Part shown: positions 1-42,469 of the stretch, in pieces
How positions within the stretch are numbered: the first letter of the stretch is position 1
Layout: each line of letters opens with the position of its first letter
Source of the DNA: an uncultured Oscillospiraceae bacterium
GTDB lineage: Bacteria; Bacillota; Clostridia; Oscillospirales; Oscillospiraceae
DNA length: 42,469 nt
Assembly (NCBI GenBank): GCA_946546815.1
Contig: CAMNOL010000006.1
Location: 1 to 42,469 of the forward strand
Reading direction: 5' to 3'
Position numbers and translations under genes: made by a program
The notes under the pieces: generated by a model
Seen by the model: the letters and a program-made list of their open reading frames with translations, nothing else
Told to the model about the DNA's origin: nothing
The model's database searches: none

Positions 1-1325
1 ACATGCCCTGTCCGGGGGAACATATCCACCGCCTCGGCCTTTTCCGCCCGGTAGCCCCGCTCCTCCAGCAGCTTCAGGTCCCGGGCCAGCGTCGCCGGGT
101 CGCAGGACACATACACCACCCGGCGGGGCGCCATTTGGGCGATGGCGTCGATGACCGGGGCGCTGAGCCCCTTCCGGGGCGGGTCCACGGAGATCACATC
201 CGGGCGAATGCCCCGGCGGGAGAGCTCCTGGGCCGCTTCCCCGGCGTCTGCACAGAGAAACTCCGCGTTGGTAAAGCCGTTGCGCCGGGCATTTTCCTTT
301 GCATTTTCAACGGCGGGGGCGACGATCTCCGCGCCGATGACCCTGCCCGCCTTCCGGGCCATGACCAGCGAGATGGTGCCGGTGCCGCAGTACAGGTCCA
401 CCACCGTCTCCCTTCCGGTGAGCTGGGCGTACTCCAGCGCCAGGTTGTACAGCACCTCCGCCTGGTCCCGGTTCACCTGGAAGAAGGAGGGGACGCTGAG
501 CCGGAAGGTCAGGCCGCACAGCCGGTCGTCGATGAAGTCCTGCCCCCACAGGGTGCGGTAGTGGGGGCCGAGGATCACGTTGGTGTCCCGGGTGTTGGTG
601 TTGAGCACGATGCCCACCGCTTTGGGGCAGCCGGTGCGCAGAGCGCTGACCAGCTCCCCCTCAAAGGGCAGGGCCAGGTCGTTGACGACGATGCAGATCA
701 GGGACTCCCGGCGGCGGTTGGTGCGGACAAAAATGTGCCGGATCAGGCCGCTGCCTGTGGTTTCGTCGTAGGCGGGCACCTGATATTTGTGCATCCATTT
801 CCGGAGGATGCGCCCGGCCTTGTCCGCCTGGTCCGACTGGAGCAGACAGCTGGCTACATCCACCACCTCATGGCTGCGCTCCCGGTAAAAGCCCACGCTG
901 ACGCCGTTCTTCTTGTCCCCGCTCACCGGGAACACCGCCTTGTTGCGGTAGCGCTCCGGGTTGGCGGCGCCGTGAATGGCGCTGATGCGCAGCTCCAGTC
1001 CGCCGATGCGGCGCAGCGCGTCGTTGACCCGCTGTTCCTTGCACCGAAGCTCCTCTTCGTAGCTCATGTGCCGCAGGCGGCAGCCCCCGCACAGCCGGTC
1101 ATAGGGGCAGTCCGGCTCCACCCGGGCGGGGGAGGGGGTGACAATGTCAATGATCCTGGCCCATGCGCAGGTCTTTCCCACTTTGGTCAGGGACACCTGA
1201 ACGGTTTCCCCTTTCAACGCCCCTTTGACGAACACCGCCATGCCGTCCAGACGGCCCACGCCGTCCCCGTCGCTGGTGTAGCCCTCAATGGTCAGAAGGT
1301 GCCGGGTGTTTTTCTTGTATTCCAT
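1..1325 (-). CDS. rlmD: 23S rRNA (uracil-5-)-methyltransferase RlmD/RumA, 3' end cut by window
   Basis: SAM-dependent methylation of uracil C5 in 23S rRNA (U1939-type; TrmA/RumA family). The minus strand translates without a stop from ATG at 1325 to the window edge, 441 codons. An N-terminal TRAM-like region is followed by Cys73, Cys79, Cys82 and Cys160, spaced like the four 4Fe-4S ligands of E. coli RumA. Further on are the SAM motif VDLYCGTGT, DPPRKGL and the catalytic SCDP motif. Only about ten C-terminal residues should be missing, since the family's TGH motif is reached at the edge. GGAG lies upstream of the start. The gene diverges from secA and has its own promoter with an unusual dyad. 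A TrmFO-like or TrmA tRNA specificity is less likely given the complete cluster cysteines. Confidence 0.93.
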   Translation of the reverse strand, partial: MEYKKNTRHLLTIEGYTSDGDGVGRLDGMAVFVKGALKGETVQVSLTKVGKTCAWARIIDIVTPSPARVEPDCPYDRLCGGCRLRHMSYEEELRCKEQRVNDALRRIGGLELRISAIHGAANPERYRNKAVFPVSGDKKNGVSVGFYRERSHEVVDVASCLLQSDQADKAGRILRKWMHKYQVPAYDETTGSGLIRHIFVRTNRRRESLICIVVNDLALPFEGELVSALRTGCPKAVGIVLNTNTRDTNVILGPHYRTLWGQDFIDDRLCGLTFRLSVPSFFQVNRDQAEVLYNLALEYAQLTGRETVVDLYCGTGTISLVMARKAGRVIGAEIVAPAVENAKENARRNGFTNAEFLCADAGEAAQELSRRGIRPDVISVDPPRKGLSAPVIDAIAQMAPRRVVYVSCDPATLARDLKLLEERGYRAEKAEAVDMFPRTGH

Positions 1326-1472
1326 ATCGCTGCTCCGTTGTATCATAAGGCGGAATCACAAGACCTGCTGTGATTTCTCCGCTGTTTCACTCGTATAAGT
1401 TCCCAATCCGCCGCGCCATCGTCAGGGTGCCCGTTGAAAGGGGTCCGGGACGGCAGGGGGGATGTGGTTCTG

Positions 1473-1501
1473 ATTATACCACATCCCTTCCTTTTGGGCA
1501 A
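1473..1501 (-). promoter_or_regulatory. Promoter for rlmD, -10 inside a perfect dyad
   Basis: On the minus strand, -35 TTGCCC (1496-1501), a 17-base spacer and -10 TATAAT (1473-1478) form a good sigma-A promoter. The -10 box lies in the 11-base centre of a perfect 9-bp inverted repeat, GGGATGTGG (1459-1467) and CCACATCCC (1479-1487). This arrangement suggests an operator. No regulator is identified. Confidence 0.7.
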
Positions 1502-1572
1502 AATTTTTTGCGGTTTATGCCGGTGCAGGCGGCGCAGTCAGCGGGTTTTTATAAAATATTTAAAAATTCCCC

Positions 1573-1601
1573 TTTTTTCCGTGATGCGATTGTGTTATAA
1601 T
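1573..1601 (+). promoter_or_regulatory. Promoter for the secA leader and secA
   Basis: Extended -10: TG at 1593-1594, one base, then TATAAT at 1596-1601. A T-rich -35-like stretch lies at 1573-1578. The predicted start near 1608 leaves a 5' UTR of about 165 nt before the secA ATG. Confidence 0.65.
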
Positions 1602-1607
1602 GCGATA

Positions 1608-1746
1608 CGTATGAATATCTCCATACGAGGAAAATGCGCCTCCTCCGGGGAGCTGCATTCTGAGAAAAGCCGGAATGTCCGAAACACGGAACCCAAAGGG
1701 GTTGGGACTGTCCGGTTCACATACAGCCCGCCTCAGGGCGGAGCTG
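1608..1746 (+). ncRNA. Structured leader RNA upstream of secA (unassigned family)
   Basis: Several stems can be drawn by hand. A 6-bp hairpin CGTATG/CATACG (1608-1627) comes first. A 7-bp closing stem (1668-1674 with 1711-1717) encloses two hairpins, TCCG/CGGA (1678-1690) and CCCAA/TTGGG (1692-1706), giving a three-way junction. A CCCGCC/GGGCGG hairpin (1727-1741), extended by CAG/CTG, ends 10 nt before the ribosome site. No protein is encoded here. It could be a cis-regulatory element for secA or an independent small RNA; I cannot match it to a known family by eye. Confidence 0.5.
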
Positions 1747-1774
1747 AATTGTCAGCAGAAAGGAATTAAAACCA

Positions 1775-4708
1775 ATGGGTGTGCTTAGAAAACTGCTTGG
1801 CACCAATTCCAAGCGTGAAGTCAGAAAAATTACCCCCCTTGTGGACAAAATCGAGGCCATGGCCGATGAGTACAAGGCCCTCAGCGATGGGGAGCTGCGG
1901 GACAAGACCGATGAGTTCAAGGCCCGCCTGGCCAAGGGCGAGACCCTGGACGACATCCTGCCCGAGGCCTTTGCCACCTGCCGGGAGGCGGCGGACCGTG
2001 TGCTGGGCCTGCGCCCCTACCGGGTCCAGCTCATCGGCGGCATCATCCTGCACCAGGGCCGCATCGCCGAAATGAAGACCGGCGAAGGCAAGACCCTGGT
2101 GGCCACCCTGCCCGCCTACCTGAACGCACTGGCCGGCGAGGGCGTCCACATCGTCACCGTCAACGACTACCTGGCCAAGCGTGACTCCGAGTGGATGGGC
2201 AAGGTCTACCGCTTCCTGGGCCTGTCCGTGGGCCTGATCGTCCACGGCCTGACCAAAAAGGAGCGCAAGGACGCCTACGCCGCCGACATCACCTACGGCA
2301 CCAACAACGAGATGGGCTTTGACTACCTGCGGGACAACATGGCCGTTTATGACCGGGACGTGGTGCAGCGCGGCCTGTCCTTCGCCATCGTGGACGAGGT
2401 GGACTCCATCCTCATCGACGAGGCCCGCACCCCGCTGATCATCTCCGGTCAGGGCGAGGAGTCCACCCAGCTGTACCAGCAGGCGGACCTGTTCGTGCGC
2501 AACCTGGACTGCTACACCGTGGCAGAGCTGGACGACAAGGAGCTGGACGAGGACATCGAGAAGAACTACGACTACGTGGTGGAGGAGAAGCGCAAGACCG
2601 CAACCCTGACCGCCCGGGGCATCGCCAAGGCCGAGCAGTTCTTCCACGTAGAGAATCTGGCCGATGAGGACAACACCACCCTGAACCATCACATCAACCA
2701 GGCCATCCGCGCCCGGGGCGTGATGAAGAAGGACATCGACTATGTGGTCAAGGACAACCAGATCATCATCGTCGACGAGAACACCGGCCGTCTGATGTTC
2801 GGCCGCCGCTTCAACGAGGGCCTGCATCAGGCCATCGAGGCCAAGGAGTCCGTCAAGGTCCAGAACGAGTCCAAGACCCTGGCCACCGTCACCTTCCAGA
2901 ACTTCTTCCGCCTGTACGACAAGCTGTCCGGTATGACCGGCACCGCCATGACCGAGGAGGACGAGTTCAGCTCCATCTACAACCTGGACATCGTGGAGAT
3001 CCCCACCAACAAGCCCGTCATCCGCAAGGACCACCCCGATGTGGTGTACAAGACCGAGGCCGGCAAGTACCGGGCCATCATCAACCAGATCCGGGAGTGC
3101 TACGAGCGCAGCCAGCCCGTGCTGGTGGGCACCGTCTCCATCGAGAAGTCCGAGCGGCTGTCCCGGATGCTGCGCAAGGAAGGCATTCCCCACAACGTGC
3201 TCAACGCCAAGAACCATGAGCAGGAGGCCGAGATCATCGCCCAGGCCGGTAAGCTCAAGACCGTCACCGTCGCCACCAACATGGCCGGCCGCGGCACCGA
3301 TATCATGCTGGGCGGCAACGCCGAGTACCTGGCCCGTGCGGACCTGCGCCGCTCCGGCTTCAACGGCGAGGTCATCGCCGAGGCCACCGGCTACGCCGAC
3401 ACCAACAACGAGGAAGTGCTGGCCGCCCGTCAGATGTTCGCTGACAGCCAGAAGAAGTACAAGGAAGAGATTTCCGAAGAGGCCGACAAGGTCCGCGCTG
3501 TGGGCGGCCTGTTTATCCTGGGCACCGAGCGCCATGAGGCCCGCCGCATCGACAACCAGCTGCGGGGCCGTTCCGGCCGTCAGGGCGACCCCGGCGAGAG
3601 CCGCTTCTTCCTGAGCCTGGAGGACGATATCCTGCGTCTGTTCGGCTCCGACCGCATCCAGAAGCTGATGGACACCCTGAAGATCGACGAGGACACCCCC
3701 ATCGACGCCAGAATGCTGTCCAACGCCATTGAGAAGGCCCAGAAGAAGGTGGAGAGCCGGAACTTCCAGACCCGTAAGGACGTGCTGGATTACGACGACG
3801 TCATGAACACCCAGCGTGAGGTCATCTACGGCGACCGCCGCAAGGTGCTGGCCGGCGAGAACATGAAGGATTCCGTGCTGGAGATGATCTCCGCCAGCAT
3901 CACCAACGCCATCACCAACGTGGCCGGCGAGCGCCAGCACATCTCCGCCGAGGAGTTCCAGAACGCCATTGAAAAGTACCGCTCCATGTTCCTGATGCCG
4001 GAGGAGCTGAAGTTCTCCGAGGAGGAAATGGCCCAAAAGACCATTCAGGAGCTGGTGGACGCGGTCAAGGAGCGGGCCCTGGACATCTACGCCCAGAAGG
4101 AAGCCATCGTCAACGAGCAGATGCCCGGCGACGGCGGCATGAGAGAGGCCGAGCGCGTCATTCTGCTGGGCGTGGTGGACGAGTACTGGATGGAGCACCT
4201 GGAGGCCATGGACGACCTGAAGCAGAGCATCCGCCTGCGGGCCTACGGCCAGGAGGACCCCGTCGTCGCCTTCAAGCGGGTGGGCTTTGACGTGTTCGAG
4301 GCCATGATGGACGACATCCGGGAGGAGACCGTCCGCCGCCTGTACCTGTTCCGCCTGCGTCAGCGCTCCATGCAGCGCCGCGCCGTGGCCCGTGTCACCG
4401 GCGAGAGCGGCGGCGGCTACACCAACGCCGCTACGGACCCCCGCACCCGCAACATCCAGACCCAGGGCGTCGCCGCCCAGCCCACCGGCAGCCGGGGGGA
4501 GCAGGGCCAGGTGGACCGGGTCGCGGAGAACGAGTCTGAGAAGCCCAAGCGCCTGCCCATCGTCAAGAAGGGTCAGAAAGTGGGCCCCAACGAGCCCTGC
4601 CCCTGCGGCTCCGGCAAGAAGTTCAAGAAGTGCCACGGCAAGAACGGCGCCAAGCGCTACATCCCAGACGAGGTGGCAGATGCCGCTGCTGAGGCAATGA
4701 AGAAATAA
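1775..4708 (+). CDS. secA: Protein translocase ATPase SecA
   Basis: The motor ATPase that drives preproteins through SecYEG, acting in the cytoplasm and at the membrane. The 977 residues include Walker A GEGKT (103-107), the DEAD-like DEVD near 207-210 followed by the DEARTPLIISG segment, the RGRSGRQGDPG helicase motif and a C-terminal SEC-C zinc-binding tail (CPCGSGKKFKKCHG). A roughly 60-residue insertion in NBD2 before the GTERHEARR motif makes it longer than B. subtilis SecA. The ATG at 1775 follows an AGAAAGGAA ribosome site. It is preceded by a structured leader and followed by a strong terminator, so it appears monocistronic. The hpf/raiA gene often found next to secA in Firmicutes is absent here. 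Confidence 0.98.
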   Translation: MGVLRKLLGTNSKREVRKITPLVDKIEAMADEYKALSDGELRDKTDEFKARLAKGETLDDILPEAFATCREAADRVLGLRPYRVQLIGGIILHQGRIAEMKTGEGKTLVATLPAYLNALAGEGVHIVTVNDYLAKRDSEWMGKVYRFLGLSVGLIVHGLTKKERKDAYAADITYGTNNEMGFDYLRDNMAVYDRDVVQRGLSFAIVDEVDSILIDEARTPLIISGQGEESTQLYQQADLFVRNLDCYTVAELDDKELDEDIEKNYDYVVEEKRKTATLTARGIAKAEQFFHVENLADEDNTTLNHHINQAIRARGVMKKDIDYVVKDNQIIIVDENTGRLMFGRRFNEGLHQAIEAKESVKVQNESKTLATVTFQNFFRLYDKLSGMTGTAMTEEDEFSSIYNLDIVEIPTNKPVIRKDHPDVVYKTEAGKYRAIINQIRECYERSQPVLVGTVSIEKSERLSRMLRKEGIPHNVLNAKNHEQEAEIIAQAGKLKTVTVATNMAGRGTDIMLGGNAEYLARADLRRSGFNGEVIAEATGYADTNNEEVLAARQMFADSQKKYKEEISEEADKVRAVGGLFILGTERHEARRIDNQLRGRSGRQGDPGESRFFLSLEDDILRLFGSDRIQKLMDTLKIDEDTPIDARMLSNAIEKAQKKVESRNFQTRKDVLDYDDVMNTQREVIYGDRRKVLAGENMKDSVLEMISASITNAITNVAGERQHISAEEFQNAIEKYRSMFLMPEELKFSEEEMAQKTIQELVDAVKERALDIYAQKEAIVNEQMPGDGGMREAERVILLGVVDEYWMEHLEAMDDLKQSIRLRAYGQEDPVVAFKRVGFDVFEAMMDDIREETVRRLYLFRLRQRSMQRRAVARVTGESGGGYTNAATDPRTRNIQTQGVAAQPTGSRGEQGQVDRVAENESEKPKRLPIVKKGQKVGPNEPCPCGSGKKFKKCHGKNGAKRYIPDEVADAAAEAMKK

Positions 4709-4720
4709 CTACCCTATTGC

Positions 4721-4759
4721 AAATTGCAGCCGTATTCTTTTCTGCGGCTGCAATTTTTT
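4721..4759 (+). terminator. Intrinsic terminator of secA
   Basis: A perfect 12-bp stem (4721-4732 with 4745-4756; core TTGCAGCCG/CGGCTGCAA), a 12-base loop and a run of six T (4754-4759). Confidence 0.92.
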
Positions 4760-4810
4760 AAAACTATAAAGGATCATCATCGTTTTTTTGTAAAATCAGG
4801 AGGAATCATC

Positions 4811-5434
4811 ATGAAAGTATTGCTGGTCAACGGCAGCGCAAACCCCAAGGGAAACACCGCTCTGGCGCTGTCGGAGGTGGAAAAGCAGCTCCGGGCGGAG
4901 GGAATCGAGACCGAGCTGTTCCAGATCGGCGGCAAGCCGGTGCGGGACTGCATCGCCTGCGGGCGGTGCGGCGAGCTGGGACGCTGCGTGTTTGACGACG
5001 ACGTGGCCAACCGCCTCATAGAAAAGGCAGGGGAGTGCGACGGCTTTGTGTTCGGCACCCCGGTGTATTACGCCCACCCCAGCGGACGGATCCTCGCCGT
5101 GCTGGACCGGGCCTTTTACGCCGCCGGGGACCGCTTCACCCACAAGCCCGGCGCCTCCGTCATTGTGGCCCGGCGCTCCGGCACCACCGCCTCCTTTGAC
5201 GTGCTGAACAAGTATTTCACCATCAACCAGATGCCGGTGGTCAGCTCCACCTATTGGAACAACGCCTACGGACGGGTGCCCGGAGAGGCCGCCATGGACG
5301 CGGAGGGCCTCCAGACCATGCGGAACCTGGCCCGGAATATGGCCTGGATGCTGAAGTGCATTGCCCTGGGCCGGGAACACGGGATTGCCGCCCCTCAGGC
5401 AGAGCGGGAGCATTTTACCCACTTTATCCGCTGA
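4811..5434 (+). CDS. Flavodoxin-fold NAD(P)H:FMN reductase-like protein
   Basis: A 207-residue single-domain protein of the NADPH-dependent FMN reductase family. The N-terminal beta strand and loop NGSANPKGNT bind the FMN phosphate. The Cys cluster DCIACGRC followed by GRCVFDDD is typical of the iron-sulfur-flavoprotein-like branch, and GTPVYYAHPSG is the second flavin loop. The start at ATG 4811 is set by AGGAGGAA at 4798-4805; an in-frame extension to 4724 would run through the secA terminator. The physiological substrate cannot be deduced. The gene ends 6 bases before pgeF, so the two are probably co-transcribed. Confidence 0.9.
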   Translation: MKVLLVNGSANPKGNTALALSEVEKQLRAEGIETELFQIGGKPVRDCIACGRCGELGRCVFDDDVANRLIEKAGECDGFVFGTPVYYAHPSGRILAVLDRAFYAAGDRFTHKPGASVIVARRSGTTASFDVLNKYFTINQMPVVSSTYWNNAYGRVPGEAAMDAEGLQTMRNLARNMAWMLKCIALGREHGIAAPQAEREHFTHFIR

Positions 5435-5440
5435 GCGCAT

Positions 5441-6259
5441 ATGGAATTTCACCATCATCTTGTCAACGGCCTGGACCTGCTCCAGGCGGAGGGCTTCACC
5501 GACGCCGGGGCGGTGCACGCCTTTTCCACCCGGAAGGGCGGGGTCAGCACCGGGTATCTGTCCAGTCTGAACCTGGGCCCCAGCCGGGGGGATGACCCGG
5601 AGAACGTCCGGGAGAACTACCGCCGCTTCGCCGCCGCCGTGGGGGTGGTCCTGGAGAATGTGGTGCTCTCCCATCAGGTCCACCAGGACAATGTCCGCAC
5701 CTGTACCATGGCGGACGCGGGAAAGGGGCTGTTCCGCCCCCGGGACTACGACGCCGACGGGCTGATCACCGACGTGCCCGGGCTGCCCCTGGTGATCTTT
5801 TCCGCCGACTGCATCCCGGTGCTGCTGTACGACCCGGTGCGCCGGGCGGTGGGAGCCTGCCACGCCGGCTGGCGGGGCACTGCCATGGGCATCGCCCGAA
5901 AAACGGTGGAGCGGATGTGCTCCGTTTACGGCTGCTCCCCGGACAATCTGCGCTGCGCCATCGGGCCGGGAATTTCCCGCTGCTGCTTTGAGACCAACGC
6001 CGACGTTCCGGAGGAAATGCGCCGGGTGCTGGGGGCGGAGGCGGAGCCCTTCATCGACACCCTGGACAATGGCAAATTTAAGGTGGATTTGAAGGGGATT
6101 AATGGTTACTGGCTTGAAAAAGCGGGAGTTTCCGCCGAAAAAATCGTCATTTCTGACGATTGCACCACCTGCCATCCTGATATATACTGGAGCCATAGGA
6201 TCACCGGCTTTGACCGCGGGGTGCAGGCCGCTGTGATCCAGCTGGTGGAAGAACTGTAA
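5441..6259 (+). CDS. pgeF: Peptidoglycan editing factor PgeF (YfiH/YlmD, laccase-domain family)
   Basis: A 272-residue protein of the multicopper polyphenol oxidase/DUF152 family. E. coli PgeF (YfiH) prevents misincorporation of L-Ser in place of L-Ala during UDP-MurNAc-peptide synthesis. Visible family motifs are SHQVHQDNV near residue 85, SADCIPVLLYDP, CHAGWRGT and AIGPGISRCCFE; the His and Cys residues in these motifs form the metal site. Length is normal. It starts six bases after the flavoprotein stop and probably shares its transcript. In many Firmicutes the gene sits in the division cluster next to sepF (ylmF); that context is absent here. Confidence 0.93.
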   Translation: MEFHHHLVNGLDLLQAEGFTDAGAVHAFSTRKGGVSTGYLSSLNLGPSRGDDPENVRENYRRFAAAVGVVLENVVLSHQVHQDNVRTCTMADAGKGLFRPRDYDADGLITDVPGLPLVIFSADCIPVLLYDPVRRAVGACHAGWRGTAMGIARKTVERMCSVYGCSPDNLRCAIGPGISRCCFETNADVPEEMRRVLGAEAEPFIDTLDNGKFKVDLKGINGYWLEKAGVSAEKIVISDDCTTCHPDIYWSHRITGFDRGVQAAVIQLVEEL

Positions 6260-6263
6260 TACG

Positions 6264-6286
6264 GATGCACGGAGCAACGGTGCATC
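6264..6286 (+). promoter_or_regulatory. Hairpin just ahead of the orphan binding-protein ribosome site
   Basis: GATGCAC (6264-6270) pairs with GTGCATC (6280-6286) around a 9-base loop, directly before AGGTGA and the ATG at 6297. No T-run follows, so it is not an intrinsic terminator. It could tune translation of the lipoprotein relative to pgeF. Confidence 0.4.
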
Positions 6287-6296
6287 AGGTGATACC

Positions 6297-8057
6297 ATGA
6301 GACAACGAAGATTTTTAGCGCTGCTGCTGGCCTTTGCCCTGCTGTTTGGCCTGGCTGCCTGCGGCAGACACAGCGGCGACAGCTCTGTGGAACCGGAGGG
6401 CTCCGCCTCGGCTTCTGTGACAGAGGAAGCGCCCCCCGCCCGGGAGCAGGAGGAGGAAACCTCCTTCCCCTTCGGCGTGGGGTACTACAAGGGGCTGGGG
6501 CTGAACCCCTACACCTGCAACAACGCCCAGAACCAGTCCCTGATGGGGCTGCTGTACGAGCCGCTGTATGAGCTGGATGAGAAGTTCGCGGCGCAGCCCT
6601 GCCTGGCCCAGTCCATTACCGCCAAGGTCCGGACCGCTCAGGCGGTGGTTCAGTCCTCGAAAAAGGACAGCGAGACAGGAGAATCCGGGGAAGACGGGGC
6701 CCAGCAGGCCAAAAGCGTCACCCTTTCCGTCACCGATGTGACGGTGAAGCTGCGCAAAGGGGTGAAGTTCACCGACGGCTCCGGCCTCCACGCCGACGAC
6801 GTGGCCTACTCCCTGCGCAGAGCCGCCGCCAAGGGCAGCGTGTACCGCAGCCGGCTGGACGGCCTGACCAATGTGGAGACCAGCGGCAGAAACACGGTGA
6901 AATTTACGCTGAACGGCGGAAATGTCCACGTTGCGGAGCTGCTGGACATTCCCATCATCAAAAACGGCGACGGGGACGAACTGTTCCCCGTGGGCAGCGG
7001 CCCCTATGAGGTGCAGCGGAACAAAAAAGGCGTGCCGGTCCGGCTGGTGGCCAATGACCATTGGTGGCGGCTGGGGCAGGAGTACGAGGTGGCGCTGACC
7101 CAGGGCGTTGACTCGGACAGCAGCGCGGCGAAGGAAAGCGTCGTCACCAGAACGGTGGAGCTGCCGCTGGAGTCTATTCGCGTTTACACCGCCAACGACA
7201 GCGACGAGCTGATTTTCGGCTTCAGCAGCGGTGCGGTGACCGCGGTGAGCAGCGACCTGACGGGCATTGACGCGCTGCAGTACACCGGCAGCTTTGAGGT
7301 TTCCGATTACTCCACCACAGACCTGCTGTATCTGGGGTGCAACACCCACGGCGGCGCCTGCGCCGAGCAGAAGGCCAGACAGGCGCTGTACCGCTCCATC
7401 GACCGGGAGCGGGTGGTCAGAGGAATGCTGGCCGGCCACGGAGACGGGGCGGTGCTGCCGGTGTCCCCCAAGTCGGCGCTGTACGACAGGGAGCTGGCGG
7501 AGAAGCTGGACTATGAGCCGGACACGGCGAAAAAGCTGTGCAAAAAGGCCGGAGTCGGCAGCCTGACCCTGCTGGTCAACAAGGAATCCAAGTTCAAGGT
7601 GGCCATCGCCAGGGAGATTGCCAAACAGCTGGAAACCGCCGGGGTGTCCGTGGATGTGGACGTCCGCCCCTGGAAGGAGTACCAGCAGGCGCTGAAGGGC
7701 GGTTCCTATGACCTGTACCTGGGGGAGGTCAAGCTGAACGCCAACTTTGACCTGTCCCGGCTGGTGGAGGAAAAGGGAAGCCTGAACTTCCGCAAATACA
7801 AGGACAAGGACCTGGTGAAGGCCTCCCGGAACTACAACCAGGCCGGCAAGGACACCCGCAAAAAGGCCGCGTCGGCGCTGTACGCCGCGGTGGCGGAGCA
7901 GGCCCCCTTTATTCCGGTGTGCTTCAAGAGCGATTCCCTGCTCAGCCGCACCGGCACGGTGCAGCGGCACCACGCCACCCAGGAAAACCTGTTCCACGCC
8001 CTGTGGGACTGGACCATTGACGAGACTGTGATCGCCCTTTCCAAAAAGGACGCATGA
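6297..8057 (+). CDS. ABC transporter substrate-binding lipoprotein, peptide/nickel family (SBP_bac_5)
   Basis: A 586-residue exported lipoprotein: basic start, hydrophobic core and lipobox LAAC with the lipidated Cys at 22, then a low-complexity Ser/Glu-rich linker. The mature part follows the OppA/DppA fold; segments such as KFTDGSGLHADDVAYSLRRA and GSGPYEV are diagnostic of SBP family 5. An insertion near residues 115-145 (Lys/Ser/Glu/Gly-rich) is unusual. No permease or ATPase gene lies nearby, so it is an orphan receptor or works with a system encoded elsewhere. It follows pgeF by 37 bases with a hairpin between. The ligand is unknown. Confidence 0.88.
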   Translation: MRQRRFLALLLAFALLFGLAACGRHSGDSSVEPEGSASASVTEEAPPAREQEEETSFPFGVGYYKGLGLNPYTCNNAQNQSLMGLLYEPLYELDEKFAAQPCLAQSITAKVRTAQAVVQSSKKDSETGESGEDGAQQAKSVTLSVTDVTVKLRKGVKFTDGSGLHADDVAYSLRRAAAKGSVYRSRLDGLTNVETSGRNTVKFTLNGGNVHVAELLDIPIIKNGDGDELFPVGSGPYEVQRNKKGVPVRLVANDHWWRLGQEYEVALTQGVDSDSSAAKESVVTRTVELPLESIRVYTANDSDELIFGFSSGAVTAVSSDLTGIDALQYTGSFEVSDYSTTDLLYLGCNTHGGACAEQKARQALYRSIDRERVVRGMLAGHGDGAVLPVSPKSALYDRELAEKLDYEPDTAKKLCKKAGVGSLTLLVNKESKFKVAIAREIAKQLETAGVSVDVDVRPWKEYQQALKGGSYDLYLGEVKLNANFDLSRLVEEKGSLNFRKYKDKDLVKASRNYNQAGKDTRKKAASALYAAVAEQAPFIPVCFKSDSLLSRTGTVQRHHATQENLFHALWDWTIDETVIALSKKDA

Positions 8058-8158
8058 CATAGACCACTTCGCACAACCGAACACCAGACGCTTTCCATTG
8101 CTGCGGTCTTCTGTCCATTTTTCCGGCCGCACAGAGACAAAAGGGAGGAAACAAGGGT

Positions 8159-11100
8159 ATGAATCAAGTTTATCGCTGCTATGCGGAAAAACGCCCCGGC
8201 TTCGACATGGAGGCCAGCCATCTGTTCACCGAGCTGAAGGAACAGCTGGGACTGAGCGACCTGGAGGGTCTGCGCATCATCTATCGGTATGATGTGGACC
8301 AGATCGACCGGGAGGTCTACGAAAAGGCCAAGACCACCGTCTTTTCCGAGCCCATGGTGGACGACTTCTACGACGAGGAGCTGCCGGTCATCGAGGGCAG
8401 CCACTCCGTGCTGGCGGTGGAGGCGCTGCCCGGTCAGTTCGACCAGCGGGCCGACTCCTGCGCCCAGTGCATCCAGCTGCTGGCCGGCGTGGACCGCCCG
8501 CTGGTGAAGGCCGCCACCCTGTATGTGCTGCTGCCCGCTGTTTCCCAGGAGGAGCTGGCAAAGGTCAGCGCGTACCTCATCAACCCGGTGGAGCGCCGTC
8601 AGGCCTCCATGGACAAGCCCGCCACCCTGGCTCAGAGCTATGAAATTCCCACCCAGGTGGAGACTGTCCACGGCTTCACCGCCATGAACCGGGAGGAGCT
8701 GACCGGTCTGCTCAGCGGCATGGGACTCGCCATGGACATCGACGACCTGACCTTCCTCCAGCGCTATTTCAAAGAGGAGGAGCAGCGGGACCCCACCATC
8801 ACCGAGATCCGGGTGGTGGACACCTACTGGTCCGACCACTGCCGCCACACCACCTTCGGCACCCTCATCGACCACGCCGACATTCAGGACCCCCAGGTGA
8901 AGCAGGCCTTTATCGGCTACCTCTTCGACAAGGAGGAGGTCTACGGCCCGGAGAAGGCCGCCAAGCGCCCCTGCACCCTGATGGATATCGCCACCCAGGG
9001 CACCAAGGTGCTGAAAAAGCGGGGCGGCCTGCAAAATATTGACCAGTCCGAGGAGATCAACGCCTGCTCCATCCACATTCCCGTGGACGTGGACGGGGCG
9101 GAGGAGGACTGGCTGCTCCAGTTCAAAAACGAGACCCACAACCATCCCACGGAGATCGAGCCCTTCGGCGGAGCCGCCACCTGCATCGGCGGCGCCATCC
9201 GGGACCCCCTGTCCGGCCGGGCTTACATCTATCAGGCCATGCGCATCACCGGCTGCGGCGACCCCCGGGCGCCCATGAGCGAGACCCTGGAGGGCCGCCT
9301 GCCCCAGCGCAAGTTGGCCACCACCGCCGCCGCCGGCTATTCCTCCTACGGCAACCAGATCGGTCTGGCCACCGGCGTGGTCAACGAGTACTACCACCCC
9401 GGCTATGTGGCCAAGCACATGGAGCTGGGCGCCGTGGTGGGCGCAGTGCGCTCTGACGCCGTGGTCCGGGAGGTGCCCGCCCCCGGCGACGTGGTCATCC
9501 TGCTGGGCGGCCGCACCGGCCGTGACGGCATCGGCGGCGCCACCGGTTCCTCCAAGAGCCACAACATGGACTCCCTGCAGACCATGGGCAGCGAGGTTCA
9601 GAAGGGCAACGCCCCCGAGGAGCGCAAGATCCAGCGCCTGTTCCGCAACGGCGAGGTCACCCGGATGATCAAGCGCTGCAACGACTTCGGCGCCGGCGGC
9701 GTGTCCGTCGCCATCGGCGAGCTGGCCGACGGCCTGAGCATCGACCTGAACGCCGTGCGGAAGAAGTACGAGGGCCTGGACGGCACCGAGCTGTCCATCT
9801 CCGAGTCCCAGGAGCGTATGGCCGTTGTGGTGGCCCCGGAGAACGTGGAAACATTCATCGCCGCCGCCACCGCGGAGAACCTGGAGGCCTACACCGTAGC
9901 GGTGGTCACCGAGGAGCCCCGGATGGTCATCAACTGGAACGGCAAGGCCATTGCCAGCCTGTCCCGGAAGTTCCTGAACTCCAACGGCGCGGAAAAGCAC
10001 ACCACCGTTTCCGTGCCCAAGCTCCCCGGCAAGATGGACACCGGCGACACCGCCGACGTGAAGGCCCGGTTCCTGTCCATCGCGGAGAACCCCAACACCG
10101 CCTCCCAGCGGGGTCTGGGCGAGCGCTTTGACAGCTCCATCGGCGCGGGCACGGTGCTGTCCCCCTACGGCGGCCGCAGACAGCTGACCCCCGAGCAGGC
10201 CATGGTGGGCCTGCTGCCCGTGGGCCCCGGCCACAGAACCGAGACCTGCTCCATTATGACCTCCGGCTTTGACCCCTATCTGATGGAGCGCAACCCCTTC
10301 CTGGGCGCCCAGTGCTCCGTCATCGAATCCGTCGCCAAGCTGGTGGCCGCTGGCGGCGACCAGAAGAAGGCCTATCTGACCCTGCAGGAGTACTTCGAGC
10401 GCCTGCGGGAGGAGCCGGTCCGCTGGGGCAAGCCCTTCTCCGCTCTGCTGGGCGCCTACAAGGCCCAGACCGAGCTGGGCAACGCCGCCATCGGCGGCAA
10501 GGACTCCATGTCCGGCTCCTTCATGGACCTGGACGTGCCCCCCACCCTGGTCTCCTTTGCCATTGCACCGGAGAAGGTGGAGAACATCGTCTCCAACGAG
10601 TTCAAGGAGGCCGGACATCCGGTGTACCTCTTTGAGGAGGAGACCACCGACTACGCTGGGCTGAAGGCCATGTGGGCCAGGTTCCATGAGCTGGTGCTGG
10701 CGGGCAAGGTGAAGGCCGCCTGGGCGGTGACTGCCGGCGGCGTGGCCGAGGGCCTGATGAAGATGGGTTTTGGCAACGGCATCGGCTTTGCCGAGGGCGA
10801 ACAGCTGGACGGCGAGACCCTGTTCGGCAGAAAATACGGCTCCATTGTGGCGGAGCTCACCGAGAACGCGGACTTTGGCCGGAAGATCGGCGACACCGTC
10901 GCCGAGCCGGTGATTTGTGCCGGCGGCGAGAAGCTGTCCCTGGACGAGCTGTGCAAGGCCTGGGAGAACACCCTGGAAAAGGTCTATCCCACCGTGGCCC
11001 AAGTCAAGGACCCCTATGAGATTCCCAACGTGGACTGCCCGCAGCGCAGCACCCACGCCCCCGCGGTGAAGGTGGCCCGCCCCAAGGCGGTGATCCCCGT

Positions 11101-11875
11101 GTTCCCCGGCACCAACTGCGAGTACGACACCGCCAACGCCTGTCTGCGAGCGGGCATTGACGCCCAGATCGTGGTGGTGCGGAACCTGACCACCGACCTG
11201 CTGCTGGACTCCGCCCGGGAGCTGGAGACCGCCATCCGCAGCGCCCAGATGATTGTGCTGCCCGGCGGCTTCTCCGGCGGCGACGAGCCCGAGGGCTCCG
11301 GCAAGTTTATCGCCTCCTTCTTCCGCAGCCAGCGCATCAAGGACGCTGTCCACGACCTGCTGAAGAACCGGGACGGCCTGATGCTGGGCATCTGCAACGG
11401 CTTCCAGGCCCTGGTCAAGCTGGGCCTGGTGCCCTACGGCGAGATTCGGGACATGGACGACACCTGCCCCACCCTGACCTTCAACCTGATCGGCCGCCAC
11501 CAGAGCCGCTACTGCGACGTGCGGGTGGCCTCGGTGAAGTCCCCCTGGATGCTCAAGTCCAACCTGGGCGACGTGTACAGCGTGCCCATCTCCCACGGCG
11601 AGGGCCGCTTCGTGGCGCCCCAGCCCATTCTGGAGCAGATGATCCGCAACGGCCAGATCGCCACCCAGTATGTGGACGCCCAGGGCAAGCCCTCTCTGGA
11701 CATCTCCGCCAACCCCAACGGCTCCGTCTGCGCCATTGAGGGCATCTTCAGCCCGGATGGACGGGTCTTTGGCAAAATGGGCCACAGCGAGCGCTGGAAC
11801 CCCGGCGTAGCCAAGAACATCCCCGGTGAAAAGCTCATGCCCATCTTTGAGTCCGGAGCGGAATATTTCAAATAA
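8159..11875 (+). CDS. purL: Phosphoribosylformylglycinamidine synthase, single-chain PurL
   Basis: Fourth step of purine synthesis: FGAR + glutamine + ATP to FGAM. At 1238 residues it is the large, single-polypeptide form, not the small PurL/PurQ/PurS set. The N-terminal PurS-like region is followed by two AIR-synthase-like halves (motifs DTYWSDHCRHTTF, NETHNHPTEIEPFGGAATC, FGAGGVSVAIGELADG, GGKDSMSG). A glutamine amidotransferase domain runs from about residue 975, with nucleophile Cys1079 in GICNGF and SHGEGRF after it. AGGGAGG precedes the ATG. No other pur genes are adjacent and no purine riboswitch was recognised in the 100-base leader, which holds only a 7-bp hairpin (8102-8131). Confidence 0.97.
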   Translation: MNQVYRCYAEKRPGFDMEASHLFTELKEQLGLSDLEGLRIIYRYDVDQIDREVYEKAKTTVFSEPMVDDFYDEELPVIEGSHSVLAVEALPGQFDQRADSCAQCIQLLAGVDRPLVKAATLYVLLPAVSQEELAKVSAYLINPVERRQASMDKPATLAQSYEIPTQVETVHGFTAMNREELTGLLSGMGLAMDIDDLTFLQRYFKEEEQRDPTITEIRVVDTYWSDHCRHTTFGTLIDHADIQDPQVKQAFIGYLFDKEEVYGPEKAAKRPCTLMDIATQGTKVLKKRGGLQNIDQSEEINACSIHIPVDVDGAEEDWLLQFKNETHNHPTEIEPFGGAATCIGGAIRDPLSGRAYIYQAMRITGCGDPRAPMSETLEGRLPQRKLATTAAAGYSSYGNQIGLATGVVNEYYHPGYVAKHMELGAVVGAVRSDAVVREVPAPGDVVILLGGRTGRDGIGGATGSSKSHNMDSLQTMGSEVQKGNAPEERKIQRLFRNGEVTRMIKRCNDFGAGGVSVAIGELADGLSIDLNAVRKKYEGLDGTELSISESQERMAVVVAPENVETFIAAATAENLEAYTVAVVTEEPRMVINWNGKAIASLSRKFLNSNGAEKHTTVSVPKLPGKMDTGDTADVKARFLSIAENPNTASQRGLGERFDSSIGAGTVLSPYGGRRQLTPEQAMVGLLPVGPGHRTETCSIMTSGFDPYLMERNPFLGAQCSVIESVAKLVAAGGDQKKAYLTLQEYFERLREEPVRWGKPFSALLGAYKAQTELGNAAIGGKDSMSGSFMDLDVPPTLVSFAIAPEKVENIVSNEFKEAGHPVYLFEEETTDYAGLKAMWARFHELVLAGKVKAAWAVTAGGVAEGLMKMGFGNGIGFAEGEQLDGETLFGRKYGSIVAELTENADFGRKIGDTVAEPVICAGGEKLSLDELCKAWENTLEKVYPTVAQVKDPYEIPNVDCPQRSTHAPAVKVARPKAVIPVFPGTNCEYDTANACLRAGIDAQIVVVRNLTTDLLLDSARELETAIRSAQMIVLPGGFSGGDEPEGSGKFIASFFRSQRIKDAVHDLLKNRDGLMLGICNGFQALVKLGLVPYGEIRDMDDTCPTLTFNLIGRHQSRYCDVRVASVKSPWMLKSNLGDVYSVPISHGEGRFVAPQPILEQMIRNGQIATQYVDAQGKPSLDISANPNGSVCAIEGIFSPDGRVFGKMGHSERWNPGVAKNIPGEKLMPIFESGAEYFK

Positions 11876-11974
11876 TTACTACAAATCGGATTGCTTTTGC
11901 GGCGATCGGGAGGACAGGGAGAAGGAATTCTTCCTGTTTTCCCGGTCCCCAGCCCCACACGGAGAACACCAGCT

Positions 11975-12601
11975 ATGAAGAACTACGATGGAATCATTTT
12001 TGACGTGGACGGAACCCTGTGGTATTCCTGCGACAAGGTGGCCCGGCTCTGGTCCGAAGCCGCCACGGAGTACCTGGGCCGGCCCATCCACTGGACCGGG
12101 CCGCAGATTCAGCCCATGTTCGGCCAGACCATGGACGTGTTTCTGGACACGCTGCTCCCCGGCCTGTCCCGGCAGCAGAAGGACGAGCTGAGCCGCCGGT
12201 GCTGGGACCGGGAGAACGCCGGCCTGCCCGACGACCCCGGCGTGCTCTACCCCGGCGTGGCGGAGACCCTGAGGGAACTGTCCCGGACTCATCGGCTGTT
12301 CATCGTCTCCAACTGTCAGAAGGGCTACATTGAGGTGCTGCTGGACGCCTACGGCCTCCGGGACTGCGTGGAGGGCTGGCTGTGCTGGGAGGACACCTTC
12401 CAGAGCAAGGACGTGACCATCCGCAGGCTGATGGAGCAGTACGGCCTAAACACCGCAGTCTATGTGGGGGACACCCAGGGAGACGCCGACGCCTGCGCCG
12501 CAGCGGGAGTGGACTTCATCTGGGCGGCCTACGGCATCGGCACGGTGGCCCACCCGGCGGAGCAGATCCACTGCTTTGGGGAGCTGCAGGAATTGGTCTG
12601 A
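11975..12601 (+). CDS. HAD-superfamily hydrolase (phosphoglycolate phosphatase-like)
   Basis: A 208-residue haloacid dehalogenase-type phosphatase. Motif I is DVDGTL with nucleophile Asp near residue 10, motif II is the Ser in IVSNCQ, the motif III Lys is in FQSKD, and motif IV is GDTQGDADA. A helical cap (C1 type) sits between motifs I and II, as in Gph/PgmB-like enzymes. The ATG at 11975 is chosen because GGAG lies upstream and the conserved motif begins eight residues in. It is about 100 bases after purL, possibly on the same transcript. Substrate unknown. Confidence 0.88.
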   Translation: MKNYDGIIFDVDGTLWYSCDKVARLWSEAATEYLGRPIHWTGPQIQPMFGQTMDVFLDTLLPGLSRQQKDELSRRCWDRENAGLPDDPGVLYPGVAETLRELSRTHRLFIVSNCQKGYIEVLLDAYGLRDCVEGWLCWEDTFQSKDVTIRRLMEQYGLNTAVYVGDTQGDADACAAAGVDFIWAAYGIGTVAHPAEQIHCFGELQELV

Positions 12602-12619
12602 AAATCTCCCCTTCCGCCC

Positions 12620-12647
12620 TTGCAATCTGTGGGGAGTGTGTTATACT
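12620..12647 (+). promoter_or_regulatory. Promoter upstream of the aro leader
   Basis: -35 TTGCAA (12620-12625), 16-base spacer, -10 TATACT (12642-12647). It lies just after the HAD gene and at the left edge of the 168-bp hairpin element. It is the best sigma-A-like site before the aromatic leader. A start inside the element cannot be excluded. Confidence 0.6.
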
Positions 12648-12648
12648 A

Positions 12649-12816
12649 TTGAGGTAACACCGCACAATAGCAGCTTCGGCGCCTTGCGGACTATTTTCCG
12701 CCAGATTGCCCGCAGATTCCTTGAAATCCGTCAGGATTCCTGCGAAATCTGCGAATAATCTGAACGAAAAATATGCTCGCAATCCGCTCTTGTCCCATTA
12801 TGCGGAGTTACCTTAA
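12649..12816. repeat. 168-bp hairpin (MITE-like) element upstream of the aro leader
   Basis: The 22-base ends 12649-12670 and 12795-12816 are inverted copies with four differences (shared core AGGTAAC-x-CCGCA-x-AAT). Similarity continues inward, for example 12691-12717 against 12748-12776. The centre holds a further hairpin, AATCC/GGATT inside CGCAGATT/AAATCTGCG. The whole element is therefore one long imperfect hairpin with no coding capacity. No clear target-site duplication is seen. Confidence 0.65.
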
Positions 12817-12878
12817 CGATGTGATGGATGAAAGCAATCCGTCCCCCAAATGATTTGAGAAATCGAGGAACCATTTTC

Positions 12879-12989
12879 ATGCTGTACACTGCTTCTGCTT
12901 CCTATTTTACCTTTGGCTGGACCCGATTTTCCGGTTCCGGTTTCTTTGCACGGGTAAAATCAGAAAAGCAGACTTTGAGCATAGAATGA
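12879..12989 (+). CDS. Putative aromatic leader peptide of the aro operon
   Basis: A 36-codon reading frame with its own ribosome site (GAGGA, 12865-12869). Eight of 36 residues are aromatic: Tyr3, Tyr9, Phe10, Phe12, Trp14, Phe17, Phe22 and Phe23, most of them clustered at residues 9-23. The same RNA can fold: 12904-12911 (ATTTTACC) pairs with 12953-12960 (GGTAAAAT), 12895-12900 with 12966-12971, and 12879-12883 with 12978-12982. An intrinsic terminator follows 36 bases after the stop, ahead of aroF. This is the layout of a ribosome-stalling attenuator that senses charged Phe/Tyr/Trp tRNAs. The coding call rests on composition, ribosome site and position only. Confidence 0.72.
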   Translation: MLYTASASYFTFGWTRFSGSGFFARVKSEKQTLSIE

Positions 12990-13024
12990 CCCCAAGGGGC
13001 ATCAGATTCTTTTGACAGCGTTCA

Positions 13025-13056
13025 GGCTCATTGTCTCAGGACAATGGGCCTTTTTT
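13025..13056 (+). terminator. Attenuator terminator in the aroF leader
   Basis: An 11-bp stem (13025-13035 with 13040-13050, one G-U pair), a TCAG loop and six T at 13051-13056. It ends 30 bases before the aroF ATG and downstream of the aromatic-rich leader frame, so it must be read through for aro expression. Short segments at 12976-12980 and 12985-12989 can pair with its left arm (13026-13032) and are candidate antiterminator strands. Confidence 0.87.
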
Positions 13057-13086
13057 CGTGGGAAATCACCGGAGGAGTGAAGCGTT

Positions 13087-14106
13087 ATGGTCATTATCAT
13101 GAAACCCGGCACCAGCCAGAACGAGATCCGCAAGCTGGCGGCGAAATTTGAGGCACAGAACTTCCGCGTGGGCATCACCAACGGCGTGGACTGCTCCATT
13201 CTGGGTCTGGTGGGAGACACCACCAAGCTGGACGAGGACAAAATCCTGCTCAATGAGCACGTGGAGCGGGTGATGCGGGTCTCCGAGCCCTTCAAAAAGG
13301 CCAACCGCAAGTTCCACCCCGCAGACACCGTGGTGAACGTCAACGGCGTGGAGATCGGCGGCGGAAACTTCGGCGTCATCGCCGGGCCCTGCTCCGTGGA
13401 GAGCAAGGAACAGATCGTGGACATCGCCAAAGAGGTCCAGCAGGCCGGGGCCTGTATGCTCCGGGGCGGCGCCTTCAAGCCCCGCACCAGCCCCTATTCC
13501 TTCCAGGGCATGGGCGTGCCCGGGCTGAAGCTGCTGCTGGAGGCCAAGGCGGAGACGGGAATGCCCATCGTCACCGAGATCATGAGCCCGAAGCACTGCG
13601 AGCTGTTTGAGGAAAAGGTGGATCTGGTGCAGATCGGCGCCCGGAATATGCAGAACTTTGACCTGCTGAAGGAAGTGGGCAAGCTGTCCAAGCCGGTGCT
13701 GCTCAAGCGGGGGCTGTCCAACTCCTACGAAGAGTGGATCATGAGCGCCGAGTATATCATGAGCGAGGGCAACGAAAACGTCATCCTCTGCGAGCGGGGC
13801 ATCCGGACCTTTGAGAAGTACACCCGCAACACCCTGGACGTGTCCGCCATTCCCGCCATCAAGCGCATGAGCCACCTGCCCATTGTGGTGGACCCCTCCC
13901 ATTCCGGGGGCTACAGCTGGCTGGTGGAGCCGCTGGCCATGGCGGCGGTGGCGGCGGGAGCCGACGGCCTCCTCATCGAGGTCCACAACGACCCCAAACA
14001 CGCCCTGTGCGACGGCCAGCAGTCCCTGACCCCTCCCCAGTTCGGCCAGATGATGGGAAAAGTGCAGAAAATTGTTGACCTGATGGGGAAAAAGGTAGTA
14101 TACTAA
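13087..14106 (+). CDS. aroF: 3-deoxy-7-phosphoheptulonate (DAHP) synthase
   Basis: First step of the shikimate pathway: phosphoenolpyruvate + erythrose 4-phosphate to DAHP. The 339 residues fit the type I-beta enzyme (Thermotoga/B. subtilis-like). An N-terminal ferredoxin-like (ACT-like) regulatory domain (about 1-70) precedes the barrel. Barrel motifs are GPCSVES, KPRTSPYSFQG, the metal/substrate segment QIGARNMQN, LLKRG and VVDPSHSGG. There is no fused chorismate mutase domain; that activity is in pheA at the end of the operon. GGAGGAG precedes the ATG. Expression should depend on the upstream attenuator. Confidence 0.97.
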   Translation: MVIIMKPGTSQNEIRKLAAKFEAQNFRVGITNGVDCSILGLVGDTTKLDEDKILLNEHVERVMRVSEPFKKANRKFHPADTVVNVNGVEIGGGNFGVIAGPCSVESKEQIVDIAKEVQQAGACMLRGGAFKPRTSPYSFQGMGVPGLKLLLEAKAETGMPIVTEIMSPKHCELFEEKVDLVQIGARNMQNFDLLKEVGKLSKPVLLKRGLSNSYEEWIMSAEYIMSEGNENVILCERGIRTFEKYTRNTLDVSAIPAIKRMSHLPIVVDPSHSGGYSWLVEPLAMAAVAAGADGLLIEVHNDPKHALCDGQQSLTPPQFGQMMGKVQKIVDLMGKKVVY

Positions 14107-14166
14107 AGAAGTTAAATTTGCTTTAAACTGCTAAAGTGCGGCAGAGCGCCGCAAGAGGGGATTGTT

Positions 14167-15237
14167 ATGCACAGATTGAACGTTCCTCTGCCGGGCAGAG
14201 AATATGAAATACTCATCGAAAAGGGCCTGCTGGACAAGGTGGGCAGGCGGTGCCGGGTGGTGCTGATGCGGGCCTCCCGCATTGTGCTGGTCACGGACAG
14301 CAACGTGGGCCCGCTGTACGCCCAGCGGGTGAAGGAGAGCCTGGAGGCGTCCCGGTTCCAGGTGAAGGTCCTCACCGTTCCGGCGGGGGAGACCTCCAAA
14401 AGCCCGGAGATGCTGGCCTGGCTGTGGGAAGAGATGATGGCCTTCGGCTTGACCCGCACCGACGCCGTGGTGGCGCTGGGCGGCGGCGTGGTGGGGGACC
14501 TGGCGGGCTTTGCGGCGGCGACGCTGCTGCGGGGCATCGACTATGTGCAGATTCCCACCACCCTGCTCTCTCAGGTGGACTCCTCCGTGGGGGGCAAAGT
14601 GGCGGTGGATCTGCAGGCCGGAAAGAACCTGGCCGGCGCCTTCTGGCAGCCCCGGGCGGTGCTGATGGACCCGGAGGTGCTGGAGACCCTGCCGGACAAG
14701 GTGTTTGCCGACGGCATGGCGGAGGTCATCAAGTACGGCTGCATCTGGGACGACAGATTTTTCGAGATGCTGGACCAGTGCGGCAGCCGGGCGGGGGTGA
14801 TGAACGTCATCGAGCAGGTGCTCCACATCTGCTGCGCCATCAAGGCGGAGGTGGTGCTCCAGGACGAGCACGACCGGGGGATGCGGATGATCCTGAACTT
14901 CGGACACACCCTGGGCCACGCCTACGAAAAGGCCTATCACTACGAGACCTACACCCACGGCGAGGCGGTGGCGGCAGGGATGTGCCGGGCGGCAGAGTTG
15001 GGCGCGCAGATGCACTTCACCCCGGCGGAGGTTCCGGGAAAGATCGCCGCCCTGGTGAAAAAGTTCGGCCTGCCCGACCGCATCGACTGCACCATGGAGG
15101 ACTACCGCAGCGCCATCGGATCGGACAAAAAGGGACAGGGCGGTCAGATTCACGTGATCCTGCTGATGAATCTGGGGGACGCCAAGCCGGTTTATATGCC
15201 CAAAAAGGAACTGTTGGAGCGTATTGAGCGCTTATAA
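14167..15237 (+). CDS. aroB: 3-dehydroquinate synthase
   Basis: Second shikimate step: DAHP to 3-dehydroquinate, NAD- and metal-dependent. The 356-residue length is typical. Visible are the glycine-rich GGGVVGDLAGFAAAT, the PTTLLSQVDSSVGGK signature, the metal ligand region EVIKYG, and the zinc-binding histidines in NFGHTLGHAYE and HGEAVAAGM. It lies 60 bases after aroF and 12 bases before aroA in the same operon. Confidence 0.97.
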   Translation: MHRLNVPLPGREYEILIEKGLLDKVGRRCRVVLMRASRIVLVTDSNVGPLYAQRVKESLEASRFQVKVLTVPAGETSKSPEMLAWLWEEMMAFGLTRTDAVVALGGGVVGDLAGFAAATLLRGIDYVQIPTTLLSQVDSSVGGKVAVDLQAGKNLAGAFWQPRAVLMDPEVLETLPDKVFADGMAEVIKYGCIWDDRFFEMLDQCGSRAGVMNVIEQVLHICCAIKAEVVLQDEHDRGMRMILNFGHTLGHAYEKAYHYETYTHGEAVAAGMCRAAELGAQMHFTPAEVPGKIAALVKKFGLPDRIDCTMEDYRSAIGSDKKGQGGQIHVILLMNLGDAKPVYMPKKELLERIERL

Positions 15238-15249
15238 AGGAAGATTAGA

Positions 15250-16476
15250 ATGGATTTAGCGATTTATCCCCACATTCTGAAGGGGACGATCACGCCGCCG
15301 CCCTCCAAGAGCCAGGCCCACCGCGCCATCATCTGCGCGGCGCTGGCGGAGGGGGACAGCCTGATCCTGAATTTACAGCTGTCCGTGGACATTCACGCCA
15401 CGCTGAACTGTATGCGCACCCTGGGGGCCAACGCAGCGGAGCACGGCGGCATCATCAACGGCTGCGGCGCCCGGTGCGGGAAATTTGACCGGCTGCCCGA
15501 GCTGGACTGCGCCGAGTCCGGTTCCACCCTGCGCTTTCTCATTCCCATTGCGCTGGCGGTGGCGGGGGGCGGCGTTTTCAGCGGCCGGGGACGGCTGATG
15601 GAGCGGCCCCAGAAGCCCTATCAGCAGCTGTTTCAGCAGCGGGGCATCCGCTTTGAGCGCCGGAACGGAAAGATTGAGGTGGAGGGCACCCTGAAGCCCG
15701 GCCTGTTCCGTATTGCGGGCAACGTCTCCTCCCAGTTTATCACCGGCCTGCTCTTTGCCCTGCCCCTGTTGGACGGGGATTCGGACATTGAGCTGACCAC
15801 AGAGCTGGAATCCGCCGGCTACATCGAGTCCACCATGGTGGCGCAGCGGCTGTTCGGCGTGGAGATCCAGCGGACGGAGAAGGGCTGGCACATTCCCGGC
15901 AACCAGCGCTATCAGGCGGCCAAGGCCCCGGTTATGATCGACGCGGACTACTCCAACGCGGCGTTTTATATCATGGCCAACGGCATCGGCAACGAGATCG
16001 AAATCTGCGACCTGAACCCGGAGACCTGCCAGGGGGATAAGATCATCACCCACTACGAGGCGATGCTGGACCGCCCCGGTGAGGTGGTCATCGACGTGCG
16101 GCAGTGCCCCGATTTGGTGCCCGCCCTGGCGGGACGGGCTGCGCTGCGGCCGGGTCAGGTGACAAAAATCGTCAACGCCGCCCGCCTGCGCATGAAGGAG
16201 AGCGACCGGCTGGACACCGTGTCCACGGAGCTGAACAAGCTGGGCGCCCATGTGGATCAGCTGCCCGACGCGCTGATCATCACCGGCGTGGACCGGCTCC
16301 GGGGGGGCGTGGTGAACAGCCACAACGACCACCGCATCGCCATGATGCTGGCCATGGTGGCCACCCGGTGCACGGACCGGATGATCCTTCAGGACGCGGG
16401 CAGCGTGGCCAAGTCCCACCCCGGCTTCTGGGAGCACTATTACCGGCTGGGGGGCCAGTTCGGAATTTGGGACTGA
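15250..16476 (+). CDS. aroA: 3-phosphoshikimate 1-carboxyvinyltransferase (EPSP synthase)
   Basis: Sixth shikimate step: shikimate 3-phosphate + phosphoenolpyruvate to EPSP. The 408 residues contain the N-terminal PPSKSQAHRAI (phosphate-binding Lys and Ser), CAESGSTLRFL, RLRMKESDRL and NDHRIAM. The usual DxGNSGT glycine loop reads DCAESGST, as in other clostridial enzymes, and the protein is shorter than E. coli AroA by about 20 residues. It starts 12 bases after aroB, suggesting translational coupling. Confidence 0.96.
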   Translation: MDLAIYPHILKGTITPPPSKSQAHRAIICAALAEGDSLILNLQLSVDIHATLNCMRTLGANAAEHGGIINGCGARCGKFDRLPELDCAESGSTLRFLIPIALAVAGGGVFSGRGRLMERPQKPYQQLFQQRGIRFERRNGKIEVEGTLKPGLFRIAGNVSSQFITGLLFALPLLDGDSDIELTTELESAGYIESTMVAQRLFGVEIQRTEKGWHIPGNQRYQAAKAPVMIDADYSNAAFYIMANGIGNEIEICDLNPETCQGDKIITHYEAMLDRPGEVVIDVRQCPDLVPALAGRAALRPGQVTKIVNAARLRMKESDRLDTVSTELNKLGAHVDQLPDALIITGVDRLRGGVVNSHNDHRIAMMLAMVATRCTDRMILQDAGSVAKSHPGFWEHYYRLGGQFGIWD

Positions 16477-16534
16477 TCCGGAGACTGGTCATTGACAAGG
16501 GACGCGGAAACCATTACGATTGAGAGGAAGCTCC

Positions 16535-17596
16535 ATGAAACACATGATTTTTGGCGAATCTCACGGCAGCGCCATCGGCGTGGCGCTGTCCGGCGTGCCC
16601 GCAGGGGTGGAGCTGGATTTGGAGGAGATCGCCTTTGAGATGAGCCGACGGGCACCGGGGAAAAGCCCCCTGTCCACCGCCCGGAAGGAGGCGGATGTGC
16701 CCAACATCCTCTCCGGCGTGTTTGAGGGGCGCACCACCGGCACCCCGCTGGCGGCGGTCATCGCCAACACCAACCAGCACAGCCGGGACTACGCCAAAAC
16801 CAAGGACCTGGCCCGGCCCGGTCACGCGGATTTCACCGGCTTTCTGCGCTACCAGGGCTGCAACGACTACCGGGGCGGCGGCCATTTTTCCGGCCGGCTG
16901 ACGGCGCCCCTGGTGTTTGCCGGGGCGGTGGCCAAGCAGATTCTGGCGGGGGAGGGCGTGAAAGTGGGCGCCCACATCCGGCAGATAGCGGGCATTTCGG
17001 ACCCCCCCTTTGCGGACTGTCCGGAGGAGCTGGGGGGCGATTTGTTCTACAAGCTGGCCCACAAGGAGTTCCCGGTGCTGGATGACCAGCAGGGCGCAGC
17101 GATGCAGCAGGCCATTCTCTCGGCCAAGCAGGAGGGGGACAGCGTGGGCGGCGTCATTGAGTGCGCCGTCACCGGCCTTCCGGCGGGCATCGGCTCCCCG
17201 GACTTCGGAGAGAACGCCGAGGGCATTTTCGCCCAGCACATGTTCGCCGTCCCCGCCGTCAAGGGCATCGCCTTCGGCGTGGGCTTCGCCTGCGCAGAGA
17301 TGCGGGGCAGCGAGATGAACGACGCGCTGTACATGAAGGGCGGCGAGGTCCGGGCCCGGACCAACCACAGCGGGGGCATCAACGGGGGCATCACCAACGG
17401 AATGCCCATCACCTTTACCGTGGCGATTCGCCCCACCCCCTCCATTGCCAAGGAGCAGGACACGGTGAATCTGGACACCATGGAGAACGCAAAGCTCCGC
17501 ATTGAGGGGCGGCACGACCCCTGCATCGTCCACCGGGCGGTTCCGGTGATCGAGGCCGCCGCGGCGCTGGCCGTGTGCGAGCTGCTGGGCATCTGA
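16535..17596 (+). CDS. aroC: Chorismate synthase
   Basis: Last common step: EPSP to chorismate with reduced FMN as cofactor. The 353 residues contain FGESHG at the N-terminus, RPGHADFTG, the arginine/glycine segment RGGGHFSGRLT and NHSGGINGG. The ATG at 16535 is preferred over an in-frame TTG at 16520, because GAGAGGAAG lies immediately upstream of the ATG and the conserved GESHG begins at residue 6. It lies 58 bases after aroA and 55 bases before pheA. Confidence 0.96.
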   Translation: MKHMIFGESHGSAIGVALSGVPAGVELDLEEIAFEMSRRAPGKSPLSTARKEADVPNILSGVFEGRTTGTPLAAVIANTNQHSRDYAKTKDLARPGHADFTGFLRYQGCNDYRGGGHFSGRLTAPLVFAGAVAKQILAGEGVKVGAHIRQIAGISDPPFADCPEELGGDLFYKLAHKEFPVLDDQQGAAMQQAILSAKQEGDSVGGVIECAVTGLPAGIGSPDFGENAEGIFAQHMFAVPAVKGIAFGVGFACAEMRGSEMNDALYMKGGEVRARTNHSGGINGGITNGMPITFTVAIRPTPSIAKEQDTVNLDTMENAKLRIEGRHDPCIVHRAVPVIEAAAALAVCELLGI

Positions 17597-17651
17597 CATC
17601 ATAGCATCGCCGTGTCCTTCGCGGCTCATTTTTGAAAGGAAACAAAGGGAC

Positions 17652-18809
17652 ATGAACGAATTAGAGGAACTGCGCAGGCGAATTGACGAGATCGACCCCC
17701 AGATTGTGGCGCTTTACGAGGAGCGGATGGACGTCTGCAAAAAGGTGGGCATGTACAAGCTCCGCAACCGGATTCCGGTGCTGGATTCCGGCCGGGAGAT
17801 CGAGCTGCTGAAGGGGAAGGCGGATCTGGTGAAGGAGCAGGAGATGAAGCCCTATGTCATCGCCCTGTTCGAGCAGATCATGGCCCAGAGCCGGATGATC
17901 CAGACCAAGCTCATCAACGCCTGGAGTCCGGCCAAGGAGAAGGCCTACCACGAGTACAAGGAAGCGCTGGGCACCGGGCGGTGGTTCCCGGAGTCTGACC
18001 GCATCATCTACCAGGGCCAGCCCGGGGCCTACGGGGAAGAGGCCACCATCCAGTACTTCGGCGAGGAGTGCGACCGCACCCCGGCCCGGTCCTTTGAGGG
18101 CGTGTTCATCGCCATCCGGGAGGGACTGGGAGGCTACGGCGTGCTGCCCATTGAGAACAGCTCCACCGGCTCCATCAACGCGGTGTACGACCTGCTGGGC
18201 AAGTACGGCTGCTACATTGTGGGGGAGACCACCGTCCACGTGGAGCACTGTCTGGCCTCGGTGCCTGGGGCCAGCCTGGGCAGCATTACCGATGTGTATT
18301 CCCACGAGCAGGGATTCCTCCAGTGCCGGGAATTTTTGAGCGACTTCCCCCAGTGGAACCACAACGTGGAGCTGAACACCGCCGCCTCCGCAAAGATGGT
18401 GGCGCGGCTCAACGACCCGGGGAAGGCCGCCATCGCCAGCCGCCGGGCGGCGAAGATTTACGGCCTGGACATCCTGGCCGAGGGCATCAACACCAACAAC
18501 CACAACTACACCCGGTTTGTGGTGGTGGCGGAAAAGCCCTGCGCCACGGAGAAGGCGGACAAGATCAGCGTGGTGTTCACCGTGCCCCACACCGAGGGCA
18601 GCCTGCACCGGATTCTGTCCGTGTTCGCCGCCAACGGCCTGAACCTGCTGAAGCTGGAGTCCCGGCCCATTCCGGGCAAGAGCTGGGAGTACAACTTCTT
18701 TGCGGACTTCACCGGAAATCTGCACAGCGAGGGCATGGACGCGGTGGTCCATCAGCTCATTGACGAGACGCTGAGCTTCCGGATTCTGGGCAACTACGAA
18801 AAAAGCTGA
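17652..18809 (+). CDS. pheA: Bifunctional chorismate mutase/prephenate dehydratase
   Basis: Converts chorismate to prephenate and then phenylpyruvate, committing the pathway to phenylalanine. The 385 residues comprise an AroQ-type mutase helix bundle (about 1-85), a prephenate dehydratase domain (about 115-295; motifs YQGQPGAYGEEA, ENSSTGSINAVYDLL and the catalytic Thr in NYTRFVV) and a C-terminal ACT domain (about 300-380; ESRPIPGKSWEYNF), the usual Phe feedback site. It ends the aro operon; tyrA, trp genes, aroE and aroK are not in the window. Confidence 0.96.
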   Translation: MNELEELRRRIDEIDPQIVALYEERMDVCKKVGMYKLRNRIPVLDSGREIELLKGKADLVKEQEMKPYVIALFEQIMAQSRMIQTKLINAWSPAKEKAYHEYKEALGTGRWFPESDRIIYQGQPGAYGEEATIQYFGEECDRTPARSFEGVFIAIREGLGGYGVLPIENSSTGSINAVYDLLGKYGCYIVGETTVHVEHCLASVPGASLGSITDVYSHEQGFLQCREFLSDFPQWNHNVELNTAASAKMVARLNDPGKAAIASRRAAKIYGLDILAEGINTNNHNYTRFVVVAEKPCATEKADKISVVFTVPHTEGSLHRILSVFAANGLNLLKLESRPIPGKSWEYNFFADFTGNLHSEGMDAVVHQLIDETLSFRILGNYEKS

Positions 18810-18814
18810 AGGAG

Positions 18815-18846
18815 AGAGGACGCCTTTGGGGGCGCCCTCTTTTTTT
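18815..18846 (+). terminator. Terminator of the aro operon
   Basis: AGAGG-A-CGCC (18815-18824) pairs with GGCG-C-CCTCT (18831-18840), followed by a run of T to 18846. Confidence 0.9.
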
Positions 18847-18863
18847 GTGATAAACTGTTCAAG

Positions 18864-18901
18864 TAAAAAAACCAGCGTACCGATTCCTCAGTACGCTGGT
18901 T
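18864..18901 (-). terminator. Terminator of glgP (minus strand)
   Basis: A perfect 11-bp inverted repeat, AACCAGCGTAC (18870-18880) and GTACGCTGGTT (18891-18901), with a T-run on the minus strand at 18864-18870. Together with the pheA terminator it separates the convergent aro and glg operons. Confidence 0.9.
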
Positions 18902-18933
18902 GATTGTTATTTTCTCTTCCGCTGGCCGGTGCC

Positions 18934-21363
18934 TTACAGGCGGGTGGGCACGTGCCAGATGTTTCTGGCGTAGTCCCGGATGGAGCGGTCAGCGGCGAAC
19001 TTGCCGGACTTGGCGATGTTGACCAGGGCCATCTGGTTCCAGTGCTTCTGGTTGCCGTAGGCGGCGGTGATCTTCTGCTGCTCCTGACGGTAGCTCTCGA
19101 AGTCAGCCAGCAGCAGGTAGTCGTCGGCGGTGAAGCCCTGACCGTACAGCAGGCTGTTGCCGATGTCCTGATAGGTCTTGCCGTCGGCGAAGGTCTCCTG
19201 ACCCAGGGTGTGCATCACCCGGTGCAGGATGGGGTTGGAGTTGTAGTACTCGAAGGAGTTGTAGCCGTGGGCCTTCTTCTGGGCCACTTCATCGGCGTTC
19301 AGACCGAAGATGAAGATGTTGTCGTCGCCCACCAGCTGGTGCATTTCCACGTTGGCGCCGTCCTCGGTGCCGATGGTCAGCGCGCCGTTCATCATGAACT
19401 TCATGTTGCCGGTGCCGGAGGCCTCCTTGCCGGCGGTGGAGATCTGCTCGGAGATCTCGGCGGCGGGCATCAGGATCTCGGCCAGGGACACCCGGTAGTT
19501 CTCCAGGAAGTGAACCTCCAGCTTGCCCTTGCAGATGGGATCGTTGTTGATGGTGGCGCTCAGAGAGTTGATCAGCTCGATGATGCGCTTGGCCATATAG
19601 TAGCCGGAAGCGGCCTTTGCGGCGAACAGGAAGGTGTGAGGCACGATGTCCTTGCCGTCCTGCAGCTCCTGATAAAGGTGGATGATGTTCATCACATTCA
19701 GCAGCTGGCGCTTGTACTCGTGCAGACGCTTGGCCTGGACGTCGAAGATGGTGTCCGGGTTCAGCGTGATGCCGTACTGCTTCTGGATGTCGGCGGCGAA
19801 GGCCAGCTTGTTGGCCCGCTTGATCTTGGCCAGGCGGTCCAGCACATAGGCGTCGTCCTTGGCGGACATCAGGTTCTTCAGGTCGTCGGGGTGCTCCAGA
19901 TAGCTGTCGCTGCCGTTGACCTCGCAGATCAGCTTGTGCAGCTCGGGGTTGATCTCGGCCAGCCAGCGGCGGTGGTCCACGCCGTTGGTGACGTTGGTGA
20001 ACTTATAGGGGGTGCGCAGCCAGGCGGTGTGGAACACGTCGTCCTTCAGGATCTGGGAGTGCAGCTCGGCAACGCCGTTGACGGCGAAGCAGGTGGCGAC
20101 GCACAGGTTGGCCATGCGGACGTCGCCGTCCCACACGATGGCCAGCTCACGGGCCTTGGTCTCGTCGTTGTGGAAGAACTGGCGCACCAGCTTCAGGTAG
20201 CGCTCGTTGATCTCGCAGATGATCTGCCAGCAGCGGGGCAGCAGCGCCTGCACCAGACCCTGGGGCCAGTGCTCCAGGGCCTCGGCCAGAACGGTGTGGT
20301 TGGTGTAGGCCACGGTCTTGGTGACGATGTCCCAGGCCTGATCCCAGCCGAAGTTGTGCTCATCCATGAGCAGGCGCATCAGCTCGGGGATGACCAGAGT
20401 GGGATGGGTGTCGTTGATCTGGATGACGTGCTTCTCGGCGAAGTTCACCAGGGTGCCGTACTGAGCCAGGTGCTTGCGCACGATGTTCTGGATGGTGGCG
20501 GACACGAAGAAGTACTGCTGCTTCAGGCGCAGGCTCTTGCCCTCGTAGTGGTTGTCGGCGGGGTACAGGACCTTGGCAATGACCTCGGCCTGAGCCTGGT
20601 TTTCTACGGCCTTCAGGTAGTCGCCGGAGGAGTAGTAGGACATATCCACCGGAGTGGGGGACTTGGCGTCCCACAGGCGCAGGGTGTTCACGTGGTCGGT
20701 GTTGTAGCCGGCGATGTTCATATCCATGGGAACCGCCAGCACCTCGGTGCCGCCCTGATAGGTGATCTTGAAGCGTCCATGCTCATCTACAGACTGCAGC
20801 ACCTCGCCGCCGAAGCGGACGGTCTCGGTCTCGTCCCGCTTGGGCACCAGCCATGCGTCGCCCAGCTCCAGCCAGTCGTCGGCCAGCTCCACCTGCTTGC
20901 CGTCCACGATCTTCTGCTTGAAGATGCCCAGCTGATAGCAGATGGAATAACCGGTGGCGGGGATGTCCAGGGTGGCCATGGAGTCCATATAGCAGGCGGC
21001 CAGACGGCCCAGACCGCCGTTGCCCAGACCGGCGTCGGGCTCCAGCTCGAACAGCTCGGCGTGATCGAAGCCCATCTCGTCAATGGCGTCCTTCAGAGGC
21101 TCCAGCAGACCCAGGTTGTAGGCGTTCTTCATCATGGAACGGCCGACCAGGAACTCCATGGACAGGTAATGGACCTCACGGGCGTTCTTCTTGTGGGTGA
21201 TCTCCTTGGTCTCCACGTGGTTCTCGGACATGATGTCGCGCAGAACCATGGCGCAGGCCTTGAACATATGCACCTTGGACGCATCTGCGGCGGTGCGGCC
21301 GAAGTTGCGCAGCAGCTTGCCTTCGATCAGAGAGCAAAGCTCAAATTTGGTATATTCATGCAT
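18934..21363 (-). CDS. glgP: Glycogen/maltodextrin phosphorylase
   Basis: Phosphorolysis of alpha-1,4-glucan to glucose 1-phosphate (GT35, PLP-dependent). The 809 residues show YLSMEFLVGRS near the N-terminus, the GLGNGGLGRLAACYMDS active-site segment and the PLP-lysine motif GTGNMKFMMNGA with the Schiff-base Lys at residue 655. The N-terminus is short (HEYTKFELC), lacking the regulatory extension of animal phosphorylase. It has its own consensus promoter in the 239 bases after glgA, so glycogen breakdown can be expressed apart from synthesis. Confidence 0.97.
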   Translation of the reverse strand: MHEYTKFELCSLIEGKLLRNFGRTAADASKVHMFKACAMVLRDIMSENHVETKEITHKKNAREVHYLSMEFLVGRSMMKNAYNLGLLEPLKDAIDEMGFDHAELFELEPDAGLGNGGLGRLAACYMDSMATLDIPATGYSICYQLGIFKQKIVDGKQVELADDWLELGDAWLVPKRDETETVRFGGEVLQSVDEHGRFKITYQGGTEVLAVPMDMNIAGYNTDHVNTLRLWDAKSPTPVDMSYYSSGDYLKAVENQAQAEVIAKVLYPADNHYEGKSLRLKQQYFFVSATIQNIVRKHLAQYGTLVNFAEKHVIQINDTHPTLVIPELMRLLMDEHNFGWDQAWDIVTKTVAYTNHTVLAEALEHWPQGLVQALLPRCWQIICEINERYLKLVRQFFHNDETKARELAIVWDGDVRMANLCVATCFAVNGVAELHSQILKDDVFHTAWLRTPYKFTNVTNGVDHRRWLAEINPELHKLICEVNGSDSYLEHPDDLKNLMSAKDDAYVLDRLAKIKRANKLAFAADIQKQYGITLNPDTIFDVQAKRLHEYKRQLLNVMNIIHLYQELQDGKDIVPHTFLFAAKAASGYYMAKRIIELINSLSATINNDPICKGKLEVHFLENYRVSLAEILMPAAEISEQISTAGKEASGTGNMKFMMNGALTIGTEDGANVEMHQLVGDDNIFIFGLNADEVAQKKAHGYNSFEYYNSNPILHRVMHTLGQETFADGKTYQDIGNSLLYGQGFTADDYLLLADFESYRQEQQKITAAYGNQKHWNQMALVNIAKSGKFAADRSIRDYARNIWHVPTRL

Positions 21364-21468
21364 AATAAGTTCCTCCAGTTTTGCAGGGACTGCGGAACCT
21401 GAACCGTGTCAGGTCCAATCAGATGATAGAAGTGCATTGAAGCACAGAATATCAATGCTACACCGGTT

Positions 21469-21497
21469 ATTTTATCATTATTTGAAAACGGTGTCAA
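21469..21497 (-). promoter_or_regulatory. Promoter of glgP
   Basis: Minus strand -35 TTGACA (21492-21497), 17-base spacer, -10 TAAAAT (21469-21474). The leader is about 100 nt, with GGAGGAA before the ATG. Confidence 0.88.
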
Positions 21498-21532
21498 TCA
21501 TGCAAAGTGTGGGAAAAGTGCATCCAATGCAG

Positions 21533-21561
21533 AAAAAGGAGGCACCTTGCGGTGCCTCCTT
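21533..21561 (-). terminator. Terminator of glgA
   Basis: A perfect 11-bp stem, AAGGAGGCACC/GGTGCCTCCTT (21536-21546 with 21551-21561), a 4-base loop and a minus-strand T-run at 21533-21537. Confidence 0.9.
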
Positions 21562-21602
21562 GTGGAAAACTGACAGATTTCCGGGAATTTTCATCAAATT
21601 GA

Positions 21603-23039
21603 TTATTCCTCGGTGATCTTCTTGTAAATGGCCAGGTACTCGGCGGCGGACTTATCCCAGCTGAAGTCGAAGGTCATACCCCGCTTCATCAGGCCCGCCC
21701 ATGCGTCCTTGTCGTTGTAGTACACGGTGACAGCCCGGGTGACGGCGTCCAGCATATCGTCGGCGTTGATGTTGCCGAAGGTGAAGCCCAGACCCTCGTT
21801 GGTTGCGGGGTTGTAGGGGGGGACGGAGTCCCGCAGGCCGCCGGTCAGACGGACCACCGGCACGGTGCCGTAGCGCATGGCGAACATCTGGGTCAGGCCG
21901 CAGGGCTCAGACACGGAGGGCATCAGCATGATGTCGGCGCCGGCATAGATCCGGTTGGACAGGGCGGCGTTGTACTTGATGTTGGCGCTGACGCGGCCGG
22001 GATACTGCTTGGCGGCGTTGCGGAAGAACTCCTCGAAGCCCCACTCGCCGGTGCCCAGCACCACGAACTGCACCTTCTCCTCCATCATGCGGTGGAACAC
22101 GTTGGTGATCAGATCGTAGCCCTTATGGCCCACCAGACGGGAGATGCAGGCGATGATGGGCACGTTGGGATCCACCTTCAGGCCCAGCTCTTCCTGGAGA
22201 GCGGCCTTGCACTTTGCCTTGCCGGACAGGTCGTCGGCGGAGAAGTTGGCGGCGATCAGCGGGTCCTTGGCGGGATCGGTGGCTTCCATATCCAGACCGT
22301 TGAGGATACCGGTCATCTTGTAGTAGTTGTCGGTGATGACGCCTTCCAGACCGTGGGCGTAGAAGCTGTACTGCAGCTCATTGGCGTAGGTGGGGGAGAC
22401 GGTGGTCACGTAATCGGAGGCGTAGATGGCGCCCTTCATCAGGTTCACGTCGCCGTAGTAGCTCAGCAGACGCTCGTTGAAGTGGCCGGCATCCAGGCCG
22501 AAGACATCCTCCATGATGGAGCGTCCGAAGCGGCCCTGATACTCAATGTTGTGGATGGTGTAGACGCTCTTGGTCTTGGTCAGCTGGGGGATCATGTAAC
22601 GGAAATCGTTCAGATAGATCGGCACCAGAGCGGTCTCCCAGTCGTTGGCGTGGATCACGTCAGGGGACCAGTCGATCTGAGCGGGGACCTCGATGACCGC
22701 GCGGGAGAAGTAAGCGAAGCGCTCACCGTCGTCATAGTGGCCATACAGGCCGTTGCGCTTGAAGTAGGTCTCGTTATCCACAAAGTAATAGGTGACGCCG
22801 TTGCGCTCCAGCTGGAACAGGCCGCAGTAAGAGGAACGCCAGCCCAGACGGAAGTAGAAATACTTCACAAAAGTCATCTGGCTGCGCCACTGATCGCCGA
22901 TGCCGGCATACAGGGGCAGAATGACGCGCACATCATTGCCCATGGCTGCCAGAGCGGGGGGCAGGGAGGAGGCCACGTCGGCCAGGCCGCCGGTCTTGAT
23001 GAACGGAGCGACCTCAGATGCGACAAAGAAGATTTTCAT
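21603..23039 (-). CDS. glgA: Glycogen synthase (ADP-glucose type)
   Basis: Transfers glucose from ADP-glucose to the non-reducing end of glycogen (GT5). The 478 residues match bacterial GlgA. The N-terminal KTGGLADV loop binds ADP-glucose, HANDWETALVP and the YTIHNIEYQG segment are typical of the N-terminal domain, and the C-terminal domain has SEPCGLTQMFAMRYGTVPVV with the catalytic-region Glu. It follows glgD by 141 bases and ends at a terminator. Confidence 0.97.
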   Translation of the reverse strand: MKIFFVASEVAPFIKTGGLADVASSLPPALAAMGNDVRVILPLYAGIGDQWRSQMTFVKYFYFRLGWRSSYCGLFQLERNGVTYYFVDNETYFKRNGLYGHYDDGERFAYFSRAVIEVPAQIDWSPDVIHANDWETALVPIYLNDFRYMIPQLTKTKSVYTIHNIEYQGRFGRSIMEDVFGLDAGHFNERLLSYYGDVNLMKGAIYASDYVTTVSPTYANELQYSFYAHGLEGVITDNYYKMTGILNGLDMEATDPAKDPLIAANFSADDLSGKAKCKAALQEELGLKVDPNVPIIACISRLVGHKGYDLITNVFHRMMEEKVQFVVLGTGEWGFEEFFRNAAKQYPGRVSANIKYNAALSNRIYAGADIMLMPSVSEPCGLTQMFAMRYGTVPVVRLTGGLRDSVPPYNPATNEGLGFTFGNINADDMLDAVTRAVTVYYNDKDAWAGLMKRGMTFDFSWDKSAAEYLAIYKKITEE

Positions 23040-23105
23040 AGAGGATACCTTCCTTTCAGAGTTGAAATGTGCGCCCGATGGGAGGGGAACACTGGCAAAC
23101 GGAGA

Positions 23106-23166
23106 CCGGCAAAACCGCCGGCCCCCTGTGGCTTTGCGTAAAAAACAGTTAACAGATTGGCAACTG
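23106..23166 (-). terminator. Weak terminator-like hairpins between glgD and glgA
   Basis: On the minus strand CAGTT (rc of 23162-23166) pairs with AACTG (rc of 23146-23150), followed by six T (23140-23145). A second hairpin, CCGGC/GCCGG, lies at 23106-23121. The first stem is short (5 bp), so partial termination or RNA processing is more plausible than full termination. Confidence 0.4.
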
Positions 23167-23180
23167 CCGGGGCAAATCCA

Positions 23181-24299
23181 TTACACCTTGCTGCCCTTGC
23201 CGATCAGCAGAGGATAGCTTTCGGCGCCGCCCAGATTGGAGTTGGCGGAGACGGAAACGTTCTTGTCAGCGATGACATAGTTGATGGTGGCGTTGTCGCC
23301 CACTTCCACATCCTTCATCAGGATGCAGTTCTTGACCACGCAGCCCTTGCCGATCTTGACGTTGCGGAACAGGATGGAGTTTTCCACCACGCCCTCAATG
23401 ATGCAGCCGTCAGAGACGATGGAGTTCTTGACGGAGCTTTCGGGAGAGTAATAGGTGGAGGGATCGGTGCGGTCCTTGGAGAACACCGGGCGATCGGGGG
23501 TGAACAGGTCGCCCAGCACCTGGGGCTTCAGCAGCTCCATGGAACAGTGGAAGTAAGAGGCCACGGAGGTGATGCGGGAGGCATAGCCGTCAAAGACGTA
23601 AGGAACGATCTTCAGCTTATCCAAGTTGGGCATCAGCACGTGCTTGATCATGGAGTAATAATTGCTGTGAGTGGCGCACTCCTTGACCTGCTTGAGCAGG
23701 AACTCCTTGCTCATGATGTAAATGTTCAGGTCCTCCATGCCGACGGCCTCATCGGGGCCGTGGACGATGTCGTACTTGCCATCTTCCTTGGGGACATAGT
23801 AAACGGTGCAGTTGGGTTCGCCGGTGTAGTGCTTGGTGCACACGGGCGTCACGTCGGCGCCGGAAGCCAGGTGGGCCTCAAAGACCTTGTCCAGGTCGAT
23901 GTTGATGACCACGTCGCCGTCTGCCAGCAGCACATACTCCTGCTTGATGTCCGCCACATAGCCGCCCAGGTTGGCCAGGGCCTCAACGCGGCCGCGGGGG
24001 TTGCCGGAGCCGGGCTTCTGAGAGAAGGGAGGCAGCAGCCGCAGGCCGCCGCGCTTACGGGCCAGGTCCCAATCCTTACCGGACTCCACATGGTCCAGCA
24101 GGGACTGATAGTTCTCCTGCAGCACCAGGCCCACATCGGCGATGCCGGCGTTGGTGACGTTGGAGAGCATAAAGTCGATCAGACGATAGCGTCCGCCGTA
24201 GGGTACGGAGGACATGGAACGAACAGCGGTCAGCTCGTTCAGATTGGACTCATAATTGGATCGATTGGTGAAAATAATCGCATGAAGGTTAGTCAGCAT
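23181..24299 (-). CDS. glgD: Glucose-1-phosphate adenylyltransferase, GlgD subunit
   Basis: Partner of GlgC in the heteromeric ADP-glucose pyrophosphorylase of Firmicutes. The 372 residues keep the nucleotidyltransferase fold (PYGGRYRLIDFMLSN) and a left-handed beta-helix C-terminus. The N-terminal pyrophosphorylase loop, GGQGSRL in GlgC, is replaced by FTNRSNYESN, so it should lack strong catalysis and act as a regulatory or stabilising subunit, as known for GlgD of Bacillus. Its ATG overlaps the glgC stop (TAATG), indicating translational coupling and matched synthesis. Confidence 0.95.
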   Translation of the reverse strand: MLTNLHAIIFTNRSNYESNLNELTAVRSMSSVPYGGRYRLIDFMLSNVTNAGIADVGLVLQENYQSLLDHVESGKDWDLARKRGGLRLLPPFSQKPGSGNPRGRVEALANLGGYVADIKQEYVLLADGDVVINIDLDKVFEAHLASGADVTPVCTKHYTGEPNCTVYYVPKEDGKYDIVHGPDEAVGMEDLNIYIMSKEFLLKQVKECATHSNYYSMIKHVLMPNLDKLKIVPYVFDGYASRITSVASYFHCSMELLKPQVLGDLFTPDRPVFSKDRTDPSTYYSPESSVKNSIVSDGCIIEGVVENSILFRNVKIGKGCVVKNCILMKDVEVGDNATINYVIADKNVSVSANSNLGGAESYPLLIGKGSKV

Positions 24300-25507
24300 T
24301 ATTTGTCACCGCCTTTCTTCTCAGGATAGAGCATAGCGCCGGCCTCAATCTCAGCGCCAGCAGCGATCTCGACGCCCTTGCCGACGACGGCAACCTTCTT
24401 ATTGGGGTCGTCATAGACCTGATCGGAACCAACATGGGCGCCGGCGCCGACCACAACGTCCTCCGCCAGGATGGCGTACTCGACGGTGGCGCCGGGCAGG
24501 ATCTTCGCGCCGGGCATGACCACGGAATAGCGGACGATGGCGCCGTGACCCACTTCGACGGAGTCGGAGATGATGGAGTGCTCAATGTCGCCGTCAATGA
24601 CACAGCCACTGGAGATGAAGGAGTGGTTGATGCTGGCGTGCTCCTGAATCAGGTGAGGCGGACGGATGGGATTACGAGCCCACAGCGGCCACTTCTGGTC
24701 GTAGACGGACAGGTCGCCGTCGGGGGCCAGGATGTCCATGTTGGCGTCCCACAGGGAGTTGATGGTGCCCACGTCCTTCCAGTAGCCGTCGAAGCGGTAG
24801 ACCATCATGGTCTCGCCTGCGTTCAGCATATTGGGGATGATGTTCTTGCCGAAGTCGTTGGAGGAGGTAGGATCGGCCTCGTCCTCCACCAGGTACTGGC
24901 GCAGCTTGCTCCAGGTGAAGCAGTACACGCCCATGGAGGCCAGATTGCTCTTGGGATGAGCGGGCTTCTCTTCGAACTCATAGATGGAGTCATCGTCCCG
25001 GACGTTCATAATGCCGAAGCGCTTGGCCTCTTCCATGGTGACGGTCAGAACGGAGATGGTGGCGGCGGCGTTGTTCTTCTTGTGAACCTTCAGCATCTCC
25101 CGATAGTCCATCTTGGAGATGTTGTCGCCGGAGAGCACGAAGACGTACTCGGGATCATACTGATCGATGAAGCCGATGTTCTGATAAATGGCGTTTGCGG
25201 TGCCCTTGTACCAGGAACCGGCGTCGCCGGCCAGGGTGTAGGGGGCCAGGGAGTGCAGGCCGCCGTTGGCGCGGTCCAGATCCCAGGGCTCGCCGTTGCC
25301 CAGGTAGACGTTCAGTTCCAGGGGCTGATACTGAGTCAGCACGCCGACGGTGTCCACGCCGGAGTTGACGCAGTTGGACAGCGGGAAGTCGATGATACGA
25401 TACTTACCGCCGAAGGGGACGGCAGGCTTGGCCACGTTCTGGGTCAGCGCGTAAAGACGGCTGCCCTGACCGCCGGCCAGCAGCATTGCCACACATTCCT
25501 TTTTCAT
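24299..25507 (-). CDS. glgC: Glucose-1-phosphate adenylyltransferase, catalytic GlgC subunit
   Basis: Makes ADP-glucose from ATP and glucose 1-phosphate, the committed step of glycogen synthesis. The 402 residues include the intact loop LAGGQGSRL near the N-terminus, [19 protein letters not shown], the catalytic Asp in [10 protein letters not shown] and the C-terminal beta-helix repeats. The start at 25507 is chosen because GAGGTG precedes it; an in-frame upstream extension (to 25582) has no ribosome site and no family similarity. It shares one base with glgD. Confidence 0.96.
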
Positions 25508-25736
25508 GAATTCGTTCACCTCAACATAAAATTTGTTTTGTGTGCATCGTGCAAGCTTCAAAAGGTGGAAACGGTTCACCACACAGAACCATCCGTCACT
25601 TCGCTGCGGGCCCTGACAGGGGTCCTCCGGCGCTTTGGGAACGTTGCTGCATCGCTTTCTCTGTCACACGGTTTTTGAATCTTGCTTTCAGGGGTGGAAT
25701 TGATATGTATTCGGGCATCCGCTCAGGGTGCCCGTT
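25508..25736 (-). other. Gap between the glgB-like gene and glgC
   Basis: This 229-base stretch holds a hairpin directly after the upstream stop (CGGGCA/TGCCCG, 25714-25734) without a T-run. A poor promoter candidate for glgC is visible (TTGCAC, 17 bases, TTTTAT). I see no small gene. glgC may be read from the glgB-like promoter, from this site, or both. Confidence 0.4.
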
Positions 25737-27479
25737 TTACAACGAAGGGGAGTCGGTGCTCTTCAGCAGCACCGCGCTCATGGGCGGCAGCGAGAGCTTC
25801 AGCAGGCCCTCTGCGGGGGTGAGGGTGCCCTTGCTGCCCCGGTTCATTCCGCCGTACACGCCGGAGTCCGTGGACAGAAGCACCTCGTAGGATGTCCCGT
25901 GGACCGGAACACTCAGATCTTCCATGCCGGTGAGGGAGAAGCACACTGCGGTGTAGTACTCCGTGCCGTCGGTGCCAAGGCGTTTGTACACCATGGTCTG
26001 GTCAACGCCCTCGTCCCGCACCACCTGGAAGGTGGCGGCGGCGCGCAGCTCCCACAGGGCCGGGGTGGCCAGGAACAGCGCGTTGGCGTCCCGGAAAAAC
26101 CGCTGCTGACGCTGGTAAAAGTCGTACTGCAGCAGGTGCCAGTCCAGAGACTGGAGGCAGTTCCAGCTGTTCCACTGGCCGAATTCCGTGCCCATCATGG
26201 TGAGCTTCCGGCCCGGGTGGGTCAGCAGGAACAGGTAAAAGGCCCGTGCCTGGGCAAACTTGGTGGCGTCATCTCCCTGCATCCTGGCCACCAGGGAGGG
26301 CCGGGGGGCTTTGACGATGTCATGGGAGATGGGGAGAATGCAGAAGGGGGTGGAGGGCTTGACACACTGGAAAATCGGGTCGGTCCGCTGGGGGTTGGTG
26401 ATGCGGGAGAGCATCCGTTTCACCCAGGCGGAGTACCAGAAACGGCCGGTGTCCCCCACAATGGAGGGGGTTCCCATGGCCTCCGCCCGGTAGGGGAACT
26501 CCTGCCGGAGGGCGGCGGAGACCCGGTGCATCAGGGGGAGATTGTCCACCGCGATGCTGGTGCCAAAAAAGCCGTCCAAATGGAAGGTTTTCATCCAGAA
26601 GAACACGGAAGAAACGACAAAATTCTCCACTTCCGGCCGGGAAAAATCGAAGCGCTCCAGCTCCATATTGGGGTCCTTGGCGGAGGGGATGCCGTAGCAG
26701 GGGGTTCCGTCGAACTGCCCCAGGGCGAAGGAGGCCCGGGAGAAGCCGAAGGAGGAGCTGTCCATGACCACGCTGATGCCGGCCTGATGGAGCTGATCCA
26801 CCAGGTACATGAAATCAGTGGGGGTGCCGAACCGGGAGGTGACGGCAAAGTAGCCGCTCTCCTGATAGCCCAGGCTCTCGTCGTCCGGGTGCTCGCCCAT
26901 GGGCAGCAGCAGCACGCCGGTGTAGCCCATTTCCTTCACATAAGGCACCAGATAGCTGGCGATGGTGCGGTAATTCATCACCTGCCCCTCGGCGGTGCGC
27001 CGCCAGGAGCCCAGATGCACCTCGTACAGATTGACGGGCTGGTCCGTGCCCACCACCCGCTTGCGGTAGGCGGTCCAGCACTCATCGCCCCAGTGGTAGC
27101 CGGACAGGTCGTAAAGCTTGGAGGCGGTGCCGGGCCGGGTGGCGGCGTGGAAGGCGTAGGGGTCGGCCTTGTACAGCCACTCCCCCCTGATGGTGTGAAT
27201 GGCGTATTGATAAGGGTCATACTGGTGGAGACCCGGGATGAAGCGGTACCAGATGCCGCCGTGGGAGCGGTCCATGGGGTGCCGGGTCGGGTCCCAGCCG
27301 TTGAAATCGCCCACCACGGAGACCGCCCTTGCGTTGGGCGCCCAGACCCGGAACATCCAGCCGGCCTGACCGTTTTCCTCGGCGGGATGCGCTCCCATAA
27401 AATGGTAGCAATCATAACAGCCGGGGACGGAAAGCTGCTTTTTTCCGGAAGAAGTGGGGGCGTATGGTTTTAAATTCAT
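25737..27479 (-). CDS. GlgB-like GH13 protein with degenerate catalytic site
   Basis: 580 residues with the architecture of 1,4-alpha-glucan branching enzyme: an N-terminal CBM48 (FRVWAPNARAVSVVGDFNGWDP), a GH13 barrel and a C-terminal beta domain. The key sites have changed. Region II, normally DGLRVDAV with the nucleophile Asp, reads DGFFGTSI, with Thr307 at the nucleophile position and the preceding Arg lost. Region I reads DSSSFGFSR in place of DWVPAHFP. Region III keeps a Glu (AEAMG, Glu333) and region IV keeps SHD (Asp387) but reads SHDIVKAP in place of SHDEVVHG. The distance between regions II and III is 26 residues against about 53 in E. coli GlgB. The frame is intact and begins the glycogen cluster, so it may be a conserved non-catalytic glycogen-binding protein. 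Start ATG 27479 follows AGGAG. Confidence 0.85.
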   Translation of the reverse strand: MNLKPYAPTSSGKKQLSVPGCYDCYHFMGAHPAEENGQAGWMFRVWAPNARAVSVVGDFNGWDPTRHPMDRSHGGIWYRFIPGLHQYDPYQYAIHTIRGEWLYKADPYAFHAATRPGTASKLYDLSGYHWGDECWTAYRKRVVGTDQPVNLYEVHLGSWRRTAEGQVMNYRTIASYLVPYVKEMGYTGVLLLPMGEHPDDESLGYQESGYFAVTSRFGTPTDFMYLVDQLHQAGISVVMDSSSFGFSRASFALGQFDGTPCYGIPSAKDPNMELERFDFSRPEVENFVVSSVFFWMKTFHLDGFFGTSIAVDNLPLMHRVSAALRQEFPYRAEAMGTPSIVGDTGRFWYSAWVKRMLSRITNPQRTDPIFQCVKPSTPFCILPISHDIVKAPRPSLVARMQGDDATKFAQARAFYLFLLTHPGRKLTMMGTEFGQWNSWNCLQSLDWHLLQYDFYQRQQRFFRDANALFLATPALWELRAAATFQVVRDEGVDQTMVYKRLGTDGTEYYTAVCFSLTGMEDLSVPVHGTSYEVLLSTDSGVYGGMNRGSKGTLTPAEGLLKLSLPPMSAVLLKSTDSPSL

Positions 27480-27570
27480 GGGCAATCTCCTAAAGTGTTT
27501 TGTAAAAAACTGGCCGGATTTCTGGAATGGTGACAGAAGTGCAGGGAGAAGCCCGGTTACCTTTGTTCAA

Positions 27571-27599
27571 ATTATACAATACGTTTTTAGTTACGTCAA
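27571..27599 (-). promoter_or_regulatory. Promoter of the glycogen cluster (glgB-like gene)
   Basis: Minus strand -35 TTGACG (27594-27599), 17-base spacer, -10 TATAAT (27571-27576). An AT-rich stretch upstream (27600-27655) resembles an UP element. The leader is about 85 nt. Confidence 0.9.
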
Positions 27600-27691
27600 G
27601 ATAGTTTCGTTAATTATTTCGCGTAAAATTTCAAAAAGTAATTCGTAAAATAACGGAAATCTGACGCAGTGAGGAAGAAAAGGAAGGGAAC

Positions 27692-27723
27692 AAAAAATCA
27701 CAGGCCCCGGCAGGAGCCTGTGA
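27692..27723 (-). terminator. Terminator of the YdjM-type gene
   Basis: TCACAGGC (27698-27705) pairs with GCCTGTGA (27716-27723) around a 10-base loop, with six T on the minus strand at 27692-27697. Confidence 0.88.
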
Positions 27724-27809
27724 CGAATTGCCTGTTGACTTGACACGGCCATGCATCCGTTCCCAGTATTGCGAAGAAAACCGGCCTTTATTCAGCGGAT
27801 GGGCGGCGG

Positions 27810-28421
27810 TTAAAAAGGGAAAATCTTCCACAGGGAAAGGGCCAGTCCGGCTCCGGCCAGAAGGGAGCCGATCAGGCAGATCTGGTCGTTGAGGCGGCCC
27901 TGGGAGGAGCACAGACGGAAGCACAGTCCCCAGTCCAGCGGGTAGAGCAGCTGCACCTTGCGCCGGTTCAGCAGGTCCAGCAGGATGTGGGAGGCCATGG
28001 CGTAGGAAAAGGCCGGGGTCAGCGCAGGGAAAATGTCCCACACCAGCACCGACAGCAGCGCCCAGCAGGGGATGGAGTGCATGAAGGAGCGGTGGGGCTG
28101 GCGCATACCGAAGCTGCACACCCCCAGAATCACCGCCAGTCCCAGCAGCACCCGCATCAGGCTGGTCTGCCGCTGCAGCAGCCGCACAACGCCCAGACCG
28201 TAGTGGACCTCCAGCGCCGCGATCAGGGTGGCGGCCACTGTGAGCACGGAGAGCAGGGTGGTCAGCTCCTTGTGGGACTTGCTGGAGGAGGAGTCGATGT
28301 CGCAGATCACTGACCCCACCGCCGCCGCGCCGGTGCAAAGCAGCAGCTCCTGAGGGGTGGAGGGCAGGGTCAGCAGCAGCGCGGTGGCCTCGCCCACGAC
28401 AAAATGGGTTTTTCCGGTCAT
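27810..28421 (-). CDS. YdjM-type membrane protein (predicted metal-dependent hydrolase)
   Basis: A 203-residue integral membrane protein of the YdjM/DUF457 family. It begins with GKTHFVVGEATALL, then a GSVICDIDSSSSKSHK motif, several hydrophobic segments, HRSFMHS and ASHILLDLLN. The conserved His and Asp residues are why the family is predicted to be a membrane-bound hydrolase; E. coli YdjM is LexA-controlled, but no function is established. Start ATG 28421 follows GGAG; the in-frame Met nine codons upstream lacks a ribosome site. It is transcribed alone. Confidence 0.83.
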   Translation of the reverse strand: MTGKTHFVVGEATALLLTLPSTPQELLLCTGAAAVGSVICDIDSSSSKSHKELTTLLSVLTVAATLIAALEVHYGLGVVRLLQRQTSLMRVLLGLAVILGVCSFGMRQPHRSFMHSIPCWALLSVLVWDIFPALTPAFSYAMASHILLDLLNRRKVQLLYPLDWGLCFRLCSSQGRLNDQICLIGSLLAGAGLALSLWKIFPF

Positions 28422-28736
28422 ATTTTTGATTCTCCAAATGATTGACATATGTGGTCACTTTTCCCCTTCGCTGCTGGGAAATAAGTGATAAACAAGGTTG
28501 TTATTTTTCCACAATTCGGTGGTTTTTTCGTGTTGAATCCCCCATCATTATGAATCCATGAGATGGAACGTTTCGGGGATTCTCAAGGGGGACTTTTCAA
28601 AGTCCCCCTTGAGCGGGGTCCGGGTGAGGCCGTCTCGAAAACGTGCCGGTGGCACGTTTTAGGCCGAGTGGGATAAAGCGCCGCAGGCGCCTCCATTCCA
28701 TTACCTGCGCCCCGACAAGGGGGGCAGCGCCCCGAC
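28422..28736. repeat. Stacked palindromes between the YdjM-type and GTPase-NYN genes
   Basis: No gene is seen in these 315 bases. Four hairpins follow one another: a perfect 15-bp palindrome (28582-28596 with 28599-28613), a perfect 10-bp hairpin AAAACGTGCC/GGCACGTTTT (28638-28660), GCGCC/GGCGC (28678-28690) and GC-rich arms near 28707-28734 that contain a GTCGGGGCGC direct repeat on the minus strand. None has a clear T-run for the upstream minus-strand gene. They resemble dispersed intergenic palindromic repeats. Confidence 0.55.
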
Positions 28737-31328
28737 TCACCGGTAGCGCTCCAGCAGGCGCCGGATCTCGCCCTCGGCCTCCTCCACCTCCTGCCGGAAC
28801 ATCCGGGCGGAGACCCGGACGGCGCCGTGGCCCAGGATGATCATCTGCTCCAGCCCGTCGGAGGTGGCCACCCGGACCCGGTAGCGCCGGCCGATCTCGT
28901 AGGTGGTCTTTTCAATGTACATATCTGCAGTTTCCGCCTGTTTTGTGTAAACAACGTAGATATTGCCCCGTTTTTCCACACTTCCTGGGTTGTTTTTCAC
29001 CTTGTAGGCGTCAAAGACCAGGATCACGCCGCAGCCCTTGTAGCCCTGGTAATTGCACAGGATGTTGATGAGGGACTCCCGGGCCGCGTCCAGATCCACC
29101 TTGGACAGGGCGTTCAGCTCCTCCCAGGCGAAAATGATGTTGTAGCCGTCCACCAGCAGGTACTCCTGCACCGGCTGGAGATTCTGAATCAGTTTGATCC
29201 GGCTCTCGGGGTAGCTGTCCAGACTGGTGCGCCCGCCCTTGGGCTGAGGACGAAAGGCCTGCTGCTTGATGGGGCCGTAGGTGCGCTCGAATATTTTTTG
29301 CAGCTCCTTGTCCGATGCCGCCGGCGCCGCCCCGCCCCGGTGAATCACCGTGGGGGCCCCTTCTTCTTCCTCCTCTTCCGGAGCCAGCACTCCGCTGGTG
29401 TCCAGATGGGCGTATTCCGGCACCTTGTCCCACTTTACCACCGTGCCCGCCCCGTGGGAGCAGAACACCGAGTCCGGCGTGTTGTCCACGTCCGCCTCCG
29501 GGTCATAGTGGGCGGCGGCGATGACCTCTTCGGCGTTGTGGCAGCGGCGGTACCCCGCCAGGGAGCAGGACAGCCGTCCCCGTCCCCGGGTGTAGGCGGC
29601 CAGCTCGGCGGCGTAGTCCCCCATGGTGGCCACCGGCGCGCTGCCGGTGAGCACGGCGGTCTCGCCGTTCAGCTCCGGGTCCTCAAATTCCCCCTGCATC
29701 TGCTGGATATCCGACATGGCCCGGCCCAGATTTTCCTGGGGAACCTCCAGACGGAACTGATACCACGGCTCCAGCAGCACGGACCTGGCCTGCATTAGCC
29801 CCTGCCGGACCGCCCGGTAGGTCGCCTGCCGGAAGTCGCCGCCCTCGGTGTGCTTCAGGTGGGCCCGGCCCGTGAGCAGCGTCACCTTCATATCCGTGAT
29901 GGGGGAGCCGGTGAGCACCCCCAGGTGCTCCTTTTCCTCCAAATGGGTGAAAATCAGCCGCTGCCAGTTCAAATCCAGGGTGTCCAGGCTGCACACCGTG
30001 TCAAAGACCAGACCGGAACCCGGCTCCCCCGGCTCCAGCAGCAGGTGCACCTCCGCGTAGTGGCGCAGGGGCTCAAAGTGCCCGATGCCGATGACCGGCG
30101 CCTCGATGGTCTCTTTGTACACGATGGAGCCGGTGCCGAACTTCACATTTAGGCCGAACCGCTCCCGGATGAGGGTCTGTAAAATTTCCAGCTGGACCTG
30201 TCCCATCAGCTGGACGTGGAGCTGCTGCAGCCGGGGGTTCCAGACGATGTGCAGCTGGGGGTCCTCCTCCTCCAGCTCCTTCAGCTGCAAATGGGCGGCG
30301 TGGGCGTCGCAGTCCTTGGGCAGCAGAATCTGGTAGGTCAGCACCGGCTCCAGCACCGGCTGAGTGGAGCCCGCCTCCATGCCAAGCCCCTGTCCCGGAC
30401 GGGTGCGGGTCAGTCCTGTCACCGCACACACCGTTCCCGCAGGGACCTCAGCGGCGGTGGTAAACTTCGCCCCGGAGTACAGGCGCAGCTGGTCCACTTT
30501 TTCTGTCCAATCCTCCCCTGTATCGGTGCGGCCGGAGAGCTGGGTTTTGACCTTCAGGGTGCCGCCGGTGACCTTCAGATAGGTCAGCCGGTTTCCCTGG
30601 CTGTCCCGGGCGATTTTGTACACCCGGGCGCCGAATTCGGCGGGGTAGGAGGGCTGCAGGGTGTATTGCTCGATGCCTCGGAGAAATTCCTCCACGCCCT
30701 CCAGCTTCAGGGCGGAGCCGAACCAGCAGGGGAACACCTTCCGGGCGGCGATGGCGGCGGCGATGGCCTCCGGCTCCAGCGCGCCGGTGTCCAGATACTG
30801 CTCCATCAGCCCCTCGTCGCACATGGACAGCTCGTCCATCAGGGCGTCGGGGTCTGTGCCGGAAAAGGCCACGCAGTTCTCATCCAGCCGGTTTTTCAGG
30901 TCAGACAGCACCTTCTCCCGGTCCGCTCCCGCCAGGTCCATTTTGTTGACAAACAGAAAAACGGGAATTTCATACCGCTTCAGCAGCCGCCACAAGGTCT
31001 CGGTGTGGCTCTGCACCCCGTCGGTGCCGCTGATGACCAGAATGGCGCAGTCCAGCACCTGCAGGGTGCGCTCCATTTCTGCGGAGAAGTCCACGTGGCC
31101 CGGGGTGTCCAGCAGCGTCAGCTCCACGCTGTCCAGGGGCAGGATGGCCTGCTTGGAGAAAATGGTGATGCCCCGCTCCCGCTCCAAGGCGAAGGTGTCC
31201 AGAAAGGCGTCCCCATGGTCCACCCGGCCCAGCTTCTTGATGCTGCCGCTGAGGTACAGCATGGCCTCGGACAGGGTGGTTTTGCCCGCGTCCACGTGGG
31301 CCATGATGCCGATGGTGCGTTTTTTCAT
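28737..31328 (-). CDS. TetM/EF-G-like translational GTPase fused to a Rae1/YacP-type NYN endonuclease domain
   Basis: 863 residues. Residues 1 to about 640 follow the ribosomal-protection (TetM/TetO/TetW) branch of EF-G. G1 is AHVDAGKTT (10-18), switch 1 RERGITI (50-56), G3 DTPGH (74-78), G4 NKMD, then domains II-V. An SVFCSHGAG motif lies after domain V. An acidic linker (six Glu in a row) leads to residues 722-863, which match B. subtilis YacP/Rae1 along their length: LLVDGYN (Asp727), VFDAYKVK (Asp773), ETADMYIEK (Asp802) and VATSDGLEQ (Asp824). Rae1 is the NYN endonuclease that cuts mRNA in the ribosomal A site. The fusion is a single open frame. ATG 31328 is set by GGAAGAGG and the conserved N-terminus. 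Role inferred: A-site delivery of a nuclease. Tetracycline protection is possible but not shown. Confidence 0.93.
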   Translation of the reverse strand: MKKRTIGIMAHVDAGKTTLSEAMLYLSGSIKKLGRVDHGDAFLDTFALERERGITIFSKQAILPLDSVELTLLDTPGHVDFSAEMERTLQVLDCAILVISGTDGVQSHTETLWRLLKRYEIPVFLFVNKMDLAGADREKVLSDLKNRLDENCVAFSGTDPDALMDELSMCDEGLMEQYLDTGALEPEAIAAAIAARKVFPCWFGSALKLEGVEEFLRGIEQYTLQPSYPAEFGARVYKIARDSQGNRLTYLKVTGGTLKVKTQLSGRTDTGEDWTEKVDQLRLYSGAKFTTAAEVPAGTVCAVTGLTRTRPGQGLGMEAGSTQPVLEPVLTYQILLPKDCDAHAAHLQLKELEEEDPQLHIVWNPRLQQLHVQLMGQVQLEILQTLIRERFGLNVKFGTGSIVYKETIEAPVIGIGHFEPLRHYAEVHLLLEPGEPGSGLVFDTVCSLDTLDLNWQRLIFTHLEEKEHLGVLTGSPITDMKVTLLTGRAHLKHTEGGDFRQATYRAVRQGLMQARSVLLEPWYQFRLEVPQENLGRAMSDIQQMQGEFEDPELNGETAVLTGSAPVATMGDYAAELAAYTRGRGRLSCSLAGYRRCHNAEEVIAAAHYDPEADVDNTPDSVFCSHGAGTVVKWDKVPEYAHLDTSGVLAPEEEEEEGAPTVIHRGGAAPAASDKELQKIFERTYGPIKQQAFRPQPKGGRTSLDSYPESRIKLIQNLQPVQEYLLVDGYNIIFAWEELNALSKVDLDAARESLINILCNYQGYKGCGVILVFDAYKVKNNPGSVEKRGNIYVVYTKQAETADMYIEKTTYEIGRRYRVRVATSDGLEQMIILGHGAVRVSARMFRQEVEEAEGEIRRLLERYR

Positions 31329-31375
31329 GAGAGCCTCTTCCTTTCTCCGGCGCAATTGTGGGGATAGCAGAGAGT

Positions 31376-31384
31376 ATTGTACCA
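31376..31384 (-). promoter_or_regulatory. Extended -10 promoter of the GTPase-NYN gene
   Basis: Minus strand TG-G-TACAAT (-10 at 31376-31381). No good -35 at 17 bases, as is common for extended -10 sites. The leader is about 45 nt. Confidence 0.55.
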
Positions 31385-31424
31385 CAGAGTCGGGAAAAAT
31401 ACAGCAATAAAGTGAAAAAATGAT

Positions 31425-31451
31425 AAAATCCGCCCCGGAATCCGGAGCGGA
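31425..31451 (-). terminator. Terminator of the tryptophan transporter operon
   Basis: A 10-bp stem (31429-31438 with 31442-31451) with a 3-base loop. On the minus strand a T-rich tract follows the stem. A T-run also flanks the plus-strand side, so it could work in both directions. Confidence 0.85.
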
Positions 31452-31469
31452 CTTTTTTCTGGGAAGGGG

Positions 31470-32282
31470 TTATTCCTTTGCGGTGGAGAGGAGGATGCGG
31501 TCGTTGTCAAAGCCCCTGCCGGCCCCCACGCTGAATTTCTCCAGCAGGTCCTCCACGCTCATGTGGGTGCGCTCCTCGCCGGAGGTGTCAAAGACGATGC
31601 GGCCCGCGTCCATCATCAGGGTGCGGTTGCCCAGCTCCAGCGCCTGGTGCATATTGTGGGTGACCATCAGGCAGGTGATGTTCCGCTCAGACACGATGTG
31701 CCGGGTCAGGTCCAGCACCTTTTTGGCGGTGCCCGGGTCCAGGGCAGCGGTGTGTTCGTCCAGCAGCAGCAGCTTGGGGGGCACAATGGTGGCCATCAGC
31801 AGGGTCAGCGCCTGGCGCTGTCCGCCGGAGAGCAGGCCCACCGGGTGCTTCATCCGGTCCTCCAGCCCCATGTCCAGCCTGGCCAGCTGTTCCCGGAAGA
31901 GCTTTTTCTCTTTGGAGGAGATTCGGCTGAAAAAGGCGTTTTTCGCCGTGGACGCCCGGAGATACGCCACCGCCAGGTTTTCTTCAATGGTCATGCTGGG
32001 GGCGGTGCCCTTCATGGGGTCCTGGAACAGGTGCCCCAGGTACTTCGCCCGGTCGTACTCGGGCAGGTAGGTGATGTTCTCCCCGTCCAGCTCCACGGTG
32101 CCCTCGTCCACGTAGAAGGTGCCGCAGATGGCGTTGAAAAGGGTGGACTTGCCCGCGCCGTTGGAGCCGATGATGGTGATGAAATCCCCGTCGTTCACCG
32201 TGAGGTTCAGGTGGTCCAGGGCGGTTTTCCGGTTCACCGTGCCCGGATTGAAGGTTTTGCAAAGGTTGGTCAGCTTCAGCAT
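31470..32282 (-). CDS. ABC transporter ATPase (TrpZ-like, COG1101 type)
   Basis: 270-residue ATP-binding subunit: Walker A GSNGAGKST (39-47), signature LSGGQ (151-155), Walker B LLLLDEH (Asp175, Glu176) and an H-loop VTHN. It pairs with the upstream permease and binding protein in the T-box-controlled operon, which points to tryptophan import. The ATG at 32282 follows GAGGTG and lies 10 bases after the permease stop. Confidence 0.9.
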   Translation of the reverse strand: MLKLTNLCKTFNPGTVNRKTALDHLNLTVNDGDFITIIGSNGAGKSTLFNAICGTFYVDEGTVELDGENITYLPEYDRAKYLGHLFQDPMKGTAPSMTIEENLAVAYLRASTAKNAFFSRISSKEKKLFREQLARLDMGLEDRMKHPVGLLSGGQRQALTLLMATIVPPKLLLLDEHTAALDPGTAKKVLDLTRHIVSERNITCLMVTHNMHQALELGNRTLMMDAGRIVFDTSGEERTHMSVEDLLEKFSVGAGRGFDNDRILLSTAKE

Positions 32283-32292
32283 ATTCAGCACC

Positions 32293-33387
32293 TCATTTCC
32301 CGGTTTCCGCCGGCTGGAGCCGGGCGGCTCTGGACTTGCGCAGCACCCACACAAAGGCCAGGATCAGCACGGCGTCCACCAGCAGCAGGGAGCGCAGGGA
32401 CGGGACCAGCACCGCCACCAGGGCGATGACGGCGGCCAGAGCGGCAAACCAGAGACACAGCTGCCGGTAGAAGTTTTTTCCCTCCATGGCGGCCTTTTTC
32501 TGGCGGAAGTCAATCATGGCGGTGATCTGGGGGGAGGCGATGGCCACAGCCACGATGATGGCGGAGACCAGCTTCAGCGCCGAGGCGGGCAGGTTGAAGC
32601 GCAGGGCGATGGCCACCACGATGCGGTACAGGCAGCTGCCAAGCACCACGCCCACCGCCCGCAGGGGGATGCTGCCCCGTTTCCGGGTCAGGGTCTCGCC
32701 GATGATCAGGGAGGCCAGGGCGATGGTCACCATGCCGGAGCCCATGTTGATGTCGCAGGACTTCTGGTACTCCCCCAGCAGGCAGCCGCTCAGGCCCGTG
32801 ATGGCGCCGGAGATGCACAGTCCTGCGGTGATGGTGAAGGCCGGGTTGATGGAGGAGGATTTCACCATGGCGGCGTTGTCGCCGGTGGCCCGGATGGACA
32901 GGCCCAGCCGGGTGTTCAGGAACCACAGCAGAAACACCACCACCAGCGCGGAGAACGCCGCCCCCAGCAGCAGCTTGTGGAAGGGCTCCAGCGGGGTGTC
33001 CGCCGTCAGGCCCTTCAGCAGGGTGAACACGGTGGTGGCTTCGTTCAGGTTCAGGTTGGACTTGCCCATGACGGAGATGTTGATGGTGTACAGGCCCGTG
33101 TTGACCACAATGCCCGCCAGCAGGCTCTCCACCCCCAGCTTGGTCTGCAGAAAGGCGGTGACAAATCCGGAGACCGCGCAGGCGCCCATGGCCGCCAGCA
33201 GCGCCAGAAAGGGGTGACCGGCGATGGCCACCACCGAGCCCACCGCGCACCCCAGGGTGAAGCAGCCGTCGGTGGACAGGTCACACACATTCAGCATGGA
33301 GTAGCTCAGGAACAGCGCCAGCGCCACCAGGGCGTAGATCACGCCCAGCTCCAGCGCGCTCTGGATGATGCTCCAGGTGATAAACAT
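32293..33387 (-). CDS. ABC transporter permease (TrpY-like, COG4120 type)
   Basis: 364-residue membrane permease with about eight to nine hydrophobic segments, of the LivH/branched-chain-like fold used by COG2984-associated importers (N-terminus FITWSIIQSALELGVIYALVALALFLSYSML in that family style; conserved LSTDGCF and GLSGCLLGEYQKSCDINMG segments). The ATG at 33387 is set by AGGAG; the upstream in-frame stretch is non-coding in character. Last permease codons lie 10 bases before the ATPase gene. Confidence 0.9.
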   Translation of the reverse strand: MFITWSIIQSALELGVIYALVALALFLSYSMLNVCDLSTDGCFTLGCAVGSVVAIAGHPFLALLAAMGACAVSGFVTAFLQTKLGVESLLAGIVVNTGLYTINISVMGKSNLNLNEATTVFTLLKGLTADTPLEPFHKLLLGAAFSALVVVFLLWFLNTRLGLSIRATGDNAAMVKSSSINPAFTITAGLCISGAITGLSGCLLGEYQKSCDINMGSGMVTIALASLIIGETLTRKRGSIPLRAVGVVLGSCLYRIVVAIALRFNLPASALKLVSAIIVAVAIASPQITAMIDFRQKKAAMEGKNFYRQLCLWFAALAAVIALVAVLVPSLRSLLLVDAVLILAFVWVLRKSRAARLQPAETGK

Positions 33388-33744
33388 GAAAAAAATCTCC
33401 TCTCTTTCTTCCTTTTTTGTAAAAAAGGAAGCGAAAAAACTTTCAATCGCTCCGGCAGGGGCTGGGCCCCTGCACCCCATTCGCTCCGCCCGCCGGCGGC
33501 AGGGGCCGGAACGCAGTGGGCCGGGTCATTTTGCCGCCGGGGGAAACGTGTGAAAAATGACAAATGGATTCTAGGGGCGATTCATGAATCCCCCGCTTTA
33601 AGTGGCAGTATTTTCGAAGATTGGGATAAGAACCCCGAAACAATCAATCGCTCTGCCGCCGGGGGAAGGTGATGGAAAAAAGTCAAATCTGCAAGGGGCG
33701 CACATCCAAAACAAACGGAAGGATGTGCCAGCGACGGTGCAGAG
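33388..33744. other. Gap with hairpins between binding protein and permease
   Basis: No gene is seen in these 357 bases. On the minus strand the first structure after the binding-protein stop is a GCACATCC/GGATGTGC hairpin (near 33706-33728) without a T-run. Others are GCAGGGG/CCCCTGC (near 33455-33473), a GGGG-ATTCATGAAT-CCCC palindrome (near 33574-33594) and an A/T palindrome at 33408-33431 just before the permease ribosome site. A GCCGCCGGGGG block occurs twice (near 33533 and 33655). The hairpins could raise the binding-protein share of the mRNA. Confidence 0.5.
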
Positions 33745-34812
33745 TTACTCAAAGTTTGCGGCGGTCTGAACCTCCTGGATGCTGGTGCACAGGGGGCCGA
33801 AGGACTCCTTCAGCGCGTCCAGATCAAAGCCCATGGCCTCGGCGGCGTCGGTGTTGATGGTGGCGGTGCCGTTGTCAAAGGTCCGCACCGGAGTGGAGGC
33901 GGGGTCCGCGCCGTTGACCAGCACATCCACGATCATGTCGGCGGTCTCCACGCCCAGGTTGGCGTAATCCACGCCGTAGCCCAGGAAGGCGCCGTTCAGC
34001 GCGAAGGAGTCTGCGCCGGTGTACTGGGGCACCTTCGCCTCGTTGAAGGTCTCGTACAGGGACAGCTCGGCGGTCATAACGGTGTTGTCGGTGGGGGTGA
34101 ATACGGCCTTCACGCCGTCAGCGATCAGGGACTCGGCGGCCAGCTTAATCTCGTCGGTGGTGGAGCCGGTCTTTTCCACGTACTTCACGCCCTTGCTGTC
34201 CAGATAGGCCTTGGCCTCTGCGATGGGGGCGGTGGAGGAGTCCTGGGCGGTGTCGTACAGCAGGCCGATGGAGTCGGCGTCGGGATTGGCGGCGAAGATC
34301 AGGTCCATGATGGAGGCGGTGTTCAGCGCGTCAGAGGTGCCGGTGATGTTGCCGCCGGGGGCCTCCATGCTCTCCACCAGACCGGCGCCCACCGGGTCGG
34401 AGACGGCGGAGAAGATCACGGGGATCTGGTTGCTCTCGGTGGCGGTCTGCATGACGGTGGCCACCGGGGTGGCGATGGCGACGATGACGTCCACCTGATC
34501 GGCGATCATGTCGGCGGAGATCTGGTTCAGCACGGTGGCGTCGGCCTGGGCGTTGGAGTACTCCACTTCAAAGGTGCAGCCCAGCTCCTTGCCTCTGGTC
34601 TCCAGCTCGCTCTGGATGTTGTCCACGATCTGGTTCAGGGAGGCGTGATCCACCCAGTTGGCGATGCCCACCTTGTAGGTCTTGCCGCCGGCGGCGGAGG
34701 TGTCAGAGGGAGCGGCGGACTTGTCAGCGGCGGGGGTGCCGGAGCTGCTGCCGCAGGCGGCCAGACTCAGCGCCAGAGAGAGCGCCAGAACCAGAGAGAT
34801 CAGTTTTTTCAT
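33745..34812 (-). CDS. ABC transporter substrate-binding lipoprotein (TrpX-like, COG2984)
   Basis: A 355-residue exported lipoprotein with lipobox LAAC (Cys20) and a Ser/Ala linker. The mature part has the periplasmic-binding fold typical of COG2984 (KVGIANWVDHASLN, VDVIVAIATPVATVMQTATESNQIPVIFSAVSDPVGAGLV). Members of this family with a tryptophan T-box are the TrpXYZ importers of Firmicutes. Here the T-box upstream has a TGG specifier, which supports tryptophan as ligand. It is the first gene of the operon, separated from the permease by 357 bases of hairpin-rich DNA. Confidence 0.92.
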   Translation of the reverse strand: MKKLISLVLALSLALSLAACGSSSGTPAADKSAAPSDTSAAGGKTYKVGIANWVDHASLNQIVDNIQSELETRGKELGCTFEVEYSNAQADATVLNQISADMIADQVDVIVAIATPVATVMQTATESNQIPVIFSAVSDPVGAGLVESMEAPGGNITGTSDALNTASIMDLIFAANPDADSIGLLYDTAQDSSTAPIAEAKAYLDSKGVKYVEKTGSTTDEIKLAAESLIADGVKAVFTPTDNTVMTAELSLYETFNEAKVPQYTGADSFALNGAFLGYGVDYANLGVETADMIVDVLVNGADPASTPVRTFDNGTATINTDAAEAMGFDLDALKESFGPLCTSIQEVQTAANFE

Positions 34813-34868
34813 GGTGTTTTCCTCCTTAAATCATACCGGATGGCTGGTTGGAGAGCAACTTTTCAAAG

Positions 34869-35133
34869 AAAAAAGCACCCCTCGCCCCGACTCGGGACAA
34901 GAGCTGCTGCTCCTGCGGTACCACCCAAATTGACAGAATTGTCCGCTCGTTCCGCACCCACCAGTGCGCTTCCCTGATAACGGGTGAAGAACCCGTCGCA
35001 CGCTACTGAATCCCTGTTTGCGCGCGCCCTCAGAAGTCCATTCCCCTGCCGGTCACAGGCGGCCCTCACAGCACACGGGCGGCTCTCTGAACAGCTTCCT
35101 GGCAGGCTACTACTCTTCTTCAACGGTTTATTG
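34869..35133 (-). promoter_or_regulatory. T-box riboswitch, Trp specifier (TGG)
   Basis: On the minus strand the T-box core GGGTGGTACCGC lies at 34915-34926. Stem I is closed by CCTGCC/GGCAGG and carries the AGAGAG and GCTGTGAG distal-loop motifs. The specifier loop reads GAA-TGG-AC, with the Trp codon at 35038-35040. A stem III-like hairpin is at 34980-34996. The terminator stem pairs 34879-34889 with 34893-34903 and is followed by six T (34869-34874). Uncharged tRNA-Trp should favour antitermination and raise transporter expression. Confidence 0.95.
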
Positions 35134-35139
35134 TATTGG

Positions 35140-35168
35140 ATTATAACCGCTTTTATGCCCCTTGTCAA
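35140..35168 (-). promoter_or_regulatory. Promoter of the T-box/tryptophan transporter operon
   Basis: Full consensus on the minus strand: TTGACA (35163-35168), 17 bases, TATAAT (35140-35145). Confidence 0.95.
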
Positions 35169-35180
35169 TGAAAACGACAG

Positions 35181-35219
35181 AAAAAATACGGGAGGCGCCG
35201 ATGGGGTCCGGACCTCCCG
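35181..35219 (-). terminator. Terminator of rex
   Basis: CGGGAGG (35189-35195) pairs with CCTCCCG (35213-35219), with six T on the minus strand (35181-35186). Confidence 0.85.
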
Positions 35220-35236
35220 CAAACATGCTCAGCGGA

Positions 35237-35890
35237 TCACTCGCCCTCGGCCTTCTGCCCGGCGTCTGAGATGTAGTAGCTCAGCGTGAGCAGAGAGTCG
35301 GAAAAGTGAACGTTTTCCACAAAAACGCCGGAATCGCCCACATCCAGCTCAGCATTGGTAAAATTCCAGATGCCCTGCACGCCCCCGGCGATGAGGTGCT
35401 CGGCCATGTCCTGGGCGGCGGAGCGGGGGAGGGTGAGGACCCCCACGTTGACCTTATGGCTGCGCAGGTACTCGTCCAGCTCGTCCACAGCGCGCACCGT
35501 CACGCCGTTGAACTCCCGTCCGATGGCGGCGGGGTCGGCGTCAAAGGCGGCGGAGAGCGCAAAGCCGTTTTTGCCGAAGGAAAAGTTGCGGATCAGAGCT
35601 TTGCCCAGGTTGCCGGCGCCGATGAGCACGGCGGAATGGTCCTGATCCATGCCCAGAATCTCAGAAATCTCCCGGCGCAGGTCCGCCACGTTGTAGCCGT
35701 AGCCCTGCTGACCGAATTCACCGAAGCAGCTCAGATCCTGCCGGATCTGGGAGGCGGTGATCCCCATGCGCTTACCCAGTGCGGAGGAAGAGATGCGAAC
35801 CGCTCCGTCCCGATGCAGCGCTTCCAGTGTGCGGTAGTAGCGCGGCAGGCGGCGGATCACTGCGCTGGACACCTTCCCTTTCTTCACCAT
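35237..35890 (-). CDS. rex: Redox-sensing transcriptional repressor Rex
   Basis: NADH/NAD+ sensor that represses fermentation and respiration genes when NAD+ is high. The 217 residues have an N-terminal winged helix (about 1-80; RRLPRYYRTLEAL, MGITASQIRQDLS, FGEFGQQGYGY), a Rossmann fold with GAGNLGKAL, and a C-terminal swapped helix. The TTGACA promoter is its own. I did not find a clear Rex-type inverted repeat near this promoter. Confidence 0.96.
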   Translation of the reverse strand: MVKKGKVSSAVIRRLPRYYRTLEALHRDGAVRISSSALGKRMGITASQIRQDLSCFGEFGQQGYGYNVADLRREISEILGMDQDHSAVLIGAGNLGKALIRNFSFGKNGFALSAAFDADPAAIGREFNGVTVRAVDELDEYLRSHKVNVGVLTLPRSAAQDMAEHLIAGGVQGIWNFTNAELDVGDSGVFVENVHFSDSLLTLSYYISDAGQKAEGE

Positions 35891-35941
35891 TAAAATCCCC
35901 TCTCATAGATAGGCTGACCCTATTATTCCAATATACAGATT

Positions 35942-35970
35942 ATTTTAATTGATTCAACTGGAAATGTCAA
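35942..35970 (-). promoter_or_regulatory. Promoter of rex
   Basis: Minus strand TTGACA (35965-35970), 17 bases, TAAAAT (35942-35947). Confidence 0.88.
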
Positions 35971-36043
35971 CAAACAATCCGAAGCCAAGGGAAGAAAACA
36001 GGGAGAATAGGGGGAAAATAAGGGTTTTTGTCAATTTGTCAGA

Positions 36044-36089
36044 CAAAAACCAAAGGGCGGCCTTCCCAAACGCTGTGGGAAAACCGCCC
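36044..36089 (-). terminator. Terminator of the MMPL transporter/lipoprotein operon
   Basis: A long imperfect stem (36055-36068 with 36076-36089; GGGCGG and CCGCCC at the base, TTCCCA/TGGGAA at the tip), followed on the minus strand by a T-rich tract. A 9-bp inverted repeat GTTTTTGTC/GACAAAAAC (36024-36050) overlaps the T-tract. Confidence 0.85.
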
Positions 36090-36103
36090 CTGTGGTCCTG
36101 GGG

Positions 36104-39100
36104 TCACTGGCCGATGGAATCGGTCTTGTAGATGAATTTCACGGTGCAGTCTGTGCCGGGCAGGGAGCCGCCGAAGGAGTTGTACTCCCGGGCGAAGTCC
36201 TGAACTGCGTTCAGCCGCTGCCAGGTGCTGTCCAGATCCTCGTCCACGATGTCCTCCAGCTTCTGGATGCCCTCCTCGCTGTACTCGTTGACGCCGTCCA
36301 CCAGGTCGCCGGTGCCGTCCAGCAGTTTTTTGACGCCGTCCAGCAGTGCGGGCAGGTTGTCGTCCAGCTTCTGCGTGCCGTTGGAGAGCTTCTGCATACC
36401 GTCCTTCAACTGGCCTGCGCCGTTGTCCAGCTGCTCCGCCCCGTCCTCCAGATCGGAGGCGCCGTTGTCCAGCTGCTCCACGCCGTCTGCCAGCTCAGGC
36501 ACCTTGCCGGCCACCCGCTGAATGCCGTCGTTCAGCTGACCGGCGCCGGCGCTGGCCTGCTGAGAGCCGTCCTTCAGGCTCTTGGAGCCGGAGAACAGCT
36601 TGGAAGCGCCGTCCTTCAGCGCCTTCAGGCCGCTGATCAGGGCGTTGGAGCCGCTCTCCAGCTGCTCAATGCCCTCGTACACGCCGGGATGCTCCTCGTC
36701 ACCGGACTGCAGACCGGCGGAAATGGTCTTTGCGCCGGTCTGGAGCTGCTCAATGCCCTCGTACACGCCGGGGTGCTCCGCGTCGCCGGATTTCACGCCG
36801 GCGGCCACAGTCTTTGCGCCGCCCTGGAGCTGCTCAATGCCCTCGTACACGCCGGGGTGCTCCTCATCGCCGGATTTCAGCCCGGCGGCGATGGCTGCCG
36901 CCCCCTCATACAGGCCGGGGTGCTCGCTGCTGCCGGTCTTGACATAGGTTCCGGCCACCTGCTCCTTCAGAGCGGATTTCAGGTTCTTTGCGCCGTCGGA
37001 AAGGTGTTCCAGGCTGTCCCCTGCGCCCTTCTTCAGGCCCCCTGCCGCCTTGCCGATGTTCTCGGCATAGGTCTGGATGGTGCCGGCCTGCTTGCTCAGC
37101 TCGTCGGCTGCGCCGCCGGCGCTCTTGACGGCGTCCTTGGCATCGCCTACAGCGCTCTTTGCGCTGCTGACCTTGTCCTTTGCGCTGTCCACATCGGACT
37201 GGGACAGGCCGTCGATGGCCTTCAGCGCGTCCTTGATGGCGTCCTTCTGTTCGTCGGTCAGGTTGTCGTCGTCTTTGATTTTATCCAGCTTGTCGGCGCT
37301 GCTCTTGGCGTCTTTGATGTCCCCGTTGACCTTTTTCAGCTTGTCGGCGGCGTCGTCCAGGGCGTCGTCGGCGGAGCCGACCTTGTCGGCAGCGGTGTCC
37401 AGCTTGCTGTCGGCGTCCTTCAGGCCCTCCGCGGCGTCGCTCAGCTTTTTGGCCGCGCTGCCGATGCCCTCTGCCATGCCGGAGATTTTGTCCAGGTTGT
37501 CGTCGGTGGACTCCTTCAGCTGCTGCGCGCCGCCGGAGATCTGGCTCAGACCCTTCTGGAGCTGGCCGTCGTCGCTGGTCAGCGCGCTGTTGAGCTGGTC
37601 CGCGCCGCTCATGAGCTGTTTCGCCCCGGGAACCAGCCGGTCCTTCACCGAGGACAGCAGCTTCTCTGCGCCGCCGTCCATGGCGTCCAGACCGGGCATC
37701 AGCTTCTGGTCGATGGCGCTGGTCAGGGCGCCGGCCCCGGTATCCATGGTGTCTGCGCCCTCCTTCAGTGCCAGCACGCCCTCCTTCAGGCTGCTTGCGC
37801 CCTGGGGCAGGGCGGAGACCTTCTGCTGCATGGTGCCCAGACCGTCGTCCAGCTGCTTTGCGCCGTCGTTCAGGTCCTTTGCGCCCTCTGCCAGCCGGTC
37901 GGTGCCCTTGGCCAGGTCGTCAGAGCCCTTTGCCAGCTTGGGCACCCCCTGGGTCAGCTGGTCGGTGCCCTTTTTCAGCGCGGAAGTGCCGTCCTTCAGG
38001 TCAGAGGTGCCGTCTTTCAGGGCGGAGGTGCCGTCCTTCAGGTCGCCGGCGCCGTCGTTGAGCTGCTTTGCGCCCTTGTTCAGGTCGTTGACGCCCTTGT
38101 CCAGGTCCCCGGTGCCGTCGCTGAGCTTGCCCATGCCGTCGTTCAGGTCCTCTGCGCCGTCCACCAGCTTCTGGGTGGCATCCTTCAGCTCCGCCATGGA
38201 CTCCTTCAGGTGGTCCACAGAGTTCACGTCGTCCAGATTCAGCTCCTTCAGGGCGTTGTTGGAGGCGACGGTGACCACAGTGGCCAGGGAGAAATCGGTG
38301 ACGTCGGCCTCGATCTCCACGTATTCGGGGATCTCGATGTCAATGGGGTTGCCGTCGGTGCCGGTGAGGGTGTCCAGGCCCAGGGACTCCTCCAGGCCGG
38401 GCATGGCCATGCCCACCACCACGGTGTTCTCGCCGCTGTTGATGACCTCGCCGTGGGTGACGTGAATGCTGGAGGCCTTCTCGTTGTCCAGAATGGTGCC
38501 GGAGACCATGGTGAAGGGCTGGTAGACGGTGACCTTTTTGCCGTTCACCTTCACCTGCTTGGAGGCGTTGTTGGTGTAGTCAAAGTGAATCTTCAGGTGG
38601 CCGGAGGCGCCGTCCAGCTCCTCAGGGGTGACCTTTTTTCCGTCCAGGGTGTAGGTGATGGACACGCTCACCGGCAGCTGCCGGTCCGTGGTGCCCTGAT
38701 AGTACACGTCCGCGCCCTCGGCGTCCCAGGTGATGGTGCCGTCGGGGTTCTCAGTGTAGGAGCCGTCCCCCTTCACGTTGGTCAGGCCGGAGAGGTCGGT
38801 TTTGTCGCTGAGGGACTGGTCGCCCTTTTTGTTCTTCAGCCAGCTGCTGACGATGGTCTTGGTGGCGCTGCCGTTGGCGTCGGCGATGACGTAGACGGTC
38901 TCCTCCTTGCCGCTTTCGCTGCTGTGGGTGGAGAACATCTCATCAGCGGCGGCGGCGACGGCCTCCGCTGCGGCCTGCTCGGCGGGGGTCAGCTCCGTGC
39001 CGGAGGCGCTGGAGTCCGCCTCCACCTCAGCGGCGCTGGCGGAGCAGCCCGTCAGGCAGGACAGCGCCAGGGCCAGGGCCAGAACAAGAGCGGTGATGCG

Positions 39101-39109
39101 TTTGCTCAT
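36104..39109 (-). CDS. Large lipoprotein of Leu-x-x-Gly heptad repeats, partner of an MMPL transporter
   Basis: A 1001-residue exported protein with lipobox LTGC. An N-terminal globular part (about 50-290) is followed by very long stretches of 7-residue repeats with Leu and Gly at fixed places (type: LKDGTSD, LAKGTDR, LNDGAKQ), the X-X-X-Leu-X-X-Gly pattern described for YhgE/Pip and some MMPL proteins. Asp/Ala/Lys-rich helical segments lie in the middle. A 28-residue unit (HPGVYEGIEQLQ type) is repeated nearly exactly. No C-terminal membrane anchor is visible. It lies 56 bases after the transporter gene and shares its promoter. It may form an extracellular rod or periplasm-like conduit for the transporter; that role is inferred. 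ATG 39109 follows AGGATG. Confidence 0.85.
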   Translation of the reverse strand: MSKRITALVLALALALSCLTGCSASAAEVEADSSASGTELTPAEQAAAEAVAAAADEMFSTHSSESGKEETVYVIADANGSATKTIVSSWLKNKKGDQSLSDKTDLSGLTNVKGDGSYTENPDGTITWDAEGADVYYQGTTDRQLPVSVSITYTLDGKKVTPEELDGASGHLKIHFDYTNNASKQVKVNGKKVTVYQPFTMVSGTILDNEKASSIHVTHGEVINSGENTVVVGMAMPGLEESLGLDTLTGTDGNPIDIEIPEYVEIEADVTDFSLATVVTVASNNALKELNLDDVNSVDHLKESMAELKDATQKLVDGAEDLNDGMGKLSDGTGDLDKGVNDLNKGAKQLNDGAGDLKDGTSALKDGTSDLKDGTSALKKGTDQLTQGVPKLAKGSDDLAKGTDRLAEGAKDLNDGAKQLDDGLGTMQQKVSALPQGASSLKEGVLALKEGADTMDTGAGALTSAIDQKLMPGLDAMDGGAEKLLSSVKDRLVPGAKQLMSGADQLNSALTSDDGQLQKGLSQISGGAQQLKESTDDNLDKISGMAEGIGSAAKKLSDAAEGLKDADSKLDTAADKVGSADDALDDAADKLKKVNGDIKDAKSSADKLDKIKDDDNLTDEQKDAIKDALKAIDGLSQSDVDSAKDKVSSAKSAVGDAKDAVKSAGGAADELSKQAGTIQTYAENIGKAAGGLKKGAGDSLEHLSDGAKNLKSALKEQVAGTYVKTGSSEHPGLYEGAAAIAAGLKSGDEEHPGVYEGIEQLQGGAKTVAAGVKSGDAEHPGVYEGIEQLQTGAKTISAGLQSGDEEHPGVYEGIEQLESGSNALISGLKALKDGASKLFSGSKSLKDGSQQASAGAGQLNDGIQRVAGKVPELADGVEQLDNGASDLEDGAEQLDNGAGQLKDGMQKLSNGTQKLDDNLPALLDGVKKLLDGTGDLVDGVNEYSEEGIQKLEDIVDEDLDSTWQRLNAVQDFAREYNSFGGSLPGTDCTVKFIYKTDSIGQ
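36662..36935. repeat. 84-bp tandem repeats inside the heptad lipoprotein gene
   Basis: Near-identical copies at spacing 84 bases (anchors at 36667, 36751 and 36835), plus a degenerate copy 63 bases further on. Each 84-bp unit encodes 28 residues, four heptads. The high identity suggests recent duplication and possible length variation between strains. Confidence 0.88.
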
Positions 39110-39165
39110 AGGGATACATCCTTTCGTTTTCAATCGAAATTCAGAAGAAACCATTTACAATGGGA

Positions 39166-41235
39166 TCAGGAACAGTGCCCCATGCCCAGGGTGGTTTTGC
39201 AGATCAGGGGGTCCAGCAGCAGATACATGCTGGGCAGAATGGCGATGACGACCACCATGCTGATCAGAGCGCCCCGCCCCAGCAGCATACAGATGGAGCC
39301 CACCATGTCGGCGGAGGAGTAGAAGCCCACGCCGGCGGTGGCGGCGAAGAAGCCCAGGGCGCTGGTGATGATGGAATGAATAGAGGTGGACAGGGCAATC
39401 TCTGCGGCTTCCGCCTTGCTGCGCCCGTCCATGCGCTCCTTTTTGTACCGGGTGGTCATCAGGATGGCGTAGTCCACGGTGGCGCCCAGCTGAATGGTGC
39501 CCACGCAGACCGAGGCGATAAAGGGCAGCGTCTGGTGGAGATAGAAGGAGGCGCCCATATTGATGTAAATGGCCAGCTCAATGACCAGCACCAGAATAAA
39601 GGGCAGGGAGATGGACTGGAGCACCAGCAGGATCAGCACGAAGATGGCGCCGATGGACACCGCGCTGACCACCGCAAAGTCGTGGTCCGTCACCTGGATC
39701 AGGTCCTTGGTGCAGGCGGTCTCGCCGATGAGCATACCGTTGGGGTCGTAGCGCTTGATGATGGCGCTGAGGGCGTCGCACTGCTGGTTCACCTCGTCGG
39801 TGGCGATCTCGTAGCTGGAGGAGACCATCAGCAGCTTCCAGTTGTCGCTCTCCAGCAGGTCTTTGACCTCGGAGGGCACCAGCTCGGTGGGGAGCATGGA
39901 GCCGATGACGGAGTCCAGACCCATGCAGAAGTTGACGCCGTCCAGGTGTTTGATGGCGTTGGTCATCTGAATGGTGTCCTTGTGGGGCAGGTCGCTGTCC
40001 ACCAGGATCATGGAAATGGAGGACATATCGAAGGCCTCCAGCGCCTTGTTGGCCTGAACGCTGCCCATGGTCTCGGGCAGGCTGGTGTCCAGCTTGTAGT
40101 ACACATCGTAGTGGTTGTTGCCGTAGAAGGCGGGCACCCACAGAATCACCATAATGAGGGCGAAGAGCCGGTAGTGCTTCAGGATGAAGTCGGACAGGCC
40201 CCCGGTGCCGATGCGGAAGGAGCGGTGGGTGGTCCGCTCAATGGCCCGATCCATGACCAGGATAAAGGCGGGCAGCACCGTGACGCAGCTGAGCACGCCG
40301 AAGATGACGCCCTTGGCCATGACAATGCCCAGGTCCATACCCAGGGTAAAGGACATGAAGCACAGGGCGATGAAGCCTGCGATGGTGGTCAGAGAGGAGC
40401 CGGTGATGGAGACGATGGTGGCGGCGATGGCCTCCGCCATGGCTTCCTTCCGGTCCGCGCATTGAGCCTTGTGCTCCTTAAAGCTGGAGTACAGGAAGAT
40501 GGAGTAGTCCAGGGTGACGCCCAGCTGCAGCACCGCCACCAGCGCCATGGTCAGGAAGGAGATCTCCCCCCGGAGGAAGTTGGTGCCCAGGTTGTACAGA
40601 ATGGACATGCCGATGTTCAGCAGGATCACCGCCGGCACCAGGAAGGAGTCCAGCGTCACCGTCAGCACCACCGCGGTGAGCCCGGCGGCGATGACCACGT
40701 ACCAGGGCATCTCCAGTTCGATCAGCTCCTTGGTGTCCTCCACAATGGCGGACATACTGGACAGGAAGCACTGCTTTCCCGCCAGCGCCCGGATCTTCTG
40801 CACGGCCTCCAGCGTCTCGTCGGCGGAGGTGGTGGTGTCCATGAAGATGAACATCAGCGTGCTGTTGCCGTCCTTGGAGTAGAACACGTCCCGGACGGAA
40901 TCCGGCAGCACCTCGGAGGGGACGGACAGGTCCACCAGGGAGTCGTACCAGAGCACCGTGTCCACGTGGTCGATGTGCTCCAGCTGGGTTTTCAGCTTTG
41001 CCGCGTCCTTTGGCTCCATGTCCTCGCAGACAAAGATGGAATAAGCGGCCTTGCCGAACTCGTTGAGCAGGATGTCCTGTCCCTCCATGGTCTCCAGATC
41101 AGAGGGCAGGTAGGACAGAATGTCGTAGTTGATTCTGGTATAAATGATGCCGAACACCGAGGGAATCAGCAGCAAAAAGCTGAGCAGGATGATCGGGATC
41201 CTCAGCTTGACGATCACTTCGCCAAAACGCTTCAT
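39166..41235 (-). CDS. MMPL/RND-family transporter
   Basis: A 689-residue membrane transporter of two similar halves: one membrane helix, a large extracytoplasmic loop (about 35-175; 372-515), then five helices. The proton-relay Asp-Tyr pairs known in MmpL proteins are present in both halves (Asp243-Tyr244 in GVTLDYS and Asp588-Tyr589 in GATVDYA). It is first in an operon with the heptad-repeat lipoprotein and diverges from a TetR gene. The substrate is unknown; lipids, detergents or drugs are typical for the family. GAGGTG precedes the ATG. Confidence 0.93.
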   Translation of the reverse strand: MKRFGEVIVKLRIPIILLSFLLLIPSVFGIIYTRINYDILSYLPSDLETMEGQDILLNEFGKAAYSIFVCEDMEPKDAAKLKTQLEHIDHVDTVLWYDSLVDLSVPSEVLPDSVRDVFYSKDGNSTLMFIFMDTTTSADETLEAVQKIRALAGKQCFLSSMSAIVEDTKELIELEMPWYVVIAAGLTAVVLTVTLDSFLVPAVILLNIGMSILYNLGTNFLRGEISFLTMALVAVLQLGVTLDYSIFLYSSFKEHKAQCADRKEAMAEAIAATIVSITGSSLTTIAGFIALCFMSFTLGMDLGIVMAKGVIFGVLSCVTVLPAFILVMDRAIERTTHRSFRIGTGGLSDFILKHYRLFALIMVILWVPAFYGNNHYDVYYKLDTSLPETMGSVQANKALEAFDMSSISMILVDSDLPHKDTIQMTNAIKHLDGVNFCMGLDSVIGSMLPTELVPSEVKDLLESDNWKLLMVSSSYEIATDEVNQQCDALSAIIKRYDPNGMLIGETACTKDLIQVTDHDFAVVSAVSIGAIFVLILLVLQSISLPFILVLVIELAIYINMGASFYLHQTLPFIASVCVGTIQLGATVDYAILMTTRYKKERMDGRSKAEAAEIALSTSIHSIITSALGFFAATAGVGFYSSADMVGSICMLLGRGALISMVVVIAILPSMYLLLDPLICKTTLGMGHCS

Positions 41236-41260
41236 GGGAACACCTCGCAGTCAATGGGAA

Positions 41261-41352
41261 ACGAACTGACCGTTCGTCATTTTTTCAATAGACAGTATAG
41301 AACAAAACTGACCGACGGTCAACAGGTAAAATGGAAAAAACTGACCGTCAGT
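41261..41352. promoter_or_regulatory. Three operator-like dyads for the TetR regulator
   Basis: Site 1, 41261-41277: ACGAAC-N5-GTTCGT (it also contains TGAC-N5-GTCA). Site 2, 41309-41321: TGACC-GAC-GGTCA, overlapping the -35 of the transporter promoter. Site 3, 41340-41352: ACTGAC-C-GTCAGT. All share a TGACCG core. Sites 1 and 2 bracket the transporter -10, so binding should block transcription. Confidence 0.8.
41294..41322 (-). promoter_or_regulatory. Promoter of the MMPL transporter operon
   Basis: Minus strand TTGACC (41317-41322), 17 bases, TATACT (41294-41299). Its -35 lies inside operator-like site 2. Confidence 0.87.
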
Positions 41353-41419
41353 CGGTTTTTTTGTGAAGAGCGTCAAAAAGGACGGGCTGGGGACAGGCGT
41401 TTTTACCGGACTTTTGCTG

Positions 41420-41448
41420 TTGACTTCTGAAATTTCCTGCCGTATGAT
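41420..41448 (+). promoter_or_regulatory. Promoter of the TetR-family regulator
   Basis: TTGACT (41420-41425), 17 bases, TATGAT (41443-41448). The leader is about 110 nt; no operator-like dyad overlaps it. Confidence 0.85.
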
Positions 41449-41567
41449 TACGTTATCCTATGAGAGATGCGGCGAAAGAGGGACTGCAAAGGCTCCGGAA
41501 CGCCGTCTGCGCCTGCCTTGGACGGGGCTGACGCAGAGCACAGACGAAGCAGAAGGGAGGCGCTGAG

Positions 41568-42170
41568 ATGGGAAAGGTGGAAGAGAATAAACAGCAGAAG
41601 CAGGAGCGTCTGCTGGACACGGCGTTTCAGCTGTTCACCACCAAAGGACTGACAAAGACGTCCATTTCCGACATTGTCAACAACGCCGGCGTGGCCAAGG
41701 GCACCTTTTACCTTTATTTTAAGGACAAGTACGACATTGCCAACAAGCTCATCGCCAGGAAGGCCCGGCACCTGTGCCTTCAGGCGCTGGAAAAGCTGGA
41801 CCGCGCCGAACTCACCGATCCCGGGGACCGGCTGATCTTTATCGTGGACGATATTCTCAACCAATTCCAGAAAACCCATATGCTGCTGCGCTTCATCAAC
41901 AAGAACCTGAGCTGGGGAATTTTCAAAAACGCCCTGATCCGGGGCAGCGAGGACCACGACAGGGAGATGGCGGAGCTGTTCCGGCGGATTCTGGGGGATG
42001 ATCTGGAGCATTGGGAGCATCTGGACGCAATGATCTACCTGATCGTGGAAATGGTGGGCAGCAGCTGCTACTCGGTGATCCTGGAGCGGGACCCCATGCC
42101 CCTGGAGGATTTTAAGCCCCATCTGTACCGGTCCATTCGGGCAGTGGTGAAAAGCTTTCAAAAATCGTGA
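41568..42170 (+). CDS. TetR/AcrR-family transcriptional regulator
   Basis: A 200-residue one-component repressor. The N-terminal helix-turn-helix (about 10-58) has the family pattern LLDTAFQLFTTKGLTKTSISDI and AGVAKGTFYLYFKDKYD. The C-terminal ligand domain is divergent. It is divergent from the MMPL transporter operon and three dyads sharing a TGACCG core lie between them, so it most likely represses that operon and responds to a transported compound. GGGAGG precedes the ATG. Confidence 0.93.
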   Translation: MGKVEENKQQKQERLLDTAFQLFTTKGLTKTSISDIVNNAGVAKGTFYLYFKDKYDIANKLIARKARHLCLQALEKLDRAELTDPGDRLIFIVDDILNQFQKTHMLLRFINKNLSWGIFKNALIRGSEDHDREMAELFRRILGDDLEHWEHLDAMIYLIVEMVGSSCYSVILERDPMPLEDFKPHLYRSIRAVVKSFQKS

Positions 42171-42178
42171 AAAAAACG

Positions 42179-42207
42179 TTGACAAACCGGCAGCAGGCGG
42201 GTATAAT
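42179..42207 (+). promoter_or_regulatory. Promoter of the serine tRNA genes
   Basis: Full consensus TTGACA (42179-42184), 17 bases, TATAAT (42202-42207), 28 bases before the first tRNA. Confidence 0.93.
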
Positions 42208-42234
42208 GATACCTGCCTGTTGAACAGACTACTT

Positions 42235-42323
42235 GGAGAGATGTCCGAGCGGTTTAAGGAGCCAGTCTTGAAAACTGGTGATCCCGTAAGGGACCGTGGG
42301 TTCGAATCCCACTCTCTCCGCCA
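42235..42323 (+). tRNA. tRNA-Ser (anticodon TGA)
   Basis: Acceptor GGAGAGA pairs with TCTCTCC. The anticodon loop CTTGAAA gives TGA. A long variable arm (GATCCCGTAAGGGACC type) marks class II serine tRNA, and the T-loop is GGTTCGAATCC. CCA is encoded. Confidence 0.97.
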
Positions 42324-42371
42324 GATCTTTTTCCTTCAATTAAACTTGACAGAACGTTAATTCGACACTTT

Positions 42372-42462
42372 GCGGAAGTACTCAAGTGGCCGAAGAGGCG
42401 CCCCTGCTAAGGGCGTAGGGCGGGTGACCGTCGCGAGGGTTCAAATCCCTCCTTCCGCGCCA
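42372..42462 (+). tRNA. tRNA-Ser (anticodon GCT)
   Basis: Acceptor GCGGAAG pairs with CTTCCGC. The anticodon loop CTGCTAA gives GCT. A long variable arm and T-loop GGTTCAAATCC are present and CCA is encoded. It lies 48 bases after tRNA-Ser(TGA), probably on the same transcript. Confidence 0.97.
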
Positions 42463-42469
42463 GAAAACC

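Follow-up and report, generated by a model that had tools for sequence, protein, structure and literature searches.

A translational GTPase fused to a Rae1/YacP-type NYN domain in Clostridia, and its possible role at paused ribosomes

Here we describe a single unbroken open reading frame of 863 amino acids (P0001) on the minus strand of the window (the whole 42,469-nucleotide stretch of DNA that was analysed), at positions 28737..31328, in which EF-G-type GTPase domains I-V at the N terminus are followed by a folded extension, then by a disordered linker, and finally by a Rae1/YacP NYN domain. The fusion is genuine, widespread, and strongly conserved: many gut Clostridia have it, and in other bacteria the mRNA-cutting enzyme is a protein of its own. 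We propose, with a probability of a little under one half, that the protein is a ribosomal GTPase dedicated to keeping Rae1 tethered at paused ribosomes, where mRNA would be cleaved in the A site, the coupling of the two activities being what we infer.

Both the architecture and the idea that it serves RNase-based resistance have been in print since 2015, when fusions of Tet and a YacP-like NYN domain were reported in ten Clostridiales species in a passage of Atkinson 2015 (PMC4342817), which also cites an earlier proposal that the NYN domain acts in rRNA and tRNA maturation. P0001 is a protein of that description, with an EF-G/Tet-type GTPase and a YacP-like NYN domain in one Clostridiales polypeptide. 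The fusions in that passage are filed under Tet; here the same two-domain architecture is found in 97 of 291 genomes and belongs to a subfamily separate from Tet(M/O/W), and relative to that passage we add the NYN-less relatives, the exclusion of stand-alone Rae1, the absence of its basic end, and a linker motif. The features of the gene are as follows.

28737..31328, minus strand: complete fused gene including the stop codon (translation and ORF list; architecture present in 97 of 291 genomes)
30663..31328, minus strand: G domain, residues 1-222, with AHVDAGKT, RGITI, DTPGH, NKMD, and GSALK (Pfam GTP_EFTU at residues 3-222, 176 bits)
30402..30635, minus strand: domain II, residues 232-309 (Pfam EF-G_D2 below cut-off, 21.8 against 27 bits; model beta-rich and confident)
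30135..30350, minus strand: domain III, residues 327-398 (Pfam EFG_III)
29787..30128, minus strand: domain IV, residues 401-514 (Pfam EFG_IV)
29829..29870, minus strand: domain IV loop III, residues 487-500, GRAHLKHTEGGDFR, with the Tet(M/O/W) counterpart GLYYSPVSTPADFR (25-protein alignment)
29535..29780, minus strand: domain V, residues 517-598 (Pfam EFG_C)
29400..29534, minus strand: C-terminal extension, residues 599-643, modelled as helix, DSVFCSHGAG hairpin, and helix (pLDDT 83-93, blocks 601-640)
29169..29399, minus strand: disordered linker, residues 644-720 (pLDDT <50 at 652-719)
29274..29303, minus strand: conserved linker motif LQKIFERTYG, residues 676-685 (helix predicted at low confidence)
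28749..29168, minus strand: Rae1/YacP NYN domain, residues 721-860, with Asp727, Asp773, Asp802, and Asp824 (Pfam NYN_YacP, match to 5mq8/5mq9, invariant acids)

A sequence-only reading of this DNA had described one open frame without giving its strand, and translation agrees, the plus strand of the same interval being interrupted by stops. That reading had also raised a frameshift or sequencing error as a possible source of the fusion. A fused frame of 841-937 amino acids in 97 of 291 Clostridia-class genomes rules out such an assembly or frameshift artefact, to which we assign a negligible chance, and a RefSeq "translation factor GTPase family protein" of Monoglobus is likewise annotated at a length similar to that of P0001. 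The structure model is confident apart from residues 652-719 and a weak stretch at 821-840, and the dN/dS of the NYN domain in one same-genus pair of fused genes is 0.01, which indicates purifying selection on the fused frame.

The nuclease half matches NYN_YacP (PF05991) over residues 724-860 (1.9e-47, 161.8 bits against a cut-off of 24.6) and the B. subtilis YacP structures 5mq8/5mq9 over residues 722-859 (5e-25). The four acidic positions proposed from the sequence proved sound and do not vary freely, as all are Asp in 48/48 fused and 27/27 stand-alone NYN domains; D727 and D802 align with D7 and D81 of B. subtilis Rae1, which we take to be its catalytic residues. To judge by these conserved acids, the Rae1-type active site is intact. 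The accompanying claim that the domain matches Rae1/YacP along its whole length did not hold, since the match ends at position 139 of the 166 in the Pfam profile and the C-terminal tail of stand-alone Rae1 is missing. A basic LExxR(R/K)-type C-terminus, a feature that was found in the present analysis and not taken from the literature, ends 27/27 stand-alone Rae1 proteins, but only 1/48 fused ones, and P0001 is without it. P0001 thus shares the NYN core and four acids with Rae1/YacP, and differs in its end, in its fusion to a GTPase, and at residue 775, a Tyr (FDAY) in place of the His (FDAH) of the stand-alone consensus.

The sequence-only reading had suggested a search for the same domain pair across Clostridia and for a lack of stand-alone yacP in the genomes concerned. 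Both are found: none of the 97 genomes with the fused ORF encodes a stand-alone Rae1 above the Pfam cut-off, and the fused protein would stand in for stand-alone Rae1 in these bacteria. NYN-less relatives are the sole form in 17/291 genomes, of which 10 have a stand-alone Rae1 and 7 do not (in one of the 7, G237, the gene is broken in frame); conversely, 75/291 genomes match PF05991 but lack this GTPase family altogether (among them G180, whose fused gene is truncated by the end of a contig). Given that the NYN-less protein is the only form in 17 genomes, 7 of them YacP-free, the GTPase seems to have a nuclease-free role. These relatives belong to the same GTPase subfamily (L165, 44%) and have a similar loop III and, by alignment, the C-terminal extension, but differ in having neither linker motif nor NYN domain, a separate YacP being present in 10/17 genomes. 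They occur in Clostridium-type genomes, Neobacillus, Intestinibacter, Bifidobacterium, and Collinsella; the named genomes with fused relatives are Clostridia. Relatives of P0001 are also present on plasmid records.

Whether the NYN domain is routinely lost, a prospect likewise raised beforehand, received a divided answer: NYN-less relatives do exist, but 15/18 NYN-less rows form a separate clade in the tree and only three, all actinobacterial, resemble losses. Two Bifidobacterium genomes with an NYN-less copy gave no PF05991 match. For the careful tree, none of 200 bootstrap trees (0%) had a single branch that set the fused rows apart from all others, and its starred branches require at least 2 changes of the NYN-less label. 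On the quick tree, the AU test did not reject the fused rows as a single clade (p 0.705, the constrained tree being 16 log units better), nor all 18 NYN-less rows as a single clade (p 0.411). Secondary loss of the NYN domain in Actinobacteria is favoured, though not proven, and L017 (G243), a stand-alone NYN domain that falls among the fused ones with low support, might have arisen by fission.

Among 34 fused proteins, the linker ranges from 67 to 122 residues with a mean pairwise identity of 0.19, and within it a motif recurs in 32/34 proteins by a loose pattern and in 26/34 by a strict one (shuffled mean 0.07), the pattern having been drawn up post hoc from an alignment already inspected; an initial pattern with the wrong spacing gave 0/34 matches. 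A protein of two loosely joined functions, in which the GTPase and Rae1 do separate jobs, fusion merely raises local concentration or fixes stoichiometry, and the GTP cycle is uncoupled, would account for so long and disordered a linker. It would also suit the occurrence of the halves apart in the genomes counted above and the three actinobacterial copies that retain the GTPase without NYN, together with the two Bifidobacterium genomes. We consider it rather unlikely, given that a motif conserved inside an otherwise variable linker, the missing basic end of Rae1, and an architecture maintained in 97 genomes each suggest more than a passive tether. The reach of the linker is also consistent with a nuclease that works past the A site, in rRNA or tRNA processing (the maturation role once proposed for the domain, as cited in the passage of Atkinson 2015) or on the stretch of mRNA that separates collided ribosomes, while the GTPase serves as an anchor. 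This we regard as improbable, since the fused NYN domain retains the residues most highly conserved in stand-alone Rae1, which a passage of PMC12320835 reports as an A-site mRNA nuclease, among the few bacterial nucleases known to attack mRNA there.

The GTPase half was correctly foreseen as complete, with G motifs and domains I-V borne out by Pfam and the model (EF-G_D2 being under its cut-off), and P0001 falls in the EF-G/EF2 superfamily, with a complete set of G motifs and an EF-G fold for domains II-V. G-motif residues are mostly invariant across 17 fused proteins, and conservation in the fused family is highest in domain IV (mean pairwise identity 0.70). P0001 shares with EF-G domains I-V, the G motifs, and an aligned His at the domain IV tip; it differs in sequence (28% identity), in a shorter NKxD-to-SA stretch, in its domain IV loops, and in the added extension, linker, and NYN domain. 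A zinc site at Cys588/596/623 and His625 was weakened as a candidate, with Cys588 missing in 8/8 NYN-less rows and His625 variable; the divergent L161 and L162 retain Cys596 and have lost the other two Cys.

The label "ribosomal-protection-type", or TetM, was not supported. The identity of P0001 is 29% with Tet(M) and 28% with an EF-G of Clostridium, and the protein scores below cut-off for both tet_protect (NF012153; 432.6 bits against 775) and EF-G (TIGR00484; 309.5 against 659.4); four NYN-less relatives score 370-427 on NF012153, and a Tet(M) control 879.8. Its loop III tip is KHTEGG, where Tet(M), Tet(O), and Tet(W) have SPVS, and KHTxGG is common to the rows listed with the exception of three divergent ones (L078, L161, and L162). 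The tree sets the fused subfamily apart from Tet(M/O/W), the Tet sequences compared being these three. A Tet(M)-type protein was accordingly rejected on cut-offs, sequence distance, and loop III, and P0001 is best placed in a separate subfamily of translational GTPases; pairwise identity puts it about as far from EF-G as from Tet(M). It has in common with Tet(M), Tet(O), and Tet(W) the EF-G-type domains I-V, a C-terminal extension, and the length of loop III; the extension itself is different, and the nuclease is an addition.

These likenesses bear on antibiotic ribosomal protection, in which the GTPase would remove tetracycline or a similar A-site drug and the nuclease would add the RNase-based resistance put forward in the passage of Atkinson 2015, where such fusions are classed as Tet. 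Its case includes tet_protect as the top-scoring NCBIfam model, the plasmid records, and the C-terminal extension that a passage of PMC4750697 describes in Tet(M) as well. Because, according to the same source passage, some altered loop III residues leave Tet(M) working, sequence alone leaves room for drug protection. We nevertheless give it little credence, in view of a score far under that of Tet(M) itself, equal distance from Tet(M) and EF-G, the lack of SPVS, and the absence of a fixed-place recurrent neighbour in 39 loci, by a count of family recurrence only.

That count covered ORFs of at least 90 amino acids and families common to at least 4 of the 39 loci, and it revealed neither an operon partner at a fixed place nor a neighbour pointing to ribosome rescue. 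Besides the gene itself and overlapping frames, one cluster recurs, in 7 loci, and includes the window's upstream ABC ATPase; its side, distance, and strand vary among the 7. Two terminator-like hairpins flank the gene and its downstream neighbour, each a consensus match only, in a region where 7 such hairpins were found and 7.1 were expected from shuffles:

31425..31455, minus strand: terminator-like hairpin that separates the fused gene from the ABC transporter genes upstream of it
27697..27724, minus strand: terminator-like hairpin past the downstream YdjM-family gene (27810-28448)

As to a possible phage or defence link, PADLOC matched 0 families. Two viral contigs matched (L189 and L190); L189 begins with an NYN-less gene close to the bifidobacterial L075, beside phage-type genes. 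The genome that encodes P0001 also encodes tmRNA and further EF-G-type genes.

In the tethering mechanism that we prefer, the GTPase would bind the factor site of a ribosome paused with its A site obstructed or unfilled, and the His/Lys/Glu-rich tip of domain IV would probe or clear the decoding centre. GTP hydrolysis would then cause domain IV to withdraw, and the tethered NYN domain could move into the vacated A site and cut mRNA there, as proposed for B. subtilis Rae1 (whose first substrate was S1025, according to a passage of PMC11780869), after which the ribosome would be rescued by tmRNA. The steps would be sequential, because domain IV and an A-site NYN domain could hardly share the site. 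This crowding counts against the mechanism, as do the NYN-less relatives with their similar domain IV tip and extension, the 75 genomes with YacP but no such GTPase, and the lack of a fixed-place neighbour suggestive of rescue. The missing basic tail may be read as replaced targeting. In a fuller form, somewhat more tentative than the tethering itself, the protein would be a GTP-driven quality-control factor of Clostridia, neither EF-G nor Tet, that brings its own Rae1 into the paused A site; a single ancient fusion would have replaced free Rae1, trading the basic tail for targeting by the GTPase, with the linker motif as a latch or ribosome contact.

An NYN-less member shares 40-43% identity with some plasmid-borne proteins named "TetM/TetW/TetO/TetS family tetracycline resistance", which could themselves be part of this subfamily, a point that may matter for gut resistance-gene surveys; the members scored below Tet cut-offs are P0001 and four NYN-less relatives. 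A natural fusion that excludes free Rae1 is evidence, of the Rosetta-stone type, for the ability of a translational GTPase to work together with Rae1, and it makes testable whether the attached GTPase controls cleavage.

The frame at window positions 28737 to 31328 (minus strand), described in the sequence-only reading as a TetM/EF-G-like GTPase joined to a Rae1/YacP NYN domain, was confirmed as a recurrent arrangement, a full fused ORF being present in 97 of 291 Clostridia-class genomes. The architecture is already published: Atkinson 2015 (PMC4342817) reports Tet proteins with a YacP-like NYN RNase domain in ten Clostridiales species and puts forward an RNase-based resistance mechanism for them. 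No functional study of the fusion was found in literature text searches, among the matches listed.

A profile of the GTPase family, made from 19 fused proteins and spanning domain IV through the extension, matched 132 of the 291 genomes at 1e-30, 122 of them with at least 250 bits; lower-scoring matches (other GTPases or fragments) were excluded from the genome tally. PF05991, the Pfam NYN_YacP profile, matched in 189 genomes. Besides the fused genomes, pieces of the family gene, broken or cut by contig ends, occurred in 8, NYN-less forms alone in 17 (10 with stand-alone YacP and 7 without, including G237, whose gene is broken in frame), PF05991 without this GTPase family in 75 (counting G180, with a contig-edge fused fragment, and G248, under the cut-off), and neither in 94. 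Ten of the 97 fell outside the PF05991 rows listed: at four of these loci (L161-L164), which were read, the NYN stands in the same frame, and the other six (G041, G099, G107, G198, G202 and G276) are probably fused, judging by ORF length plus a PF05991 match in the genome. The suspected absence of stand-alone yacP from genomes with the domain pair held, in that none over the Pfam cut-off was found in the 97 fused genomes among the matches listed, an exclusion less striking than these uncorrected counts because the genomes are related. Second PF05991 matches in fused genomes G136, G201 and G242 scored about 21 bits, below cut-off; G133 carried two fused copies, and the single match in the source genome was the fused gene itself. 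A phylum-wide sample of 299 genomes, overlapping the class sample in some genomes, contained the family in 20 at 1e-60, with 18 ORFs of 857-910 aa and two of 651 and 657 aa. Genome G121 holds two NYN-less paralogues (L152 and L153).

Pairwise alignment of P0001, the fused protein of the window, gave an identity of 29% with Tet(M) (246 bits) and 28% with a Clostridium EF-G (247 bits); with an NYN-less relative the identity was 44% (600 bits). It scored 432.6 bits on the tet_protect model (cut-off 775; Tet(M) itself 879.8) and 309.5 on the EF-G model (cut-off 659.4), and therefore leans to the Tet side by profile. Tetracycline protection by the GTPase is possible, but the curated hallmarks are missing, both in that sub-threshold tet_protect score and in loop III at the domain IV tip, which is SPVS in Tet(M), Tet(O) and Tet(W) and, at the same length, KHTxGG in the family rows displayed (exceptions: L078 KHTDSQ, L161 KHTEPP, L162 RHTEGG). 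An extension (residues 599-643) with a DSVFC-HGAG motif is common to fused and NYN-less proteins in the alignment and absent from Tet and EF-G, and is therefore part of the GTPase rather than of the fusion. Proteins on plasmid records H28-H37 (Agathobacter, Ligilactobacillus) that share 40-43% identity with L165, an NYN-less member, are labelled TetM/TetW/TetO/TetS family resistance proteins, possibly an over-annotation. In the NYN-less protein of Bifidobacterium avesanii (L075, 6001-8223), domain IV is interrupted by over 50 additional residues with a high content of Gly, Asp, Glu and Lys.

Across 34 fused proteins, pairwise identity averaged 0.70 for domain IV, 0.57 for the NYN and 0.55 for the G domain, falling to 0.19 for the linker. 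In the pair L033/L036, which belongs to one genus, dN/dS was 0.03 (GTPase), 0.13 (short extension), 0.05 (linker) and 0.01 (NYN); the remaining pairs examined were too similar to each other or largely saturated. Asp727, Asp773, Asp802 and Asp824, proposed from the sequence as conserved acids, were Asp in 48/48 fused and 27/27 stand-alone aligned rows, with none of the free variation that would have spoken against them; 13 duplicate or overlapping loci were excluded, and the rows are not independent because near relatives (L033/L036, L040/L168) were kept. Two divergent fused members, L161 (5705-8386, G001) and L162 (6013-8532, G232), have altered P-loops (ANVDSGKT, ASADTGKT) and have lost Cys in the extension, with the NYN acids intact; in these proteins drift may be affecting the GTPase, with the nuclease retained.

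The fused NYN differs at its end. All 27 stand-alone YacP rows continue 47-51 residues beyond the position equal to 841, versus 30 or fewer in 21 of 48 fused rows; a basic LExxR(R/K)-type end motif occurs in 27/27 versus 1/48 (L034), and mean net charge over the last 12 residues is +2.5 versus 0. Targeting may thus have moved from the Rae1 tail to the GTPase. The linker (residues 644-720) is unconserved apart from a motif, L--IFERTYG, found in 32/34 fused proteins by a loose pattern and 26/34 by a stricter one (mean 0.07, maximum 2, in 500 shuffles), both patterns having been composed after the alignment was inspected. The NYN-less tails displayed stop before its position, and the motif could be a latch or ribosome contact.

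In the careful GTPase tree (56 rows), fused proteins and three actinobacterial NYN-less proteins formed a clade (support 100/99), with the remaining 15 NYN-less proteins as its sister at 85/37, which is not strong. Bifidobacterium and Collinsella copies nest among the fused proteins, a placement suggestive of a single fusion followed by NYN loss. Such loss is favoured, not shown, because AU tests on an earlier quick tree rejected neither the fused proteins as their own clade (p 0.705) nor all NYN-less proteins as one group (p 0.411). The two Bifidobacterium genomes gave no PF05991 match; the Collinsella genome encodes a separate 232-aa PF05991 protein (91 bits). Fused and stand-alone domains separate in the NYN tree (46 rows), except one stand-alone row among the fused at low support. 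The very first codon on a viral-listed contig (L189, 1-2181) is the ATG of an NYN-less GTPase gene closely resembling the bifidobacterial copies; phage-type genes follow, perhaps a prophage adjoining that gene.

The surroundings in the window are as follows.

Upstream, same strand: ABC transporter genes (substrate-binding protein, permease, ATPase)
Upstream, with the ABC transporter genes: terminator-like hairpin
28737-31328, minus: fused gene
Downstream: YdjM-family gene, then terminator-like hairpin
Beyond the downstream hairpin: GlgB-like gene (25737-27485, minus) and further glycogen-type genes (the latter read by eye)

Across 39 loci, no neighbour family recurred in a constant position. 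The sole translation-related neighbourhood noticed was L035 (6448-9093, G246), where the fused gene follows an infB, nrnA, truB, ribF-like cluster (by eye). The Pfam alpha-amylase match of the GlgB-like protein covers only residues 155-217 of the searched stretch, possibly marking a divergent or degenerate branching enzyme by an apparent glycogen cluster. A 1016-aa protein, mostly LxDGxxxL-type repeats (36104-39154, minus), has as neighbours a membrane protein with multiple spans (39166-41235) and an ORF resembling a regulator (41568-42170); their assignment as YhgE/MMPL/TetR-type was made solely by eye. The source genome has tmRNA and two further genes with an EFG_IV domain, presumably EF-G itself and one more EF-G-like protein.

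Family knowledge and conservation together indicate that the GTPase half very probably binds the ribosome and that the NYN half is, with similar confidence, an active Rae1-type nuclease. The interpretation offered in the sequence-only reading is partly supported: fused frame and acids stand, and the GTP-driven delivery of a nuclease to ribosomes stays tentative. We put at roughly 0.45 the probability that both halves act jointly in a paused ribosome's A site, where GTP hydrolysis would set the sequence in which domain IV leaves and the NYN enters. The leading alternative is that the two activities are independent and only passively tethered; what speaks most strongly against a strictly joint function is that NYN-less relatives exist, in some cases in genomes that lack Rae1 altogether. 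The mechanism of the GTPase-NYN fusion is amenable to testing.
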